Source: Candidatus Tepidiaquacella proteinivora (GTDB taxonomy: Bacteria; Bacteroidota; Ignavibacteria; Tepidaquicellales; Tepidaquicellaceae). From it: a stretch of 64,000 bases of DNA. This document shows positions 1-64,000 of the stretch, piece after piece; within the stretch, counting starts at the first letter, position 1, and every line of letters begins with the position of its first letter. The notes under the pieces were generated by a model. The model searched no databases. It saw only the letters and a list, made by a program, of their open reading frames with translations, and was not told the DNA's origin. The DNA lies in assembly GCA_013348845.1 (NCBI GenBank), contig CP054675.1, positions 1,125,501-1,189,500 on the forward strand. Direction: 5' to 3'. Position numbers and translations under genes: made by a program.

Positions 1-954
1 AATCTTTTTAACTGTTTCAGAATTAATCTGATTTTCTAATGCACAGGGAAGTAATATATCTACATCCTGCTCTATCCATGCATCACCGTGAAGAATTTCA
101 TAACCAAGTGCTTTTGCTTTATCTTTATTAATCCCTCCGAATTGGTCTGTAATACTTAATAACTTGGGAAAATCTATTCCGTCCTTTTTCAAGAATGTAT
201 AAGAAGTTTGGTCATCCTGGTCCCAACAAGAAACTGCAATTACTGTACCTCCAAGTTTAAGATATAATTCAATAGCATACTGGGCTACATTTCCAAAACC
301 CTGAACGCTTGCTTTTGTTTTCTTTGGATCAATTCCCAATTCTTTCAATGCTTCTCTTAATGTAAATATAACTCCGTAACCTGTCGCTTCTGTTCTACCT
401 AAAGAACCGCCCATCCCTACTGGTTTTCCGGTAATTAAACCAGGATATTTGTTACCGGTAATAATCTCATACTCATCTAACATCCATAACATATGTTGAG
501 CAGATGTCATAACATCAGGAGCAGGTACATCTCTCAACGGTCCAATATCCTTACTTAGTTGTCTTACCCAACCTCTACATATTTGTTCTTGTTCTTTCAT
601 ACTTAAGTGATGCGGATCACATATAACACCACCTTTACTTCCTCCAAGTGGTATGTCCACAACTGCTGTTTTCCAGGTCATCCACATTGCAAGGGCTCTA
701 ACAGTATCAATGGTTTCTTGGGGGTGAAATCGAATTCCACCTTTACCTGGACCTCGTGCGTCGTTGTGTTGAACACGAAATCCCCTGAATACCTTTACAG
801 TACCATCATCCATTTTTACCGGTATTGAAAAATGATACTCACGCATTGGGTTTCTTAGTAAATCTTTAGTTGCCTGATCGAGATTCAGCATTTCAGCAAC
901 ACTATCAAACTGCTTTTGAGCCATCTCGAACGCATTGAAATTTTTGCTTGCCAT
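1..954 (-). CDS. Glutamate dehydrogenase family protein, partial (C-terminus beyond window)
   Basis: An open frame runs without a stop from an ATG at 954 to the left edge, giving the first 318 residues. It belongs to the Glu/Leu/Phe/Val dehydrogenase family, which interconverts glutamate and 2-oxoglutarate plus ammonia with NAD(P). The substrate-binding segments GPGKGGIRFHP and PLGGSKGGV (catalytic lysine region) and the PAPDV aspartate are visible, followed by the Rossmann entry QGFGNV. AGAGGAT lies 6 nt before the ATG, a good Shine-Dalgarno, so the start is well supported. A second, clearly different member of the family lies at 48046. Cofactor preference cannot be read from this fragment. 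Confidence 0.93.
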   Translation of the reverse strand, partial: MASKNFNAFEMAQKQFDSVAEMLNLDQATKDLLRNPMREYHFSIPVKMDDGTVKVFRGFRVQHNDARGPGKGGIRFHPQETIDTVRALAMWMTWKTAVVDIPLGGSKGGVICDPHHLSMKEQEQICRGWVRQLSKDIGPLRDVPAPDVMTSAQHMLWMLDEYEIITGNKYPGLITGKPVGMGGSLGRTEATGYGVIFTLREALKELGIDPKKTKASVQGFGNVAQYAIELYLKLGGTVIAVSCWDQDDQTSYTFLKKDGIDFPKLLSITDQFGGINKDKAKALGYEILHGDAWIEQDVDILLPCALENQINSETVKKI

Positions 955-1130
955 GATAATATCCTCTTATTTTGAATTTATAATATTGATGATTTATTAA
1001 ACTATTTTATTTGTGGATTTTATATTATTCAAAATTACAATTAATTTAATTTCTTTACAATGAAAATCATCCCCAAAAATTACTAAGAATTGTAATTGTA
1101 ATTAGTATTAAATATAAGATTTTAAGTAAT

Positions 1131-1943
1131 TTAGGGCCTTGCCTTACTATTTGGCGTTAGTATTTCTTCAAGCTCAGAATATGGTATGATTAATTCTATA
1201 AATCCGACTGAATAAGGAGCTATTTCTAAAGGATTGTAATAGAATTTTATCCCATGTTTTGTGATAGCAAAATTATTTGTGTATTCAATTTTATTTTCAA
1301 ATAATCCAATTTTTTCGCTTAAATTATCCTCAGGTTTTAACATATAATTCTGACGAATTATTTTATCTAAAATCATATTCAATTTTTTCTCAAATCCAAT
1401 TATAAATATATCATTTAATGATAACAATTTCCCGGATTTTCTATCAAAATTAATATATTTAAATTTCGTGTTAGGATGAGCGCCACCTAAAAAATTAACA
1501 TTAGATATTGAATACGATAAAACTTTAGGTGTATAATTTTCTCTTTTCCCTCTAATTTCCATAGTCCATATTACATCTCTGCTTTTATTTTTGATTTTAT
1601 AATCTTTATACTCGTTCAAAAAACATTCACATACTTCCTCAAGCGAATTCGAATTTTTAGATTCTAAAAACTCTTGAGAAATACTAATTAATTCCTTATC
1701 GATTGTATTATTAATTTCATCCTTAAAATCCCCATCACTAATTCTTTCATATTCAAAAAGAATATATGAACAATTCTCAGAAGTTGGGCGACAATCTTTA
1801 TAACTTTTAACAAGAGATTTATTTTCAAATATCAATTCTGATTCTTCAAGCTTATTCGGGAAATCTTTTTTTAATTCTTCTTTTTTATCGCATGACAAAC
1901 AAACAAGGGAAAATAAGAGGATAAAATAAATTAGTTTTTTCAT
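1131..1943 (-). CDS. Lipoprotein with DUF3298-like C-terminal domain
   Basis: A 270-residue protein with a lipoprotein signal peptide: hydrophobic stretch at residues 3-15, lipobox ending at Cys18 followed by Asp-Lys-Lys. The second half (about 150-265) resembles the DUF3298 domain found in RsiV and PdaC-like exported proteins: GGAHPNT, a Leu-Asn-Asp-Ile segment and the closing EIAPYSVGFIELIIPYSEL stretch. It is the last gene of the run cdaA, pcm, yigZ and begins 14 nt after the yigZ stop. It probably sits on a membrane facing the periplasm. The role is unknown; in other bacteria the domain is linked to envelope or cell-wall sensing and lysozyme response, which is only a hint here. Confidence 0.72.
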   Translation of the reverse strand: MKKLIYFILLFSLVCLSCDKKEELKKDFPNKLEESELIFENKSLVKSYKDCRPTSENCSYILFEYERISDGDFKDEINNTIDKELISISQEFLESKNSNSLEEVCECFLNEYKDYKIKNKSRDVIWTMEIRGKRENYTPKVLSYSISNVNFLGGAHPNTKFKYINFDRKSGKLLSLNDIFIIGFEKKLNMILDKIIRQNYMLKPEDNLSEKIGLFENKIEYTNNFAITKHGIKFYYNPLEIAPYSVGFIELIIPYSELEEILTPNSKARP

Positions 1944-1957
1944 ATCAATATTTTTAT

Positions 1958-2563
1958 TTAAATTACAATTATCTTTATGTTATTTCGAGTTATATTTATT
2001 AATTCTTTTTTTAATTCATCAATCAAAGATAATCTTACATACAAGCTCATCTTTACAAGAAAATCTGACTTATTTTCTTTTATCCTGATCTTTTTTTTAA
2101 TTAATAAATTCATTATAGAATTCAAATAAGTATAATCAAATTCTAAATATATTTCTTTTTCAATATATTTCTCAATAATTTCACATTTTGAGAGACATAA
2201 ATCTGCAGTATCAAAATAAGCATGCTTTAATCTTCCCGTACCGAGTTTAGTTCCTCCAAAAAATCTTGTAATGATTAAAATAATATTTGTCAAACAATAT
2301 TTATCAATTGCGTTAAGGATAGGCTTACCTGAAGTACCTGATGGCTCTCCATCATCAGAAATTTTATAATATTCTTTATCAAAATATAATTTATAAGCGT
2401 AAGGATGATGATGTGCATTAAAGAATTCTTTACGGATGGATTTAATATATTTATCAGCTTCATCTTTATTCAAAACTGGGTATGCAGATGCAATAAATCT
2501 TGAGTTTAAAATTTTTTGTTCCTGTCTTTGGAACTTCGCAATTGTTTTATAACTATCAGTCAT
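1958..2563 (-). CDS. YigZ/IMPACT family (UPF0029) protein
   Basis: The protein contains the family signature: a conserved HHHPYAYK segment, then DDGEPSGTSGKPIL, then TRFFGGTKLGTGRL, in the usual order. The YigZ/IMPACT family has an N-terminal UPF0029 domain of the ribosomal S5-like fold and a small C-terminal DUF1949 region. The eukaryotic member regulates translation; the bacterial role is not settled. I chose the ATG at 2563 (MTDSYKTIA, 201 residues), which matches the usual start of the family and lies 4 nt after the pcm stop. Upstream in-frame starts at 2578 and 2599 would overlap pcm. The gene is probably cotranscribed with pcm. Confidence 0.87.
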   Translation of the reverse strand: MTDSYKTIAKFQRQEQKILNSRFIASAYPVLNKDEADKYIKSIRKEFFNAHHHPYAYKLYFDKEYYKISDDGEPSGTSGKPILNAIDKYCLTNIILIITRFFGGTKLGTGRLKHAYFDTADLCLSKCEIIEKYIEKEIYLEFDYTYLNSIMNLLIKKKIRIKENKSDFLVKMSLYVRLSLIDELKKELINITRNNIKIIVI

Positions 2564-2567
2564 AAAA

Positions 2568-3233
2568 TTATAAATCATAATCCCAACCTTCTTTACCAAT
2601 TAAAGGAACAAATACAAATTCTTTATAAGTTTTTATTTCTTTTCTGATTTTCCCGGTAGAATCGAGATATTTTTTTATTTTATACATATCCTGTGAATAT
2701 GTATCCCCGATAGGAATAACCATAATACCTTCAATCGCTAATTGATTGAATAAAGGTTCCGGAACTCTTGGACTTCCAGCTGTTACAATTATTCTATCGT
2801 AAGGAGCATTTTCTTCCCATCCAAGTGTCCCATCTCCTAATTTTAAATTAACTTTATAATCTAAAGTTTCAAGGTTCTCTTTTGCTTTTAGATACAGTGG
2901 CTCAATTCTCTCAACAGAATATACATCCGCTCCTAATTCCTTTAATATTGCACATTGATAACCGCTCCCTGTTCCTATTTCCAATACTTTATTTCCAGGG
3001 TTAACATCCAACAATTCAGTCATAAAAGCGACTGTATATGGTTGGGAAATTGTTTGGTTACATCCGATAGAAAGAGGATGATTTAAATAAGCATATTCTT
3101 TCTCTGGTTCATCAACAAAACATTCTCTTTTAACTTTACCCATTGCAGCTAAGACTCTTTCATCATTTATTCCTTCTTCCCTTAATAACTCAATCAGTTT
3201 TTGTCTTTTAAGAAAAAATAAATCCTCACTCAT
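2568..3233 (-). CDS. pcm: Protein-L-isoaspartate O-methyltransferase
   Basis: A 221-residue class I SAM-dependent methyltransferase that methylates isoaspartyl residues in damaged proteins so they can be repaired. It has the family substrate loop around GCNQTISQPYTVAFM and the SAM-binding motif I VLEIGTGSGYQCAIL, followed by the YSVERIEPL acidic loop and the APYDRIIVTAG motif. The length is typical. It lies 20 nt downstream of cdaA and is followed at once by yigZ, so the three are likely cotranscribed. Cytosolic; no signal peptide. Confidence 0.95.
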   Translation of the reverse strand: MSEDLFFLKRQKLIELLREEGINDERVLAAMGKVKRECFVDEPEKEYAYLNHPLSIGCNQTISQPYTVAFMTELLDVNPGNKVLEIGTGSGYQCAILKELGADVYSVERIEPLYLKAKENLETLDYKVNLKLGDGTLGWEENAPYDRIIVTAGSPRVPEPLFNQLAIEGIMVIPIGDTYSQDMYKIKKYLDSTGKIRKEIKTYKEFVFVPLIGKEGWDYDL

Positions 3234-3253
3234 TATAATTGTATTGGAAAATT

Positions 3254-4060
3254 TTATTTGCTTTCAATAACACTCTTAAGTGATTTAGAAAATCTTTTAA
3301 AGTTCATTGCTTCTCTTAATTTCTTTGTCAGGTCATCTTTATTAATACATAGCTCAAGCCTACCACTTTGAGCAATTGATATCTCCTGTGTTTCTTCAGA
3401 GATGATAAGAGATACAGCATCTGTCTGTTCAGTAATTCCTAAGCCAGCTCTGTGTCTGGTGCCGAGTTTTCTTCTGTTATATATTCGAGTCTCGGAAAGC
3501 GGTAATGTACACCTTGCCGCTTCTATATTATTACTACTTAAAACAATAGCGCCATCATGTAAAGGAGATTTGGGATTAAAAATTGAGATGATTAGTTCTT
3601 TGTTAATTTTTGCTAGTAAGATTTCACCTTTTTCAATAATGTTATCCAAACTTGCATTCCTTGTAATAACTAAAAGGGCACCCCAGGAATTTTTTTGTAT
3701 CTCAATACAGGCTTCGACAATTTCATTAACATTTTCAGTAATATCAAATTTAAAAAACAATCTTGCTAATCGAGTTCTCCCGAAAGTTGATAAAATTCTC
3801 CTTATTTCAGGCTGGAATAAAATTATAAATGCAATAACCCAGATTTCTGTAATTCTACTTAACAACCATCCAACAGCTTTCATATTAACCAACTGTGCAA
3901 CCAAAGAAAAACCGATAATAAGAAGTAAAGAAACAAAAATCTGAAACGCAACAGTCCCTCGCATTATCTTATACAACCTATAGAAAATATAGGTGATAAG
4001 TAATATATCAATAACATCAATAAGTTTAACAGTTAAGAAACCTATATGAAACAATTCCAT
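3254..4060 (-). CDS. cdaA: Diadenylate cyclase (c-di-AMP synthase), CdaA type
   Basis: A 268-residue membrane-bound enzyme that makes c-di-AMP from two ATP. Three hydrophobic segments occupy about residues 8-28, 38-58 and 68-84, followed by the DAC (DisA_N) domain. The catalytic motifs DGA (169-171) and RHR (202-204, within GTRHRAGLG) are intact, as is SLIISEETQEIS. The length and architecture match CdaA (formerly YbbP). The regulator gene cdaR that often follows it in Firmicutes is not present; pcm follows instead. Divergent from enolase across a 117-nt AT-rich gap that must hold both promoters. Confidence 0.95.
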   Translation of the reverse strand: MELFHIGFLTVKLIDVIDILLITYIFYRLYKIMRGTVAFQIFVSLLLIIGFSLVAQLVNMKAVGWLLSRITEIWVIAFIILFQPEIRRILSTFGRTRLARLFFKFDITENVNEIVEACIEIQKNSWGALLVITRNASLDNIIEKGEILLAKINKELIISIFNPKSPLHDGAIVLSSNNIEAARCTLPLSETRIYNRRKLGTRHRAGLGITEQTDAVSLIISEETQEISIAQSGRLELCINKDDLTKKLREAMNFKRFSKSLKSVIESK

Positions 4061-4177
4061 ATTTCAAATTAATGAAATTACAAGAGTAAAGAAATGAAAT
4101 TCAAAATTAACTTCATATAATATTCAAACTTTATTAATTATATTTAATAAACTATTTCAAAAACAAAATACCATACT

Positions 4178-5461
4178 ATGAAAATAAAAAAAATAGATGC
4201 TATAGAAGTTTTAGACTCAAGAGGAAATCCAACTATTGAAGTTGGTGTTATGCTTGAAAATGGTGTTGCTGCAAGTGCATTGATACCATCGGGAGCATCG
4301 ACAGGTGAAAAAGAAGCAACGGAATTAAGAGATGGTGATAAAAAAAGATATTTAGGAAAAGGTGTATTAAAAGCTGTTAATAATGTTATAAATATAATTG
4401 CCCCGGCTTTAATAGGACAATATTGTGCTGATCAAAGAGAAATAGATAGAATAATGATAGAACTTGACGGAACACCTAATAAGAGCAAGTTAGGGGCAAA
4501 TGCAATTCTTGGTGTTTCGATTGCCGTCGCAAAAGCAGCTGCATCATCTTATGGTATTGCTTTATTTAAATATCTTGGTGGAGTAAATGCATCGGTTTTA
4601 CCTGTCCCCTGTTTAAATATTATTAATGGTGGTAAACATGCCGATAATAATGTTGATTTTCAGGAATTTATGATTGCTCCACATAACGCGCCAAGTTTTT
4701 CAGAAGCAATAAGAATGGGAATAGAAACATTTCAAAATTTGAAGAAAGTATTAAATGAAAAAGGTTATAGTACAGCAGTTGGTGATGAAGGAGGATTTGC
4801 TCCAAATTTAAAATCAAATGAAGAAGCAATAGAAATAATCCTGAAAGCAATTGAAAAAGCAGGATATATACCCGGTGACGATATATCTATATGTTTAGAC
4901 CCTGCAGCAAGTGAAATGTGGGATAATGGTGAATATTTATTTTTCAAATCAGACAAATCAAAAAAATCTTCCGAAGATATGGTAGAACACTGGATAAAGT
5001 GGGTAGAAAAATATCCAATAATTTCAATTGAAGATGGGATGGCAGAAAATGATTGGAATGGATGGAAAATACTAACAAAAGAATTAGGAAATAAAATAGA
5101 ATTGGTAGGCGATGATATCTTTTGTACTAATCCAGCAATTTTACAAAAAGGAATTAATGAAGGAATCGCAAATTCCATTTTGATAAAGCTTAATCAGATT
5201 GGTACAGTAACTGAAACTCTTGATACAATAGAATTAGCTTATAGAAATAATTATAATACTTTTGTATCCCATAGGTCGGGAGAGACTGAAGACACAACCA
5301 TTGCAGATTTAGCAGTTGCTGTAAACAGTGGTAAAATTAAAACAGGCTCAGGCTGTCGTTCAGAGCGTATAGCTAAATTTAACAGATTACTAAGAATCCA
5401 GAAACAACTTGATAAACAGGCAAAATTTGCAGGTATTAAAGCTTTTAAAAATAGAAAATAA
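4178..5461 (+). CDS. eno: Enolase
   Basis: A 427-residue phosphopyruvate hydratase converting 2-phosphoglycerate to phosphoenolpyruvate in glycolysis and gluconeogenesis. The sequence covers the full family: DSRGNPT at the N-terminus, GASTGEKEA loop, the metal-ligand segments SIEDGM and GDDIFCTNP, the lysine in ILIKLNQIG and the signature [17 protein letters not shown]. No Shine-Dalgarno is evident before the ATG. It stands alone at the head of a short plus-strand group and is followed after 97 nt by an unrelated membrane protein. Confidence 0.98.
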
Positions 5462-5558
5462 AGAATTAATAATGTAAGCAAATAAGGATAATATTTTGTT
5501 CTTGATAATGAAACAGTATTATAATATTTTAAAACTTTAAAAAATAGGAGGAAAAATT

Positions 5559-6176
5559 ATGAATGAACTAAAACCATCTGATTTAACCGTTGGGGGCATT
5601 ATTAATAATGCTTTCAAAATTGCCTTAGAAAATCTTGGTGCGATCATCGGGGCATCATTTCTATGGATAATTACTATATGGATACCGTATATAAATATCG
5701 GAACAACTATAGGATTATATGGAATAATTGTAATGTTAAGTAAAGGGGAAAAGCCTAATGCCACTGAGATTTTTAACAGTAAATACAGAAAATTTATGGG
5801 TGAATTCTTTTTACTGTTAGCATTTTCTTTTTTAGGGATATTATTTGGGATGTATCTATTTATTATCCCCGGAATTGTTCTCACATTAGCATGGAGTCAG
5901 GCATTTTATTTATTAATAGATAAGGAAATTAACCCAATGGATACACTTAAAATCAGTAACCAAATTACCTATGGGAAAAAATGGACAATATTCGGGGGAA
6001 TGTTTTTACTTCTTCTAATTCTATATATACCTCTTTTAGTGATATTCTGGATATTAGCAAAGGTTAGTGGTTTATTAGCTATTTTAATTCTTATTTTGGG
6101 ATATATTTTTATTGCTTGTATAATTTTTGGAGCTGATGCATACATTTATAAAGAACTATCAAAAAGATTAGAATAA
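5559..6176 (+). CDS. Hypothetical multi-spanning membrane protein
   Basis: A 205-residue integral membrane protein that I cannot assign firmly. The start has a strong Shine-Dalgarno (TAGGAGGAAAAATT before ATG). The N-terminus is amphipathic with GGIINNAFKIALENLGAI, then about five to six hydrophobic segments follow. This layout resembles the DUF975/glycerophosphodiesterase-membrane-domain group of small membrane proteins, whose function is unknown. It ends just before a strong terminator at 6195, so enolase and this gene may form one unit. No catalytic motif is visible. Confidence 0.6.
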   Translation: MNELKPSDLTVGGIINNAFKIALENLGAIIGASFLWIITIWIPYINIGTTIGLYGIIVMLSKGEKPNATEIFNSKYRKFMGEFFLLLAFSFLGILFGMYLFIIPGIVLTLAWSQAFYLLIDKEINPMDTLKISNQITYGKKWTIFGGMFLLLLILYIPLLVIFWILAKVSGLLAILILILGYIFIACIIFGADAYIYKELSKRLE

Positions 6177-6194
6177 TTTTTTTATTTAAATTTT

Positions 6195-6235
6195 AAAAGC
6201 ACAAATTACCTGTTGGTAATTTGTGCTTTTTATTT
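6195..6235 (+). terminator. Rho-independent terminator
   Basis: A perfect 16-bp inverted repeat (6195-6210 and 6215-6230) around a TGTT loop, with A and T runs at its ends. It follows the stop of the membrane protein gene by 18 nt and precedes scpA. The A-rich left arm means it could also work on the other strand. Confidence 0.92.
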
Positions 6236-6321
6236 TGCTAATTATTTTAGTAATTACAGATTATTATATTCATTTAATTTAAGACTGTAAATAGATATAT
6301 TTAATTTTTTTAAAATATTTT

Positions 6322-7101
6322 TTGGATAACAATAAAGACATAAAACAATATATCCCGCGAGGAAAGGAGTATTGGGCACAATTACCTGAATTTGAAGGAC
6401 CACTTGATATTCTTTTACATTTTGTTAAAGAAGACGAAATTGATATTTATAACATTCCTATTTCAAAGATAATAAAAGATTTTATGGGATATATAGAATA
6501 TATGCAATCGCTTGATATAGAAATTGCCGGTGAATTTTTACTAATGGCTACAGAGTTAATGAAAATCAAAGCGAAAATGTTAATTCCATTAATTGAAGGA
6601 GAAGAAGAAGTTATAGAAGAAGATCCGCGAATGGTACTGGTCAGAAAATTACTTGAATATAAAAGGTTTAAAGAAGCAAGCGAAAATTTCTCAAAGCTTG
6701 AAGAAGAAGCGAGAAAAAGATTTTTCAGAGGTTTTTTTGAATATGATTGTTCTGAATCTGAAACCGATAATGAAAAATTAAATATAAAAAACCTGACCAT
6801 ATTTAATTTAGTAAAAGGATACCGGGATGCTTTAGTAAATATTAAAAAAGAAATAATTCATCCTATTGAACCTTTAGCGGTAACAGCTGAAGAGCAAAAA
6901 AACTATGTAATAAAAATATTATTTGAAAACATAGAAATCAGTTTTAATCAAATAGCAGAGGATTTAAAAGACAAATTAAAAATTGTATGTACTTTCATTG
7001 CTATATTACAACTTGCTCTTGACGGATTTTTAAAGATTAAATTAGAAAATGATGATATAAATAATTTTCATATATACAAAACAAATCCGACCACAAATTG
7101 A
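6322..7101 (+). CDS. scpA: Segregation and condensation protein A
   Basis: A 259-residue kleisin subunit of the SMC-ScpAB complex that compacts and segregates the chromosome. The N-terminal kleisin motif FEGPLDILLHFVKEDEIDI and the C-terminal winged-helix part (about residues 190-250) are present. The start is TTG: an in-frame stop lies at 6292-6294 and no ATG occurs between it and the conserved N-terminus. No clear Shine-Dalgarno is seen. It is the first gene of the plus-strand run that continues through PAP2 and overlaps scpB. Confidence 0.94.
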   Translation: MDNNKDIKQYIPRGKEYWAQLPEFEGPLDILLHFVKEDEIDIYNIPISKIIKDFMGYIEYMQSLDIEIAGEFLLMATELMKIKAKMLIPLIEGEEEVIEEDPRMVLVRKLLEYKRFKEASENFSKLEEEARKRFFRGFFEYDCSESETDNEKLNIKNLTIFNLVKGYRDALVNIKKEIIHPIEPLAVTAEEQKNYVIKILFENIEISFNQIAEDLKDKLKIVCTFIAILQLALDGFLKIKLENDDINNFHIYKTNPTTN

Positions 7102-7817
7102 ACGAGAAAAACCTAAGAAATATAATAGAAGCACTTATTTTTGCATCAGAAGAAGAACTTAGTTCAGAGCAGATAAAAAATCTTTTATACAATTGCAACA
7201 TTTCTGTTTCGACAAAAGAAATTGAAGATTGCATACATAATATTAATGAAGAATATAAAAATAAATCCAATGCTTTTGAAATAATTAAAATTGCAGGTGG
7301 TTATCAATTTGCCACAAGAAAAGAATATTCAGATTTTATTTCTAAAATGAGGATAGAATCTCAACGAAAAAAACTATCTCAATCAGCACTTGAAACTCTT
7401 GCTATCATAGCATATAAGCAACCAATAACAAGAAGTGAAATTGAATTTATAAGAGGTGTAAATGTTGATTACATAGTGAATTCTTTATTGGAGAAAGACC
7501 TGATAATGATTAAAGGCAGAGCAAATTCACCAGGCAGACCAATAATATACGGAACTACCGACAATTTTCTCAAAATACTTGGTTTAAACTCTCTTGAGGA
7601 TTTACCAAAGTTGAAAGAGATAAATGAAATATTGAAAAACGAAAAAATTGAAGGAATTAAAGAGGAAGATATTGAATTATTCAATTCATTGAATAATGTT
7701 CATAGCAAGGAAGAAAAGCCAAATGGGCTTTTTAACAATACACAGGTAAATAATACGGAAAACAGTAATACGACTTCTAATATACCTACCAAAGATGATT
7801 CAAATGAAGAACTTTAG
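7098..7817 (+). CDS. scpB: Segregation and condensation protein B
   Basis: A 239-residue partner of ScpA in the SMC complex. Two winged-helix domains are evident; the best-conserved part is LAIIAYKQPITRSEIEFIRGV followed by LIMIKGRANSPGRPIIYGTT. The gene starts with TTG inside the scpA stop region (TTGA overlap at 7098-7101), so translation is probably coupled. The last 40 or so residues form an Asn/Ser/Thr-rich tail typical of disordered extensions and not needed for the fold. Confidence 0.94.
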   Translation: MNEKNLRNIIEALIFASEEELSSEQIKNLLYNCNISVSTKEIEDCIHNINEEYKNKSNAFEIIKIAGGYQFATRKEYSDFISKMRIESQRKKLSQSALETLAIIAYKQPITRSEIEFIRGVNVDYIVNSLLEKDLIMIKGRANSPGRPIIYGTTDNFLKILGLNSLEDLPKLKEINEILKNEKIEGIKEEDIELFNSLNNVHSKEEKPNGLFNNTQVNNTENSNTTSNIPTKDDSNEEL

Positions 7818-8571
7818 TGAACAAGAATATATACGGATTAACAAATTTATTGCTACCAATACCAAATTATCAAGAAGAAAAGTTGATGAATATATTTTAC
7901 AAGGAAGAGTTACAATTAATAACATTACAATTACAGATACAGGATTTAAAATTAATCCCCTGAAAGATAAAATCAGATTAGATGGTGAATTAATCAGGCA
8001 GTCAAAGAGAAAGGTTTATATATTACTCAATAAACCACAGAAAACAATAACAACTGTATCAGATGAAAAAGGCAGAACTACTGTTGTAGATTTAATTAAA
8101 ACAAAGGAAAAAATATTCCCAATTGGAAGATTAGATTACGATACTTCCGGGTTACTTATATTAACCAATGATGGTGAATTTGCAAATAGAATGATGCATC
8201 CTACTTACAAAATTCAAAAGACATACGAAGTTAAATTATCCAAACCATTAGAAGAAAAACATAAAAATTATTTAATAAAAGGTATCATATTAAATGGGAG
8301 AAAAACTTTACCCTGTAAGATTGAGTATTTCTCAAAAGATGACAAAAGAAAAATAAAAATAACAATATCAGAAGGGAAAAATAGGCAGGTAAAACGAATG
8401 TTTGAAAAATTTGGGTATAAAATTTTTAAATTACATCGTTCAAAATATGGAAACTTATCATTAGGAAAACTCAATCCGGGGGAATGGCGTTATCTCACAC
8501 AAAAAGAAGTTTTAAAATTACAATCATTAACATTAACAAATAATAAAGAAAATGCAATCAGAACAAAATGA
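7795..8571 (+). CDS. rluB: 23S rRNA pseudouridine synthase, RluB/RsuA family
   Basis: The 258-residue protein has an N-terminal S4 RNA-binding domain (INKFIATNTKLSRRKVDEYI) and a catalytic domain with the family motif GRLDYDTSGLLILTNDGEF, whose first aspartate is the catalytic one. RsuA/RluB enzymes isomerise specific uridines in rRNA; the scpA-scpB-rluB gene order favours RluB. The start overlaps the scpB 3' end. An in-frame ATG nine nt later (7804) is an equally plausible start. Its own 3' end overlaps lysS by 20 nt. Confidence 0.92.
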   Translation: MIQMKNFSEQEYIRINKFIATNTKLSRRKVDEYILQGRVTINNITITDTGFKINPLKDKIRLDGELIRQSKRKVYILLNKPQKTITTVSDEKGRTTVVDLIKTKEKIFPIGRLDYDTSGLLILTNDGEFANRMMHPTYKIQKTYEVKLSKPLEEKHKNYLIKGIILNGRKTLPCKIEYFSKDDKRKIKITISEGKNRQVKRMFEKFGYKIFKLHRSKYGNLSLGKLNPGEWRYLTQKEVLKLQSLTLTNNKENAIRTK

Positions 8572-10120
8572 ATTAATAAAAAGAAGGCTACAGGAACTTG
8601 AAGAAATAAAAAAACTTGGTGTAAATCCCTATCCTCATAATTTTAAGGTTACAACCAATTCCAGAGAAGTAATAGAGAATTTCAAAGACCCAGAAACCGA
8701 AGAAGAAAAGGAGAAACAAAAACAAAATATTGTTTCACTTGCCGGAAGAATATCTGCAATAAGAAGAATGGGAAAAGCAACTTTTTGTCATATTAAAGAT
8801 GATAAAGGGCGGATTCAGATTTATATTAAAAAAGATGAAGTAGGAGAACTTAGTTATCAGGTATTAAAGTTACTTGATATAGGAGATATTATTGGAGTGG
8901 AAGGTTATCCTTTTAAGACAAAAACAGGTGAAATTACAATCCATTCAATCAAAATGGAATTGTTATCAAAGTCTATATATCCATTACCAGTTGTTAAAGA
9001 AGAAATAACCGAAACCGGAGAGAAAATAATACACGATGCTTTTGCTGACATTGAACTGCGATATCGGCAAAGATATATTGATTTAATTGTTAATGATAAT
9101 GTAAAAGATACATTTATGAAAAGAACAAAAATCATTAAATCAATTAGAAATACTCTTGAGAAATACAATTTTTTAGAAGTCGAAACACCAACTTTGCAAA
9201 CAATATATGGTGGAGCAAATGCAAAACCATTTATTACAAAACATAATGCACTCGGGCTACAATTGTACTTAAGAATTTCAAATGAACTATTTTTAAAAAG
9301 ATTAATCGTTGGAGGTTTCAATCGTGTATACGAATTTGTTAAGGATTTTCGAAACGAAGGTATTGATAGGACCCACAACCCAGAATTTACACAAATAGAA
9401 TGGTATCAAGCATATGCAGATTATTTTGATAGTATGAATCTTTTTGAAGAAGTAATAGAAACCGCAGTTCTTGATTTGTATGGCACAACTAAAATAAATT
9501 ATCAGGGTACCGAATTAGATTTTAAACGACCCTGGAAAAGAATTAAAATGTTAGATGCAATTAAAGAAAAAACCGGAATTGATGTTAATAAAACAAAGAA
9601 ATCTGAAATAATAGATTTTTTAAAATCAAACAATATAGAATTCGATACCAAGATATCAAGTAGAAAAGGATTACTCGTAGATATATTGTTCGAAGAAACC
9701 TGTAAAGAGGATTTAGTACAACCAGTTTTTGTTCTCGACCATCCAATAGATACAACTCCTTTATGCAAACCTTTGAGAACTTACACACAAAAGCAATTAG
9801 AAGAAATGAAACAGGATGAGGAACAAATAATTTTAGTCGAAAGATTTGAACCCTATATAAACAAGTGGGAAATTGGAAATTCATACACTGAATTAAATGA
9901 CCCGATTTTACAGAAAAAACTATTAGAGGAACAGGTACAAAGAGGTAGAGGAGGTGAAGAAGACACTCATCCAATGGATTATGATTTTATCCGTGCGATA
10001 GAAGTTGGAATGCCGCCAACATCAGGTGTTGGAATTGGAATTGATAGAGTTGTAATGCTGTTAACAAATTCATATAATATTAGAGATGTAATTTTATTCC
10101 CATTAATGAAACCGCAATAA
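8552..10120 (+). CDS. lysS: Lysyl-tRNA synthetase, class II
   Basis: The 522-residue enzyme charges tRNA-Lys. The N-terminal OB-fold anticodon domain (about 60-170) is followed by the class II core: the motif 2 region FRNEGIDRTHNPEFTQIEWY and motif 3 GVGIGIDRVVMLL near the C-terminus. The length is slightly above the usual 490-510. The start ATG lies within the rluB end, giving a 20-nt overlap, so translation may be coupled. Cytosolic. Confidence 0.97.
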   Translation: MQSEQNELIKRRLQELEEIKKLGVNPYPHNFKVTTNSREVIENFKDPETEEEKEKQKQNIVSLAGRISAIRRMGKATFCHIKDDKGRIQIYIKKDEVGELSYQVLKLLDIGDIIGVEGYPFKTKTGEITIHSIKMELLSKSIYPLPVVKEEITETGEKIIHDAFADIELRYRQRYIDLIVNDNVKDTFMKRTKIIKSIRNTLEKYNFLEVETPTLQTIYGGANAKPFITKHNALGLQLYLRISNELFLKRLIVGGFNRVYEFVKDFRNEGIDRTHNPEFTQIEWYQAYADYFDSMNLFEEVIETAVLDLYGTTKINYQGTELDFKRPWKRIKMLDAIKEKTGIDVNKTKKSEIIDFLKSNNIEFDTKISSRKGLLVDILFEETCKEDLVQPVFVLDHPIDTTPLCKPLRTYTQKQLEEMKQDEEQIILVERFEPYINKWEIGNSYTELNDPILQKKLLEEQVQRGRGGEEDTHPMDYDFIRAIEVGMPPTSGVGIGIDRVVMLLTNSYNIRDVILFPLMKPQ

Positions 10121-10146
10121 AATTTTTTAATAAATAATTAGTCATT

Positions 10147-11118
10147 ATGAAATATTATAACAATGTTCTTGAACTAATTGGTAAAACACCTCTTGTAAAG
10201 CTCAATAAAGTTAACAAAGGTTTAAAACCTTTAATCCTTGCAAAAATGGAATCTTTGAATCCCGGAGCGAGTGTAAAAGACAGGATAGGTTGGTATATGA
10301 TTGAAGCAGCGGAAAAAAGCGGTGAATTGAAACCTGGTAGCACAATTGTTGAGGCAACAAGTGGAAATACCGGGATTGGTCTTGCTTTAACTGCTGCTGT
10401 TAAAGGCTATAAATGCATTATTGTAATGACAAGCAAAATAAGTATGGAGAAAAGAAACTATTTAAAAGCTCTTGGAGCAGAAGTTGTAATAGTACCAAGA
10501 GAAGCACCTCCAGATTCACCTGATTATTATCAAAATAAAGCTAAAGCAATTGCAGATAGCATACCTGGAAGCTTTTACGCTAATCAATACGAAAATCCTA
10601 ACAATCCGATGATACATTATTTGACAACAGGTCCGGAGATATGGGAAGATACAGAAGGGAAAATTACACACTTTATAGCAGGTATAGGTACCGGAGGAAC
10701 CATTTCCGGAACAGCTAAATATTTAAAAGAAAAAAACCCAAACATAAAAATCATAGGAACTGATCCTATTGGTTCAGTCTATAAATCTTACAAGGAAACC
10801 GGTAAATTAAGTGAAATTGCACCATACCTGATTGAAGGGGTGGGCTCCGAAAATATAACATCAATTGTATATTTTGATTTGATTGACAAAATTGTAAATA
10901 TAACTGATAAAGAATCAATTCTTATGTGCAGACGATTAACTAAAGAGGAAGGAATATTTTGTGGTTCTTCAACTGGTATGATTGCTTGTGCTGCATTAAA
11001 TGAAGCAAAAGAATTAGGAGAAGATGCAGTTATTGTATTCACAGTTTGTGATACGGGTGAAAGATATCTTACTAAATATCACAACGAAGAGTGGTTAAAA
11101 GAGAATAATATCATATAA
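10147..11118 (+). CDS. Cystathionine beta-synthase-like / cysteine synthase family PLP enzyme
   Basis: The 323-residue fold-type II PLP enzyme has the PLP lysine in [11 protein letters not shown] (Lys44), the substrate loop TSGNTG (71-76) and the phosphate cup [10 protein letters not shown]. Several segments look more like cystathionine beta-synthase than Cys[32 protein letters not shown] and the ending [17 protein letters not shown]. It lacks the C-terminal regulatory CBS (Bateman) domains, ending right after the catalytic domain. The reaction is therefore either homocysteine plus serine to cystathionine or sulfide incorporation into an activated serine. It follows lysS by 26 nt. Confidence 0.85.
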
Positions 11119-11124
11119 CCCGTT

Positions 11125-11964
11125 ATGATTAGGGTCATTTATTTAATTTTCTTTCTTTGCATCTTTTCACCGATCGATAACCTGTTTTCTCAACCAATTA
11201 ATGATAGTATACAGGGAAATAATAAATCTCTAACAAGTCAACCTGATAATCTGGATATCAAATTATTTAGAAGTATAAATGATCTAAGAAACCCCTTTTT
11301 AGATAGGATTATATATCATACTGATATTGTATGCATACCATTATGTTTATCAACACCTATTATAATGTTTACAACATCAAAATTAAATAACAACTATTAT
11401 GATGAGAGTTCTGCTGCTTTACTAACTCTATCAGAATTTTCAACCATAGCAACAACATTTATTATTAAGGATTTGGTAAAAAGAGAAAGGCCATTTAAGA
11501 AATTAAAAAATGTTAAGCATTTAAAAGAAGACGAAAAATTTATAGATGAATATTCCTTCCCTTCCGGACATACATCATTATCGTTTTGTTTTTCAACTTC
11601 ATTAGCTTTACGATACACTGATAAACCACTTCTGATTACGGGTCTATTTGCGTATTCAACAATTGTGGCGTTTGGGAGAATATATCTCGGTGTACACTAT
11701 CCATCTGATGTGTTAGCTGGTATGATAATAGGTACTGGTTCTGCTTTTGTAATTCATTCATTAAGAAAAGAACTAATAGGGAGTTATGATAAAAACACTA
11801 ATAAAGGAATTAGTTCAGATAAAATGTCCACAGCAAATGTTTTTCTTTCTTTTTTTATTACAGAAGGATTAAATTATATTTTGTACAAAAAAAATATTAA
11901 AGCATATTCACAATTTATATACTCAGATAATAGCAAATTATTTAATTTATCATTCTCATTTTAG
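11125..11964 (+). CDS. PAP2-family phosphatase, membrane-associated
   Basis: A 279-residue protein with an N-terminal signal sequence or anchor. The three phosphatase motifs are intact: KDLVKRERP (115-123), PSGHTS (146-151, His149) and GRIYLGVHYPSDVLAG (Arg185, His191, Asp195). PAP2 enzymes dephosphorylate lipid phosphates such as phosphatidate or undecaprenyl pyrophosphate at the periplasmic face. It begins 6 nt after the CBS-like gene and its stop abuts the stop of queE on the other strand with no spacer. The substrate cannot be predicted. Confidence 0.88.
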   Translation: MIRVIYLIFFLCIFSPIDNLFSQPINDSIQGNNKSLTSQPDNLDIKLFRSINDLRNPFLDRIIYHTDIVCIPLCLSTPIIMFTTSKLNNNYYDESSAALLTLSEFSTIATTFIIKDLVKRERPFKKLKNVKHLKEDEKFIDEYSFPSGHTSLSFCFSTSLALRYTDKPLLITGLFAYSTIVAFGRIYLGVHYPSDVLAGMIIGTGSAFVIHSLRKELIGSYDKNTNKGISSDKMSTANVFLSFFITEGLNYILYKKNIKAYSQFIYSDNSKLFNLSFSF

Positions 11965-12696
11965 TCAATAACCTCTTTCATTCCCCCAGCAAAGTATTTG
12001 TAATCTGTCAGTATAATTAAAAAAATTTTTCTTACACAAATCCGCCACCATTTGTCGCTTATTATTAATCTCTTCAGCAGAAATACCTTCCGGCATTAAA
12101 AAAACATCTGAATTTCTGAAACCTATTTTATCTTTTAATTCGAGAATCTCAAATATGTCATCTTCTTTGCAAATAACAAATTTCCATTGAATATCGAATT
12201 TATTTTCGTTGTGAAGTTTATTCAAATGTCTCAGATTAGAAATATTAATTCTAATTTTATTATGTTGTTGTTCATATTTCGTACCAAAAGGAACAGAAGA
12301 TTTAAGTTTTGGACTAACACTGACTAAATCTATAAAATTCAGAAAATCACCTATAATAGTACCATTAGTTTCTAATGTAATAAAAATTGATTTTTCTAAT
12401 TCTTTAATCCTCTGACATAATAATATTAACTCATTAGTCTGTAGAGTAGGCTCTCCTCCTGTAATTACAATATCAACCGGATAATAATAATTATATTTAT
12501 CAATAATTTCAGAGATATCTATTTTCCCTAAATTTCTTTTATCTTTCGGTTCCCAACTCGTATAAGCGGAATCACATAAATTTCCCCCGCTAAATTTACA
12601 TCTTAAATTACAATAATTTGTCCTTATAAAAAAAGAAGGAAAACCAATCCGTTTTCCTTCTCCCTGTAATGAATAAAAAAGTTCAGAAATCAACAT
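11965..12696 (-). CDS. queE: 7-carboxy-7-deazaguanine synthase (QueE-like radical SAM)
   Basis: The product is 243 residues from the ATG at 12696; a TTG start at 12714 would overlap the upstream gene. The N-terminus ELFYSLQGEGKRIGFPSFFIR is characteristic of QueE, which makes CDG from CPH4 in queuosine biosynthesis. The cluster-binding cysteines are Cys29, Cys33 and Cys41, spaced CX3CX7C instead of the usual CX3CX2C, with SGGNL inserted before the third cysteine. GGEPTLQTNE and the glycine-rich SAM region follow. No other queuosine genes lie nearby. It is the last gene of a minus-strand run. Confidence 0.86.
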   Translation of the reverse strand: MLISELFYSLQGEGKRIGFPSFFIRTNYCNLRCKFSGGNLCDSAYTSWEPKDKRNLGKIDISEIIDKYNYYYPVDIVITGGEPTLQTNELILLCQRIKELEKSIFITLETNGTIIGDFLNFIDLVSVSPKLKSSVPFGTKYEQQHNKIRINISNLRHLNKLHNENKFDIQWKFVICKEDDIFEILELKDKIGFRNSDVFLMPEGISAEEINNKRQMVADLCKKNFFNYTDRLQILCWGNERGY

Positions 12697-12706
12697 AAAA
12701 GAAAAA

Positions 12707-13501
12707 TTAATCAACTTTTGATTTTAAAGGAGCAGAAAGGCCCCAGAAATTCTTCAACTCTGCAGTAACAGACCCGAGGATAATATCCATCTTTAAAAGA
12801 ACGGGCATTTTATTATCATCATCTGTTATCCAGATAATAATGTTATCAACTTTCGATGCTAAAGCTGCTTCTCTTAAGAGCGGTTCTACAACAATACATC
12901 TGAATTCACCAGCAGGTACTTCCACAGTTTCTTTACCGACATATTTCATTTTAAATGTTTTTGTCTTATCCTTAGTAAGATAAGGTAATTCAACATAATC
13001 CCCAAAATTTTTGCTTGAGAAATCTATCGTCCTTGAATAATAATAAACACCTATATCATCAAGAGTATATTTAATAATATCAAATTCCGTTTCCACCCCG
13101 TTCTCATTTCTTTTTACTTTATCATTTACATTATCGAATTGAATTTTTAACTGAGTAATTTTTCCGTTTTCATTCTTATCTTGCTCAATTAACCAGGGGA
13201 ATATACCTTCGTAATCCAGATAGCATTTATAACTTTCTCTGAATTTATAAATATAATCAAAAGAAGGTGTGGTACTAATATTTACTTCAGCAAGAAAACA
13301 TCTTCTGCCATTTACAAATTCATTGTCAGATTTGATTTCAAGGATTGCATATCCACCAGTAATGAAACCATAATTCAGTTCGTACTCAAAATGTTCTCCA
13401 ACTTTAAAACCCACATTTTTAACTTTACGGAATGTAGTATCCTGAGAAAAAATTAAACCCGGTACGAGTATTAATAAAATTAGAACAATAAGTTTTTTCA
13501 T
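12707..13501 (-). CDS. DUF3108 domain protein, exported
   Basis: A 264-residue protein with a cleavable signal peptide (MKKLIVLILLILVPGLIFS). The N-terminal GEHFEYELNYGFITGGYAI and the later VPAGEFRCIVVEPL and ITDDDNKMPVLLKM are the recurring motifs of DUF3108, a beta-rich family of exported proteins of unknown role in Bacteroidota and Proteobacteria. It is predicted periplasmic. The stop falls 10 nt before the queE ATG. It starts 61 nt after the GT9 gene, so membership in the same transcript is likely but not certain. Confidence 0.85.
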   Translation of the reverse strand: MKKLIVLILLILVPGLIFSQDTTFRKVKNVGFKVGEHFEYELNYGFITGGYAILEIKSDNEFVNGRRCFLAEVNISTTPSFDYIYKFRESYKCYLDYEGIFPWLIEQDKNENGKITQLKIQFDNVNDKVKRNENGVETEFDIIKYTLDDIGVYYYSRTIDFSSKNFGDYVELPYLTKDKTKTFKMKYVGKETVEVPAGEFRCIVVEPLLREAALASKVDNIIIWITDDDNKMPVLLKMDIILGSVTAELKNFWGLSAPLKSKVD

Positions 13502-13562
13502 TTTGATAATTCCTTTTTAATTTTTTACATTAATAATATAAAAAAAGTTTCCCAAAATAAAT

Positions 13563-14582
13563 CTATAATTCGAGTAATTCATAAGTTAGTTTAACAATAT
13601 CTTCTGCTTTTATTTCACTCATATCAGATGGATTTATAGTTGGTGTTAATATTTTTGCATTTTTACTTAAAGGTTTCCATCTAACCGGATTCATAGGGGA
13701 AACATCAGGATAAAAGCCGATGATTTTTTTATTCAGAGCACCTGCTATATGAATCGGTCCTGTTGAATTAGATATAAACAAATAAGATAAATCAATTAAA
13801 ACCATCAATTCTCTTAAAGTCAATAGACCCGAAACATTAATAATATTTCTTCCAATTTCGTCCTCAAAATCCTTCAGCAGGAAATCAATCTGAAGTTTAT
13901 CATCTTTCGATCCTGTAATAAAAATCTTATAATTCTTGAATTCATTTAAAAAAACGCGAATAAATTCTTTTAATGTATTCAATGGTAAATCTATTGCTGA
14001 CTGTCTTGAGCCAGGATGAATTATTATAAATTTATCGTTTGATTTTAAATTAAATTTAGGGCTTAACTTGTTTATTAAATCTAGTTTCTCATTTTCGCTT
14101 ATTTTGAACTTGAATTCTATGCTTTGAGAATTTTCTCCCATCAGAGAATTCAATAAATTTAAGTTATACTGCGCTTCATGTTTTTCAGCAAACTTCCTAT
14201 GTTCTCTCACCTTTATATTATACAAAAAAGAATATCCTCTGTATGCTGTCCCGACTCTATATTTAATACCACAAAGAAAGAATAATAATGATAATTTAAA
14301 TCGTGGGTACACACAGAAAACTAAATCAAAATTTTCTGCACAAATTTTTTTATATAAATCAATATTTGACTTAATTTCATCAATAAAAATAAAGTCATCA
14401 ATATCTTCATAATCATTTAATAAACATTTCAAATTACTTTTAACCAGAAAAACAATTTTTGCCTGCGGAAAATGTTTTTTTATTTCAGAAATTAAGGGCA
14501 GAGTTAATATTACATCTCCTATATTATCAGTCCTGCTTACAAGAATCTTTTTTATTCCTTCTTTTTTTATTTTACATTTCAT
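13563..14582 (-). CDS. Glycosyltransferase family 9 (heptosyltransferase-like)
   Basis: A 339-residue GT-B protein. The N-terminal GDVILTLPLISEIKKHFP and the C-terminal donor-binding region with HPGSRQSA, SNSTGPIHIAGALNKKIIG and PMNPVRWKPL are the GT9 (WaaC/WaaF) signatures. Such enzymes add heptose or related sugars to the inner core of lipopolysaccharide at the inner face of the cytoplasmic membrane. The ATG abuts the ferredoxin stop with no spacer. The sugar and acceptor cannot be told from sequence. Confidence 0.9.
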   Translation of the reverse strand: MKCKIKKEGIKKILVSRTDNIGDVILTLPLISEIKKHFPQAKIVFLVKSNLKCLLNDYEDIDDFIFIDEIKSNIDLYKKICAENFDLVFCVYPRFKLSLLFFLCGIKYRVGTAYRGYSFLYNIKVREHRKFAEKHEAQYNLNLLNSLMGENSQSIEFKFKISENEKLDLINKLSPKFNLKSNDKFIIIHPGSRQSAIDLPLNTLKEFIRVFLNEFKNYKIFITGSKDDKLQIDFLLKDFEDEIGRNIINVSGLLTLRELMVLIDLSYLFISNSTGPIHIAGALNKKIIGFYPDVSPMNPVRWKPLSKNAKILTPTINPSDMSEIKAEDIVKLTYELLEL

Positions 14583-14882
14583 TTATTTATTCAAATATAT
14601 TACAATATCACGATATGATTCTTTGACCAAATAGGACTTGCATGCGAGTCTATATCCTCTTTTAATTTTTTTCGCTTTTTTTAATTGATATTTTTCCTTA
14701 TTAGAAACTTTATTAAATTTACTTATTCCTCTCTTCACATAAATAATACAACTTAAACAAGCACAATTACCACCACAATTATGCTCTATTAAAATATCAT
14801 TTTCAAGCGATATATCAAGAATAGATTTATACTTTTCTACCAATATTTTTCTTTTAATTGGTAGAAAATAAAAATAAGACAT
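14583..14882 (-). CDS. 2Fe-2S ferredoxin
   Basis: A 99-residue protein with the plant/adrenodoxin-type cluster pattern Cys36-X5-Cys42-X2-Cys45-X35-Cys81, within CGGNCACLSC and the later RLAC. An extra cysteine, Cys40, lies in the loop, as in ISC-type ferredoxins. The N-terminus fits the beta-grasp fold. The middle (55-75) is unusually lysine-rich for a ferredoxin. It sits between a lipoprotein gene and GT9, so its redox partner is not evident; QueE downstream needs electrons for radical SAM chemistry and is one candidate (inference). Confidence 0.85.
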   Translation of the reverse strand: MSYFYFLPIKRKILVEKYKSILDISLENDILIEHNCGGNCACLSCIIYVKRGISKFNKVSNKEKYQLKKAKKIKRGYRLACKSYLVKESYRDIVIYLNK

Positions 14883-14889
14883 AATACTA

Positions 14890-15357
14890 TTAGTAGGAAA
14901 TTACAACAGTTGTTATGTTATTTTGAGAAGTAATAGCAATATTTACATTTCTATTTCCTTTTCGCCAGTCAGCATTATATATCTTATCAGTATCGATTAA
15001 ACTATCATTTTTATTAAGGTCAAATCCATTTTTTTTCATATTTTCCTTATAGTAGTTAATGGCTTCACTCACCGGGATATCAGCATCAAGTATAACAATT
15101 TTATTCGTATTATTATCGATATATTTTGTTTTCTTTATTTTTTCAGGTAATGGAATATCCTTAGGAAAATCCTCAGGCAGCCCTTGTTTTGTTTCGAGAG
15201 ATGCTTGATTTGTTTCCGTCTGCTCTCCCGAAGATTGTATTTCTGTTTTTTGTTCATCTGCTGGAACCTGAGAATCACTCTGTTGCTCTTTCTTACCACA
15301 TCCCTGAATTAGTAAGAAAGTAAGGAAAACAATTAAAATGGAATTAATGTATCTCAT
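14890..15357 (-). CDS. Small lipoprotein of unknown function
   Basis: A 155-residue protein with lipobox LIQGC (Cys20). Residues 21-65 are Gln/Glu/Ser/Thr-rich and look like a disordered tether. A compact domain follows (70-155), including DIPLPEK, INYYKENMKKNGFDL and the closing NITTVVISY. The YYKENMKKNGF segment recalls small domains in which a short helix precedes a beta-sheet of variable partners, but I cannot name a family. It lies 7 nt before the ferredoxin gene. Confidence 0.7.
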   Translation of the reverse strand: MRYINSILIVFLTFLLIQGCGKKEQQSDSQVPADEQKTEIQSSGEQTETNQASLETKQGLPEDFPKDIPLPEKIKKTKYIDNNTNKIVILDADIPVSEAINYYKENMKKNGFDLNKNDSLIDTDKIYNADWRKGNRNVNIAITSQNNITTVVISY

Positions 15358-15400
15358 AATTATAATTTAGTTTTTTTAAAAAAAAATAAATTTATTTTCA

Positions 15401-15961
15401 TTAATAATTACATATAATTGCTTCAAAAGAACCGGCAATCCAACTTTTCTTTTCATCTTTGAAACACATTATAATTTTACCCTGCAATTTAGTTTCGTCC
15501 ATATAATCAATTTTTAATGCACAATTCCAAGGTACACTGAAATCCTTAGATTCCTCACCAACATAAACATGAAAATCAGCACCATATCCATCTAATGCAG
15601 TATTAAAGCTTTCTTTAATAAATTCTTGTTCTTCGAAATTTTTATTCGCTTTAGTTAACCTGAAAGCAGTATCTTTAACTACAGCTCCGCACTTATTTTG
15701 GGGTTTTTTAGATGAAAAATAGAATGTATTATCACCACTACCTCTCCATCTTTCAAAGTTGATGTATTCAATTTTTATTTCTTTATCTCCAATATAACCC
15801 CTAATCGGAAAATCAGGTATGTCATTAAAGTTAACAACCTCTTTCCAGGTAATATTTTCTTTCCCGGAAGAGGTTGTTTGTTCTTTAATTTCCTGTTTCT
15901 TACAACCGAATATTAATAAAGCAATGAAAATTACATTGAGTAGAATTTTGTAAATATTCAT
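15401..15961 (-). CDS. Lipoprotein of unknown function
   Basis: A 186-residue protein with signal peptide and lipobox LIFGC (Cys20), followed by Lys-Lys. The mature part has one predicted beta-rich domain (about 35-185) with IRGYIGDKEIKIEYINFERW near its start and KIIMCFKDEKKSWIAGSFEA at its end. Three further cysteines could form a disulfide. No family recognised. It begins 15 nt after the SOD gene and is probably cotranscribed with it. Confidence 0.7.
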   Translation of the reverse strand: MNIYKILLNVIFIALLIFGCKKQEIKEQTTSSGKENITWKEVVNFNDIPDFPIRGYIGDKEIKIEYINFERWRGSGDNTFYFSSKKPQNKCGAVVKDTAFRLTKANKNFEEQEFIKESFNTALDGYGADFHVYVGEESKDFSVPWNCALKIDYMDETKLQGKIIMCFKDEKKSWIAGSFEAIICNY

Positions 15962-15976
15962 TATTTTTATGATAGA

Positions 15977-16714
15977 TTATTTTACATACTTAACAAATCT
16001 ATCATTTATTCTTTCCCAATGCAAGTTATTTATAAAGTTATTAATATATTTAGCTCGACCAGGTCCATCTTTATGATAATAAGCATGTTCAAAAACATCA
16101 AGAGATATTAAGGGTATTCCACCCCAAATTGCACCATATTGATGCTCATCTACAAGAATGTTTAATAATCTTTCACTATATAACTTATCATATACAAGCA
16201 ATGCCCATCCTGACAGTTTTGCAGAAATCGCGGTAGCTATAAAATCTTCTTTCCATTTTTCAAAACTACCGAATTCCTTTTCTATTGCTGCTTTAATATC
16301 CGGACCTTTATTAATATTTCCATCACCTCCAAGAACTTCCCAGTAAATATCATGTAATAATGTCCCTGAATGATTCCAGGTAAATCTTCTTTTCAACTCA
16401 CCTATTTGACTATAGTTACCATTAGCCTTTGACCTATCTACATTTTCAAGTTCCTTTTCAATAGTATTTAGTGCATTAACATAACCCTTATGGTGGGTAT
16501 TATAGTGCCAGTCACTTGTTTCTGGCGAGATTACATCTTTCAGTAAAGATTTTGCTTCTTCATCTGAATAAGGACGTTTTTTAAATTGCCATTCGTAAGA
16601 CATATTTTTAAATTCTCCTTTCTTATTTTTAAATAAATTAATTTTTGGTGTTATAATAAGACCAGCAATTCCACTTGCTGTTATTGTAAGAAATTTTCTT
16701 CTTGATATACTCAT
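15977..16714 (-). CDS. Superoxide dismutase (Fe/Mn family), exported by a Tat-like signal
   Basis: A 245-residue enzyme that dismutates superoxide. Residues 1-22 form a twin-arginine-type leader (SRRKFL then a hydrophobic stretch), so it probably works in the periplasm or is lipid-proximal. The mature enzyme keeps all four metal ligands: His70, His121 (LLHDIYW), Asp206 and His210 (SLDVFEHAYY); the second-shell tyrosine of KGYVNAL is also kept. The usual Trp of DVWEHAYY is Phe here, and the GH of many enzymes' GGHxxH is Gly-Thr. Metal preference cannot be decided. First gene of the run down to queE. Confidence 0.93.
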   Translation of the reverse strand: MSISRRKFLTITASGIAGLIITPKINLFKNKKGEFKNMSYEWQFKKRPYSDEEAKSLLKDVISPETSDWHYNTHHKGYVNALNTIEKELENVDRSKANGNYSQIGELKRRFTWNHSGTLLHDIYWEVLGGDGNINKGPDIKAAIEKEFGSFEKWKEDFIATAISAKLSGWALLVYDKLYSERLLNILVDEHQYGAIWGGIPLISLDVFEHAYYHKDGPGRAKYINNFINNLHWERINDRFVKYVK

Positions 16715-16791
16715 AAAAAATCATCTCTTTAATAATATATCCAACAAAAAATAACATTTAAAAATTCATTATTAGCAGTAATATTGAGTTT

Positions 16792-17166
16792 TTATTTTTT
16801 AATTGCACTTCCACAACCGCAAGTAATCTTTACATTAGGATTATCAAAGATAAATCCTGTACCACTTGAATTATTTTTATAATCTAATGTTGCACCGGGC
16901 AAATATAAATAACTTTTCATATCTATATAAACTTTTAAATCACCAAAATACAGAACATGATCCGTAGGATATAATTTCCCATCAAATCCCAAAGTATAAG
17001 CAAAGCCCGAACACCCTCCACCTTTAATCCCTATTCTTAACCCGTAATCATCAGGTATATTATTCTTCTTTTTTACTTCAAGTAACTCTTCTAATGCTCT
17101 TTGGGTAATATTTATAGTATCAGTGTTTTTATGGGATAAATCGTTATTGTTATATTGTTCATTCAT
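16792..17166 (-). CDS. Iron-sulfur cluster assembly protein, IscA/ErpA (HesB) family
   Basis: A 124-residue A-type carrier protein with the three conserved cysteines: Cys52 (GGGCSGFAY), Cys116 and Cys118 (TCGCGSA). It transfers Fe-S clusters to apoproteins. The first 18 residues are an Asn/Asp-rich extension not seen in E. coli IscA. The ATG overlaps the cysteine desulfurase stop by 4 nt (ATGA), indicating coupled translation. No IscU gene lies next to it. Confidence 0.93.
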   Translation of the reverse strand: MNEQYNNNDLSHKNTDTINITQRALEELLEVKKKNNIPDDYGLRIGIKGGGCSGFAYTLGFDGKLYPTDHVLYFGDLKVYIDMKSYLYLPGATLDYKNNSSGTGFIFDNPNVKITCGCGSAIKK

Positions 17167-18320
17167 AATATTTTTTCTTTTATTCTTTTTATTCCTTCCG
17201 GTATTCTTTTTATTATATATTCTATTTCTTCATCGGTATTAAATCTTCCAAGTCCTATTCTGACTGAGCATGCAATCTCGGCTTTTGTCCTTCCAATAGC
17301 ACTTAACACATAAGATGGTTCTAAAGTTTCAGATGCACATGCGCTCCCAGTACTAACAGCAAGTTCTGAGAATTCGTTTATGAACAACGAATTGCTAATT
17401 CCTTTGAATCCGATGTTAATATTATTGGGTATTCGCTTATAAGGATGTCCATTCAGAAATGCACCTTCTACTTTATTTAGAATATTCTGAATAATTCTAT
17501 CTCTCCAAATAATTTGTTTATTAAATTCTTCAAATAATTTTCTTTTACAAATTTCACAAGCTTTCCCAAATCCAACAATCTCTGCTACATTAAGAGTACC
17601 ACTTCTAATTCCTTTTTCCTGCCCACCACCATGAATTTGAGGTTGCAAATCTATTTTTTTATTAGACTTATTTATATACAATGCTCCTATACCTTTAGGA
17701 CCATATATCTTATGAGCGCTAAAACTCATTAAATCAATGTTAAGTTGTTTTAAATTAATCGGGATTTTTCCAACTGACTGAGCAGCATCTGTATGGAAAA
17801 AAATATTCCTCTCTTTACATAAATCCCCAATCTCTCCTATAGGTTGAATCGTTCCTATTTCATTATTTGCCGACATAATACTTATAAGGATAATATCTTT
17901 ACTTATATTGCTTTTGATATCCTCGGGTGAAATTAACCCTGTATTATCCGGAGATAAGTAAATAACTTTGACACCGAATCTTTCAAGATATTTACAAACA
18001 TTATGTAAAACCTTATGTTCAATTTTACTCGTAATAATATTTATATTTTCCGCGTTAGAATTTTCTACTAATCCTTTTATAGCCAGATTTATACTTTCAG
18101 TGGTACCACTTGTAAAAATTATTTCTTCAGGATCAGCATTTATTAAAGAAGCAATTTGTTCTCTCGCAATTTCTACAGCAGCAAATGCTTCCCTACCTAA
18201 TTTGTGTGAAGTGCTTGACGGATTTCCATATCGCTCTTTTAAATAAGGAAGCATAGCTTCAAGAACTTCCGGGTCAATTTGTGTTGTAGAATTGTTATCA
18301 AGATATATTATTTTATCCAT
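17163..18320 (-). CDS. Cysteine desulfurase, IscS/NifS family
   Basis: A 385-residue class V aminotransferase-fold PLP enzyme that takes sulfur from cysteine for Fe-S cluster and thiocofactor synthesis. It begins YLDNNSTTQIDPEV, has the cofactor motif HTDAAQSVGKIP, the PLP lysine in SAHKIYGPKG and the catalytic cysteine Cys328 in STGSACASETLEPS. Its short active loop and length fit group I (IscS/NifS). It heads a two-gene unit with iscA and is divergent from the transglutaminase-fusion gene. Confidence 0.96.
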   Translation of the reverse strand: MDKIIYLDNNSTTQIDPEVLEAMLPYLKERYGNPSSTSHKLGREAFAAVEIAREQIASLINADPEEIIFTSGTTESINLAIKGLVENSNAENINIITSKIEHKVLHNVCKYLERFGVKVIYLSPDNTGLISPEDIKSNISKDIILISIMSANNEIGTIQPIGEIGDLCKERNIFFHTDAAQSVGKIPINLKQLNIDLMSFSAHKIYGPKGIGALYINKSNKKIDLQPQIHGGGQEKGIRSGTLNVAEIVGFGKACEICKRKLFEEFNKQIIWRDRIIQNILNKVEGAFLNGHPYKRIPNNINIGFKGISNSLFINEFSELAVSTGSACASETLEPSYVLSAIGRTKAEIACSVRIGLGRFNTDEEIEYIIKRIPEGIKRIKEKIL

Positions 18321-18464
18321 ATAACAAAAATAAGAAACATTTATTAGATTTATAATTCTTTTAGTTCTTATTCAAAAAACTTCAAAACTTATTCTTCTAT
18401 TTCCAATTTTTTCCAAAGAAATTCAATTCTTTTTTAACTAATTTATAATAAAAATTAAATAATT

Positions 18465-20096
18465 ATGAGAAAACTTTTATTTTTTATTTTCTTTCTTTCT
18501 TACACCTGCACATTTTCTTACACAGGTGAAATAATTAAATTTTTTGATTCACCCGGAAAATTTCCAACTGGCATTTGTTTTGATGGGAAAAACCTCTGGG
18601 TAGCTGATAGAGAAACAGATAAATTATATTGTATAGATCCGGAAAATGGAAAGATATACAGAGTAATAGAATCACCTGCATATTGGCCTATGGGAATTGC
18701 ATTCGATGGGAAATATCTCTGGAATTCCGATATTAGAGGCTTAACTGATAAATCAGAAGATTTAGATGGTATGATTTTTAAAATTGATCCAAATGATGGA
18801 ACAATTTTAAAAACTTTAAATGCCCCTACTAAATCCCCAATCGGTTTAACTTTTGACGGAAAATATTTATGGTGTATTGATGATAAAGCGGATAAAGTTA
18901 TACAATTTAGTCCTATTGATGGAACTACAATAAAATCTTTCAAAGCTCCTTCACCTGATGTTACAGGAATTTGTTTTGATGGTAAATATTTATGGATATC
19001 GGATAGGATTTTAGATGAAATTTATATGGTTGACCCTGAAACCGGACTTGTATTATTAATTACCGATGCTCCAGGTAAGTATGTATTTGGTCTGGCTACT
19101 GATGGGAATACACTCTGGGCGGTTGATTATCAGGAGGATAAAATATTCCAATTGAAGATTAGAGATGATGAAAAAATTTACAGGAAGAATCCACAATATC
19201 ATAAAGTTGTATTTACTCATAGTGTAAAATGTTTTGGCCCAGGAAAAATAAAAACTCTTGATGTAAATATTGCTCTTGCAGAAGATAGAGATAATCAAAA
19301 AATCCTTGAACCAATTTCATTCAATTTTACACCGACTGATATTTTAACAGATAAATGGGATCAAAAAACAGCACATTTTAGTTTTCAAAATATAAAACCC
19401 GGAGAATCTATAAATATTCAAGTTACTACTATATTTAAAACCTATTTAGTAAGATACTTTATATATCCGGAATTTGTTGGAACTCTTGAACAAATTCCAT
19501 CTGATATTAAAGAAAAATATCTTGAAGATGATGAAAAATATCAAATATACAGTGATATTATTCAAAAAACTGTTAGAGAAGTTGTTGGAAATGAAAAAAA
19601 TCCTTATTGGATTATGAGAAAAATACATCAGTTTGTAATTAATCATTTAACCTACCTTATGGATGGAATGTGGGATACTGCACCAACAGTTATAGTGAAT
19701 AAACACGGTTCATGTTCGGAGTATTCTTTTGTATTTATATCATTATGCAGAGCGGCAGGCTTACCTACCAGATATGTAGGCTCAACTTGGATAAAAAAAG
19801 ATGAGGCAAGTTTAGACGAAGTTTATCATAGATGGGTAGAAGTATATTTACCAAATTATGGTTGGGTTCCAACCGACCCAACACATGGTGACCGTGAACT
19901 GCCAAGAGATCAGGCTTATCCGATAGGTTATGTAAGTAATTCTGCTTTAATAACAACACAATCTTGTGGTGCATCTGAAACTCTTGAATGGACATACAAC
20001 AGCAATATTTTTTACACAACAGAACCAAAAACTAATGTAAATATTACCCACTTTGCTGATTGGGAACCCGTAGATAAAACAAAGTACGAAAAATAA
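18465..20096 (+). CDS. Secreted beta-propeller / transglutaminase-like fusion protein
   Basis: A 543-residue exported protein (signal peptide about 1-19). Residues 25-240 carry about five to six repeats built on FDGKYLWxxD, like a six-bladed YncE/NHL-type propeller. A linking beta domain follows, then a transglutaminase core (about 370-480) with catalytic triad Cys417 (GSCSEYSF), His455 (YHRWVEVYL) and Asp471 (WVPTDPT). There is no T9SS sorting domain at the C-terminus. Transglutaminase-like folds here may be proteases or crosslinkers; the substrate is unknown. It stands alone, divergent from iscS and ended by a terminator. Confidence 0.85.
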   Translation: MRKLLFFIFFLSYTCTFSYTGEIIKFFDSPGKFPTGICFDGKNLWVADRETDKLYCIDPENGKIYRVIESPAYWPMGIAFDGKYLWNSDIRGLTDKSEDLDGMIFKIDPNDGTILKTLNAPTKSPIGLTFDGKYLWCIDDKADKVIQFSPIDGTTIKSFKAPSPDVTGICFDGKYLWISDRILDEIYMVDPETGLVLLITDAPGKYVFGLATDGNTLWAVDYQEDKIFQLKIRDDEKIYRKNPQYHKVVFTHSVKCFGPGKIKTLDVNIALAEDRDNQKILEPISFNFTPTDILTDKWDQKTAHFSFQNIKPGESINIQVTTIFKTYLVRYFIYPEFVGTLEQIPSDIKEKYLEDDEKYQIYSDIIQKTVREVVGNEKNPYWIMRKIHQFVINHLTYLMDGMWDTAPTVIVNKHGSCSEYSFVFISLCRAAGLPTRYVGSTWIKKDEASLDEVYHRWVEVYLPNYGWVPTDPTHGDRELPRDQAYPIGYVSNSALITTQSCGASETLEWTYNSNIFYTTEPKTNVNITHFADWEPVDKTKYEK

Positions 20097-20123
20097 TATA
20101 AATCAGCTATTTTATTTTATATA

Positions 20124-20167
20124 AAAAAAGCAGTGCGTTTCGTTATGAAAGCACTGCTTTTTTATCA
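20124..20167. terminator. Bidirectional Rho-independent terminator
   Basis: Inverted repeat AAAAAAGCAGTGC (20124-20136) and its complement (20151-20163), with an inner TTTC/GAAA pairing, flanked by A and T runs. It lies between the convergent propeller/transglutaminase gene and pepT and has U-tracts on both strands, so it can end both. Confidence 0.9.
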
Positions 20168-20181
20168 GTATTGAAAATAAT

Positions 20182-21411
20182 TTATTCCTGAGCGTACAAT
20201 TCTATGATCTTAATTATGACATCCTTTGCTTTTTCCATTGTTTCAACTGAAACATATTCAAATTTGCCATGGAAATTCATACCACCAGCAAATATATTAG
20301 GACAGGGTAATCCCATATATGATAACTTTGAACCATCCGTTCCACCTCGAATCGGGACTACTTTTGGTTGAACACCAACGAGCTCCATTGCTTTCTTTGC
20401 AATTTCAACAATGTGAAAAACAGGTTCCACTTTTTCTCTCATATTATAATATTGGTCAACAACTTCAATAGATAATACATCTTTACCATATTTCTCCTTA
20501 ATAAACTCACCAGCCTTTTCAATGAATTTTTTCTTATGCTCAAACTTTGTTCTATCATGTTCTCTTATAATATATATTAATGTCGCATTTTCAACTGAAC
20601 CATCAAATTTTATTAAATGGTAAAATCCTTCATAATCCTGAGTATATTCCGGTCTTTCATTTACAGGAAGTAATGAATTAAATTCCATAGCTATCAATAT
20701 TGCATTAAGCATTTTATTTTTCGCATAACCCGGATGGACATTTCTTCCCTGAATTTTCACAGTCGCTTTAGCTGCATTGAAGTTTTCATATTCAAGCTCA
20801 CCAGGTCCGCTTCCATCTATTGTATATGCAAATTGAGCACCGAATTTAGTAACATCAAATTTATCCACACCTCTTCCAATTTCCTCATCGGGAGTAAATG
20901 CTATCTTAATCGTACCATGTTTGACCTGCGGGTTCTTGACGAAATATTCTATTGCACTGATAATTGCTGCAATTCCTGCCTTATCATCGGCACCAAGCAA
21001 TGTATTACCATCAGTTGTAATTAAAGTATGTCCAATAAATTCTTTCATCTCCGGAAATAACTTTGGAGATAGGACAAGATTTTTCTCCTTATTTATAATG
21101 ATATCACCTCCATCGTAATTTTTTATAATCTGAGGATTTACATTTTCGCCGGACATATCAGGACTTGTATCCATATGTGAAATAAAACCAATAACAGGTA
21201 CATCCCTATCTATATTTGATGGTAATGTTGCCATAACATAACCATTTTCGTCGAGTGATACATCAGAAAGTCCAAGTGATTTCAACTCTTCCACAAGTAA
21301 TTTTGCTAATACAAGTTGTTTCTCAGTACTTGGACAGGTTTGAGAGTTCTCATCCGATTGCGTATCTATCTTTATATACTTTAAAAATCTTTCTATTAAT
21401 TTTTCATCCAT
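20182..21411 (-). CDS. pepT: Peptidase T (tripeptide aminopeptidase)
   Basis: The 409-residue M20B zinc peptidase removes the N-terminal residue of tripeptides. The metal-binding motifs are visible: [30 protein letters not shown] (catalytic Glu then ligand Glu), TIDGSGPGE and the C-terminal NFHGKFE. Length is normal. It is preceded on the same strand by the OPT transporter gene (61 nt), which links peptide uptake to hydrolysis. Cytosolic. Confidence 0.96.
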
Positions 21412-21472
21412 TTTTTATTTAAGTTTAAGATTAATAAAATATAGTTAATAAATATGGATTACATAATAACTC

Positions 21473-23587
21473 TTATTCATCTACTTTTGCTCTGTATGTA
21501 TCCCATATGAAATAACTAATTAATAACACAAAAGTAATAAAAGCGGTAATTTGGGGACCAAATTCGTCATCACTCCATATTCTTGTATTTAAATCAACGC
21601 CGAAGAATAAAAGCAATGCACCTATAACCCCAAAAATCGCAGCACCAGCAATAAATCCAGATGCTATTAAATTTCCACGATTATATCTGGCTTTAACAAG
21701 ATTTTCATCTTTTGAGCTTTTCTTTACAAAATGAGCAATTAAACCACCTACAAGAAGAGGTGTATTCAGGTCAAGAGGTATAAACATACCTAATGCAAAA
21801 GCTAATGGAGAAATGCCAATGAAATACATTAAAACAGAAATCAAAGCTCCTACAATAAATAATATCCAATTAAAAGATGCGCCTTTCATCATAAGTGGCT
21901 CAATAACAGCAGCCATAGTATTCGCCTGAGGTGCAACAAGAGGTTTAGCATTCTTAGATTCCAATTCATACTTTGCGATCAGTTGCTGATCTGCTGTATT
22001 ATTTTTTATCGCTTGAATCTCTTCCTTCGTCATTATTTTTTGATTTGTAAGGTAATCATCAGAGGTAAATCCATATGAATTTGCAAGAATGAAAATTACG
22101 ATACCAACAGTTGCTGCTGATAATAGTGTGCCAAGAAATTTCCAGGATTGTTGTTTATATGGTGAAGACCCAAGCCAGTAACCAATTTTTAAATCAGTAA
22201 TAAAGCCACCAGCCATAGATAATGCTGTACATACAATACCACCAATAATCATCGAGCTTACCATACCCTGCCATCCTTTAAGTCCTACTCCAACGAGTAT
22301 AAATGATGATAAAATTAAAGTCATCAAAGTCATACCAGAAACTGGATTAGTACCTACAATTGCAATTGCATTTGCAGCAACAGTTGTAAATAAAAATGAG
22401 ACTATCAATATTGTAGCCAATGCTACTACTGCCTGAACAACAGTAACTTGCACTCCAACTATAAGAAATACGAAAATTGCTAAAGCAGTAAGAATAATAA
22501 ACATTAAGATGAAATTCATCTTAATATCTTTTTGAGTTCTTAACTCTTCAGTCTTACCAATTGCGGAAGATTTCGTAAAACTACCAACAGCAAGCTTAAA
22601 AGCATCTGCAATAACTTTTGAAGACCTTAAAATTCCAATAATTCCTGCCATAGCGATAGCACCAATACCAATAAATCTCACATAATCTTTAAAAATAATT
22701 TCAGGAGGTTGTGAAGCGAATGTAAGAACCTGCCCCTTTGAATCAGTAAAAGTACCACCGGGTATATTCGCAATAAGCGGAATCAATACAAGCCAGGAAA
22801 ACATAGAACCGACAGCAATTATTGTAGAAAATCTCAACCCAACAAGATAACCAAAACTAAATATTAGTGAACTAACATTTAATTTAAAAACCATTTTTAC
22901 TTTATCATATAAATAATGACCATAAGGTAAAATTTTAGTAGTAACAACATCATCCCATAATCTTAAAGAACTAAATAAGAAATCATAAATACCACCAATT
23001 AATCCACTGACAACAAGAATAATAGCTTGTTTTCCACCTTTTTCACCAGTTACAAGAATTTCTGTTGTTGCTGTGGCTTCCGGGAAAGGAAATTTTCCGT
23101 GCATATCTTTAACGAAATATTTCCTGAATGGAATTAAAAATAAAATCCCAAGAATACCACCAAGAAGAGAAGAAAAGAAAATCTGGAAAAAATTAACCTG
23201 TATATCTGGATATTTATGTTGTAAAATATAAAGAGCAGGAATTGTAAATATTGCTCCTGCAACAATTACACCAGAGCATGCACCTATTGACTGAATAATC
23301 ACATTTTGACCAAGCGCTCCAACTTTTTTAGTTAAATATGAAACTCCAACTGCAATAATCGCAATTGGTATAGCTGCTTCAAATACCTGTCCTATTTTTA
23401 ACCCGGCATAAGCAGCTGCAGCAGAAAAAATTACCGCCATTACCAAACCTAAAAAAACTGAATAACCTGTTACTTCAGGAAATACTTTTGTAGGGGACAT
23501 TATAGGCTCGTAAGTTTCACCAGGGTTTAATTCCCTGTGAGCATTCTCAGGAAGCCCTTTTATTACTTCTTGGTTTTCATGAGACAT
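21473..23587 (-). CDS. OPT family oligopeptide transporter
   Basis: The 704-residue integral membrane protein has about 14-16 hydrophobic segments. Family landmarks are AAAAYAGLKIGQVFEAAIPI near the N-terminus, KYFVKDMHGKFPFPEATATTE in the first third and ANAIAIVGTNPVSGMT in the middle. OPT carriers import oligopeptides or metal chelates with protons. AAGGAG precedes the ATG by 8 nt, a clear Shine-Dalgarno. It sits 14 nt after the POT transporter gene and upstream of pepT, so the three probably form one operon for peptide use. Confidence 0.94.
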   Translation of the reverse strand: MSHENQEVIKGLPENAHRELNPGETYEPIMSPTKVFPEVTGYSVFLGLVMAVIFSAAAAYAGLKIGQVFEAAIPIAIIAVGVSYLTKKVGALGQNVIIQSIGACSGVIVAGAIFTIPALYILQHKYPDIQVNFFQIFFSSLLGGILGILFLIPFRKYFVKDMHGKFPFPEATATTEILVTGEKGGKQAIILVVSGLIGGIYDFLFSSLRLWDDVVTTKILPYGHYLYDKVKMVFKLNVSSLIFSFGYLVGLRFSTIIAVGSMFSWLVLIPLIANIPGGTFTDSKGQVLTFASQPPEIIFKDYVRFIGIGAIAMAGIIGILRSSKVIADAFKLAVGSFTKSSAIGKTEELRTQKDIKMNFILMFIILTALAIFVFLIVGVQVTVVQAVVALATILIVSFLFTTVAANAIAIVGTNPVSGMTLMTLILSSFILVGVGLKGWQGMVSSMIIGGIVCTALSMAGGFITDLKIGYWLGSSPYKQQSWKFLGTLLSAATVGIVIFILANSYGFTSDDYLTNQKIMTKEEIQAIKNNTADQQLIAKYELESKNAKPLVAPQANTMAAVIEPLMMKGASFNWILFIVGALISVLMYFIGISPLAFALGMFIPLDLNTPLLVGGLIAHFVKKSSKDENLVKARYNRGNLIASGFIAGAAIFGVIGALLLFFGVDLNTRIWSDDEFGPQITAFITFVLLISYFIWDTYRAKVDE

Positions 23588-23601
23588 TATTTTACTCCTT
23601 T

Positions 23602-25293
23602 TTATGTTTTAGTTGCAGATTCAAGTCGTTTTAAAATAGAAAATATAAATACTGCCGATATTAACGAAGTTATTACAAGTAAAGTAAAAGTTTGCCAAAG
23701 TTCCCAATTCCTGTATGGGATTGCTATAACTCCGGAGAGATAATTTCCTAATGCTGTTGCAAATAACCAGCCACCTTGCATTAATCCTTTCAAATTTGGT
23801 GGTGCAACTTTAGCTACAAAGGAAAGCCCCATAGGACTTAAAAACAATTCTGCTATAGTTAAAGTAAAATAAGTTGAAATTAACCAATATGGTGAAACCA
23901 ATACATCAGATACAGATCCTTTTGTAGTATCAAAAATATGTTTAGGACTATCAAGCATACTTCCGTCTTTTCCAATTAATGATACAATAACCAAAATAAC
24001 ATAAGCTAAAGCAGCAATTAACATACCTATACCAATTTTCTTCGGTGAAGAAATTTCTTTCCCTTTTCTCATCATCATTCCAAAGAAACTAACTACCACT
24101 GGCGTTAAAAAGACTACAAATATTGGATTAAAAGCCTGAAAAGTTTCAGGGTCTATTCTGTGCGTTTCCTGAAATCCACTATATCTGAAATATAAAACTA
24201 TTGCACCAACAACGGCTAATATTAATCCAATAATTCTTCTTGTTGCAGTAGAACTTTTCAAAATCAGAAATATAATTCCCATTATAACAGCAATGAGGGA
24301 AATTAATGCTGGTAAATCAAACAAAATATAATTTAATCTACTAACAATACCAACTGTATAGTTTTTGGCAAATAATGTTAGCACTAAGCCATTCTGATGA
24401 AATGCCATCCAGAAAAATATTACGGTTATGAAAACAAGAATTAGCGCGATAATCCTTTCTTTTGTTTGTTTAGGGGTCAATTCAATTTTTGCACCAGACT
24501 GAGTGGATTTTTTATGTAAATAATCTGCATGTTTAAAATATTTTCTAAAAGAGATAAAAATAAAGAATGATACAACAATTGCAGCGGCTGCTACAACAAA
24601 ACCCATATTATAAGCCGCACTTAATGAAGTAAGATAACTTTTACAAAATGTAATTAAATCCACTGTTGCATTTCCTGTCTGTGTTTGCGCTATTTGTGTT
24701 AATTCATTTAAAGATTCAGCAGGAAGACTGGAAGGATCCTTTAAAAAACTATGAGCTAATCTTGGTATTCTTGCATCATAGACAAAATTATCAAAAGAGA
24801 GAAACAGGTTTCTCATTCCAGTAGCTGCAAATGGAGCAAAGAATGCACCAACATTAATTCCCATATAATAGATATTAAACGCTGTATCTTGAAGCTTTCT
24901 ATATTTTTCGTCTTCATAAAGATTACCGAGCAAAACCACCATATTACCTTTGAATAAACCAGTACCAAGTGCAATAATAAATAATGATGCAAATAACAGA
25001 AATGTTCCGGCTGGTGGGTATGATAATAATGTATAACCAATAAACATAGTAACTATTCCAACTATAACGACTTTTCCATAACCAAGCCTATCAGCTATAA
25101 ACCCACCAATTAAAGGGAGAGCATAAACTGCGGCAAGGAAAATTCCCCATACCTGCCCGATTTGCGATTCAGAAATACCGAGCTTGGATTCAATAAATAA
25201 AGTAAAAATAGCAAGCATCGTGTAATATCCGAATCTTTCTCCCATATTCGATAACGCGAGAACATACAACCCTTTTGGATGTCCTTTAAACAT
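23602..25293 (-). CDS. POT family proton-dependent peptide transporter
   Basis: The 563-residue MFS-type transporter imports di- and tripeptides. The POT signatures are present: MGERFGYYTMLAIFTLF (an ExxER-like motif), GGFIADRLGYGK, then FNIYYMGINVGAFFAPF. The C-terminal half has PYWLISTYFTLTIAELFLSPMG, the second POT motif region. A hydrophilic loop at about 180-215 separates two helices. It is the first gene of the peptide-use operon and is divergent from the lipoprotein metallopeptidase gene. Confidence 0.95.
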   Translation of the reverse strand: MFKGHPKGLYVLALSNMGERFGYYTMLAIFTLFIESKLGISESQIGQVWGIFLAAVYALPLIGGFIADRLGYGKVVIVGIVTMFIGYTLLSYPPAGTFLLFASLFIIALGTGLFKGNMVVLLGNLYEDEKYRKLQDTAFNIYYMGINVGAFFAPFAATGMRNLFLSFDNFVYDARIPRLAHSFLKDPSSLPAESLNELTQIAQTQTGNATVDLITFCKSYLTSLSAAYNMGFVVAAAAIVVSFFIFISFRKYFKHADYLHKKSTQSGAKIELTPKQTKERIIALILVFITVIFFWMAFHQNGLVLTLFAKNYTVGIVSRLNYILFDLPALISLIAVIMGIIFLILKSSTATRRIIGLILAVVGAIVLYFRYSGFQETHRIDPETFQAFNPIFVVFLTPVVVSFFGMMMRKGKEISSPKKIGIGMLIAALAYVILVIVSLIGKDGSMLDSPKHIFDTTKGSVSDVLVSPYWLISTYFTLTIAELFLSPMGLSFVAKVAPPNLKGLMQGGWLFATALGNYLSGVIAIPYRNWELWQTFTLLVITSLISAVFIFSILKRLESATKT

Positions 25294-25467
25294 TTAAATT
25301 CTTTTTAGTTTATAAAAAATCATTTAAAAAAATTATGATTTGTGAAAATAAGAATTATATTTTACTAATTCAAATGCTTAACTATTCATATTCAAAAATC
25401 TTTTTAAATTGAAACTTTCAATAAATTATGTTTTTTTTAATAATGCATAAACTAAACCAACCTTTAT

Positions 25468-27168
25468 ATGAAAAATCAAATTTCACAATCACTCACAATT
25501 TTTCTGGCAATCATATTATCACTACTTATGATATCCTGTGGTTCCAAAAAGGATGAACAAATGAATAATGAGTTTAAAGAATTTATAAAAAACTGGGAAA
25601 CCCAATACATACCATTGTATAAAGAAGCAAACCTTGCTTACTGGGATGCATCGATTAGCGGGAAAAAAGAAGATTTCGATAAAGTACTTGAATTACAAAA
25701 CAAAATTACAGCATTATTTTCTGATAAAGAGTCGTTTGAAAAATTAAAAAAGATTAAAGAATCAGGAGCAATTAAAGATGAAATTGATAAGCGTCAGTTA
25801 GAGGTTTTGTATCTTGCCTATCTGGGTAATCAAATAGATACATCTTTACTAAATGCAGTAAATAAACTTCAAAATGAAATAGAACAAAAATACACAAATT
25901 TCAGAGCAGAAGTAAACGGGAAAAAACTTACTGATAATGAAATCGAAGAAATACTAACTACCTCAAAAAATTCAAAAGAATTACAAGCTGTTTGGGAAGC
26001 CCATAAAAAAATAGGTACAGTAGTAGCAGATGATATCAAACAACTTGTTAAAATGAGAAATGAAATTGCAAAGAAACTCGGTTTCAATAATTATCATGAA
26101 ATGAGTCTTAAATTAAGAGAACAGGACCCAAACGAAATATTAAAACTTTTTGATGAGCTTGATAATCTGACAAAAGATGCTTTTGCAAAAGAGAAAGAAA
26201 ATATTGATAAATTTTTCACAGAGAGATATAAAATATCTAAAGAAGATTTGATGCCATGGCATTATCAAAATAGATTCTTCCAGGAAGCCCCCAAAATATA
26301 TGAAGTTGATCTTGATGTATATTATAAAGATAAAGATTTAGTTAAACTTACTTCAGAATATTATAATGGAATCGGATTACTAATTGATGATATTATATCA
26401 AAAAGTGATTTATTTGAAAAACCCGGAAAAAATCAACATGCATACTGTACTGATATAGACAATGAGGGTGATGTCAGAGTTTTATGCAACATAAAACCAA
26501 ATGAGAAATGGATGAATACAATGTTACATGAATATGGCCACGCTGTATATGACAAATTCATTGACAGACAATTACCTTTTTCATTAAGAGACCCAGCCCA
26601 TACATTCACAACTGAAGCAATTGCACAGTTATTTGGTAGGATGGCTACAAATGCCAAATGGATAAAGGATATGCTTGGTATCAGAGATGAAGAATTCAAT
26701 AAAATTAAAGATGATTGTTTTAAATCCCTTCGTTTGCATCAGCTTACTTTCAGCCGCTGGTCACAGGTTATGTTCAGATTTGAAAAAAGTATGTATGAAA
26801 ACCCTGACCAAGACTTAAACAAACTCTGGTGGGACTTAGTAGAAAAATACCAGCTATTAAAAAAGCCTGAAGGGAGAAATCAACCAGACTGGGCATCAAA
26901 GATACATATTGCAACAGTCCCTTGTTATTATCATAACTACTTATTAGGTGAATTACTCGCATCACAGCTGCAAAATTACATAGTAAAAAACATAATAAAA
27001 TCGGACGATTTAATAAATCAAAGTTTTAAGAATAATACAGAAGTTGGAAAATATCTTAAGGAAAAAGTATTTGCTCCAGGTGCAAAATATTTCTGGAACG
27101 ATATGATTGAAAAAGCAACTGGAGAAAAACTTACTCCAAAATATTACGCAAAACAATTCGTAAATTAA
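25468..27168 (+). CDS. Lipoprotein zinc metallopeptidase, M2/M3-like (peptidyl-dipeptidase type)
   Basis: The 566-residue protein carries lipobox LLMISC (Cys24), so it is a lipoprotein facing the periplasm or surface. The zinc site is HEYGH (354-358, in TMLHEYGHAVYD) with a likely third ligand Glu383 in TTEAIAQLFGRM, 25 residues on, as in gluzincins of the ACE (M2) and oligopeptidase (M3) clans. The all-helical N-terminal half fits those families. Such enzymes cut dipeptides or short peptides, which suits its place opposite the peptide transporters. M2 is my first choice; M3 is possible. Confidence 0.87.
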   Translation: MKNQISQSLTIFLAIILSLLMISCGSKKDEQMNNEFKEFIKNWETQYIPLYKEANLAYWDASISGKKEDFDKVLELQNKITALFSDKESFEKLKKIKESGAIKDEIDKRQLEVLYLAYLGNQIDTSLLNAVNKLQNEIEQKYTNFRAEVNGKKLTDNEIEEILTTSKNSKELQAVWEAHKKIGTVVADDIKQLVKMRNEIAKKLGFNNYHEMSLKLREQDPNEILKLFDELDNLTKDAFAKEKENIDKFFTERYKISKEDLMPWHYQNRFFQEAPKIYEVDLDVYYKDKDLVKLTSEYYNGIGLLIDDIISKSDLFEKPGKNQHAYCTDIDNEGDVRVLCNIKPNEKWMNTMLHEYGHAVYDKFIDRQLPFSLRDPAHTFTTEAIAQLFGRMATNAKWIKDMLGIRDEEFNKIKDDCFKSLRLHQLTFSRWSQVMFRFEKSMYENPDQDLNKLWWDLVEKYQLLKKPEGRNQPDWASKIHIATVPCYYHNYLLGELLASQLQNYIVKNIIKSDDLINQSFKNNTEVGKYLKEKVFAPGAKYFWNDMIEKATGEKLTPKYYAKQFVN

Positions 27169-27219
27169 TTTCTTTTTAATTATTGAGTAAATCATTTTCA
27201 TAAATCATTAAGATTTAAA

Positions 27220-28695
27220 ATGACAGAACAAGAAAAAAAACAGGCACCCGCAGGACTAAGGTGGTTTGTTCTTGCCCTTATTAGTCTTGCTATGTTTGGT
27301 AATTATTATATTTATGATAGCATTAGCCCACTTGCAGATTTACTGAGTTCACAACTTGGTTTTTCAGATTCTCAAATAGGTTTATTGCAGGCAATTTATA
27401 GTTTCCCCAATGTTATAATGGTGCTTATTGGTGGTATGATTATAGACAGGATAGGTACAAGAAAAGCATCTTTACTTTTTTCTTTTCTTGTTATGCTTGG
27501 AGCTATAATTACTGCATTAAAAGGAAACATAATTTTAATGGCAATCGGAAGACTGATTTTTGGTCTTGGTGCTGAATCAATGATTGTCGGGATTACCACT
27601 GTTATCGCTGTATGGTTTAAAGGAAAAGAACTTTCTTTTGCTTTCGGTTTAAATCTAACTATTGCAAGATTAGGGTCTTTTCTCGCTCTTAATTCTCCCA
27701 CTATTGCAAAAAGCTTATACAACTACTGGCAATCACCATTAATAATTTCAGCTGCTGCTGGTATTCTTGCGGTAATTTTTCTAACTATCTTTTATGTAAT
27801 TGATAGTTCTGCACGAAAGAAATACATTCTTCAAGCAGAGGGTGGTCAGGACAAAATTAATTTCTCAGATATCTTTAATTTTAGTTCAACAAGGGTGCTT
27901 GTATTTGTTTCTGTTATTGTTTCAATTTTATATTTTGTCACACCAAGAATTAATCAGTTTTCAATTGATCTAGAATTACAAGCTCTATTATTTATAATGA
28001 TTCTTGCTGTAACATTTTTAAGATATAAATCATTTTCACCTTCCTTCTGGTATATTGTACTCCTTTGTGTTACTTTTTATTCAGCTATGTTTCCCTTTCA
28101 GACTTTTGCTGTTAAATTTTTCATAGAAGCACACGGAACAACAAGAGAAACAGGGGGGGCATTATCAAGCATATTAACTTTTTCTGCTATGTTCTTCACT
28201 CCACTTTTTGGATTACTCGCAGATAGAATTGGAAAAAGGTCAATATTAATGATGATAGGCTCAATGTTAATTATTCCTGTATATTTACTTATGGCTTATA
28301 AGGTTAATATTCTTGGATTTACAGGTCTGAGTAACTTATTTGGGGTTCCCTTACATTTGATTATCCCTATGTCTATTATGGGACTTGCTTTTTCTCTTGT
28401 TCCTGCTGTTATGTGGCCCTCGGTTGCAATAGTTGTAGAATCATCAAAACTTGGAACTGCATACGGCTTAATGACAATGATTCAAAACATCGGATTAACA
28501 TTATTTAATTTACTAATTGGATTTGCAAATGATGCAGCAAACGCAAGTGCGGAGAATCCTACCGGTTATAATCCCGGAATGTGGATATTCTCAATTCTGG
28601 GATTCCTTGGGCTGTTTTTTGCATTTATGTTAAGGAAAAATGAAACCGGACTAAATGCACATGGTTTGGAAAAAGGTTCTTTAAATAAAAAATAA
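27220..28695 (+). CDS. MFS transporter
   Basis: The 491-residue carrier has 12 predicted helices and a large central region. The MFS signature loop between helices 2 and 3 reads GGMIIDRIGTRKASL and is repeated in the second half as GLLADRIGKRS. The substrate cannot be read. It follows the metallopeptidase by 51 nt on the same strand, so uptake of the peptidase product (dipeptides or amino acids) is a reasonable guess, not a demonstrated role. Confidence 0.9.
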   Translation: MTEQEKKQAPAGLRWFVLALISLAMFGNYYIYDSISPLADLLSSQLGFSDSQIGLLQAIYSFPNVIMVLIGGMIIDRIGTRKASLLFSFLVMLGAIITALKGNIILMAIGRLIFGLGAESMIVGITTVIAVWFKGKELSFAFGLNLTIARLGSFLALNSPTIAKSLYNYWQSPLIISAAAGILAVIFLTIFYVIDSSARKKYILQAEGGQDKINFSDIFNFSSTRVLVFVSVIVSILYFVTPRINQFSIDLELQALLFIMILAVTFLRYKSFSPSFWYIVLLCVTFYSAMFPFQTFAVKFFIEAHGTTRETGGALSSILTFSAMFFTPLFGLLADRIGKRSILMMIGSMLIIPVYLLMAYKVNILGFTGLSNLFGVPLHLIIPMSIMGLAFSLVPAVMWPSVAIVVESSKLGTAYGLMTMIQNIGLTLFNLLIGFANDAANASAENPTGYNPGMWIFSILGFLGLFFAFMLRKNETGLNAHGLEKGSLNKK

Positions 28696-28740
28696 ATTTT
28701 ATTAAATTATATTTTGTTATACTATAAATAGTGATTTGAA

Positions 28741-29100
28741 ATGAGAAAAATTATTAGAATCATATCTTTTTTAATTATATCAATTCTGGGTATTGTTTAT
28801 TTTGCCTGCGATGACATAAAACAAGCGGATTACAGAGCAACTTTGCAAGGATACGTTAGAGATTCAAGTAATGATAAACCCATAGAAGCAGCACAGGTAT
28901 ATTTAAGCCCTGAAAATTACCTTGCTTATACAGATTCCACCGGTTTTTTTAGAATGACAGACATTCATTTACCCACTACTGCTGCAAGATTTAATATTAC
29001 AGCAATGAAGCCCGGTTATATAACAAAAAGTTTCCCAATTTTAATAACCTCTCTTCAATTAAATAATATAGTAATATATTTAAGACCAGAGGAATATTAA
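28741..29100 (+). CDS. Small lipoprotein with carboxypeptidase-regulatory-like domain
   Basis: The 119-residue protein has a lipoprotein signal with Cys23 (YFACDD). The rest is a single beta-sandwich of the CarboxypepD_reg/CNA-B-like type: LQGYVRDSSNDKPIEAAQVYL, then TDSTGFFRMTDI and NITAMKPGYITKSF. This domain is common at the N-terminus of TonB-dependent receptors and on surface lipoproteins in Bacteroidota; here it stands alone. It lies 45 nt after the MFS gene and may belong to its transcript. Confidence 0.82.
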   Translation: MRKIIRIISFLIISILGIVYFACDDIKQADYRATLQGYVRDSSNDKPIEAAQVYLSPENYLAYTDSTGFFRMTDIHLPTTAARFNITAMKPGYITKSFPILITSLQLNNIVIYLRPEEY

Positions 29101-29148
29101 GTTATTGAAAATATTTAATATATTCTTTATATTTGTATTTTTATAATT

Positions 29149-29220
29149 GCTCCCATCGACTAGTGGTTAGGTCATCACTCTTTCACAGTGAAGACACGGG
29201 TTCGAGTCCCGTTGGGAGCG
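29149..29220 (+). tRNA. tRNA-Glu (anticodon TTC)
   Basis: All four arms fold: acceptor GCTCCCA/TGGGAGC, D-arm GAC/GTC, anticodon stem TCACT/AGTGA with loop CTTTCAC (anticodon TTC) and T-arm ACGGG/CCCGT with loop TTCGAGT. The discriminator is G at 29220. CCA is not encoded. It lies alone between the small lipoprotein gene and a T9SS cargo gene. Confidence 0.97.
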
Positions 29221-29322
29221 CTGGGTAAAAAATAGCAAACAAGGATTATAATTATCACAACGTTTATTAACTAATTATAGAATCCTAATTTTATTATTAT
29301 GAAATAATTAAAAATTATTTAC

Positions 29323-29348
29323 TTGACAATATTTTATTAGTATATTAT
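29323..29348 (+). promoter_or_regulatory. Candidate promoter of the surface protein gene
   Basis: TTGACA (29323-29328) and TATTAT (29343-29348) are separated by 14 nt, shorter than the usual 16-18. The expected start of transcription is near 29355, just before the Shine-Dalgarno GGGAGGG and the ATG at 29378. The same spacing recurs at 59729-59754. Confidence 0.5.
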
Positions 29349-29377
29349 TTTTTTGCAATGAAAATTTGGGAGGGTAT

Positions 29378-32152
29378 ATGAAATATTATTTCAAAAAGTT
29401 TTCCTTATTATCCTTTACTATTCTTTTTGTTTTTTTATATAATAATTTGTTTTCACAATCGGAAGGTGATTATAGAACAAGAGAAGGAGCCTCTGGTAAC
29501 TGGTCTGCTAATAATATATGGCAAAAATATCAATCAGGAAGTTGGACAGATGTAATTACTTACCCTACTTATACAGATGGGGCAATTGAAATAAGAAACG
29601 ATGCAAACATAACTACTGATATAACATTAACAATTGACCAATTAACAGTTAACGGGACATTGACGATAAACTCAAATTTTACTATTAATAATGGTAGTGG
29701 AGATGATATGACAATTTCAAATGATGGAACTGTAAACTGGGAATCCGGGAATATGACATTAAATTCAGGTCCTGCAACTTTAATCATAAATGGAACTTTC
29801 GATATTAAAGAGAATGCTGGCATCTTTACAGGGCAAACTGGTGGTACTACAATTAATGGTACTCTTAAATATAGAAAAAGCGTATCTACTTCTTACCCTA
29901 ATTATAATGGATCAAGTGGTTACTCTAATGATTATACGACTTACGGAAGTAATGGCACATGTGAAATTCTTTCTTATAATACAGCTAATTATTGTCAAGA
30001 TTTTGCTTTCTATGAATCATTTCAAAATTTTACTTTCAATGCTACAAATGCGGGTTCTTATTATTATTCTATCTTTACTTCTAACACTACAATCGCAGGG
30101 AAACTAAAAGTAGAAAACACTTCTTCTACTTCCGGAAAAGGATTCATTTTATCAAATACAACAGAAAGACAGGCAGGGTCGCTGGAAATAATCGGTGGAA
30201 CTTCTTATGTTTTAATGTCTGAAGCAGGAGCAAGTAGGACTTTTACTTCAAATGGTAATGTAACAATTAGTGGTGGGACTTTAATTATTGCAGAAAAATC
30301 AGGTTATACAGGAACGCTCAATTGTAAAGGAAATTTCACTCATACAGGAGGAACAATAACAAGAACTAACGGCACAGCGAATATAGTGTTCAATGGAACA
30401 TCTACACAAGAAATAGAAAGTATTGGAACAAATGGTACATTAACTATAACTTTCAGTAATAATGTAACAATTCCTTCGGGAAAAACTTTTACAATATCAA
30501 GTTACTGCACTTTTCAAGGCACTTCAGGTTATACCTTGACTGTTTACGGAACTTTAGAACATAAAGGTAATGTCCCAAACCCAATGGATGGTAGTGGAGT
30601 ATTAAAAAATGGAGCAAATTATATTCACAATACCAATTCAGCTTCATCAAGGATGATAACTTTTTTTTCAACGAAAGAGAACAACAGCAATTGGATTTAT
30701 AGAGGTTCATCAAGTTTAACACCGGCTGTTTCACTTGCTGGGACAACTTTCGGAAATTTGAGTTTTGAATCGACTTCAGGGACTTGGTCAGCTACTTTCA
30801 CTGGTTCAAATGGTTTTGCAGTGAATGGTAACTTCACATTAGGAACAGGGGTTACTTTGAATACTACTAATACAGGCACAAGTATAGTAAAAGGTAACTT
30901 TACAATTAATGGAACATTATCTATACAATCAGGAAATACTTTTTCATTCTCCGGCACATCTGCACAAACCATTTCAGGAACATCTGATATTACTTTTGAT
31001 AATGTAACAATAAATAATTCAAATGGCGTTTATCTTGATACTAATATCATAGTAGATACTCTTACTTTAACAAGTGGAATTTTATACACCGGGACATCAA
31101 GTCCTTATAATCAAAATAAAATTACATTTAAAACAACGGCAAACAATCCAGTTGAAAGTTTATCGTCAAGAATAGTCGGAAAAGCAGAAATGTCAGCAAG
31201 AAGTGTCGGGACAGGAGGAATTAATTTTCTAAACTGTAATATTGCATCAGGTAGTGACAATATTGGAAATGTCTCAATTTTACGAAAAACAGGTGAATGT
31301 GGAATAGTAACTCATAATGGAAATCAGAGTATTGCCTGTCAATGGTTGGTAACTGTAACTAATCAACCTACAAATGGTAGAGAAGTAACTTACAGTTGGC
31401 TTTCAGCTTTAGACAACGGGAAGAATTTTTCTGCTACAAATAAAGCTGAAGTATGGATAAGTGAAAATGGTATCGACTGGGAACAAATAGGCGATAGTGC
31501 AGATGTAAGCGTGAGTGACCCAAGAACTATAACAGTTAACACAACAAATTTTTCATATTGGGTTGCAAGTTCCAAGGATGCTCCCATGCCAATTGAATTA
31601 CTTTCGTTTAATTTTTCTATTAAAGATAGGAATGTTATTCTAAAATGGATTACAACATCAGAAGAAAATAATTCGGGTTTCGATATTGAAAGGACTACCA
31701 TACCAGAAGAAAAGTGGGGGAAAATAGGTTTTATATTTGGGAAGGGAACTACTAAAAATCTAACCTATTATGAATTTACAGATAAAAATCTAAATCCTGG
31801 AAAATACAAATATAGACTTAAGCAAATTGATTATAACGGAAATTACCGATTTTATTTACTCAATGACATAGTAGAAATTCACTTACCACAGAAGCTCGAA
31901 TTAACTCAAAATTATCCAAATCCATTTAACAATAATACAATAATCAGTATTGCCTGCCCCATAGAAGAACACATAAAGTTAAAAGTATATGATATAACAG
32001 GAAGGGAATTGCAGACTCTTAATGATGGTATACTAAAACCCGGTATATATCAATTCAATGTGAATGGTAGTAATTTAACAAGTGGAATATATTTTTATAT
32101 TTTAACTGCAGGAGAGACAAGGATAATAAAGAAAATGATTTTAATTAAATAA
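29378..32152 (+). CDS. Large secreted beta-rich surface protein with T9SS sorting domain
   Basis: The 924-residue exported protein has a signal peptide of about 25 residues. I start at the ATG preceded by GGGAGGG; an upstream TTG at 29366 lies inside that Shine-Dalgarno. Residues 50-600 are Gly/Thr/Asn/Ser-rich with recurring strands such as VNGTLTINSNFTI and VKGNFTINGTLSI, which suggests a beta-helix or solenoid. The C-terminal part has a fibronectin-like domain (SFNFSIKDRNVILKW) and then the type A sorting domain starting LTQNYPNPFNNNTIIS and ending in ILIK. It is thus exported through the type IX system and attached to or released from the surface. Function unknown; adhesion is a guess. 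Confidence 0.88.
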   Translation: MKYYFKKFSLLSFTILFVFLYNNLFSQSEGDYRTREGASGNWSANNIWQKYQSGSWTDVITYPTYTDGAIEIRNDANITTDITLTIDQLTVNGTLTINSNFTINNGSGDDMTISNDGTVNWESGNMTLNSGPATLIINGTFDIKENAGIFTGQTGGTTINGTLKYRKSVSTSYPNYNGSSGYSNDYTTYGSNGTCEILSYNTANYCQDFAFYESFQNFTFNATNAGSYYYSIFTSNTTIAGKLKVENTSSTSGKGFILSNTTERQAGSLEIIGGTSYVLMSEAGASRTFTSNGNVTISGGTLIIAEKSGYTGTLNCKGNFTHTGGTITRTNGTANIVFNGTSTQEIESIGTNGTLTITFSNNVTIPSGKTFTISSYCTFQGTSGYTLTVYGTLEHKGNVPNPMDGSGVLKNGANYIHNTNSASSRMITFFSTKENNSNWIYRGSSSLTPAVSLAGTTFGNLSFESTSGTWSATFTGSNGFAVNGNFTLGTGVTLNTTNTGTSIVKGNFTINGTLSIQSGNTFSFSGTSAQTISGTSDITFDNVTINNSNGVYLDTNIIVDTLTLTSGILYTGTSSPYNQNKITFKTTANNPVESLSSRIVGKAEMSARSVGTGGINFLNCNIASGSDNIGNVSILRKTGECGIVTHNGNQSIACQWLVTVTNQPTNGREVTYSWLSALDNGKNFSATNKAEVWISENGIDWEQIGDSADVSVSDPRTITVNTTNFSYWVASSKDAPMPIELLSFNFSIKDRNVILKWITTSEENNSGFDIERTTIPEEKWGKIGFIFGKGTTKNLTYYEFTDKNLNPGKYKYRLKQIDYNGNYRFYLLNDIVEIHLPQKLELTQNYPNPFNNNTIISIACPIEEHIKLKVYDITGRELQTLNDGILKPGIYQFNVNGSNLTSGIYFYILTAGETRIIKKMILIK

Positions 32153-32177
32153 TTTTTTATAAAACTAATTATTCAAA

Positions 32178-33482
32178 ATGAAAACAATAATAACAATATT
32201 TATTGTTATTATTTTTTATTTCAATTCTTTTGCACAACCTTCTCCTTGGTCGGAACAATTTTCCGGAGTATCAACGACTCTGACATCAGTATGGTGTAAT
32301 GATGTAAATGTAGGCTGGATATGCGGGTATTCCGGAACTGTGTTAAGAACTACAAATCGGGGTATTAATTGGATTAACCTGACTGGAAATGGTATCCCAA
32401 CTAATGTACAATTGATAAATATATGTGGTTTCCCAAGCGATAACAATAGCGCTATAACGGCAGGATATTTAGGCGCCGACACATGGGTATGGAGAACAAC
32501 AAACGGCGGATTAAATTGGATACAGGTTTTTTCACAACCAGGAGGTTTTATTAATTCAGTATGGATGATAACCCAAACAAATGGTTTTATGATGGGTGAT
32601 CCTGTTAACCAACGATGGTCTTTATGGAAAACAACAAATGGTGGATTGAATTGGGATTCAACAGGATTATATCTTCCACAAAGCGGGACAGAGACAGGAT
32701 ATAATAACTCTATGATTTGTTCACCACCGTATATATGGTTCGGGACAAATAATTCAAGAATTTACTTTTCATCAAATAACGGAATTTCATGGAATATACA
32801 ACAGGTACCGGAAGTTAATTCTTATGCATTAGGTTTTAATATTTTTTTACCAACATCAGTAGATGGATTTTTCGGAGGTGCTAATTTATATAAGACTACA
32901 AATTCGGGAATAAATTGGTCATTAATAAATTCTATCGGTTCAGGAAATTTTGGTGGAATTACAACAACACCTTTATCTACGAATAATCCATTTTTCCAAC
33001 CAGTCTGGTATGTAAGAAGCACAAACTCAATATATTTCAGTTCTAATTCAGGTTTAAACTGGATAATTGATTATACTAATTCAACTAGTACAATGATATA
33101 CAGATATATCAGTCACGCTATACCTGGAAGAGGTATATGGGCTGTTGGAACGTTTGGGAAAATAACTTTCCGCGATGTACTTTACTATTCAATTAAAAAA
33201 AACAATTCTGAGATACCTGATAAATTCTGTTTATCCCAAAATTATCCAAATCCCTTTAATCAATCAACAATTATTGAGTTTAGTTGTCCTGTCAAATGTA
33301 ATATACTACTTGAGGTATATGACATAACGGGAAAATTAATTTCAGTTCTCATAAATAATGAACTCGAAGCAGGGACATATCAAACAAAGTTCGATGCATT
33401 TAATTTAACCAGCGGAATTTACTTTTACAAATTGACAACTGAATATTATTCTGAGACAAAGAAATTATCATTAATAAAATAG
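32178..33482 (+). CDS. Secreted Ycf48-like/BNR propeller protein with T9SS sorting domain
   Basis: The 434-residue protein has an N-terminal signal peptide (about 1-20). Residues 30-340 consist of about six repeats with TTNGGLNW, SSNNGISW or SSNSGLNW and flanking Gly-Phe turns, the pattern of the Ycf48/BNR-type beta-propeller. The C-terminal 80 residues are a type IX sorting domain starting LSQNYPNPFNQSTIIEF and ending SLIK. It begins 25 nt after the solenoid protein and is probably cotranscribed. Such propellers occur in many secreted proteins of Ignavibacteria; the ligand is unknown. Confidence 0.9.
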   Translation: MKTIITIFIVIIFYFNSFAQPSPWSEQFSGVSTTLTSVWCNDVNVGWICGYSGTVLRTTNRGINWINLTGNGIPTNVQLINICGFPSDNNSAITAGYLGADTWVWRTTNGGLNWIQVFSQPGGFINSVWMITQTNGFMMGDPVNQRWSLWKTTNGGLNWDSTGLYLPQSGTETGYNNSMICSPPYIWFGTNNSRIYFSSNNGISWNIQQVPEVNSYALGFNIFLPTSVDGFFGGANLYKTTNSGINWSLINSIGSGNFGGITTTPLSTNNPFFQPVWYVRSTNSIYFSSNSGLNWIIDYTNSTSTMIYRYISHAIPGRGIWAVGTFGKITFRDVLYYSIKKNNSEIPDKFCLSQNYPNPFNQSTIIEFSCPVKCNILLEVYDITGKLISVLINNELEAGTYQTKFDAFNLTSGIYFYKLTTEYYSETKKLSLIK

Positions 33483-33500
33483 AACGTTTAAATTAAATTT

Positions 33501-33562
33501 AGAATTTTTTTTCAATTCATTATCAATCTTTATGGCAGGAGAGTTTTGTCCTAAAAAATTCT
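33501..33562. other. Nested inverted repeat, possible weak terminator
   Basis: AGAATTTTTT (33501-33510) pairs with AAAAAATTCT (33553-33562). Immediately inside the right arm is a smaller hairpin, AGGA (33537-33540) with TCCT (33549-33552). It lies 19 nt after the propeller stop and may end that transcript, though no clean T-run follows. Confidence 0.35.
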
Positions 33563-33736
33563 TAATTTAATCATTTTCATCCGACAAAGTATTAAATTCA
33601 AATTTATATTCTTATCTATAAAAATTAACACCTAAATTTACAACCACAAATAATGTTAAAACAAACATATTACTAAAAATTTAAACTGGAATAACTAATT
33701 AATTGAAAATACAAAGTGAAATTGATATTTTGAAAA

Positions 33737-35698
33737 ATGCAAAAAACAAAACATCCAAAGAAACTTCGTAAAGAACCAATAATAAATCTTGATTTCACTT
33801 TCCAACCTGATAAAAACATCAAAATATTTATCTATATAGGTATAATTATTTTTTCAGGTTTAATGGGTATTATGAATATCCTTTACGCCTTAAAAATTAA
33901 CGGCTACTTTGGTTTTCCATTAGATGACCCCTGGATTCACCTAACTTTTGCAAAGAATTTTTCAAAATATTTTTCTTTCTCATATTATAAAAACGAAATT
34001 GTAACAGCAGGCTCAACTTCTCCAATATATACTTTTCTACTTTCACTTGCTTTTTTTCTCACACAAAATGAATTTATTTTAAGTTATTTTTTCGGGGTTT
34101 TATTTCTTATCCTATCAGCATTATTTTTTTACAAATTATCTTTACTTGATTTCGGGAAAGAAATTATATACGCAATTTTGGTTACTGCTATTTTAATCTC
34201 TGATAAATGGTTGAATTTTATCGCTGGCTCCGGAATGGAAACTACAATGTTTATATTTATTTTAATTTCTGCAGCTTACTTTTATAAAAAGAGACTTGCA
34301 GTTCCATTTGCGATATTTCTGGGGCTAATTTTATGGACAAGACCAGATGGTATTGCTTTAATTGCTGCAATATTCATTGATTATTTAGTTCAAATATGGT
34401 TAAAAAAAGAAAATAAAGATATTATCCTTTTTGATAAAAAGAGTTTAATAAAAATTGTTATTATCTCTGGTGGTATTGTTGGTTTGTATTTTATAATGAA
34501 TCTGATTCTTTCCGGTACAATTTTTCCAAATACATATAATGCAAAATTAACTTATTACACACCTGAATTCAGAAGTCGTTCAGAGTTCATTAAATTTGAG
34601 GTATGGGAATATTTCACTACCGGTGCTTATGCTATTATAATGGCTGGATTTATCCTAAATCTCGCTTTAGTTTTATTCGATACTTTTAAAAAGAAATACA
34701 ACCACTCTTTTCTTTATACAATTTTCGTGATTATTTTCATTTTTATATATTATTATAAACTGCCTTATGCACATAGATTTGGCAGATATCTTATGCCTGT
34801 CATTCCGTTCTTAATTCTTTCTGCATTTTTATCATACAGAGATGCTGCAAAAATGATAGGAAAATTCTTAAAATCAAAATATATTGTTATAACCTTAATC
34901 TTAATTATATCCTTATTTACACTTATAATCTCGATTACAAACTATTTAGAAAACAGAAAGACTTATGCAGAACAATGTAAATACATTAATGATAGACAGG
35001 TTGCCGCAGCTTTATGGTTAAAAAATAATACAAAAGAAAACGATTTGATTGCAACACATGATGTAGGAGCAATAGGATATTATAGTGAACGAAAAATTAT
35101 AGATGTTGCCGGCTTAATTACACCGGAGTTAATTACAAAATTACATGATGCAAACTATAATAAATATATGATGAATTATCTTAATGAAAAAGGTGTATCT
35201 TATTTGGCATTTCTGAGAGAATGGTACAGAGTTACAAATGTTAATCCTCTTTTTTCCACTGCAAATTCTTTACCACCGGAGGTTATGGAAGTATTTAAAT
35301 ATGAATCCGGTAAAACATATATTTTAAGTACTCTGGTAAAAAGCGGTTTAATGCAAGCAGAAAATTATATGTCAAGGAAACAGTTTCGCGAAGCTTTATC
35401 GATACTTCAGCAGGTATTGCCTCTTGATTACAATTCCTCATTAACATACTTTTACCTCGCTATATGTTATAGAAGTTTGAATGATTTAGTAAATGCAGAA
35501 ACAAGTCTTGAAAAGGCATTGAAAATATTCCCCGATTATAAGGATGCTTTGGTTTTTATGGGCTCAATTCAAAAAGACTTAAAAAAATATAAAGAGGCAA
35601 AAAATAATTTAGAACATTACTTATCGTTGAATCCAAATGATGAAATCGCTATTAAATATCTCGAGGCTGTGAATGATTCCTTAAATGCCAATAAATGA
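33737..35698 (+). CDS. Membrane glycosyltransferase-like (GT-C) protein with C-terminal TPRs
   Basis: A 653-residue protein. Residues 30-420 contain about ten membrane helices, with the GT-C type acidic loop LDDPWIHLTFAKN after the first helix and TAGSTSPIYTFL next. This resembles ArnT/PMT-like transferases that use a polyprenyl-phosphate sugar. From about 540 to 645 there are three TPR units (FYLAICYRSLNDLVNAE, then ALVFMGSIQKDLKKYKEA). The ATG lacks a clear Shine-Dalgarno. Its stop overlaps the next ATG by 4 nt. Sugar and acceptor unknown. Confidence 0.78.
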   Translation: MQKTKHPKKLRKEPIINLDFTFQPDKNIKIFIYIGIIIFSGLMGIMNILYALKINGYFGFPLDDPWIHLTFAKNFSKYFSFSYYKNEIVTAGSTSPIYTFLLSLAFFLTQNEFILSYFFGVLFLILSALFFYKLSLLDFGKEIIYAILVTAILISDKWLNFIAGSGMETTMFIFILISAAYFYKKRLAVPFAIFLGLILWTRPDGIALIAAIFIDYLVQIWLKKENKDIILFDKKSLIKIVIISGGIVGLYFIMNLILSGTIFPNTYNAKLTYYTPEFRSRSEFIKFEVWEYFTTGAYAIIMAGFILNLALVLFDTFKKKYNHSFLYTIFVIIFIFIYYYKLPYAHRFGRYLMPVIPFLILSAFLSYRDAAKMIGKFLKSKYIVITLILIISLFTLIISITNYLENRKTYAEQCKYINDRQVAAALWLKNNTKENDLIATHDVGAIGYYSERKIIDVAGLITPELITKLHDANYNKYMMNYLNEKGVSYLAFLREWYRVTNVNPLFSTANSLPPEVMEVFKYESGKTYILSTLVKSGLMQAENYMSRKQFREALSILQQVLPLDYNSSLTYFYLAICYRSLNDLVNAETSLEKALKIFPDYKDALVFMGSIQKDLKKYKEAKNNLEHYLSLNPNDEIAIKYLEAVNDSLNANK

Positions 35699-37002
35699 AT
35701 CAAAGATTTTTGAAAATAATAAGGGAAGTTTTATCATCTCTATTTTATAAGTTAAAACATTTTCTATCATTACTCACAATAAAATTAAGTGCTTTAATTT
35801 CTCACACCTCATTTAAATTTTTTAAAACATTTTTTTATAATCTAAAAGAAGGAATAAAAATAAATTTTAAAAAAATTCTTGATCGTATTCAGACTTTTAT
35901 TCAAAGAGTAAAAATTGATTCTTTAAAGTTTTATCTAAGTAATTATTTTCTATTTGCTTTTTCAGATTTTTATTTCAGCATAATCAGGAAGAAAAAAAAT
36001 ATTTTTATTCTCATATCATTAATTTCTATTTTCTTAATATGGAGTGGATATTATAGCTTATTATATTCAAGATATAGCTGGGAAGGACCTAAACTTAAAA
36101 AAATTACACTACAACCAGGTTTAACATTAGATAACATATCCGAATTACTCGCTGAAAAAGAGATAATCCCAAGTTCTATGCGATTTAAACTTGCAATAAA
36201 AATTCTCGGGAAAGAAAACCAGATATATGCCGGCACTTATTTTATAAGAAAAGGTTTAAATAACCTGGAACTTTCTGTTATATTAACTTCACCAGATTAT
36301 CTTACTTTAGGCGGAAAAGGAAAGATAACAATTCCGGAAGGATTTCGTATAAAACAAATTGCATCATTACTTGAAAAAGATTTTAATATGTCTCAAGAAA
36401 AATTTATAAAAGAGACAGAAAATGATTCTTTAATTAAGATAATAGGATTGAATGGTAAGATAAAAAATCTTGAAGGTTTTCTTTACCCCGACACTTATAT
36501 TGTACCTTTAGATGCTGACGAAAAAAAAATAGTTCAAATTTTGTTTGATAATTTTCTTTCTCAGATTTATCTGAATCCGGAAATTCAACAATATACTTCC
36601 GATAACCCGAAGAAATTATTAGACCTGATAATACTTGCTTCAATAGTACAAGCAGAAACAGCAATACCGGAAGAATATCCAATCATTGCCGGAGTTTATA
36701 TAAACAGACTTAAAAAAAATATAAAACTACAAGCAGACCCTACGATTCAATACATTTTGCCTGACGGACCGAGAAGATTGTTAAACAAAGATTACAAAAT
36801 AGAATCTCCATATAATACATATATTCATAATGGTTTACCTCCTGGTCCGATAAACAACCCCGGACTTCAGGCAATAAGAAGTTGTATAAAACCTGCGGAA
36901 CATGATTACTTTTTCTTCGTTGCAAAAAAAGATAAAACACATAAATTTTCAAAAACATACGAAGAACACCTGCAAGCAATAAATGAAATCAGAGGAAATT
37001 AA
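35695..37002 (+). CDS. mltG: Endolytic murein transglycosylase MltG
   Basis: The 435-residue inner-membrane enzyme cuts nascent glycan strands and ends their elongation. The LysM-like and catalytic domains start near residue 135; the catalytic Glu321 lies in IVQAETAIPEEYP, followed by INRLKKNIKLQADPTIQY and YNTYIHNGLPPGPINNPG, both MltG signatures. A single membrane segment (about 101-120) is preceded by about 100 residues rich in Lys, Phe and Leu, much longer than in E. coli MltG. Translation start overlaps the upstream stop (ATGA) and its stop overlaps the next ATG (TAATG). Confidence 0.94.
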   Translation: MNQRFLKIIREVLSSLFYKLKHFLSLLTIKLSALISHTSFKFFKTFFYNLKEGIKINFKKILDRIQTFIQRVKIDSLKFYLSNYFLFAFSDFYFSIIRKKKNIFILISLISIFLIWSGYYSLLYSRYSWEGPKLKKITLQPGLTLDNISELLAEKEIIPSSMRFKLAIKILGKENQIYAGTYFIRKGLNNLELSVILTSPDYLTLGGKGKITIPEGFRIKQIASLLEKDFNMSQEKFIKETENDSLIKIIGLNGKIKNLEGFLYPDTYIVPLDADEKKIVQILFDNFLSQIYLNPEIQQYTSDNPKKLLDLIILASIVQAETAIPEEYPIIAGVYINRLKKNIKLQADPTIQYILPDGPRRLLNKDYKIESPYNTYIHNGLPPGPINNPGLQAIRSCIKPAEHDYFFFVAKKDKTHKFSKTYEEHLQAINEIRGN

Positions 37003-38576
37003 TGAAGAATGTAAATTCATTATTGAAATTATTTCTCAAATTAGATTACAGAGATAGGGATTCAAAAACATTCAAAAAAGTTATTGGGGTATTAGTATCA
37101 TATTTAATTGCCGGGGTAGGGTTATCATACAATTATTTTATGAACTATGATTATATAAGTTGCATAGTACTTATATTTTCTTTTAATTCATTTCTTATCC
37201 TGTTTTTGATATTAAGTGATTATCCTAATCTGTTTTTTTCGAAAAATAACATTGATGTATTAAATTCATATCCTATTAAATTCTCAGAGTTTATCCTTGC
37301 AAAAATTATATCAGCAACTATTTATATATTATTCTTTGCTATCATACTTGCAATTCCTCAAACGATATTTTTCACTCTTATCTACAAAAAAATTTTTATT
37401 TATAATATTTTATTCTTTTTTCAGAACATTTCTTTTGTACTTTTCTTCATATTTATTATACTCATAATTTATTCATATATTGTAAAAATATTTGTAGAGA
37501 AATCTTCTTTCATCATATACATTGTTCAGGTTTCCTTTATTATGCTGATTCTACTCAGCACCAGTTTTACTTCTAAAAATGAAAGCCAAGAAACACTTTC
37601 CGTTTTAAAATACGAATTTATAACGTACTCACCTCAATACATATACGCAATTGCATTTGATGAAATCATTTATTTTATATTAACCAGCTTGACAACTTTT
37701 TTAGTTGTACTAATATTTTATATTTTTCTAATTAAAAACTTTAACGATATTTTATATAAGTTAACTTTATCAAAACAGGAGAGAAAAATAAGTCGTTATA
37801 AAATCTTTATTCCATTAAACAAAATAGATTATATTGCAGAAAAATTTTTCTTAAAGACCAAAGATGAAAAAGCAGGCTTTTTCATAGCAAAGGAAATAAT
37901 TTCAGGTTCCAAATCTATGTTATTAAAGTATATTCCGTTATTCTTAATGCCTATAATCGTTGCATTAATTGGCATTATTACAAATGACAATTCATTTTTA
38001 TTAATAAGAAATAAAATTTCTGATGTAGGTATTCTAAATCCCTCTATTACACTATTAGTTTTGATGATGTTCCGAATTACAATTAATAACCTGAAATTTG
38101 CTGACGAAAACTCTGAGAACGTAGAATGGATTTTTCAATCCCTCCCCTTTTCACATCCAAAATTAATAACAAATGGATGCTTAAAGCACATAAGTTTGTA
38201 TTTTTTCTTCCCTATTTTTATCTTATTAACTTTATTATTAATGATTAAAGTTAATCCTGAAGCAGTTATAGCAAACAACATTTTTATTTTTTCAATCGCA
38301 TTCTTTATAAGCAAATTATCTATTATAAGAGTCAAAACTTTCCCTTTCACCATTGAAATTACAAAGATAAACTCATTTGCAAGACTATCAGAATTATTTA
38401 TCTCTGTCTTTTGGGGTATTATAACATTCGTTTTGCAAATATTAGTATTTAGAAATTATATATTTATTTTAATATCTATAATTTTTATTTTACTTTTAAA
38501 TACTTTAGCAAACTTTATAATTTTTAAATATGATGCAAGAGCAAGAAAAAGCAGATTTAGAATTACCTCAAACTGA
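37002..38576 (+). CDS. Multi-spanning membrane protein, ABC-2-type permease-like
   Basis: The 524-residue protein has about 12 hydrophobic helices in two halves separated by a charged loop (about 255-300). Two segments recall ABC-2 exporter permeases: SYPIKFSEFILAKIISATIY in the first half and VEWIFQSLPFSHPKLITNG in the second, the pattern of large bacterial permeases without a fixed name. No ATPase gene is adjacent; the closest is at 51218. The start overlaps the mltG stop, and the 3' end overlaps ubiX by 47 nt. The substrate is unknown. Confidence 0.6.
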   Translation: MKNVNSLLKLFLKLDYRDRDSKTFKKVIGVLVSYLIAGVGLSYNYFMNYDYISCIVLIFSFNSFLILFLILSDYPNLFFSKNNIDVLNSYPIKFSEFILAKIISATIYILFFAIILAIPQTIFFTLIYKKIFIYNILFFFQNISFVLFFIFIILIIYSYIVKIFVEKSSFIIYIVQVSFIMLILLSTSFTSKNESQETLSVLKYEFITYSPQYIYAIAFDEIIYFILTSLTTFLVVLIFYIFLIKNFNDILYKLTLSKQERKISRYKIFIPLNKIDYIAEKFFLKTKDEKAGFFIAKEIISGSKSMLLKYIPLFLMPIIVALIGIITNDNSFLLIRNKISDVGILNPSITLLVLMMFRITINNLKFADENSENVEWIFQSLPFSHPKLITNGCLKHISLYFFFPIFILLTLLLMIKVNPEAVIANNIFIFSIAFFISKLSIIRVKTFPFTIEITKINSFARLSELFISVFWGIITFVLQILVFRNYIFILISIIFILLLNTLANFIIFKYDARARKSRFRITSN

Positions 38577-39189
38577 AACAAAACCTTCAGAGAAAAAATA
38601 TAAAGGCGAGGGTAAAAGTATTATTTTAGGCATCACAGGAGCAAGTGGTTCTATTTATGCATTAAGAATATTAAGAATGCTGATGCTAAACAACTTTAAT
38701 ATTAATTTGATACTAACTGAATATGCTCATTTTTCACTATATCGTGAATGTGGAGTTGAATTAAAGCCCTCGACTATAAAAACATTATTTCCTGATTTGA
38801 TCATCAGAGAAGAGACGGTATCATTTCATAACAATCTTGATCTTAAATCAAACATTTTTTCATCTTCAGGTAATATATATGGAATGATTATAGCACCTTG
38901 TGCAGTCAATTATATTTCAGGAATTGCAAACGGAAGTTGTAAAAACCTTATAGAAAAATGTGCTGACTTTTTATTATCACATTACAAACCTGTAATTTTA
39001 GTGCCGAGAGAAACCCCTGTAAACAAAATTTATTTAAGGAACTTAATTAAAATAATCGATGCTGGTGGAAGAATTGTCCCCGCTGCTCCATCATTTGAAT
39101 TCAGTCCGAAAGATTTCAATGACCTTGCAGATTATATTGCTAATAAAGTACTTGAATTACTTGAATTAAGCGGTTCAGAATCTTTTTAA
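38530..39189 (+). CDS. ubiX: Flavin prenyltransferase UbiX/Pad1
   Basis: The 219-residue enzyme attaches a dimethylallyl group to FMN, making the prenylated flavin cofactor of UbiD-type decarboxylases. Landmarks: ILGITGASGSIYALR (FMN binding), IIAPCAVNYISGIANGSC and LVPRETPVNKIYLRNL, plus GGRIVPAAPSFEF. The first 25 residues are a charged extension. The start lies within the preceding gene (47-nt overlap); no later ATG precedes the conserved core, so the overlap seems real. No ubiD gene in the window. Confidence 0.93.
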   Translation: MMQEQEKADLELPQTETKPSEKKYKGEGKSIILGITGASGSIYALRILRMLMLNNFNINLILTEYAHFSLYRECGVELKPSTIKTLFPDLIIREETVSFHNNLDLKSNIFSSSGNIYGMIIAPCAVNYISGIANGSCKNLIEKCADFLLSHYKPVILVPRETPVNKIYLRNLIKIIDAGGRIVPAAPSFEFSPKDFNDLADYIANKVLELLELSGSESF

Positions 39190-39214
39190 ATTTTTTTCTT
39201 GGGGGAAATTAAAA

Positions 39215-39544
39215 TTATTGGAATATAATTTTCTCAAACATTTCTATTCTTTTTCTTAATAACTTCTTTGGAATAAAACCAATAAATCCCTTTGTATCAA
39301 GTTCACCAACAAATATACCGGGTAAAATTGCAAATTTTATCCATGCTTCCAGATGAACAATATTATTTTTTATTTCCACTTTTAAAAATTGAGGACCAGT
39401 AAGAATACCCATTCCTTTTTTCCACACTTCTTCATTTTGAAAGAGACATTTTTGGAAACCTTCTTTTTGAAAAAAGCCATTTATAATATTAATTAATTCT
39501 TCCCGGGATTTATTAGTTTGATATTCTTTAATAAAACATGCCAT
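39215..39544 (-). CDS. Small conserved-looking protein of unknown function
   Basis: A 109-residue protein without signal peptide. It begins with a helix pair around YQTNKSREELINIINGFF, then a predicted sheet including KVEIKNNIVHLEAWIKFAI and the closing FIPKKLLRKRIEMFEKII. The VHLEAWIKF...LPG.F.GE...GF.GFIPKK pattern looks conserved rather than random, but I cannot name the family. It is downstream of the cyclophilin gene, 29 nt away, on the same strand. Confidence 0.6.
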   Translation of the reverse strand: MACFIKEYQTNKSREELINIINGFFQKEGFQKCLFQNEEVWKKGMGILTGPQFLKVEIKNNIVHLEAWIKFAILPGIFVGELDTKGFIGFIPKKLLRKRIEMFEKIIFQ

Positions 39545-39573
39545 ACTTAGATAATATTATTTTACTAAAGAAT

Positions 39574-40125
39574 TTATTTCTCTACAGTTATATCTGATAT
39601 TGTTGCTTTTATTATTTTTATATCTTCAATAGGTTTATCTTTATTATCCTTTGGAACTTTGGCAATTCTTTTTGCAACATCTATTCCTTCAATAACCTGA
39701 CCAAATATGGTATATTTGCCATCTAAATGTGGCTGAGGGCCAAGAGTAATATAAAACTGAGAATCCTGTGAATTTGGTCTCCCTGTATTAGCCATAGCAA
39801 GTACACCTTCTTTATCATGTTTTAACCCATTATTAAACTCATCAGGAATTGCCTGCCCTGAGCCTCCCATACCAGTTCCGGTAGGATCACCGGCTTGTAT
39901 CATAAAATTATCTATAACGCGATGGAATATAATTCCATCGTAAAAATTATTTTTCACAAGTTCTTCAATTCTTGCAACAGTCTTTGGTGCCTTATCCGGA
40001 TATAATTGCAATTTAATAGTACCAAAGCTTGTTTCAAGAGTTAAAATTTTTTGCACTTCTGTTTTTTTTGTGCATCCCCAAAAAATTGTTAGAATTGCAA
40101 CGAAAAAAATAATGATATTCTTCAT
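39574..40125 (-). CDS. Peptidyl-prolyl cis-trans isomerase, cyclophilin type, lipoprotein
   Basis: A 183-residue lipoprotein with lipobox IFWGC (Cys18). The cyclophilin core is complete: FHRVIDNFMIQAGDPTGTGMGG (catalytic Arg in the first motif), GVLAMANTGRPNSQDSQFYI and LDGKYTIFGQVIEGIDV. It assists folding of exported proteins in the envelope. It begins 11 nt after the pheS stop, where many bacteria have pheT, so it may be transcribed with the thrS-pheS unit. Confidence 0.94.
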   Translation of the reverse strand: MKNIIIFFVAILTIFWGCTKKTEVQKILTLETSFGTIKLQLYPDKAPKTVARIEELVKNNFYDGIIFHRVIDNFMIQAGDPTGTGMGGSGQAIPDEFNNGLKHDKEGVLAMANTGRPNSQDSQFYITLGPQPHLDGKYTIFGQVIEGIDVAKRIAKVPKDNKDKPIEDIKIIKATISDITVEK

Positions 40126-40136
40126 ATATTTATAAT

Positions 40137-41165
40137 TTAAAATTGTTTAAGAAATCGTATATCGTTTTCATAGAACATTCTGATATCAGGCACCTGATGT
40201 CTAATCATAAGAGTTCTTTCTATTCCCATTCCAAATGCATAACCAGTATATATCTCAGGGTCATACCCTACATATTCAAACACATTAGGATCAACCATTC
40301 CACAACCAAGAATTTCTAACCAACCTGTATATTTACACACTCTACACCCTTTCGAATTACACAAATAACATTCAACATCTAATTCGCCCGAAGGTTCAGT
40401 AAAAGAGAAGAAACTTGGTCTTAATCTCGTTTTAATATTTTTACCGAAAAATTCTTTAGCAAAATAATCCAAAGTACCTTTTAATTCTCTAAATGTAACT
40501 CCTTTATCAACATATAAACCTTCAACCTGATGAAACATAGCGAGAGACCTTGAGCTTATTGCTTCATTCCTGTAGCATTTACCCGGAACAATTACTCTAA
40601 CCGGCGGAGATTGACTTTCCATAACTCTGATTTGCCCGGGTGAAGTGTGTGTCCTGAGAAGATATCTTTTATCTTTTCCCTCACTGTTTAAGTAAAAAGT
40701 ATCCTGCATATCTCTCGCAGGATGATGTTCTGGAGTATTTAAAGCATCGAAGTTATGGTATTCGTCTTCAATTTCAAATCCATCATATACCTTAAAACCA
40801 ATTTTAACAAAAATCTTTATTATATCTTCAAGGGCTTGAGTAATTAAATGCTTTGTGCCAATATTATAAATTCTGCCAGGTAGGGTTGCATCTTCAATTT
40901 TGAATTCAGTTTTCTCTGAATATTTTTCTAAAAGGGATTGATATATAGTTTCAGTATCTCTTTTCAATAAATTAAGCTCTTTTCCAACCTGAGCTTTTAC
41001 TGAAGCATCAAGTGTTTTCAATTCTTCAAAAAGTGAATTAATTATACCCTTTCTGCTTAAATATTTTATTCGAAATTGTTCGAGATTATCAGCATTATTT
41101 ATAACATTTATATCTGATTCAATCTCTGATTTAAGTTCTTCAACTTTCTTCAGTAAGTCTTTCAT
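40137..41165 (-). CDS. pheS: Phenylalanyl-tRNA synthetase alpha subunit
   Basis: The 342-residue catalytic subunit charges tRNA-Phe with the beta subunit. An N-terminal coiled coil (1-80) is followed by the class II core: HHPARDMQDTFYL, LLRTHTSPGQIRVM, FHQVEGLYVDKGV and the motif 3 GYAFGMGIERTLMIRHQV. The gene follows rplT by 40 nt in the standard thrS-infC-rpmI-rplT-pheS order. The partner gene pheT is not next to it, which is unusual. Confidence 0.97.
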   Translation of the reverse strand: MKDLLKKVEELKSEIESDINVINNADNLEQFRIKYLSRKGIINSLFEELKTLDASVKAQVGKELNLLKRDTETIYQSLLEKYSEKTEFKIEDATLPGRIYNIGTKHLITQALEDIIKIFVKIGFKVYDGFEIEDEYHNFDALNTPEHHPARDMQDTFYLNSEGKDKRYLLRTHTSPGQIRVMESQSPPVRVIVPGKCYRNEAISSRSLAMFHQVEGLYVDKGVTFRELKGTLDYFAKEFFGKNIKTRLRPSFFSFTEPSGELDVECYLCNSKGCRVCKYTGWLEILGCGMVDPNVFEYVGYDPEIYTGYAFGMGIERTLMIRHQVPDIRMFYENDIRFLKQF

Positions 41166-41205
41166 TTTTCCCGTTTTATTTTTTAATTATAATTTATCGG
41201 GAAGA

Positions 41206-41553
41206 TTAACCCACTGCAAATTTTACGATCTGGGAAAATGCTTCAGGATTGTTATATGCTAAATCTGCTAAGGTCTTTCTGTTAATAGTGATATTTTTTT
41301 CTTTTAATCCATTAATCAGTTTGGAATAGGTCGTATTGTTTAGTCTTGCAGCAGCGTTAATACGGGTAATCCACAGGTTTCTATATACACGCTTTTTAAG
41401 TTTTCTATCTCTGTACGCATGTAATAATCCTTTCTCTACAGAATGCTTAGCAACAGTATATACCTTACTTCTGGCACCGTAATACCCTTTTGCTTGTTTT
41501 AAAATTCTTTTTCTACGTGCTCTTGATGCGACTTTGTTTTTTGCTCTTGGCAT
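41206..41553 (-). CDS. rplT: 50S ribosomal protein L20
   Basis: The 115-residue basic protein binds 23S rRNA early in 50S assembly and autoregulates its operon in several bacteria. The sequence matches the family throughout: [38 protein letters not shown] and the C-terminal domain with [14 protein letters not shown] lies before the ATG. A stem-loop with a one-sided internal loop (41576-41610) precedes it and may be an L20 operator. Confidence 0.98.
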
Positions 41554-41575
41554 ATTTTCTCCTTTTTTTAAAATT

Positions 41576-41610
41576 GAGGTAATCTTTAAATAAAGATTTT
41601 CAGTAACCTC
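41576..41610 (-). promoter_or_regulatory. Stem-loop upstream of rplT, candidate L20 autoregulatory site
   Basis: On the minus-strand RNA, GAGGU (41610-41606) pairs with ACCUC (41580-41576). An inner perfect stem AAUCUUUA/UAAAGAUU closes on a two-base loop. Between the two stems only the 5' side has extra bases, UACUGAA, making a 7-nt bulge. It ends about 22 nt before the rplT ATG. An irregular stem with a one-sided internal loop resembles known L20 binding sites that mimic 23S rRNA; that role is inferred. Confidence 0.45.
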
Positions 41611-41629
41611 TTCTTTTAATTAATCTAAA

Positions 41630-41827
41630 TTAATCTTTTAAAATAAGTTTTTTTACTCTCTTTGCATCACCGTTAGATACTAAAGTGGCTGCTCTGAGTT
41701 TTCTTTTTCTTTTTGCTGATTTTTTTGTCAAAATGTGACTTCTATGAGATTTTTCTCGCTTAATTTTTCCGCTACTGGTTACCTTAAATCTCTTTGCCGC
41801 AGAACGGTTTGTCTTCAATTTTGGCAT
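41630..41827 (-). CDS. rpmI: 50S ribosomal protein L35
   Basis: The 65-residue, strongly basic protein reads [20 protein letters not shown] at the start and has the family [17 protein letters not shown] Shine-Dalgarno AAGGAAGG precedes the ATG. It lies 34 nt after infC and 76 nt before rplT in the usual order. Confidence 0.97.
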
Positions 41828-41861
41828 TTGTATCCTTCCTTTATAGTTTTGTTTTGAATTA

Positions 41862-42416
41862 TTAATTCTCTTTCTTGCTTTTTAGAGCTGATATTTTTTG
41901 TTTATCCGGAACGAAAAACGCAACAAGCGCTTTTCCATCCATTTTGGGTTCTGATTCCAATTTACCAACTTCTAAGAGTTTTTCAACAACTCTATCCATT
42001 AATTCTCTTCCGATTTCCGGATGTGTTATCATTCTTCCTTTATAAATTACACTTGCTTTAACTTTATGTCCATCAAGTAAAAACTGCTTTAAATGTTTTA
42101 CTTTAAATTCAACATCATGTATATCTGTATTAGCATTAAATCTAATTTCTTTAACTTGCATAACTTGCTGATGCTTCTTAGCAAGTTTTTCTTTCTTTTG
42201 TCTTTCGTAATTGAACTTTCCATAATCAATAATTTTGCACACCGGCGGTTTCGCATTAGGTGCTATTTCAACTAAGTCCAAACCCATAGACTCAGCTAAT
42301 TTCAGTGCTTCCGAAGGATGCATAATTCCTAATGGCTTTCCATCTTCATCTACTACTCTGATTAGATTTGCTCTTATCTCTTCATTGACTCTTTCTTTCT
42401 GGTATTTCTCTTTAAT
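41862..42416 (-). CDS. infC: Translation initiation factor IF-3, AUU start
   Basis: IF-3 blocks premature subunit joining and checks start codons. The conserved N-terminus [20 protein letters not shown] lies upstream of the first in-frame ATG (42323), so that ATG is not the start. Reading back, the only codon with a Shine-Dalgarno is ATT at 42416, 7 nt after AAGGAG; an in-frame stop lies four codons further up. This gives 184 residues, typical of the family. An AUU start is the known autoregulatory device of infC in other bacteria, where IF-3 discriminates against its own start codon. The gene follows thrS by 19 nt. Confidence 0.93.
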
Positions 42417-42429
42417 AGATAATCTCCTT
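42414..42429 (-). promoter_or_regulatory. Ribosome binding site and AUU start codon of infC
   Basis: AAGGAG (42429-42424), a 7-nt spacer, then ATT (42416-42414) on the minus strand. The strong Shine-Dalgarno paired with a non-AUG start decides the infC start and matches the classic infC arrangement. Confidence 0.85.
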
Positions 42430-42435
42430 TTTTAA

Positions 42436-44361
42436 TTAATAATTAAATGATTTTTTTGAAATTAGTAATTTAAGATTTCGGATAAATTCTTTCAATTCCA
42501 TTTCACCAGTATCACCTTTCGTATGCTGACGAACAGAAATTTTATTATTATTCATTTCCTTATCACCTAAAATAAGCATGAATGGGATTTTTTTATTTTC
42601 TGCTTCTCTAATTTTATATCCAATTTTTTCATTCCTAATATCAATGATTGAACGTATTTCATTACTGATTAGTTCCTGATACACTAATTCAGCATATTTA
42701 ACCTGGTTATCAGTTATAGTTAACACAGCAACCTGAACAGGGGCAAGCCAAAGCGGAAAATTACCTGCATAATGTTCTGTCAAAATACCAATGAACCGTT
42801 CAAAACTTCCATATATTGCTCTATGAATCATTACAGGTCTGTATTTTTTACCATCAGAACTTTCATAAGTTAAATCAAATCTTTCCGGTAATTGAAAATC
42901 TAATTGTATGGTTGCAAGTTGCCAGGTTCTGTTTAATGCATCTTTAATATGTATATCTATTTTAGGACCATAGAAAGCCCCATCTTTTTCATTAACAGTA
43001 TAAGTCAGATTATTTGCTTCAAGTGCATTCCTGAGAGCTGTTTCTGCCTGGTTCCAGATTTCAATATCACCCATCGCTTCATCAGGACGAGTCGAGAAAT
43101 AATAATTAGGTGTGAAACCAAAAGCAGAATAAGTTTCAACCATTAGTTTTAAAACATTTGTAATTTCTTGTTGAATTTGCTCATTTGTACAGAAAATATG
43201 TGCATCATCCATAGTAAATTGTCTAACTCTAAACATTCCACCAAGTGCCCCGCTTATCTCATTTCTGTGGTTTATTCCAAGTTCATATAATCTTATGGGT
43301 AAATCCTTATAACTCCTTAACTTCGAAGAATAAATAATTATAGCTTCCGGGCAATTCATTGGTTTGATATATACATTTTCGCTTTCTGAAGTAACTTTGA
43401 ACATATTATCAATATAATGGGTAGTATGTCCTGATGTGTTAAATAGAGATTCTCTAACCAAGATTGGAGTACTTACTTCCTGATATCCATATTTATCATG
43501 AAGTTGTCTTGAAAATTTTTCAAGTTCTCTATGGATTATCATTCCATTAGGTAACCAAAAAGGTGCACCCGGACTTACCTCGTGAAACATAAACAAATCA
43601 AGTTCTTTTCCTAATTTTCTATGGTCTCTTCTCTTTGCTTCTTCTAAGTCATTTAAATATTTGTCAAGTTCTTTCTTTGTAGGAAAAGTTATTCCATAAA
43701 TCCTCTGTAGCATTTTATTTTTTTCATCACCTCTCCAGTAAGAACCTGATACTGTTAGAAGTTTTATTGCTTTAATTTTTGAGGTAGAAGGTAAATGTGG
43801 CCCACGACATAAATCTGTAAAATTTCCCTGATGATATACCGAAACTGTATCTTCATTATTAGCAATAGTTTCAAGTATTTCAACTTTATAAGGATCAGGA
43901 CGAACAGTTTTAAAATATTCTATTGCCTTTTCTCTTGGCATTTCTTCTCTGATAGGCTTTAAATCTCTTTTAGCGATTTCATACATTCTTTCCTCAATCT
44001 TTATTAAATCATCCTTTGTAAACTTCACATCCGAATCAACATCATAGTAGAAACCATTTTCAATTGCGGGTCCGACTCCAAACTTTACACCAGGATATAA
44101 TTCTTCGATTGCTTGTGCCATAACATGAGAAGAAGTGTGCCAGTATGTTTCTTTCCCAATATCAGAGTTGAAATCATAGAAAACTATTTTTGCATCTTTT
44201 TCAATTTTAGTACTTAAATCAACATAAACACCGTCTAATTCTGCAACAAGCATTTTATCTGCGAAATTATTACTGATACTTTTTGCAACATCGTAACAGG
44301 TAATACCTTTGGGAAATTCACCTATTGAACCATCAGGAAATGTAATCTTAATTTTATCCAT
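42436..44361 (-). CDS. thrS: Threonyl-tRNA synthetase
   Basis: The 641-residue class II synthetase has an N-terminal TGS domain (1-62), the editing domain with HTSSHVMAQAIEELYP and the SYWRGDEKNKMLQRIYG segment, the core with RVRQFTMDDAHIFC (motif 2), and MIHRAIYGSFERFIGIL (motif 3), ending in the anticodon domain. I start at the ATG at 44361; an extension to 44406 would run into tRNA-Val. No Shine-Dalgarno is visible. First protein gene of the thrS-pheS unit. Confidence 0.97.
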   Translation of the reverse strand: MDKIKITFPDGSIGEFPKGITCYDVAKSISNNFADKMLVAELDGVYVDLSTKIEKDAKIVFYDFNSDIGKETYWHTSSHVMAQAIEELYPGVKFGVGPAIENGFYYDVDSDVKFTKDDLIKIEERMYEIAKRDLKPIREEMPREKAIEYFKTVRPDPYKVEILETIANNEDTVSVYHQGNFTDLCRGPHLPSTSKIKAIKLLTVSGSYWRGDEKNKMLQRIYGITFPTKKELDKYLNDLEEAKRRDHRKLGKELDLFMFHEVSPGAPFWLPNGMIIHRELEKFSRQLHDKYGYQEVSTPILVRESLFNTSGHTTHYIDNMFKVTSESENVYIKPMNCPEAIIIYSSKLRSYKDLPIRLYELGINHRNEISGALGGMFRVRQFTMDDAHIFCTNEQIQQEITNVLKLMVETYSAFGFTPNYYFSTRPDEAMGDIEIWNQAETALRNALEANNLTYTVNEKDGAFYGPKIDIHIKDALNRTWQLATIQLDFQLPERFDLTYESSDGKKYRPVMIHRAIYGSFERFIGILTEHYAGNFPLWLAPVQVAVLTITDNQVKYAELVYQELISNEIRSIIDIRNEKIGYKIREAENKKIPFMLILGDKEMNNNKISVRQHTKGDTGEMELKEFIRNLKLLISKKSFNY

Positions 44362-44382
44362 ATAAATAAAAAAATAAAACTG

Positions 44383-44456
44383 TGGGCGGTAATGGACTCG
44401 AACCAATGGCCTCTACGATGTCAACGTAGCGCTCTAACCAGCTGAGCTAACCGCCC
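44383..44456 (-). tRNA. tRNA-Val (anticodon GAC)
   Basis: Acceptor GGGCGGT/ACCGCCC, D-arm GCTC/GAGC, anticodon stem CTACG/CGTAG with loop TTGACAT (anticodon GAC), and a T-arm with loop TTCGAGT. Discriminator A; CCA is not encoded. It ends 21 nt before the thrS ATG on the same strand. Confidence 0.97.
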
Positions 44457-44553
44457 AATTTAAAAGGTTATAAAATATGTAAAACATAATGATTTTTCAA
44501 TATAAAACATTATCGAAAGTTAACTGACAATTTTTCTTAAGAATATATAAAAT

Positions 44554-45522
44554 TCACAATACAAGCGGGGTTTCTTGTTGTTTCTTAACACTTTCATCAT
44601 ATTCTTCCACAAAATCAAGTATTCTCGTCTTAAATCCATATCCCATAACATCATGAACTTCAAATAAAATAAAAAATGCTTTTGGGTCTTCCTGTTTAAC
44701 AATTCTTCTTAAAGATGCGATTTGCCTCCTGTTAACCAAAACAAACAATATATTATGATGCCTGCCGGTATATCCACCTTCTGCATGAAACATTGTAACG
44801 CCTCTGTTTAACTCATCAAAAATTCTTTGTTTAATTTTATTTTCAAATCTTGTTATAATAAATGCTCCTTTAACATAAGGAATTCCTTCTGCGGTTAAAT
44901 CAACCATCTGGGTTGTTATGAATAAATTAAGATATCCCCAAATAATTAAATTCATTTCTTTAAAAACAAAACCAATTGATAATATAATTAATGACTCAAT
45001 AACCCAATAACCAGTTCCAATTGATATCCCAAAATATTGTTTGAAAATTGCTACAGGAATGTCTGTACCACCAGTAGAGCCACGGAATCTAAAAATAATT
45101 CCAAGTGAAATGCCAAGTAAAACCGAACCTGCAATAGAAGCAAGGAAAATATTATCAGTAAATGACCAATAAGTTGTATTTATTAAATCTGTCAAAATAT
45201 GATGTTCATATAGTATTTTGGGTTCAAATATATCAATCAATAAAGACCCCAAAAGCATACCGACAAAAGATTTAATACCAAATTGTTTCCCGAGGAAAAT
45301 CCAGGCAAGTATAAAAAGAGGTATATTTATTGCTATCATTGAAATACCTGCCGGAAAACCGAAAAGATGAAAAAGAATCTGAGACAATCCGCCAACACCA
45401 CCGGGAGCAACTTTAAAAGGAATTAAAAACCATGAATATGAGATTGCGAATATAATGCACCCGAATGCAATACCAAAATAATCTTTGAGATTAGAAAAAA
45501 AATTTATTGTTTTTAACTTCAT
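44554..45522 (-). CDS. YitT family membrane protein
   Basis: The 322-residue protein has about six membrane helices (DUF161) with FKVAPGGVGGLSQILFHLFG and FRGSTGGTDIPVAIFKQYFG, followed by a soluble C-terminal DUF2179 domain with ERR-like VNRRQIASLRRIVKQEDPKAF. Members occur widely; the role is not established, although transport or metabolite sensing has been proposed. The length is slightly above the 280-290 norm because of the C-terminus. It is transcribed towards tRNA-Val and thrS, 97 nt away. Confidence 0.92.
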   Translation of the reverse strand: MKLKTINFFSNLKDYFGIAFGCIIFAISYSWFLIPFKVAPGGVGGLSQILFHLFGFPAGISMIAINIPLFILAWIFLGKQFGIKSFVGMLLGSLLIDIFEPKILYEHHILTDLINTTYWSFTDNIFLASIAGSVLLGISLGIIFRFRGSTGGTDIPVAIFKQYFGISIGTGYWVIESLIILSIGFVFKEMNLIIWGYLNLFITTQMVDLTAEGIPYVKGAFIITRFENKIKQRIFDELNRGVTMFHAEGGYTGRHHNILFVLVNRRQIASLRRIVKQEDPKAFFILFEVHDVMGYGFKTRILDFVEEYDESVKKQQETPLVL

Positions 45523-45823
45523 ATTGAAAATATAAATGTGTAAAAATATTAAATTTAATTCTGTCTATAAAGTCAGTTTAAATACAATTAATAAATATTA
45601 ACAATAATAAAACTCTTTCTGCATAATTGAGCTATTCTTAAAGAAAAACATAATATTTTCATTACATAATTATAAATAAATAAATGAGAATATAAATTAT
45701 TTATTAATTTTTATAATATCATATTTCTTAAATAGAACTATAATAATAACACATTGCAAATAAAGGAACAAAAAAATAGATTGAATGTATAAAGATTAAA
45801 GCATAGATTAATTAAAAAAAAGT
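45523..45823. other. AT-rich intergenic gap between divergent genes
   Basis: About 300 nt of very AT-rich sequence between yitT (minus) and the papain-like protease (plus). I see no open frame of note, no tRNA and no convincing stem-loop. It must contain the promoters of both genes, but no clear -35/-10 pair stands out. Confidence 0.7.
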
Positions 45824-46684
45824 ATGAAAAAAGTAAAACTTTTTATTTTTATCAGCGTTTTAATATCACTGTTTATTTTCTCATTAAACGTGTTTTCTCA
45901 AGAAGTCGGGATGGGACTTCAGTTTTCAAATCCAGAAGACCTTGAAAAAGCTAATAAATATGAGGGAGGATTTAGAGGGGAGATTCCTAAAAGATTAGAT
46001 TTTTCTAAGTATATGCCACCTGTAATGAATCAAGGTTCACAAAATAGTTGCGTTGGTTTTTCTGTGAGTTATTATACATTGAGTTATTTAGTATTTAGTT
46101 ATGATGATAATGCTTACTATACTGAAACTGGTACTCTCGATTATAGTAAAGTATTTAGTCCCGCATTTATTTATAATATTGCAAACGGAGGCCAAAACTA
46201 TGGAATCAGATTTATTGATGCTTTTGAGATTTTAGCACAAACAGGATGCGCAAGATGGAAAACATTTCCATATAGGGAATCTGATTATATAACCTATCCT
46301 CACGACTCCTGTTTTTATGATGCAATGAATTACATTGTAGATTATACCCGTTTTCTGGTTTTTTATTACATTGATGTACAGTTGTTTAAAGAAGCAATGA
46401 ATGAATATCAAAGACCAATAAATATCGGAGCAGCAATAGATAAAAGTTTAATTAAAGATGGTTACTCCTATTATAATGGAGGTAAAAAAGGAAATTTCAT
46501 CTGGAAAAAATATAAAGATAATGTAACCGGTGGTCATGCTCTAACCATAGTTGGTTATGATGATAATATAGGTGCTTTTAAGATAATTAACTCATGGGGA
46601 ACAAATTGGGGAGAAGATGGTTACTTCTGGATTGATTATGATTTTGTTCCCTATTGCGTAAAAGAAGCATATATAATATATTAA
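45824..46684 (+). CDS. Secreted papain-like (C1) cysteine protease
   Basis: The 286-residue protein has an N-terminal signal peptide (about 1-25). It has the papain-fold triad: Cys76 in MNQGSQNSCVGFS, His238 in GGHALTIVGYDD and Asn256 in INSWGTNWGEDGYFW; the oxyanion Gln of QGSQNSC is also there. There is no long propeptide between signal and catalytic domain, as in several bacterial C1A proteases. No T9SS sorting domain, so it probably stays periplasmic. It may degrade proteins for the peptide-based metabolism seen elsewhere in the window. Confidence 0.92.
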   Translation: MKKVKLFIFISVLISLFIFSLNVFSQEVGMGLQFSNPEDLEKANKYEGGFRGEIPKRLDFSKYMPPVMNQGSQNSCVGFSVSYYTLSYLVFSYDDNAYYTETGTLDYSKVFSPAFIYNIANGGQNYGIRFIDAFEILAQTGCARWKTFPYRESDYITYPHDSCFYDAMNYIVDYTRFLVFYYIDVQLFKEAMNEYQRPINIGAAIDKSLIKDGYSYYNGGKKGNFIWKKYKDNVTGGHALTIVGYDDNIGAFKIINSWGTNWGEDGYFWIDYDFVPYCVKEAYIIY

Positions 46685-47865
46685 TACTTTTGTACGACTT
46701 TTGTTTTAATAAAAGTTAAGAAGTAAATAATTAGCAATATAGCTCCAACCGAAGAGAATCCAAAAGTTACTGAAGGACTAAATACATTCCATAAAAATCC
46801 TGCTAAAATACTTGCAATAAGAGTAAAAACACTACTTAATCCGGTAAAAAAGCCAATTGCTGTTGCAGTGTCTTTTCTCTCTGATATATTAGTAATCCAG
46901 GCTTTACCAATACTTTCTGTTGCAGAAGCGTAAATTCCATATAGAAAAAACAATGATAAAATAACATAATAGGAAGGATGGAAAGTCATCCCACCATATA
47001 CTGTTGCAAATAAAATTAACCCAAAAATAAATATTTTTCTCAATCCTATTTTATCAGCAATAATACCTACCGGAAAAGAAAACACAGAATATATAAGATT
47101 ATAAAATATATAAGTAAAAATGACTTCACCATCAGAATATCCTAAATATTTTATCATTAATAATAGAAAAACATCTGAACTATTTATTAAAGAAAAAAAG
47201 AAAAGTCCTATAACAAGTTTTTTATATTCAGCTGAAGAATATTTCCAATATTTAAGAAAAGCAAAGAAACCTGTTTTAGTAACAGATGGCTTTTGCTCTA
47301 ATTTTCTTTCTTTTATAAAAAATGTTAGAGAAATACTCAAAATTCCCGGTATGAATGCCAAATAAAAAAGTGAAACATAATCATCAGGGAAAAAAGATAG
47401 ATAAACTAACGCAGCAATTGGACCGATAAAAGCACCGAGAGTATCAAGAGCTCTATGAAAGCCAAAAACTCTTCCTTTAGTTTCGGCTTGAGACTCATCC
47501 GATAAAATTGCATCACGAGCGGATGTCCTTACCCCTTTACCTAATCTATCTAAAGTCCTTGCAAAAAAAATCCATAATGGATATGTAAAAACAGCAAGCA
47601 TAGGTTTGGAAACAGCACTTAATGAATATCCCGTTTTGATAAAAATTGTTCTCTTTCCTAACCTATCAGATAAATTTCCGAAATATCCTTTACTTAAACC
47701 AGCTACTGCTTCAGCAAGACCTTCAAGAACACCAATTAATAAAGCAGTAAACCCAATACTTTTTAAATAAATAGGCATAACAGGATAAAGCATTTCGGAT
47801 GCAATATCTGTAAAAAAACTTACGAATGAGAGAATCACTACCGTTTTTGTTATCCACGATTTCAA
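46681..47865 (-). CDS. MFS transporter
   Basis: The 394-residue carrier has 12 predicted helices. The MFS loop 2-3 motif reads KGYFGNLSDRLGKRT, and the second half has GIIADKIGLRK. ARTLDRLGKGVRTSARDAI is a conserved stretch in a group of MFS exporters of unknown substrate. Its stop overlaps the protease stop on the other strand within TTAA. No neighbour suggests a substrate. Confidence 0.9.
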   Translation of the reverse strand: MKSWITKTVVILSFVSFFTDIASEMLYPVMPIYLKSIGFTALLIGVLEGLAEAVAGLSKGYFGNLSDRLGKRTIFIKTGYSLSAVSKPMLAVFTYPLWIFFARTLDRLGKGVRTSARDAILSDESQAETKGRVFGFHRALDTLGAFIGPIAALVYLSFFPDDYVSLFYLAFIPGILSISLTFFIKERKLEQKPSVTKTGFFAFLKYWKYSSAEYKKLVIGLFFFSLINSSDVFLLLMIKYLGYSDGEVIFTYIFYNLIYSVFSFPVGIIADKIGLRKIFIFGLILFATVYGGMTFHPSYYVILSLFFLYGIYASATESIGKAWITNISERKDTATAIGFFTGLSSVFTLIASILAGFLWNVFSPSVTFGFSSVGAILLIIYFLTFIKTKVVQKY

Positions 47866-48045
47866 AAGCTATTCATTTATTACTTACAAAATTACAAAAA
47901 TTTAAAAGTAAAAAGTAATTAGTTTCTATTCTGTATCATATAATTATGCTTTCTTAAAAGAAAGATATAGATTATTATTAACTTGATAAAACTGAACTTT
48001 AATATTAACTTAGTGGTTAATAAAAATAAAAAAAATTTAAATACT

Positions 48046-49329
48046 ATGGCAGAAATATATAAAGAACCTGCTCCTTATAAAAAGGATGTAGATAACCCCT
48101 ATGAATCAATGATGGTTCGTTTTGATAAAGCGGCAGAGTTAATTAATCTGGATGAAGGGGTATATAATTATTTAAAACTCCCGGTGAAGCAAGTAATTGT
48201 CTCTATACCAATACAAATGGATAATGGTAAGGTCGTTGCATTTGAAGGGTATAGAGTAATACATAATAATGCTCTTGGTCCCTCAAAAGGTGGCGTCAGG
48301 TTTGCTCCTGATGTTGATTTAGATGAAGTGAAAGCACTTGCAGCATGGATGACCTGGAAATGTGCAATAGCCAATATTCCATTCGGAGGAGCAAAAGGTG
48401 GTGTAAGATGTGATCCAAACAAACTTTCAATGTCTGAACTTGAAAAAATAACACGAAGATATACAGCAAATTTATTAGAAATCTTCGGACCAGATACGGA
48501 CATTCCTGCACCAGATATGAATACCAATGAGCAAATTATGGCATGGATAATGGATACCTACAGCATGCATGACAGAAAAACAGTAACTGGTGTAGTTACC
48601 GGGAAACCTTTGATTATAGGTGGTTCAAGAGGAAGACGTGAAGCAACCGGTAGAGGAGTTATGTTAGCGACACTTGCAGCATTAATGAAAAAAGGTGTTA
48701 ATCCTGAAGATACAACTGCAGTAGTACAGGGATTTGGAAATGTAGGGTCAGTAAGTGCAAAATTGCTCAATGAAAAAGGATGTAAAATCATTGGTATAAG
48801 CGATGTTACAGGAGGATATTATAATGAAAAAGGTATTGACATCAATAAAGCAATAGAATATGTAAATAAAAATAAATTTCTTGAAGGTGGCAATTTCGGT
48901 GATAAAATTACAAATGAAGAGTTACTCGAACTTAAATGCGACATCCTTGTACCAGCGGCAAAAGAAGACCAAATAACAGTTGAAAATGCAAGCAGAATAA
49001 AAGCAAGACTTATTGTTGAAGGAGCAAATGGTCCGACTTCTGCTGATGCTGACCAGATTTTAATGGATAAAGGAATTATGGTAATACCTGATATACTTGC
49101 TAATTCCGGTGGAGTTATTGTTTCTTATTTTGAATGGGTACAGGATAGAATAGGTTATTTCTGGGACGAATTAGATATCGAACATCGACTGACAAGAATG
49201 ATGAATGAAGCATTTGAGAATGTCTATCTATCAGCATTAAACTATGAAACCACACTCAGATTAGGTGCATATATATATGCTATTCAAAAAGTAGCAAATG
49301 CATTGAAACTAAGAGGAATATATAGCTAA
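48046..49329 (+). CDS. Glutamate dehydrogenase family protein (second copy)
   Basis: The complete 427-residue Glu/Leu/Phe/Val dehydrogenase interconverts glutamate and 2-oxoglutarate. I use the ATG at 48046; an upstream TTG (47983) would add an unconserved 21-residue tail. Key segments: GPSKGGVRFAP, the catalytic lysine in PFGGAKGGVRCDP, DIPAPDMNTN, the Rossmann turn QGFGNVGS, and VEGANGPTSADAD near the end. It is only a moderate relative of the copy at the left edge (for instance, GPSKGG against GPGKGG and different loops). Divergent from the MFS gene. Confidence 0.95.
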   Translation: MAEIYKEPAPYKKDVDNPYESMMVRFDKAAELINLDEGVYNYLKLPVKQVIVSIPIQMDNGKVVAFEGYRVIHNNALGPSKGGVRFAPDVDLDEVKALAAWMTWKCAIANIPFGGAKGGVRCDPNKLSMSELEKITRRYTANLLEIFGPDTDIPAPDMNTNEQIMAWIMDTYSMHDRKTVTGVVTGKPLIIGGSRGRREATGRGVMLATLAALMKKGVNPEDTTAVVQGFGNVGSVSAKLLNEKGCKIIGISDVTGGYYNEKGIDINKAIEYVNKNKFLEGGNFGDKITNEELLELKCDILVPAAKEDQITVENASRIKARLIVEGANGPTSADADQILMDKGIMVIPDILANSGGVIVSYFEWVQDRIGYFWDELDIEHRLTRMMNEAFENVYLSALNYETTLRLGAYIYAIQKVANALKLRGIYS

Positions 49330-49337
49330 TATAAAGA

Positions 49338-49958
49338 ATGAAATATAATTCATTACTTATAATTCTTTTATTTCTTTTTAGTTTTTCTGTTTATTCACAA
49401 GAGAATAACGAAAGACCAAAAACGAATTTAGAATTAATTAATTCAATTTTACAAAAGAATTTCGAAGACTGTATAGAATATATTAATATTTTAGGTAGCA
49501 ATAAGAAATATTTAATTAAAAAAGAAAATCAAAGTGAAGTTAATGAATACATAATTAAATTATTTAAACGAACTTATGTAAATTATAAATTCTTCAGTGA
49601 TGAAAAAAAAGCAGAAAGTGATTATGTAATTAATTTTAAAAATGTAAAAATTGAAACACTATATAATTTTGAAAATAATAACTTAATTTTTGATAAATAT
49701 ATACAGAGACAAATTTTCTGTGGCTTTACTTTCTCTATTTCAGACAATGATTCGATCCTTTATAATTATGATTTTACTAATCGAATAAAAGATACAATAA
49801 ATTATATTTATATTGATTATATAGAATCTGACAATTACCAATTTACAAAAGGGATAATGCCAAAGGAAGGATTTTGGGATAAATACTTAATTCCCGGAAG
49901 TGCGATTTTGGTTTCTGCAATAGCAATTATTTTATTTTTTACAATTAGAAGTAAATAA
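49338..49958 (+). CDS. Hypothetical protein, exported with C-terminal membrane anchor
   Basis: The 206-residue protein has a signal peptide (about 1-20) and a single C-terminal helix (about 183-202) followed by Arg-Ser-Lys, so most of it would lie outside the cytoplasm. The middle is Asn/Tyr/Lys-rich with mixed strands and helices. I do not recognise a family. The start lies 8 nt after the glutamate dehydrogenase stop and the stop 9 nt before the BamD-like gene, so it may share their transcript. Confidence 0.62.
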   Translation: MKYNSLLIILLFLFSFSVYSQENNERPKTNLELINSILQKNFEDCIEYINILGSNKKYLIKKENQSEVNEYIIKLFKRTYVNYKFFSDEKKAESDYVINFKNVKIETLYNFENNNLIFDKYIQRQIFCGFTFSISDNDSILYNYDFTNRIKDTINYIYIDYIESDNYQFTKGIMPKEGFWDKYLIPGSAILVSAIAIILFFTIRSK

Positions 49959-49967
49959 AAAAATTAG

Positions 49968-50720
49968 ATGAAAAAAAAGATAACAAGGATAATTTTATTT
50001 TTAATAGTAATAATATTTGCCGGATGTATCTCTGCAGATAAAAGCAATATAACAACTGATGACCCTGAAGAAGCATTCAAGATAGCAAAAAGGAGTTATG
50101 ATAAAGGTGATTATACACAAGCGGTTGAAGACTTCTCATTTATAAAAATAAAATTTTCAGGTACATCAATAATTGATAAAGCGCAATTTTATCTCGCTAT
50201 GAGTTATTATAACAGGAAAGAATTTGTACTTGCTGCTTATGAATTTGAGAATTTAATAAAAAATTATTCTTTAAGTGAATTTTATCCGCAAGCAAGATTC
50301 TATCTTGCAATGTCGTATTACAATTTATCACCTAAATATCAATTAGACCAAACTTACACAAGATATGCTATAATAGAATTTCAGAACTTTTTAATTTTAT
50401 TTCCAACACATAAATTAGCACCTGAAGCTGAATCTAAAATTAAGGAACTAAGAAATAAACTTGCATACAAAGATTTAAAAACAGCAGAGTTATATGTAAA
50501 ACTGGAAAATTATAAAGCAGCACTTGTATATTATAATAATATTCTTGATGAATATTTTGATACCGACTATGCAGATGATGCTTCTTATGGTAAAATTCAA
50601 GTATTAATCATTAAGAAAAATTATGAAGAAGCTTCAAAAGAAATAAAAAGATTTAAAGAAAAATATAAATCAAGTGAACTATATAAAAAAGTAGTCGATT
50701 TAGAAAAAAATATTAAGTAA
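49968..50720 (+). CDS. bamD: BamD-like outer membrane assembly lipoprotein
   Basis: A 250-residue lipoprotein (lipobox FAGC, Cys20) made of about five TPR-like helix pairs: AFKIAKRSYDKGDYTQAVEDFS, AQFYLAMSYYNRKEFVLAAYEFE, YYNLSPKYQLDQ and KAALVYYNNILDEYFDTDY. The order and the DQ/YP turn before the third pair match BamD (YfiO), which with BamA inserts outer-membrane beta-barrels. The length is standard. Confidence 0.9.
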   Translation: MKKKITRIILFLIVIIFAGCISADKSNITTDDPEEAFKIAKRSYDKGDYTQAVEDFSFIKIKFSGTSIIDKAQFYLAMSYYNRKEFVLAAYEFENLIKNYSLSEFYPQARFYLAMSYYNLSPKYQLDQTYTRYAIIEFQNFLILFPTHKLAPEAESKIKELRNKLAYKDLKTAELYVKLENYKAALVYYNNILDEYFDTDYADDASYGKIQVLIIKKNYEEASKEIKRFKEKYKSSELYKKVVDLEKNIK

Positions 50721-50740
50721 TAACAACAAAAATTTAAAAA

Positions 50741-51199
50741 ATGAAAAGTGTTAAGGAATCACAAGTTGAAATGGTGGAACTCGTGCTCCCTAATGATACT
50801 AATGTATTGGGAAATCTTTCAGGTGGTAGATTAATGCATTGGATTGATATAGCGGCAGCACTATCTGCATCAAGACATTGCAATAATATTACAGTAACAG
50901 CAGCAGTCGATAAACTAACTTTTCATAGATCCATTAAAATCGGAAATATTGTAAGATTGAAAGCATCTGTAAACAGGACTTTTAACACTTCTCTTGAAGT
51001 TGGTGTTAGAGTAGAAATTGAAGATATAAAGACCGGGGAAATATTTCACTCAAATAGCGCATATCTGACTTTTGTCAATATTGATCCAATATCTAACCGC
51101 CCAATTCCGGTTCCCCAAATTATTCCGGAAACAGAAATTGAGAAAAAAAGATACGAAGATGCATTAAGAAGAAGAGAGCAAAGATTAAAGCAGGATTAA
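50741..51199 (+). CDS. Acyl-CoA thioesterase, hotdog fold
   Basis: A 152-residue single-hotdog protein of the YciA/BFIT group. PNDTNVLGNLSGGRLMHWID contains the catalytic asparagine/aspartate region, followed by the TAAVDKLTFHRSIKIGNIV strand-helix. It hydrolyses acyl-CoA esters; chain length is unknown. It starts 20 nt after bamD and lies 18 nt before the ABC ATPase. The C-terminal tail is basic and charged. Confidence 0.92.
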   Translation: MKSVKESQVEMVELVLPNDTNVLGNLSGGRLMHWIDIAAALSASRHCNNITVTAAVDKLTFHRSIKIGNIVRLKASVNRTFNTSLEVGVRVEIEDIKTGEIFHSNSAYLTFVNIDPISNRPIPVPQIIPETEIEKKRYEDALRRREQRLKQD

Positions 51200-51217
51200 A
51201 TAAAAAATTGCAATTTA

Positions 51218-51844
51218 ATGATAGAACTCATATGTGAAAATTTAGAGAAAAGATTCATTAATAAATTAATTTTTAAAGGGGTAACTTTTAGCTTAAAAAA
51301 AGGTGATTCTCTGGCAATTACAGGAAGAAATGGAAGTGGTAAATCAACACTTATAAAAATTATTGCAAACTTAATTAAAGCCACTTCTGGAAAGATAACA
51401 TTCAGAATAAATAATAAAGAAATTTTAAAAGAAGACTTTATTAGATTTATAGGATTTTGTGCTCCATACTTTAATTTGTATGAAGAATTAACTGCTTATG
51501 AAAATCTCGAATTGTTTATGAAATTAAAATGTGAAGGTGAAAGTGTGAAAGAAAAAATCAATAATCTTTTAAATAAGGTTAATTTATATCACTGTAGGAA
51601 CAACCCTGTCAGAGAATATTCTACAGGAATGAAACAAAAGCTAAAACTTGCTTTTGCATTAATAAATGAACCATTGCTTTTATTATTAGATGAGCCTCAG
51701 TCCAATCTTGATTTTGAAGGAATAGAATTAATAAACAATATTATTGAAGAACAAAACAACAGGGGTATTCTAATTTTAGCTTCAAATGAAATATGGGAAC
51801 CTACATTGTTTAATATTACTCTAAATATTGAAAACTTTAAATAA
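51218..51844 (+). CDS. ABC transporter ATP-binding protein, CcmA-like
   Basis: The 208-residue ATPase has Walker A GRNGSGKSTL, Q-loop region FCAPYFNLYEELTAYENL, signature YSTGMKQKLKLA and Walker B LLLLLDEPQSNLD. The short length and TAYENLELFMKL fit the CcmA/ABC-A subgroup (heme exporter or related). No permease gene is adjacent, so the partner is unknown; CcmB is not in the window. The gene ends before convergent glnA-like. Confidence 0.9.
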   Translation: MIELICENLEKRFINKLIFKGVTFSLKKGDSLAITGRNGSGKSTLIKIIANLIKATSGKITFRINNKEILKEDFIRFIGFCAPYFNLYEELTAYENLELFMKLKCEGESVKEKINNLLNKVNLYHCRNNPVREYSTGMKQKLKLAFALINEPLLLLLDEPQSNLDFEGIELINNIIEEQNNRGILILASNEIWEPTLFNITLNIENFK

Positions 51845-51890
51845 CTTAAAAATATCTGAAGGTTATGAGATTTTATTATATTAAATAAAA

Positions 51891-53255
51891 CTATAAATTT
51901 TTTGTCCTGTAGTTAATCCAGTAATTAATCATTTCTTCACTAAATACATTTCCAGCTCTTAGATATTCGTTATCTTTTCTTAAATTCTCTATAGCATTTT
52001 CTAAAGTTGTTGGTATCTTAACATTGATATTTTGATTATTATCAGGTTTTGCATCATTATTCACTTCCAATTGATTACCTATGTTAAAATTATTTACTAC
52101 ACCATCAATACCAGCCATTAAAATAGCAGAAAAAGCAAGATAGGGATTTGCATTTGCATCAGGAATTCTAAACTCAATTCTTTTTCTTTTTAAATTAGAA
52201 GTAATAGGAATTCTTATTGCCGACTTTCTATTGCTAACGGAATAAGAAATTTCTATCATCCTTTGTTTATTAACTATAAAACGATTGTAGGAATCATTAG
52301 TGGGATTTGTAAATGCAAGCAAAGAAGGTATATGATAAAGTATTCCGCTTATGAACTTAAGAGCCAATTCTGATAGTCCTGCGTATTTATCGCCGTTCAT
52401 AATATTTTCACCTTTTTTCCAAAGTGAAATATGCACATGAAGAGTATTATCTAAATTATCGAACGCTGGTTTTGAAATGAATGTTGCAGTTTTCCCGAAA
52501 GATTTTGCAACATTTCTCACTATATTTTTAAAAACCATAAATATATCAGCAGACTCGATAAGCGAAGAATATTTGAAACTGATTTCATTCTGACCTGCGA
52601 ATGCGGATTCACAATGATGTCTTTCAACTTCAATATCTGCTTTTAAAAGTTTTTGGACTATTTGTTCTCTAATAAAATAAGATTCATCATCAGGCGGGGT
52701 AAATAAATATCCATACCTGTCACAATTGGGGTGTAGTTTTATCTTATTTTCAGCTTCTGATTTTTCATTAAATTCATTGGATACAAATTTATTCAAATCA
52801 AAGATGAAAAACTTAGATTCAGCCCCAATATAAATATTATCAGCAATTTCTGTTTCTTTTAAGTAATTGATAGATTTTTTTGCTATGCTTCGTGGATCAA
52901 GTGAAAAAGGTTTTTTTTCTCTTGGGTCATAAACATCACATAATAAAATTGCCGTGATTGGATCCATTATTGTATCAATACGAGCAGTCGCAGGATCCGG
53001 AATAACCGTTAAATCGGAATCAACAATATCCTTCCAGTCACAAATAAGCGAACCGTCAATATTGAAACCTTCAAAAAAAATATCCCGTTCTAATTGAATT
53101 ACTGGTATAGTAAATTGCCTCCACTCACCTAATGAATCAGTAAATCTGAAATCGATATTTTTTGCTTCTTTTTCCTTAACTAATTTAAAAACATCATCGA
53201 TTAATTTAATTCGTCTAAGTTGTTCTTCTTTAAAGGATTTGTTATCTATGGACAT
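51891..53255 (-). CDS. Glutamine synthetase-like protein with degenerate active site
   Basis: A 454-residue homologue of type I glutamine synthetase; most segments match bacterial GlnA in order (HPNCDRYGYLFTPP, ERHHCESAFAGQNEI, NVAKSFGKTATF, IPDANANPYLAF). Compared with Salmonella GlnA from memory, several catalytic positions differ: Lys148 replaces metal-binding Glu131 (GAESKFF for GPEPEFF), Leu268-Asp269 replace glutamate-binding Asn264-Gly265, and the flap PGYEAP is VNKQRM, so Gln331 replaces Glu327. His273, His275, Arg325, Arg343, Arg348, Glu361 and Arg363 are kept. It may be inactive, regulatory, or use another substrate. It lies 37 nt after an apparently intact paralogue. Confidence 0.85.
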   Translation of the reverse strand: MSIDNKSFKEEQLRRIKLIDDVFKLVKEKEAKNIDFRFTDSLGEWRQFTIPVIQLERDIFFEGFNIDGSLICDWKDIVDSDLTVIPDPATARIDTIMDPITAILLCDVYDPREKKPFSLDPRSIAKKSINYLKETEIADNIYIGAESKFFIFDLNKFVSNEFNEKSEAENKIKLHPNCDRYGYLFTPPDDESYFIREQIVQKLLKADIEVERHHCESAFAGQNEISFKYSSLIESADIFMVFKNIVRNVAKSFGKTATFISKPAFDNLDNTLHVHISLWKKGENIMNGDKYAGLSELALKFISGILYHIPSLLAFTNPTNDSYNRFIVNKQRMIEISYSVSNRKSAIRIPITSNLKRKRIEFRIPDANANPYLAFSAILMAGIDGVVNNFNIGNQLEVNNDAKPDNNQNINVKIPTTLENAIENLRKDNEYLRAGNVFSEEMINYWINYRTKNL

Positions 53256-53292
53256 TTAATAAATAAAAAAGTTTTTAAATTTTTTAAAATCT

Positions 53293-54831
53293 TTAATTCT
53301 TATGTAAATCTTTATGAAGGATATATTTTAATTTTTCCTGTCTTTCTTTATTTTTTAATTTTGATAGTTGTTTTCTTAAGTTTTTATCATTTTCCTTTTC
53401 AAGCGATGATATGGTATAGTCAATTGCGCTTTTAGAAAATATATTTTCAAACTCATAAAAACTTCTCTTAGATTTCAAAATTTTAGCTGAACTTGCACAA
53501 CTGTCAGGTAAACTTTTCAAAGTTTCCAGAATTTTTTTATCTTTAAAAATATTTCCATGGACTTTACATTTATTTGCAATTTCAATAGCCTGTTCAGAAT
53601 TTAAGAATCCCCATAAAGCAGCCATAGTTATTCCTGCAAGTAACAAATGAGAATTTGCGCTACCATCAGGAGACCTGAATTCGACAGTTTGCATATTATC
53701 AACCTCAATTGGCTCGGCAGGACATTTGGGATTTAATATTTTTGCAAGATTATTGATTTTAGACCAACCGAGAGGTATTCTAATCAAAGCACTTCTATTG
53801 GAACTGCTCCAACAAATTTTTGTTGGTGCCTCCTGATCGGGAACAAGTCTTAAATACGAAGAAGCAACTCTGTTACCAAAAGAAGTCAGAGAATCTGCAA
53901 ATTCACATAATCCGCCAATCAATTTATAAGTATCCTTTGATAATTCTTTATTTTCATCTACTGTTGCATTCTTTCCATCTTTAATTAACTTCAAATGAAT
54001 ATGCATTCCATTACCTGCAACTCCATCTTCCAATTTAGGAGCAAATGTAGCCATCATACCATATTTCGCAGCGATATTCCTAATTAACCATTTAGAAATA
54101 ACAATAGCATCAGCAGCCTCTTCAACCGGAGCAGATAAAAGTTCAATTTCAAGCTGTTCACCTGACAAACCATTTAACTCAGTTACTGGACTTTTTATTT
54201 TTTCAATATATCCAACTTCACTGTGTGCATATTTAACATTATTCAGAATTTGAGTAATAATTCTTAATAATTCTGATAAAATACCACAAGATTTTATATA
54301 TGGTCCTGAAGCGTGGTATCCTCTTTGCTTAAGAGGATAATAAAGTTCATTATCGGGTTTATAAAATAAATAAAATTCCATTTCACCAAAAGCATGTAAA
54401 TCCAATCCTGTATATTGGGAAAATAAGTTACTTGCTTTCATTAAAATGCTATCAGGTGTAAAAGGAGCAAGTTCTCCATCAGCAGTAATGTACCTGCAAA
54501 TAAAATCTAAACTCGCTGGCTGAAAAGGATTAAAAAAAGCAGTTTTCCAAATAGGAACAACATATAAATCAGATAATGCAGTATCTATCATACCTTTAAA
54601 TAAAGATGAACCATCAACTCTCTCCCCTTCAGTTAGTACTATTTCCGCATTTTTCCTACCGGGTATTGGTATCTGCATCTCTTTTAATTTACCATCCAGA
54701 GCGGTATAGTGAAAAGTTATTCTTTCAATATTTTTTTCCTGAATGATTTTTAAAAAATCTTCTCGTGTAAAATCTTCTTTGGGTTTGTTTAATAAAACAC
54801 TAATGGGATTTGAAAGGGCATAATTGAACAT
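53293..54831 (-). CDS. Glutamine synthetase family protein, likely active
   Basis: The 512-residue type I family member keeps both Glu residues of the first metal motif (GEMEFYLF), the N-G-M-H-I-H motif, and the flap SSYLRLVPDQEAPTKICW with its catalytic Glu. NRSALIRIPLGW and VEFRSPDGSANSHLLLA follow. Between the second metal-ligand segments there is an insert of about 20 residues (KIKSPVTELNGLSGEQ) compared with E. coli GlnA. It probably makes glutamine or a gamma-glutamyl product from glutamate, ATP and ammonia or an amine. It stands between the DHOD-like gene and the degenerate paralogue. Confidence 0.85.
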   Translation of the reverse strand: MFNYALSNPISVLLNKPKEDFTREDFLKIIQEKNIERITFHYTALDGKLKEMQIPIPGRKNAEIVLTEGERVDGSSLFKGMIDTALSDLYVVPIWKTAFFNPFQPASLDFICRYITADGELAPFTPDSILMKASNLFSQYTGLDLHAFGEMEFYLFYKPDNELYYPLKQRGYHASGPYIKSCGILSELLRIITQILNNVKYAHSEVGYIEKIKSPVTELNGLSGEQLEIELLSAPVEEAADAIVISKWLIRNIAAKYGMMATFAPKLEDGVAGNGMHIHLKLIKDGKNATVDENKELSKDTYKLIGGLCEFADSLTSFGNRVASSYLRLVPDQEAPTKICWSSSNRSALIRIPLGWSKINNLAKILNPKCPAEPIEVDNMQTVEFRSPDGSANSHLLLAGITMAALWGFLNSEQAIEIANKCKVHGNIFKDKKILETLKSLPDSCASSAKILKSKRSFYEFENIFSKSAIDYTISSLEKENDKNLRKQLSKLKNKERQEKLKYILHKDLHKN

Positions 54832-54902
54832 ATAAGTAAAATTATTTAAAAAATATTTTTATAAAAAATTTATTTATAAAAGATAAAATAAGATGCTATC
54901 GA

Positions 54903-55898
54903 TTATCTTATTTTGTATGAGTTTAAAATCTTCATATAATTTGCTCTTGCGAATGCAGCAGGATCGGCAACTGATTTTTGACTCATACTTCCTTTCATTG
55001 TTTCTATAGAATCATATTCATGGTCTTCCATCCACTTTTTCATATTTTCTAAAATCTCAGTTATTCTTGATACACCATTTCTCAATAATTCAGAACAAAT
55101 CATAGCAACATCTCCACCTACCATTAAAACTTTAATTACATCATTGTGATTTTGAACTCCACTTGTTGCCGCAAGAGATGCTTTAATTTTTCCAAATAAT
55201 ATAGCAATCCATCGTAAAGGTAATCTCAGTTCCCAATTTGTACTAAGAGAAAGGTCTGGTACTACTTCAAGACTTTCGATATCCAAATCAGGTTGGTAAA
55301 ATCTATTAAATAATACAAGTCCATCTGCACCAGCGTCATCCAGTTTTTTACAAAAATTTGCAGTAGCAGAGAAATATGGACTAAGTTTCATAGCAACCGG
55401 GATTTTAACAGCGGATTTTACTTCTTTCAAATTATTCAAATATATTTCTTCTATCTTTTTACTATCGGTATCAATATCAGTAGCAAGATAGTAAACATTT
55501 AATTCAATAGCATCGGCACCAGCCTCTTCTATTTGTTTAGCATATTTCGTCCAACCACTACTGGATACACCATTAAGACTTCCAATTACTGGTATTCCGA
55601 GTGATTTTTTTGCTTTCTGAATATGTTCCAGACATTCTTCCGGGCCAAGATAATATTCATTTTGTTTTGGGAAATAAGTTAATGCTTCTGCATAAGACTC
55701 TGTTCCATAAGTTGTAAAATAATTATACTCTTGTTCTTCATAAGTAATTTGTTCTTCAAATAATGAGTGAAGAACAACAGCAGATGCTCCTGCATCTTCA
55801 AGTGATTTTAAAGTATCCAATTCTTTTGATAAAGGAGAAGATGAAGGTACAATGGGATTTTTTAATTTTAACCCTAAATATTTTGTTGATAAATCCAT
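54903..55898 (-). CDS. Dihydroorotate dehydrogenase-like protein, PFOR-associated
   Basis: The 331-residue TIM-barrel flavoprotein matches class 1 DHOD: the N-terminus LGLKLKNPIVPSSSPLSK, then GLVLFNRFYQPD and later ATSGVQNHNDVIKVLMVGGD (FMN phosphate site). True DHODs have a catalytic Cys or Ser loop; here the corresponding region AIELNVYYLATD is altered. This subgroup is known as a DHOD-like protein that follows pyruvate:ferredoxin oxidoreductase in Bacteroidota and relatives; its substrate is unknown. It starts 20 nt after nifJ. Confidence 0.87.
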   Translation of the reverse strand: MDLSTKYLGLKLKNPIVPSSSPLSKELDTLKSLEDAGASAVVLHSLFEEQITYEEQEYNYFTTYGTESYAEALTYFPKQNEYYLGPEECLEHIQKAKKSLGIPVIGSLNGVSSSGWTKYAKQIEEAGADAIELNVYYLATDIDTDSKKIEEIYLNNLKEVKSAVKIPVAMKLSPYFSATANFCKKLDDAGADGLVLFNRFYQPDLDIESLEVVPDLSLSTNWELRLPLRWIAILFGKIKASLAATSGVQNHNDVIKVLMVGGDVAMICSELLRNGVSRITEILENMKKWMEDHEYDSIETMKGSMSQKSVADPAAFARANYMKILNSYKIR

Positions 55899-55918
55899 AA
55901 TATTATTATATGTTGTTT

Positions 55919-58900
55919 TTAAATTTCTTCTTTTTTATCAGTTCCGTTTAATGCTAATTTTTTATAAAGTTTGATTTTATTATAAACATCTTGTTGAGCT
56001 AATTCAAGTAATTTCTTTGCGTGTTCAGGATGGGACTTTGTAAGCATTTTATACCGGGTTTCTTTATAAGCATAATCCTCAAATTTAATCTTTGCTTCTA
56101 CTGAATCAAGCTTCAATGGATTCATTCCTTTTTTCGCTAAATCAGGATTATATCTTAATAATTGCCAATATCCACTATCAACAGCAGCTTTCTGATTTTC
56201 TATTGCTTTACCCATATCAATTCCATGTGCAATACAATGGCAGTATGCAACTATAAGGGATGGTCCTTCATAAGCTTCTGCTTCAAGAAATGCTCTAAGA
56301 CATTGTAAATCATTTGCAGCCATTGCAACTTTTGCGACATAAACACTTCCGTATGCCATTGCCATAATTGCTAAATCTTTTTTGGGAGTCGGTTTACCTG
56401 AAGCAGCAAATTTAGCAACAGCACCTAACCCTGTTGCTTTTGAACATTGTCCACCAGTGTTAGAATATACTTCAGTATCTAATACAAGTAGATTAACATT
56501 TTTACCTGAGGCAATCACATGATCTAATCCTCCATATCCGATATCATAAGCCCAACCATCACCACCAATAATCCATACAGATTTTTTAACTAAATAATCT
56601 GCTATTTCATATAATATTTTTGCATCATCATTATTTAGAGAAAAGAGTTTTTCTTTTAATATTTTCACTCTTTCCCTTTGTAAATGAATACCTAATTCAG
56701 TTGATTGGTCAGCATTTATTATTTCTGTAACCAAATCATCACCAATCAGAGAAGAATTCCTAAGTAATAATTCCTTAGCAAATTGATTTTGCTTATCTAT
56801 AGATAGTCTCATTCCAAAACCGAATTCTGCATTGTCTTCAAAAAGTGAGTTTGACCAGGCAGGACCTCTTCCTTCTTTATTAAATGTCCAGGGAGTTGTT
56901 GGTAAATTTCCCCCATAAATTGATGAACAACCTGTGGCATTTGCAATAATTGTTCTATCACCGAATAATTGTGATAACAGCTTAAGATATGGCGTTTCAC
57001 CACATCCTGCGCAAGCACCAGAATATTCAAATAAAGGTTGTAAGAATTGACTTCCTTTTATTGTTGAAATATTTAATTTACCTCGATCATATTCCGGAAT
57101 ATTGAGAAAGAATTCGAGATTTTCTCTCTCCGTAATTCGTAATGGAATTTGGGGTGCCATATTCAGCGCTTTGTGTTTTACTTCTTTCTTACTTTTTGCT
57201 GGACAAATCTCACAACAAAGTTCACAACCAGTACAATCTTCCACTGCTACCTGAATTGTGTATAAAGTATCCGGTGGAAATTCTTTACCTTTTGCTTTTG
57301 TCCATTTAAAAGTACTTGGAGCACCCTGCAAATATTTTTCACTATATACCTTGGTCCTTATCGCAGCATGTGGACAAATCATAGCACACTTACCACACTG
57401 AATACAAAGTTCTGCATCCCATACCGGTACTTCAAGCGCAATATTTCTCTTTTCCCATTGTGTGGTTCCACTCGGGAATGTACCATCAACAGGCATTTCG
57501 CTAACAGGAATTTCATCACCCAATCCTTCCATAATTTTTGCTAATGTCTTTTTAACATATTCAGGAGCTTTATCAGAAACCACTGGTGGTAATTCAATTT
57601 CACTTATATCTTTTTCGCTTACTTCAACCTTATAAAGTTTAGCTAATGTCTTATCTACCGCTTCAAAATTCTTTTTCACAATTTCTTCACCTTTAGATCC
57701 ATAGGTTTTCTTAATTGATTTTTTAATTTGTTCTATGGCTTCATCTTTTGGCAGAACTCCTGAAATTGCAAAGAAACAGGTTTGCATTATTGTATTTATT
57801 CTCGTACCCATACCAGTTTCTTTTGCAACTGAATATCCATCGATTACATAGAAATTTAGCTTTTTATCTATAATTTGTTTGCAAACCTTTTTGGGTAGTT
57901 TTTTAAATACTTCTTCTTTTGGATATGGACTGTTTAATAGAAAAGTACCACCATCTTTAATAGTTTTTAGAACATCAAATTTTTCGAGTAATGTGAACTG
58001 ATGACAACCAATAAAATCTGCTTTCTGAATCAGATAAGTTGATTTAATTGGTTTCTTTCCGAATCTTAAATGTGATATAGTAGTTGAACCAGATTTTTTC
58101 GAATCATATACAAAATATCCCTGCGCAAAATTATCAGTTTCTTCTCCGATAATCTTAATCGTATTTTTATTTGCCCCAACAGTTCCATCAGCACCTAATC
58201 CAAAAAACATTGCAGCAAAAAGACCTTCCTTATCAGTATAGAAATTTTTATCATATTCAAGACTTGTAAAAGTTACATCATCATTAATTCCAACAGTAAA
58301 ATGATTTTTAGGATTCTCTTTTTTAAGTTCATCAAATACGGCTTTAACCATTGAAGGGGTAAATTCCTTTGATGATAAACCATATCTTCCACCAATAATT
58401 AAAGGCATATCTTTAAATGGAGCATTCCCATTTCTTAACTCTTCACTAATAGCTGCAATAACATCAATATATAATGGTTCTCCTACGCTTCCCGGTTCTT
58501 TTGTTCTATCAAGTACAGCAATTTTTTTCACGGTCGATGGTATGACAGAAACAAAATGTCTGGATGAAAAGGGTCTGTATAAACGAACTTTTATAATTCC
58601 AACTTTTTCTCCAAATTTTGATGTAAGATATTCTGTTGTTTCTTCAGCGGTTTCTGCACCAGACCCCATCAAAACTATTACTCTTTCAGCATCAGGAGCT
58701 CCATAATAATCGAAAAGATTATATCTTCTACCAATTAACTCATAAAATTTATCCATTACTTTTTGAACAATATCAGGACAAGCTTGATAGAATTTATTTA
58801 CGGCTTCTCTTCCCTGAAAATATACATCTGGATTTTGTGCAGTACCTCTGATAAAAGGTCTATCAGGACTTAAAGCTCTTTTACGGTGTTCTATAACAAA

Positions 58901-59491
58901 ATCATAATTAATAAATTTCTTAATATTTTCTTCTTCAATCATTTCAATCTTCATAACTTCCGCAGATGTCCTGAACCCATCGAAAAAATGTAAAAAAGGT
59001 ATTCTTGATTCAAGTGTAGCTTCCTGTGCAATAAGTGCTAAGTCCATTACTTCTTGAACTGAATTGGAGCAAAGAAGAGCAAATCCAGTTTGTCTTGTTG
59101 CCATAACATCACTGTGATCACCAAAAATAGAAAGTGCATGTGCCGATAATGAACGAGCCGAGACATGAAATACAGTTGGAGTTAATTCGCCAGCAATTTT
59201 ATACATATTAGGAATCATTAGTAAAAGACCCTGAGATGCAGTAAATGTTGTTGTCAAAGAACCACTTTGTAAAGATCCATGAACAGCACCAGCAGCCCCT
59301 CCTTCACTTTGCATCTCAGTAACAATAGGAACCGTACCCCAAATATTTTTCCTCCCTTCCGCTGACCATGCATCTGCTAATTCACCCATTGTAGAAGAAG
59401 GTGTAATTGGGTAAATTGCGATAACTTCATTAGTATTATGCGCAATATAAGCAGCTGCCTCATTTCCATCAATTGTAATTTTTTTAGCCAT
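55919..59491 (-). CDS. nifJ: Pyruvate:ferredoxin (flavodoxin) oxidoreductase
   Basis: The 1190-residue single-chain enzyme decarboxylates pyruvate to acetyl-CoA and reduces ferredoxin. Domains in order: the N-terminal transketolase-like domain (IAVYPITPSSTMGELA-like start), the core domain with TKEPGSVGEPLYIDVI, the 2x[4Fe-4S] ferredoxin domain with CIQCGKCAMICPHAAI and CTGCELCCEICP, and the TPP domain with CAGCGETPYLKLL, NATGCSSIYGG and GDGWAYDIGYGGLDHV. AGGAG lies before the ATG. Key to anaerobic carbon metabolism. Head of the run to the glutamine synthetases. Confidence 0.97.
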   Translation of the reverse strand: MAKKITIDGNEAAAYIAHNTNEVIAIYPITPSSTMGELADAWSAEGRKNIWGTVPIVTEMQSEGGAAGAVHGSLQSGSLTTTFTASQGLLLMIPNMYKIAGELTPTVFHVSARSLSAHALSIFGDHSDVMATRQTGFALLCSNSVQEVMDLALIAQEATLESRIPFLHFFDGFRTSAEVMKIEMIEEENIKKFINYDFVIEHRKRALSPDRPFIRGTAQNPDVYFQGREAVNKFYQACPDIVQKVMDKFYELIGRRYNLFDYYGAPDAERVIVLMGSGAETAEETTEYLTSKFGEKVGIIKVRLYRPFSSRHFVSVIPSTVKKIAVLDRTKEPGSVGEPLYIDVIAAISEELRNGNAPFKDMPLIIGGRYGLSSKEFTPSMVKAVFDELKKENPKNHFTVGINDDVTFTSLEYDKNFYTDKEGLFAAMFFGLGADGTVGANKNTIKIIGEETDNFAQGYFVYDSKKSGSTTISHLRFGKKPIKSTYLIQKADFIGCHQFTLLEKFDVLKTIKDGGTFLLNSPYPKEEVFKKLPKKVCKQIIDKKLNFYVIDGYSVAKETGMGTRINTIMQTCFFAISGVLPKDEAIEQIKKSIKKTYGSKGEEIVKKNFEAVDKTLAKLYKVEVSEKDISEIELPPVVSDKAPEYVKKTLAKIMEGLGDEIPVSEMPVDGTFPSGTTQWEKRNIALEVPVWDAELCIQCGKCAMICPHAAIRTKVYSEKYLQGAPSTFKWTKAKGKEFPPDTLYTIQVAVEDCTGCELCCEICPAKSKKEVKHKALNMAPQIPLRITERENLEFFLNIPEYDRGKLNISTIKGSQFLQPLFEYSGACAGCGETPYLKLLSQLFGDRTIIANATGCSSIYGGNLPTTPWTFNKEGRGPAWSNSLFEDNAEFGFGMRLSIDKQNQFAKELLLRNSSLIGDDLVTEIINADQSTELGIHLQRERVKILKEKLFSLNNDDAKILYEIADYLVKKSVWIIGGDGWAYDIGYGGLDHVIASGKNVNLLVLDTEVYSNTGGQCSKATGLGAVAKFAASGKPTPKKDLAIMAMAYGSVYVAKVAMAANDLQCLRAFLEAEAYEGPSLIVAYCHCIAHGIDMGKAIENQKAAVDSGYWQLLRYNPDLAKKGMNPLKLDSVEAKIKFEDYAYKETRYKMLTKSHPEHAKKLLELAQQDVYNKIKLYKKLALNGTDKKEEI

Positions 59492-59618
59492 TTTATTACT
59501 CCTGTATTTTAATTAATTATCCTTAAAAAAATATTTTTGTGTGAAAGATAAATAACAATGAATGTAGAAGATTATCTAATTTTAAAAATAGTATAAATTA
59601 TAAATTATTTAAACATAA

Positions 59619-59633
59619 AAATGTATTACATTT
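59619..59633. promoter_or_regulatory. Palindrome upstream of nifJ, possible operator
   Basis: AAATGTA-T-TACATTT, a perfect 7-bp inverted repeat with a single central base, 128 nt before the nifJ ATG on the divergent side. The size fits a dimeric regulator, but AT-rich sequence yields such repeats by chance. Confidence 0.3.
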
Positions 59634-59651
59634 ATATTGCTTTTTTAAAAA

Positions 59652-59672
59652 ATAATTATAACTTATAATTAT
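59652..59672. promoter_or_regulatory. Second palindrome upstream of nifJ, possible operator
   Basis: ATAATTATAA-C-TTATAATTAT, a perfect 10-bp inverted repeat with a single central base, 19 nt from the previous one. It lies between nifJ and the candidate small RNA promoter. The 1-nt centre recalls Fur-superfamily operators, but the half-sites are not in the PerR order; only A/T apart from the centre, so chance is possible. Confidence 0.3.
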
Positions 59673-59728
59673 AGATAATAGATGAGATTGGGTTTATAAA
59701 AAAATTTTTTTATGTATAAAAAAAGGAC

Positions 59729-59754
59729 TTGACAAATAAAAAATAAATTATAAT
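59729..59754 (+). promoter_or_regulatory. Candidate promoter of small RNA
   Basis: TTGACA (59729-59734) and TATAAT (59749-59754), both perfect consensus hexamers, separated by 14 nt. Predicted transcription start is about 59761, where the paired 5' segment of the candidate RNA begins. The spacing is the same as at 29323-29348. Confidence 0.55.
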
Positions 59755-59760
59755 TTTTGT

Positions 59761-59940
59761 AGTAAGTGATTAAGTTATGATAAGATGTTTTAGGTATAGT
59801 AGAGAGACTATGATGAGTATAGTAAGGTTACTTCGTTCTTTAGATAAAAGAGAAGAAGTGTAAAGTGTGTTTTTCATAAATTACTCCCACCAACAAAAAA
59901 CCCCTAAATCCCGACTTTCCCCCGAGTCGGGATTTTTTTT
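59761..59940 (+). ncRNA. Candidate structured small RNA, about 180 nt
   Basis: The segment between the promoter (59729) and a strong terminator (to 59940) has no open frame of note. Its ends pair: AGTAA (59761-59765) with TTACT (59881-59885), and TTATGA (59775-59780) with TCATAA (59874-59879). Inside are a hairpin ATAGT/ACTAT (59796-59811) and a longer one ACTTC-TTCTTT/AGAGAA-GAAGT (59830-59859) with one bulged G. Closing stem, wide inner region, terminal stem and size near 180 nt resemble 6S RNA in layout, but no sequence motif proves that identity. No protein gene depends on it. Confidence 0.5.
59906..59940. terminator. Rho-independent terminator
   Basis: AAATCCCGACT (59906-59916) and AGTCGGGATTT (59925-59935), 11-bp GC-containing stem followed by a run of T. 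On the other strand an A/T-rich tail also ends in TTTTTTG, so it may stop comEC transcripts too. Confidence 0.9.
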
Positions 59941-60011
59941 ATAATATTTCAGCAATATCAAGGGATTAGCAAGATATGCTAATTATCCATAATTTTTCAA
60001 TTATCGGCTAT

Positions 60012-62426
60012 TTAATAGTAAATCCTTTTTAAATTTTCCCCATCAGATTCAAATATTATTGAACTTTCGAAATCTGTTCTAAAAATTTTACTATTAATTA
60101 AATTTAGCTTTGATAAAGTTATATCTGTAGGATGGTTGAATCTGTTATTTAAACCACAGGAAATTACAGAAAAAACAGGCATAACTTTTACAAGAAATTC
60201 GGCTGATGTTGAATTCTTACTACCGTGATGAGCAACTTTCAGAATATCAGCTTTTAAAAAATTTCCATAACAGTCTTTCAAAATCTCCTCTGTTCCCTTT
60301 CCGATATCACTAGTAAATAATACATCTAATTTTTTATACTTGTACTTTAAAGTTATACAATTAAAATGAGAATTCATCTCAAGTAACGGATTCCTTATTT
60401 TCGAAGGATATAATATAAATATTTTGGAAGAATCCGGTAATTCAACTATATCCCCTGCTTCTACAAAATCTCTTATAATTTTTTTCTCAATTATCAAATT
60501 ATCAAGCATTACTGACAGTTTATTTGTATCCTTAAACTTTGTATCTATAATTCTTTCAACATTAAAATTCTTTATAATGTCATATATCCCACCGATATGA
60601 TCCTGATGTTTATGTGTAATAATTAACAGATGAATAGTACTTATATTTTTTTGTTGTAAATAAGGAATAATTGATTTCCTGGCACTGCTAATACCTTGAT
60701 ATGACCCACCGGCATCAATCAAAATGTTCGTCCCGTTAGAAGTTTCAATTAATGTTGCATCTCCCTGTCCAACATCAAAGAATGTAATTCTAATATTATT
60801 ATCTGATTTAAAATTAAAAATCAGGACACAAAGAATAATAAAAAAGGAGACAATAGTTCTTTTCTTAAAATTAGAAGCTTTCGCTGTAAAGATAAGAAAT
60901 AATATTATATAGTAAGCAATTGCACTTGTGAAATTAAAGTTTAACACAGAAGAATAAGAAAAAGATAGATTCCCACTCCACTTTATAAATTCTAATGTTG
61001 CAGTTAAAATCAGATTATTCAGTTCTGCAATCGCACTTGCAAATATTCCTGAAAAAAGATTAAAGATAATTTGCAAGAATCCTAAAGCTAAACAAAAATT
61101 GGAAATAGGTATAACAATAATATTTGTGAAGAAAGAGACGAATGATATTTTTCCAAAATACAAAGTCGTAATTGGTAATACTCCTATCTGTGCGGAAATT
61201 GAAGAAGCAATCAGAACTATTAGATAAAATAAAATTTTGTTATAATTTTCATCAAACTTAAATATTGATTTAAGAAGTAATTCTATTTTTTCATAGAATA
61301 AAGCAATAGAAATAATAGCACTATATGAGAGAATAAACCCGGCATCAAAAATCTGCCTCGAGTCATAAGATAAAATTAAAATAATAGAGAAAGCAATTAT
61401 ATTCAGGAAAACAACTTTTCTTTGTATAATAAAAGCGATTAATATTAATGCCCCCATTATAGATGCTCTAACAATAGAAGCTGGTGCACCAGTAAATAAA
61501 CAATAAAAAATAAGAAAAATAATAATTACAACTGTTCTGTATTCAGTTTTTAATCTGAACAATGAAAGTATAATCGTAAGAAATAAGACAATGTAAGCCA
61601 CATTTAGCCCCGAAACCGCAATTATATGCATTAAACCAGAATTAATGAAACTCTCTTTCAATTCCTCACTCATTTCACTTCGCTCTCCTACCACTAAACC
61701 TTTTAGAAATGCTCTTACTTCTCTGGAATTATAATCATCAATAGTTTTGAGTGCAAACTCCCTCGCCGGATAAATAATATTTTTAAACAAAAAGTTTAAA
61801 TTATTCTCAGATAAAACAATAACATTATCATAACCTTTAATTTTAAAAATCTTATCAATACCATGTAATTCAAGATACTTTTTGTAATTAAATCCCCCTG
61901 GTATCTTTTCAGTTGGTGCAGTTGAGAGTTTTCCAAAAGTTAATATTTCATCACCTGCGTTAAATAAAGGTAAAGGTTTTCCCTCGTCTAATTTTTTATC
62001 AGGATAAAGAAATGTCAATAACTTTCCTTTTACAAAAGTTGTATCCCCTTCAAACATTATTGCTTGGCAATCAATTAAAAATTTTACTCTTGAAGAATCA
62101 TAATCCGGAGGCTCAGTAATAATCCCCTTTAACTGAATATCTCTTGATATATCTGTATCAGGGAAATTTTTTACAGAGTTAAGTGGCTTTACATAAAAGT
62201 CAATATTAGCTTTCCCAATTCCTGCTAAAATTATAATTAAAGAAACTATAATAAAAATTTCAGACTCGTTATTTGAATGTTTACTTTTTATGATACATAA
62301 TATAAAACATAATAGAAACAAACTAACAACAACATATATATTAAACAAAACACATTGGCCTAATAAAATACCCGCTATGAATAGAAGTGCAAATTTAACT
62401 GCCGGGTATTTTTCATATGTAATCAT
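60012..62426 (-). CDS. comEC: DNA internalisation protein ComEC/Rec2
   Basis: The 804-residue membrane protein carries DNA across the inner membrane during natural transformation. An N-terminal hydrophobic DUF4131 region is followed by the Competence domain with LKGLVVGERSEMSEELKESF, SGLMHIIAVSGLNVAYI and GAPASIVRASIMG, and a C-terminal metallo-beta-lactamase domain with FFDVGQGDATLIE, THKHQDHIGGIYD and KVAHHGSKNST. The full-length architecture is intact. No other competence genes are next to it. Confidence 0.95.
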   Translation of the reverse strand: MITYEKYPAVKFALLFIAGILLGQCVLFNIYVVVSLFLLCFILCIIKSKHSNNESEIFIIVSLIIILAGIGKANIDFYVKPLNSVKNFPDTDISRDIQLKGIITEPPDYDSSRVKFLIDCQAIMFEGDTTFVKGKLLTFLYPDKKLDEGKPLPLFNAGDEILTFGKLSTAPTEKIPGGFNYKKYLELHGIDKIFKIKGYDNVIVLSENNLNFLFKNIIYPAREFALKTIDDYNSREVRAFLKGLVVGERSEMSEELKESFINSGLMHIIAVSGLNVAYIVLFLTIILSLFRLKTEYRTVVIIIFLIFYCLFTGAPASIVRASIMGALILIAFIIQRKVVFLNIIAFSIILILSYDSRQIFDAGFILSYSAIISIALFYEKIELLLKSIFKFDENYNKILFYLIVLIASSISAQIGVLPITTLYFGKISFVSFFTNIIVIPISNFCLALGFLQIIFNLFSGIFASAIAELNNLILTATLEFIKWSGNLSFSYSSVLNFNFTSAIAYYIILFLIFTAKASNFKKRTIVSFFIILCVLIFNFKSDNNIRITFFDVGQGDATLIETSNGTNILIDAGGSYQGISSARKSIIPYLQQKNISTIHLLIITHKHQDHIGGIYDIIKNFNVERIIDTKFKDTNKLSVMLDNLIIEKKIIRDFVEAGDIVELPDSSKIFILYPSKIRNPLLEMNSHFNCITLKYKYKKLDVLFTSDIGKGTEEILKDCYGNFLKADILKVAHHGSKNSTSAEFLVKVMPVFSVISCGLNNRFNHPTDITLSKLNLINSKIFRTDFESSIIFESDGENLKRIYY

Positions 62427-62527
62427 AAAGACTTAAAAAACAAATTAAAAAAATTATATTCAAAAAAAATTCAAAAATCGCCTTTATTAATCTAACTTAT
62501 TTAATTAATTTAAAAGAAATTTTACAG

Positions 62528-63835
62528 ATGAATCCGGTAGAAATTATAAAGTTAAAAAGGAATAATAACAAGTTATCAGAAGAACAGATTAAATATTTCA
62601 TTGATAGATTTATAAAAGGAGAAATTACAGATTATCAAATGTCCGCTTTTCTTATGGCAATTTACTTCAATGGTCTTGACGATGATGAAACATACAGTAT
62701 TACTAAGGTTTTTATTGAAAGTGGTAAAAGATTAAACTTATCAGACATAAAAAAACCGAAGGTTGATAAACATTCAACAGGAGGAGTTGGGGACAAAACA
62801 TCTTTGATTTTGGCACCATTAGTTGCCAGTTGCGGAATTGCAGTCCCGATGATATCAGGAAGGGGTTTAGGACATACAGGTGGAACACTTGATAAATTAT
62901 CAGCTATACCAGGATTTAAAACGAATATATCTATTAAGGATTTTAAGAGAATATTAAAAAAAGTGGGTTGTGTAATGTCCGGACAAACAGAGGAATTATG
63001 TCCGGCTGATAAGTTGATTTATCAATTAAGAGATGTAACAGCAACCGTAGATATAATTCCACTTATAACAGCAAGTATAATGAGTAAAAAAATAGCAGAA
63101 GGAACAGATGCTATTGTATTTGATATAAAATCTGGCACTGGTGCAAATCTAAATAGTGAAAGAGAAAATACCCTGCTTATTAATTCACTTTTAAATATAT
63201 CAAAGAAGTTTGGGAAAAGAGCAATTGCTGTCATTACTGATATGAATCAACCACTCGGTTTTAAAATTGGAAACTTACTGGAAGTAGAAGAAGCAATCGA
63301 ATTAATGTCAGGGGAAAATATACCTGACTTAATGGAAGTAACAACTACTCTTGCAGGTTGTATGATTTACTTAGGAAGAAAATCCAAGAATATAGAAGAA
63401 GGTAAAGAAATAGCGACAGAAAAAATAAAAAATGGAAATGCGCTATGCAAATTCATAGAAATGATTAAAGCACAAGGCGGGGATAAAAATTTTATCAATC
63501 ATCTAAACAAAAATAAAAAAATAAATGTAAAGTATAATTTATTAGCAAAAAATTCTGGTTACATTAGAAAATTAGATGCATTAAATTTTGGCTTAGCGGC
63601 AATTGAATTGGGATGTGGAAGAAAGAAAATATCTGATAAAATAGACTTAAAAGCCGGGATAATATTAAAGAAAAAATGCAGCGATTATATAATGAAGGGT
63701 GAAACAATTTGTACCCTTTTTTCATCACGCGATTCAAAAATAAAATATGCTTTAGAATATTTAAATAAAGCTATTATTATTTCAGATAAGAAATCTAAAA
63801 AACAAAAAATTATAAAAAATATTATATTTGATTAA
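62528..63835 (+). CDS. Pyrimidine-nucleoside / thymidine phosphorylase
   Basis: The 435-residue enzyme splits pyrimidine nucleosides with phosphate into base and (deoxy)ribose-1-phosphate. The family core is clear: KHSTGGVGDKTSLILAPLVA, SGRGLGHTGGTLDKLSAIPG and, later, the C-terminal PYNP domain (about 345-430). Length agrees with the Pdp/DeoA family; which of the two cannot be told by eye. It is divergent from comEC by 101 nt and is followed at once by a nuclease lipoprotein gene, consistent with nucleotide salvage from external nucleic acid. Confidence 0.94.
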   Translation: MNPVEIIKLKRNNNKLSEEQIKYFIDRFIKGEITDYQMSAFLMAIYFNGLDDDETYSITKVFIESGKRLNLSDIKKPKVDKHSTGGVGDKTSLILAPLVASCGIAVPMISGRGLGHTGGTLDKLSAIPGFKTNISIKDFKRILKKVGCVMSGQTEELCPADKLIYQLRDVTATVDIIPLITASIMSKKIAEGTDAIVFDIKSGTGANLNSERENTLLINSLLNISKKFGKRAIAVITDMNQPLGFKIGNLLEVEEAIELMSGENIPDLMEVTTTLAGCMIYLGRKSKNIEEGKEIATEKIKNGNALCKFIEMIKAQGGDKNFINHLNKNKKINVKYNLLAKNSGYIRKLDALNFGLAAIELGCGRKKISDKIDLKAGIILKKKCSDYIMKGETICTLFSSRDSKIKYALEYLNKAIIISDKKSKKQKIIKNIIFD

Positions 63836-63836
63836 G

Positions 63837-64000
63837 TTGAAAATAAAGAATCTTACATACTTATTATTAATAACCCTTATCGCATTTGTAAATTGCAACA
63901 AAAAGGATTTTCATACTGTAACAAGAGTAATTGACGGAGATACATTTGAACTTAACGATGGAAGTCGTGTAAGATTAATCGGAATAGATACCCCTGAAAA
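63837..64000 (+). CDS. Thermonuclease (SNase-like) lipoprotein, 3' end beyond window
   Basis: The open frame starts at TTG 63837, one nt after the phosphorylase stop, and runs to the edge (54 full codons). It has a lipobox ending at Cys20 (AFVNC) followed by Asn-Lys-Lys, then the staphylococcal nuclease core VTRVIDGDTFEL and VRLIGIDTPE, with the catalytic Arg and Asp residues. It would be an envelope-anchored nuclease; with comEC and the nucleoside phosphorylase nearby, it may supply nucleosides. No ATG precedes the lipobox, so TTG is the likely start. Confidence 0.85.
   Translation, partial: MKIKNLTYLLLITLIAFVNCNKKDFHTVTRVIDGDTFELNDGSRVRLIGIDTPE

Follow-up and report, generated by a model that had tools for sequence, protein, structure and literature searches.

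The window analysed here, a stretch of 64,000 nucleotides from the genome of Candidatus Tepidiaquacella proteinivora (G000; contig CP054675.1), carries two glutamine synthetase (GS)-like genes that follow one another on the minus strand, the second lying 37 bp upstream of the first. We compared the locus with those of two other members of the genus, the separately assembled Ignavibacteria SKW224 (G002; L003, JAOADD010000054.1) and a third species (G001). The genes in and around the pair are:

47983..49329, plus strand: gene of the Glu/Leu/Phe/Val dehydrogenase family (PF00208, 254 bits; PF02812, 192 bits)
49338..49958, plus strand: gene for a 206-aa protein without a Pfam match
51218..51844, plus strand: ABC-type ATPase
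51891..53255, minus strand: predicted dead orthologue of type I GlnA, 454 aa, assigned from Pfam and NCBIfam matches, lesions common with G002, and the tree
53293..54831, minus strand: GS-like protein of a divergent clade, 512 aa, candidate working glutamine synthetase; the genome has no third PF00120 gene
54903..55898, minus strand, upstream: dihydroorotate-dehydrogenase-like protein (NF005741, 482 bits), a conserved neighbour in G001 and G002
55919..59491, minus strand, upstream: pyruvate:ferredoxin oxidoreductase (PF01855, 261 bits), a conserved neighbour by synteny

The dehydrogenase-family gene probably encodes a glutamate dehydrogenase that assimilates ammonium. The 206-aa protein has a counterpart in place in G002 (62% identity) and a recognisable one in genome G017 (31%), where a GS pair (L069, 2883-11246) is flanked by what we read by eye as hydrogenase-maturation-like genes. 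No permease gene was seen beside the ABC-type ATPase gene, which is convergent with the 454-aa gene across 46 bases, is 62% identical between the window and G002 and has diverged at the same pace as the dead GlnA. Neither PII nor GlnE was detected in the three genus genomes (0/3 each), and a search of the same genomes for GOGAT domains returned only partial matches of ~100 profile positions above Pfam's low cut-off, which are candidates for other flavin or TIM-barrel proteins. In the absence of PII, GlnE and a complete GOGAT domain, these three genomes must control nitrogen in some other way.

The 51891-53255 reading frame begins with ATG and contains no internal stop. Its product carries both Pfam GS domains, PF03951 (residues 31-110) and PF00120 (304 bits, residues 118-451), which places it among homologues of type I glutamine synthetase. 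The best NCBIfam model is TIGR00653 (type I GlnA), which it matches with 413.8 bits, below the curated cut-off of 429.15. Alignment to Salmonella GlnA (2gls) matched residues 20-453. The first-pass annotation had described an alignment over the whole length, which is only nearly the case: the central loop is short of ~13 residues, and the C terminus lacks the ~30 residues that according to passages of PMC6076278 form a helical thong in other type I enzymes. An AlphaFold model of the protein, built on a two-row alignment, has a pLDDT of 33.4, too low for the model to be used.

The alignment to 2gls was used to assign Salmonella numbering to the protein. Four segments, all on the minus strand, depart from the type I active site:

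52809..52826: GAESKF, residues 144-149; E129 is kept (E146) and the n1 metal ligand E131 is replaced by K148
52434..52457: NLDNTLHV, residues 267-274; N264L, G265D, S266N, G267T and M268L, with H269 kept
52257..52274: VNKQRM, residues 328-333; the Glu flap PGYEAP is destroyed, with E327 replaced by Q331
53034..53057: DGSLICDW, residues 67-74; D50 and W57 are kept, S53 is replaced by L70 and R55 by C72

The unusual residues singled out by the first-pass annotation (GAESKFF with Lys148, Leu268-Asp269, and VNKQRM with Gln331) are all present and fall on E131, N264/G265 and E327. The orthologue in G002, 64% identical to the 454-aa protein, carries GAESKFF, LDNTLH and SNKKSS in the corresponding positions, so that its flap also lacks the Glu, with letters that differ from those of the window. 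For comparison we used 28 intact GlnA (G001 and 27 others), namely those sequences recovered as loci in the family survey, minus the window and G002, which is a subset of all GlnA matches of that survey. E131, N264, G265 and E327 are invariant in 28/28 of them, as is S53, and all five are lost in both the window and G002 copies. The earlier claim that ordinary glutamine synthetase activity is beyond this protein is well supported by this comparison. With K148, L268-D269 and Q331 at the positions of E131, N264-G265 and E327, and the same loss in G002, the 454-aa protein is almost certainly dead as a glutamine synthetase.

Much of the remaining site is still in place. Both dead copies keep E129, E207, E212, E220, H269, H271, S273, R321, R339 and R344, as well as R355, E357, R359, D50, W57, D64 and Y179. 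The roles of E207, E212, E220, E357 and H271 are those of the residues in Salmonella GlnA. Of the 208 columns that are invariant across the 28 intact GlnA, both dead copies leave 109 untouched, and 99 are altered in one or both; in 80 columns both copies depart from the intact residue, and in 49 of those 80 they share the same replacement residue or gap. The residues for ATP, the n2 metal and the glutamate carboxylate, together with E212/E220, are kept in 13/13 cases, against 109/208 invariant columns overall. The corresponding retention P-values (0.01, 1.6e-4 and 0.008) refer to residue sets picked after the alignment had been viewed and are illustrative, no proof. In H. pylori GS, passages of PMC6076278 list the equivalents of S273, F225, R355 and R339 among the ATP contacts and describe the equivalents of E131 and G265 as holding the amino group of the substrate (H. 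pylori numbers converted to the Salmonella scheme by a shift of 10). Because of these contacts and of the pattern of kept and lost residues, the protein looks intact where it would bind ATP and the glutamate carboxylate, while the amino-group side, the n1 metal, the ammonium site and the flap are, as read from the alignment, lost. Lys148 may face E216 and E224, replace the n1 metal ion and so stabilise an empty site.

The order pyruvate:ferredoxin oxidoreductase, dihydroorotate-dehydrogenase-like gene, 53293-54831 gene, glnA is identical in G000, G001 and G002, and at the same locus G001 has an intact 484-aa GlnA with central loop and thong. In the tree the 454-aa protein falls inside GlnA, apart from the clade of its neighbour; the dead pair has the G001 GlnA as its sister (support 100/99), and the dead clade itself is supported at 100/100. 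The stem of the dead pair measures 0.89 changes per column, against 0.12 for G001, with tips of 0.45 and 0.26; in this tree the bootstrap values had yet to settle fully, and the 454-aa protein was flagged as a long branch. The first-pass annotation had called the gene a paralogue. Tree and synteny instead make it orthologous to the main glnA of the family, and the gene beside it is a distant relative (~30% identical). Because of the tree, the synteny and the lesions common to the dead pair, we read the 454-aa gene as the family's ordinary type I glnA, which died in place and is no side copy; by the same comparison it died later than the divergence from G001 and earlier than that between the window and G002 copies. 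Compared with type I GlnA (TIGR00653; 2gls), the protein is alike in sequence over residues 20-453, in descent, in locus and in its ATP and n2-metal positions, and differs by the loss of the n1 ligand, the N loop, the flap, S53, the central loop, the adenylylation site and the thong.

The first-pass annotation had also suggested looking for the same substitutions in close relatives, and had taken normal orthologues as a sign that the sequence itself was in error. More distant orthologues are indeed normal, yet the nearest, that of G002, carries the same lesions, and a sequencing error is ruled out by the separate assembly of that genome. No further dead GlnA besides those of G000 and G002 stood out by score in 29 family or 391 class genomes, a screen in which residues were inspected in the aligned sequences only and in which the loss of a single residue elsewhere may have escaped notice.

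The lesions common to the two dead copies predate their split, so a comparison of the window with G002 gauges selection after death. Counting by NG86 gave dN 0.266, dS 1.63 and an omega of 0.164 for the dead glnA. For the same genome pair, omega was 0.053 for the 53293-54831 gene, 0.025 for the glutamate-dehydrogenase-family gene, 0.163 for the ABC-type ATPase and 0.186 for the gene of the 206-aa protein. Codon maximum likelihood gave an omega of 0.041 for the dead pair and rejected omega = 1 (2ΔlnL 332.7); synonymous sites are saturated (ML dS 4.6 to 11), so that omega is approximate and our conclusions draw solely on its ranking and on neutrality being rejected. Under neutral drift, a divergence of only 0.3 substitutions per site would leave a mean of 19 stops, and the dead glnA has none. 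The gene evolves fast yet under constraint, with purifying selection continuing after catalysis was lost. The earlier argument against simple decay, for which a dN/dS measurement had been proposed, is borne out: neutrality is rejected, and purifying selection acts on the reading frame and on the protein outside the lost residues. The 454-aa protein is very probably kept for a function. With its catalytic residues lost and purifying selection after the loss, it qualifies, as far as sequence can tell, as a pseudoenzyme on both counts.

The one-contig genome of 2.40 Mb holds two PF00120 genes, the dead glnA and its neighbour. Type III GS (PF12437) had no match in the three genus genomes (3/59 overall). 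With two PF00120 matches and none to PF12437, a hidden third GS in the genome was ruled out. The neighbour is 88% identical between the window and G002, against 64% for the dead gene; the other genes of the stretch range from 62 to 94%. Its clade is present in 19/29 family genomes and, at E <= 1e-60, in 18/296 sampled phylum genomes. The members of this clade (53293-54831, L082-L089, L109 and L111) are about 500-523 aa long and have AGxGMH in place of NGxGMH; between the E212 and E220 positions they carry an insert, of ~15 aa in one subgroup, and in that subgroup an HKDxHKx C terminus is conserved.

The first-pass annotation had regarded the neighbour as intact, which is correct for most of its active site: the D50, S53, Y179, E129, E131, E212, E220, H269, R321, R339, E327, E357 and R359 positions are kept, and the ammonium-site residues D50, S53, Y179 and E327 are invariant in 11/11 aligned members of its clade. 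It does not extend to the equivalents of N264 and R355, which are Ala and Thr, respectively, in all 11. N264 is likewise missing from Streptomyces GlnA2, which passages of PMC8998196 describe as devoid of GS activity. In the phylum, 295/296 genomes carry one or more PF00120 genes, so a genome with no working GS would be unusual, and we consider it rather likely that the neighbour is the working glutamine synthetase of the two species with a dead GlnA. The company it keeps elsewhere bears on this assignment. When 20 genomes with the neighbour were checked for another GS, 12 had a strong type I enzyme, two the dead GlnA, four a type-III-like long GS and two (G018 and G335) nothing else. As the family of the neighbour usually sits beside another GS (16/20 genomes), it may have another substrate, and as four of the 20 genomes combine it with a type-III-like GS and no GlnA, it would not need GlnA as a partner.

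We put the probability of the following reading as a whole at roughly one half: glnA lost catalysis and was kept as a pseudoenzyme, and the neighbour makes glutamine and is joined or adjusted by it. In the ancestor of the two same-genus species, type I glnA would have lost catalysis and then been retained, and glutamine would now be made by the product of 53293-54831. The dead protein would still fold, could still bind nucleotide, and would join or adjust the neighbour, for example as a non-catalytic subunit in a mixed ring, where it might lend its Asp50 loop to the active site of the neighbour. GS active sites lie between two ring subunits, and of their elements only the Asp50 loop is contributed by the adjacent protomer (passages of PMC11957540); because of this arrangement, a dead subunit could complete the site of a live one. 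Counting against such lending, the dead protein's own Asp loop is without S53 and R55. The central loop and the thong of type I enzymes are absent from both the neighbour and the 454-aa protein and present in the G001 GlnA, which fits a mixed assembly and also plain loosening.

The 454-aa protein would most likely serve the neighbour as a pseudoenzyme subunit or as a modulator, so that of the two roles offered by the first-pass annotation the first, a pseudoenzyme that modulates the neighbour, is still the leading candidate. That the two proteins act together is possible, at somewhat less than even odds. Counting against a partnership, the neighbour did not change in a burst along this lineage, occurs elsewhere without GlnA and is adjacent to GlnA in only 9/19 of the family genomes that have it. 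No sign of co-evolution above background was seen in the neighbour along the dead lineage (12/214 conserved columns changed, against 12/208, 3/199, 17/213 and 7/203 in four other lineages). Dead paralogues that activate a partner are described in passages on the trypanosome prozymes of AdoMetDC (PMC5201418) and deoxyhypusine synthase (PMC3663545). The likeness to the systems of those passages lies in a dead homologue kept beside an active one and in the possible role as an activating subunit. They differ in that the present case is bacterial and concerns another enzyme, that its two proteins are ~30% identical and come from two old clades, and that the partnership is here a proposed one; the link between the 454-aa protein and the neighbour consists only of their position in the same gene row. 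The stronger form of the proposal is tentative and, in our view, unlikely: a two-component bacterial GS in which the ancestral GlnA would be an obligate non-catalytic subunit that gives shape to a ring or regulates it, and all working sites of that ring would lie in proteins of the second GS clade, an arrangement replacing the absent PII/GlnE control.

A further possibility, which we regard as unlikely but deserving of serious attention, is that the 454-aa protein is a pseudoenzyme with no dealings with its neighbour, serving as a nucleotide or amino-acid sensor, as a regulator of another protein, or in a structural role. Lengsin, a vertebrate class I GS-like lens protein in which the GS fold is reused without GS activity, illustrates the last of these. 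The lengsin structure 2j9i was matched at 1.5e-9, and the 454-aa protein would resemble it in reusing the GS fold without GS activity; lengsin has a eukaryotic lens role, whereas here the loss is recent and inside a bacterial genus. A stand-alone function is favoured by the retention of the ATP, n2 and glutamate-carboxylate positions, by the loss of thong and central loop, which suggests that the usual dodecamer is gone, and by the lack of PII and GlnE in the genus (0/3 each), so that the usual nitrogen sensors are missing. No regulator gene, however, was seen beside the dead glnA, and its place directly behind another GS gene points first to the protein of that gene.

A new ligase is improbable. 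On this account the 454-aa protein would activate glutamate or another acid with ATP and join it to a bulky amine without a flap or an ammonium site, much as in the flap-independent use of an amine substrate that the first-pass annotation had envisaged. The ATP site, R321, R359, H269, E212 and E220 are kept, and passages of PMC7948447 and PMC8998196 describe GS-like proteins without ammonium-site residues: gamma-glutamylmethylamide synthetase (RhGmaS), which works with Trp for the flap Glu and Ala for Asp50, and the gamma-glutamylpolyamine synthetases GlnA2/GlnA3. In the passages on RhGmaS (PMC7948447), Glu124 and Gly231 bind the glutamate analogue, Glu124 is among the Mg2+ ligands, and mutations of binding residues strongly cut activity. 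These two residues, equated with E131 and G265 by motif position and not by alignment, are Lys148 and Asp269 here. The pattern is the inverse of an amine ligase: the proteins described in those passages are active ligases, of which RhGmaS keeps its glutamate and metal ligands, whereas the 454-aa protein is without E131 and G265, has its n1 metal site broken and keeps D50. Its flap, moreover, reads VNKQRM in one species and SNKKSS in the other, which is not what a new active site under selection would be expected to show. The earlier suggestion is disfavoured by this comparison, and the 454-aa protein is probably no flapless amine ligase.

Still less probable is that neither gene makes glutamine, the neighbour being a gamma-glutamyl ligase for another amine and glutamine being taken from outside. 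The N264 and R355 equivalents are absent across the whole clade of the neighbour, which usually accompanies another GS (16/20), and both genomes, at 2.2 and 2.4 Mb, are small in a family whose other members span 2.3 to 4.6 Mb. Against this, a PF00120 gene is missing in only 1/296 phylum genomes, the neighbour retains D50, S53, Y179 and E327, unlike Streptomyces GlnA2 and GlnA3, and no GS gene besides it was detected in G335 and G018. A pseudogene that is decaying towards loss, for which the long stem and tips, the 99/208 altered columns and the truncated C terminus might speak, is refuted by frames that stayed open in both species across saturated synonymous divergence, by the rejection of omega = 1, by an omega like that of the nearby ABC-type ATPase gene (0.164 vs 0.163) and by the identical replacements (49 of the 80 doubly lost columns) common to both copies and then kept, and is extremely improbable.

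Glutamine synthetase is a textbook homo-oligomer and close to universal. A search of the open-access literature, which leaves most subscription journals outside its scope, turned up no paper on a bacterial GS pseudoenzyme; the same literature gave nothing on the residue numbers and nothing of use on Ignavibacteria and GS. At this locus the standard GS gene appears to have died in place and been kept, and a little-known second GS clade is the only candidate for an essential reaction. As a close relative (G001) has an intact gene at the same locus, the states before and after the loss are directly testable. The case would also provide a genetic argument that the neighbour's 511-523 aa GS clade in this phylum can make glutamine, and could correct annotations elsewhere.

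Follow-up and report, generated by a model that had tools for sequence, protein, structure and literature searches.

Locus and genomic context

Next to nothing has been described about small RNAs in the Ignavibacteria, and a full-text search of 5.39 million open papers on Ignavibacterium and small RNA yielded no account of such RNAs. The question raised here is whether an intergenic region of a genome with Ignavibacteria relatives, available as a single contig of 2.4 Mb, carries the gene of a small RNA (sRNA) and of which kind this RNA would be. The 64-kb stretch of this genome that was analysed (the window) contains a 520-base gap between nifJ, encoding pyruvate:ferredoxin oxidoreductase (55919-59491, minus strand; TIGR02176, 1874 bits), and comEC (60012-62426, minus strand; TIGR00361). 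An initial sequence-only reading had placed a standalone transcription unit between two minus-strand genes, an arrangement that the gene map confirms. The predicted sRNA of about 177 nt spans 59764-59940 on the plus strand, with its start taken from the position of a promoter box and its end from a conserved T run.

A DNA search of 59 genomes, comprising the window genome and its relatives, detected the unit in only two other genomes, both of the same genus and here called G002 and G001 (the more distant species), where the predicted RNAs measure 193 and 161 nt, respectively. Both copies adjoin nifJ and keep the divergent orientation, which is thus found in all three species. The gene comEC is convergent with the sRNA in the window species and in G002. 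Its position beside the sRNA is taken in G001 by pta-ackA (TIGR00016/TIGR00651; L085:1971-4190), which there directly adjoin the sRNA and nifJ to form a pyruvate-to-acetate locus.

Promoter and transcription start

The predicted promoter (59729-59759, plus strand) is composed of a -33 hexamer TTGACA at 59729-59734, a 17-nt spacer and the downstream box AATTTTTG, and belongs to the Bacteroidota -33/-7 type with the consensus (T/A)AnnTTTG. The main sigma factor of Bacteroidota is known to recognise TAnnTTTG (PMC7366714). The box follows TTGACA after exactly 17 nt in each of the three species of the genus and reads AATTTTTG in the window and in G002 and TATGTTTG in G001. In the 64-kb window, the TTGACA-N17-(T/A)AnnTTTG pattern occurs once, at the sRNA, compared to 0.25 occurrences expected by chance. 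The TATAAT hexamer of the earlier reading is present, as is its TTGACA, but TATAAT was misread; the conserved element with 17-nt spacing is (T/A)AnnTTTG. TATAAT lies only 14 nt from TTGACA, which accounts for the observation that a sigma-70 scan did not report a TATAAT-based promoter at the sRNA locus. As the TAnnTTTG box occupies positions -12 to -5 in Bacteroidota (PMC9723704), the predicted start was revised from 59761 to approximately 59764. A promoter of the same type, TTGAAA-N17-TATATTTG, precedes the tRNA gene at 29149 and is located at 29105-29135 (plus strand). This tRNA promoter indicates that the Bacteroidota box is in use in this Ignavibacteria genome, and the sRNA locus displays the same promoter type.

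Invariant 3' module and variable 5' body

The strongest evidence for the predicted unit is a 60-nt 3' module that had been overlooked in the earlier reading. All three species share 59 of the 60 positions of this module, TTACTCCCACCAACAAWAAACCCCTAAATCCCGACTTTCCCCCGAGTCGGGATTTTTTTT (59881-59940, plus strand), including the terminator loop, compared to DNA identities of 82% and 74% for nifJ. When the final 14 kb of the window were compared with the 13.6-kb G001 locus, the longest exact match was located at the sRNA and measured 43 nt, with the next longest match at 20 nt. Sequence conservation ends directly after the terminator T run. The tail of the module is C-rich, lacks G outside the terminator hairpin and contains the candidate seeds CTCCCACC (59884-59891) and ACCCCT (59900-59905). 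The invariant UCCCCC loop of the intrinsic terminator represents a third candidate seed. This terminator, noted as strong in the sequence-only reading, was recovered as a 12-bp stem at 59906-59935 (plus strand) followed by a T run to 59940; stem, loop and T run are unchanged in all three species. Its hairpin sequence exists as a single copy in each of the three genomes. Two terminator-like sites were reported within 3 kb, and the second of these is the identical hairpin read on the minus strand. Folding predictions leave the UCCCCC loop unpaired with a probability of 1.0, and the predicted unpaired fractions within the full RNA are 61-89% for the ACCCCU segment and 44-61% for the CUCCCACC segment, the latter spanning 43-64% across predicted ensembles.

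The 5' two thirds of the sRNA differ among the three species in sequence and in length, and the part ahead of the module ACTCCC comprises 103, 119 and 135 nt. A reading frame shared by the sRNAs of the three species was not found. The earlier statement that the unit has no coding frame therefore holds for conserved frames, but an ATG frame of 28 codons (59777-59863) exists in the window species alone. It is hardly credible that this frame is translated as a small-protein gene or a leader. The frame has no Shine-Dalgarno sequence, the G002 sRNA contains no frame of at least 8 codons and the G001 sRNA contains only one unrelated ATG frame of 13 codons.

The proposed small RNA transcription unit is strongly supported, since three species have kept its promoter, its 3' module and its terminator as well as the gene context. 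It is difficult to account in any other way for a promoter, module and terminator that are conserved around a non-coding body of variable sequence, and on this comparative evidence plus-strand transcription of the locus very likely yields a functional RNA.

Distribution of the predicted small RNA

Searched with a covariance model built from the 3' module, the genomes of the genus scored 96-98 bits in all three cases, and no match elsewhere in a set of 294 class genomes exceeded 38 bits. Among the weak matches that were read, many are located just 3' of protein stop codons and none keeps the CUCCCACCAACA tail; based on these two features, they were taken to be ordinary terminators. Matches to ACTCCCACCAACA with one mismatch elsewhere in the family were set aside as well, as no comparable terminator follows them. 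The regions upstream of nifJ at 27 further loci, a small number of them truncated by contig ends, contained no similar promoter-terminator unit. In a check for phage or virus origin, the core of the module had no exact counterpart in viral contigs. As far as the examined genomes show, the sRNA appears to be restricted to the genus. The sequence beside nifJ is very probably a previously undescribed, genus-level sRNA gene of an ordinary regulatory kind, and it offers a candidate whose limits are well defined and whose seed region is conserved.

Predicted structure and comparison with 6S RNA

Compared to shuffled sequences, the predicted folds are more stable for the window RNA (z -2.2) and the G002 RNA (z -3.0), and no better for the G001 RNA (z -0.6). 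The two internal hairpins described earlier were found in the predicted folds at 59795-59812 and 59829-59860 (plus strand). The first hairpin is formed by UAUAGU/ACUAUG and its stem core is identical in all three species; the second has 12 bp with one bulged base and varies between species except for GUUCUUU. A stem that joins the ends of the RNA also exists, but the pairing of 59761-59765 with 59881-59885 that had been proposed is replaced by a better register, in which 59765-59771 pairs with 59879-59885 (plus strand). RNAalifold places the closing helix in a shifted form across the three species, and closing-helix pairing for the three species taken together is somewhat above that of segments drawn at random from these RNAs (fraction 0.04). 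A search for compensatory changes in the relatives identified one double-changed pair, which is no proof of structure, as covariation among three sequences with a single double change is uninformative.

The layout of the unit had been considered 6S-like. Its length of 161-193 nt in the three species, its paired ends and its wide interior do resemble 6S RNA, and a diverged 6S RNA would act as an open-promoter mimic that binds RNA polymerase. The Rfam search of the locus gave no family reaching the gathering score, and the requested comparison with the 6S model (RF00013) gave no match there even with E values up to 10. Sub-threshold Rfam matches (rnk leader, STnc240, sRNA71 and others) were rejected, as they aligned mainly to the terminator and scored far below gathering. 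The conserved central bubble with long stems that characterises 6S RNA is absent, no single long rod is common to the predicted folds of the three species, and sequence conservation is in the opposite place, with the tail and terminator outside the closing helix conserved and the interior varying more than any other part of the sRNA. A diverged 6S RNA at this locus is thus very unlikely, even though such RNAs may escape detection, given that, out of 100 genomes from the class Ignavibacteria, only 5 are matched by the Rfam 6S model. For the same reason, the absence of 6S matches elsewhere in the class means little. The RF00013 model has no match in the window genome or its two genus relatives, and a diverged 6S RNA may be present elsewhere in this genome. 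The 6S-Flavo model (RF01685) gave no match at the locus or in 100 class genomes, and the controls gave no match either. Two 6S matches above the Rfam gathering score were observed in two genomes of the same class that belong to a different family (G119:C13:30175-30387 and G049:C35:26059-26282; L154 and L155).

Resemblance to known C-rich small RNAs

In the LhrC sRNA family of Listeria monocytogenes, pairing has been proven for C-rich motifs and for the loop of the terminator (PMC4132741). LhrC resembles the RNA described here in its CUCCC/UCCC motifs, which occupy G-poor sequence, namely a single-stranded stretch and the loop of the terminator. Shine-Dalgarno regions are the pairing partners of UCCC-type sRNAs, and such pairing may be assumed by analogy for the Ignavibacteria sRNA. 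In contrast to LhrC, the latter is a single-copy gene whose host has few Shine-Dalgarno sites, and the two RNAs share neither sequence homology nor an Rfam match. The same kinds of pairing site are proven for RepG from Helicobacter pylori (PMC8295292), an sRNA that is likewise intergenic and conserved and has a terminator loop rich in C and U. RepG is not homologous to the Ignavibacteria sRNA, for which a G-repeat target was not identified. Helicobacter pylori is not known to possess Hfq, which likewise was not found in the genus studied here.

GibS of Bacteroides thetaiotaomicron (145 nt; PMC7366714) resembles the Ignavibacteria sRNA in its intergenic location, the TAnnTTTG promoter system of its host, its genus-level conservation and its conserved unstructured seed. 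GibS adjoins a metabolic operon that it regulates, and the Ignavibacteria sRNA adjoins nifJ. The two RNAs are not homologous, and the seed is located at the 5' end in GibS, whereas the candidate seeds of the Ignavibacteria sRNA are found at the 3' end.

Possible mode of action and target search

Base pairing is considered the most likely mode of action, based on the C-rich motifs and the analogy with known C-rich sRNAs. We lean towards an antisense sRNA that is aimed at G-rich ribosome-binding regions. As Hfq was searched for and not found in the genus genomes, such pairing would need to be Hfq-independent. The 5' domain, with its closing helix and hairpins, would serve as a closed scaffold that presents the 3' tail. 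The CUCCCACC and ACCCCU segments and the UCCCCC loop could then pair in trans with G-rich stretches of certain mRNAs, located at the Shine-Dalgarno sequence or in the leader, and pairing would block or change their translation without Hfq. The locus suggests that C-rich seed logic extends beyond Firmicutes and Helicobacter to bacteria without recognisable Hfq. A role in pyruvate and acetate metabolism is plausible, considering the divergent arrangement with nifJ in three of three species and, in one species, the position with pta-ackA on one side and nifJ on the other.

Potential targets were searched with the conserved module. For the window species, an 8-bp duplex is predicted between AUUACUCC and the Shine-Dalgarno sequence GGAGUAAU of nifJ, involving the leader stretch AGGAGUAAU, with an energy of -10.7 kcal/mol and a p value of about 0.003 relative to shuffled sequences. 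The equivalent duplexes of G002 and G001 are weak and do not clearly stand out from shuffled sequences (p 0.16 and 0.28, respectively). Across 54 window genes, the module showed no preference for translation initiation regions over coding sequence. Extended complementarity to UUACUCCCACCAA was not found ahead of a plausible start codon in the three genomes, and nearly all complementary matches fall within long frames. Searches of the three genomes for GTGGGAG or GGGGGA ahead of ATG had no gene in common among the matches listed.

Two other explanations were considered. It is possible, if rather unlikely, that the invariant C-rich tail and the terminator loop of a real sRNA are bound by a protein, either an RNA chaperone or a titrated regulator, and not by mRNAs. 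The invariance of the single-stranded tail together with the terminator would agree with this, as would the outcome that the searches predicted no mRNA targets; another partner might also be needed, given that the search recovered no Hfq from the genus genomes. The evidence points to no particular protein, though, C-rich loops are better known for mRNA pairing, and a CsrA sponge is disfavoured by the absence of a repeated GGA loop motif from the tail. Still less probable is a function in cis only, in which a short divergent transcript or a bidirectional terminator insulates nifJ from the convergent neighbour of the unit or affects the nifJ promoter and has no role in trans. The constant divergence of the unit from nifJ and the terminator-like character of the hairpin on the opposite strand fit such an element, but a terminator needs neither an invariant loop nor an invariant upstream tail of 25 nt, and the module is unchanged in G001 despite the different convergent neighbour.

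An extension of the base-pairing reading is that the RNA represents a new Ignavibacteria family, which acts without Hfq through three redundant C-rich sites and controls the Shine-Dalgarno-bearing minority of mRNAs, starting with nifJ. This proposal is speculative and, taken as a whole, improbable. If true, it would reveal a regulatory RNA coupled to pyruvate and acetate metabolism in an organism where most genes lack Shine-Dalgarno sites. With start codons picked by a simple rule, a Shine-Dalgarno sequence of at least 4 bases was not visible in 35 of 54 window genes of at least 90 codons; nifJ, comEC and some others have one. The G001 genome contains repeated G-rich stretches (GGGGGATGGGTGGATG, GGGGGATTGGATG and others) at C65:5232-5391, C5:17623-17691 and C59:93745-94375, some of which are regularly stepped.
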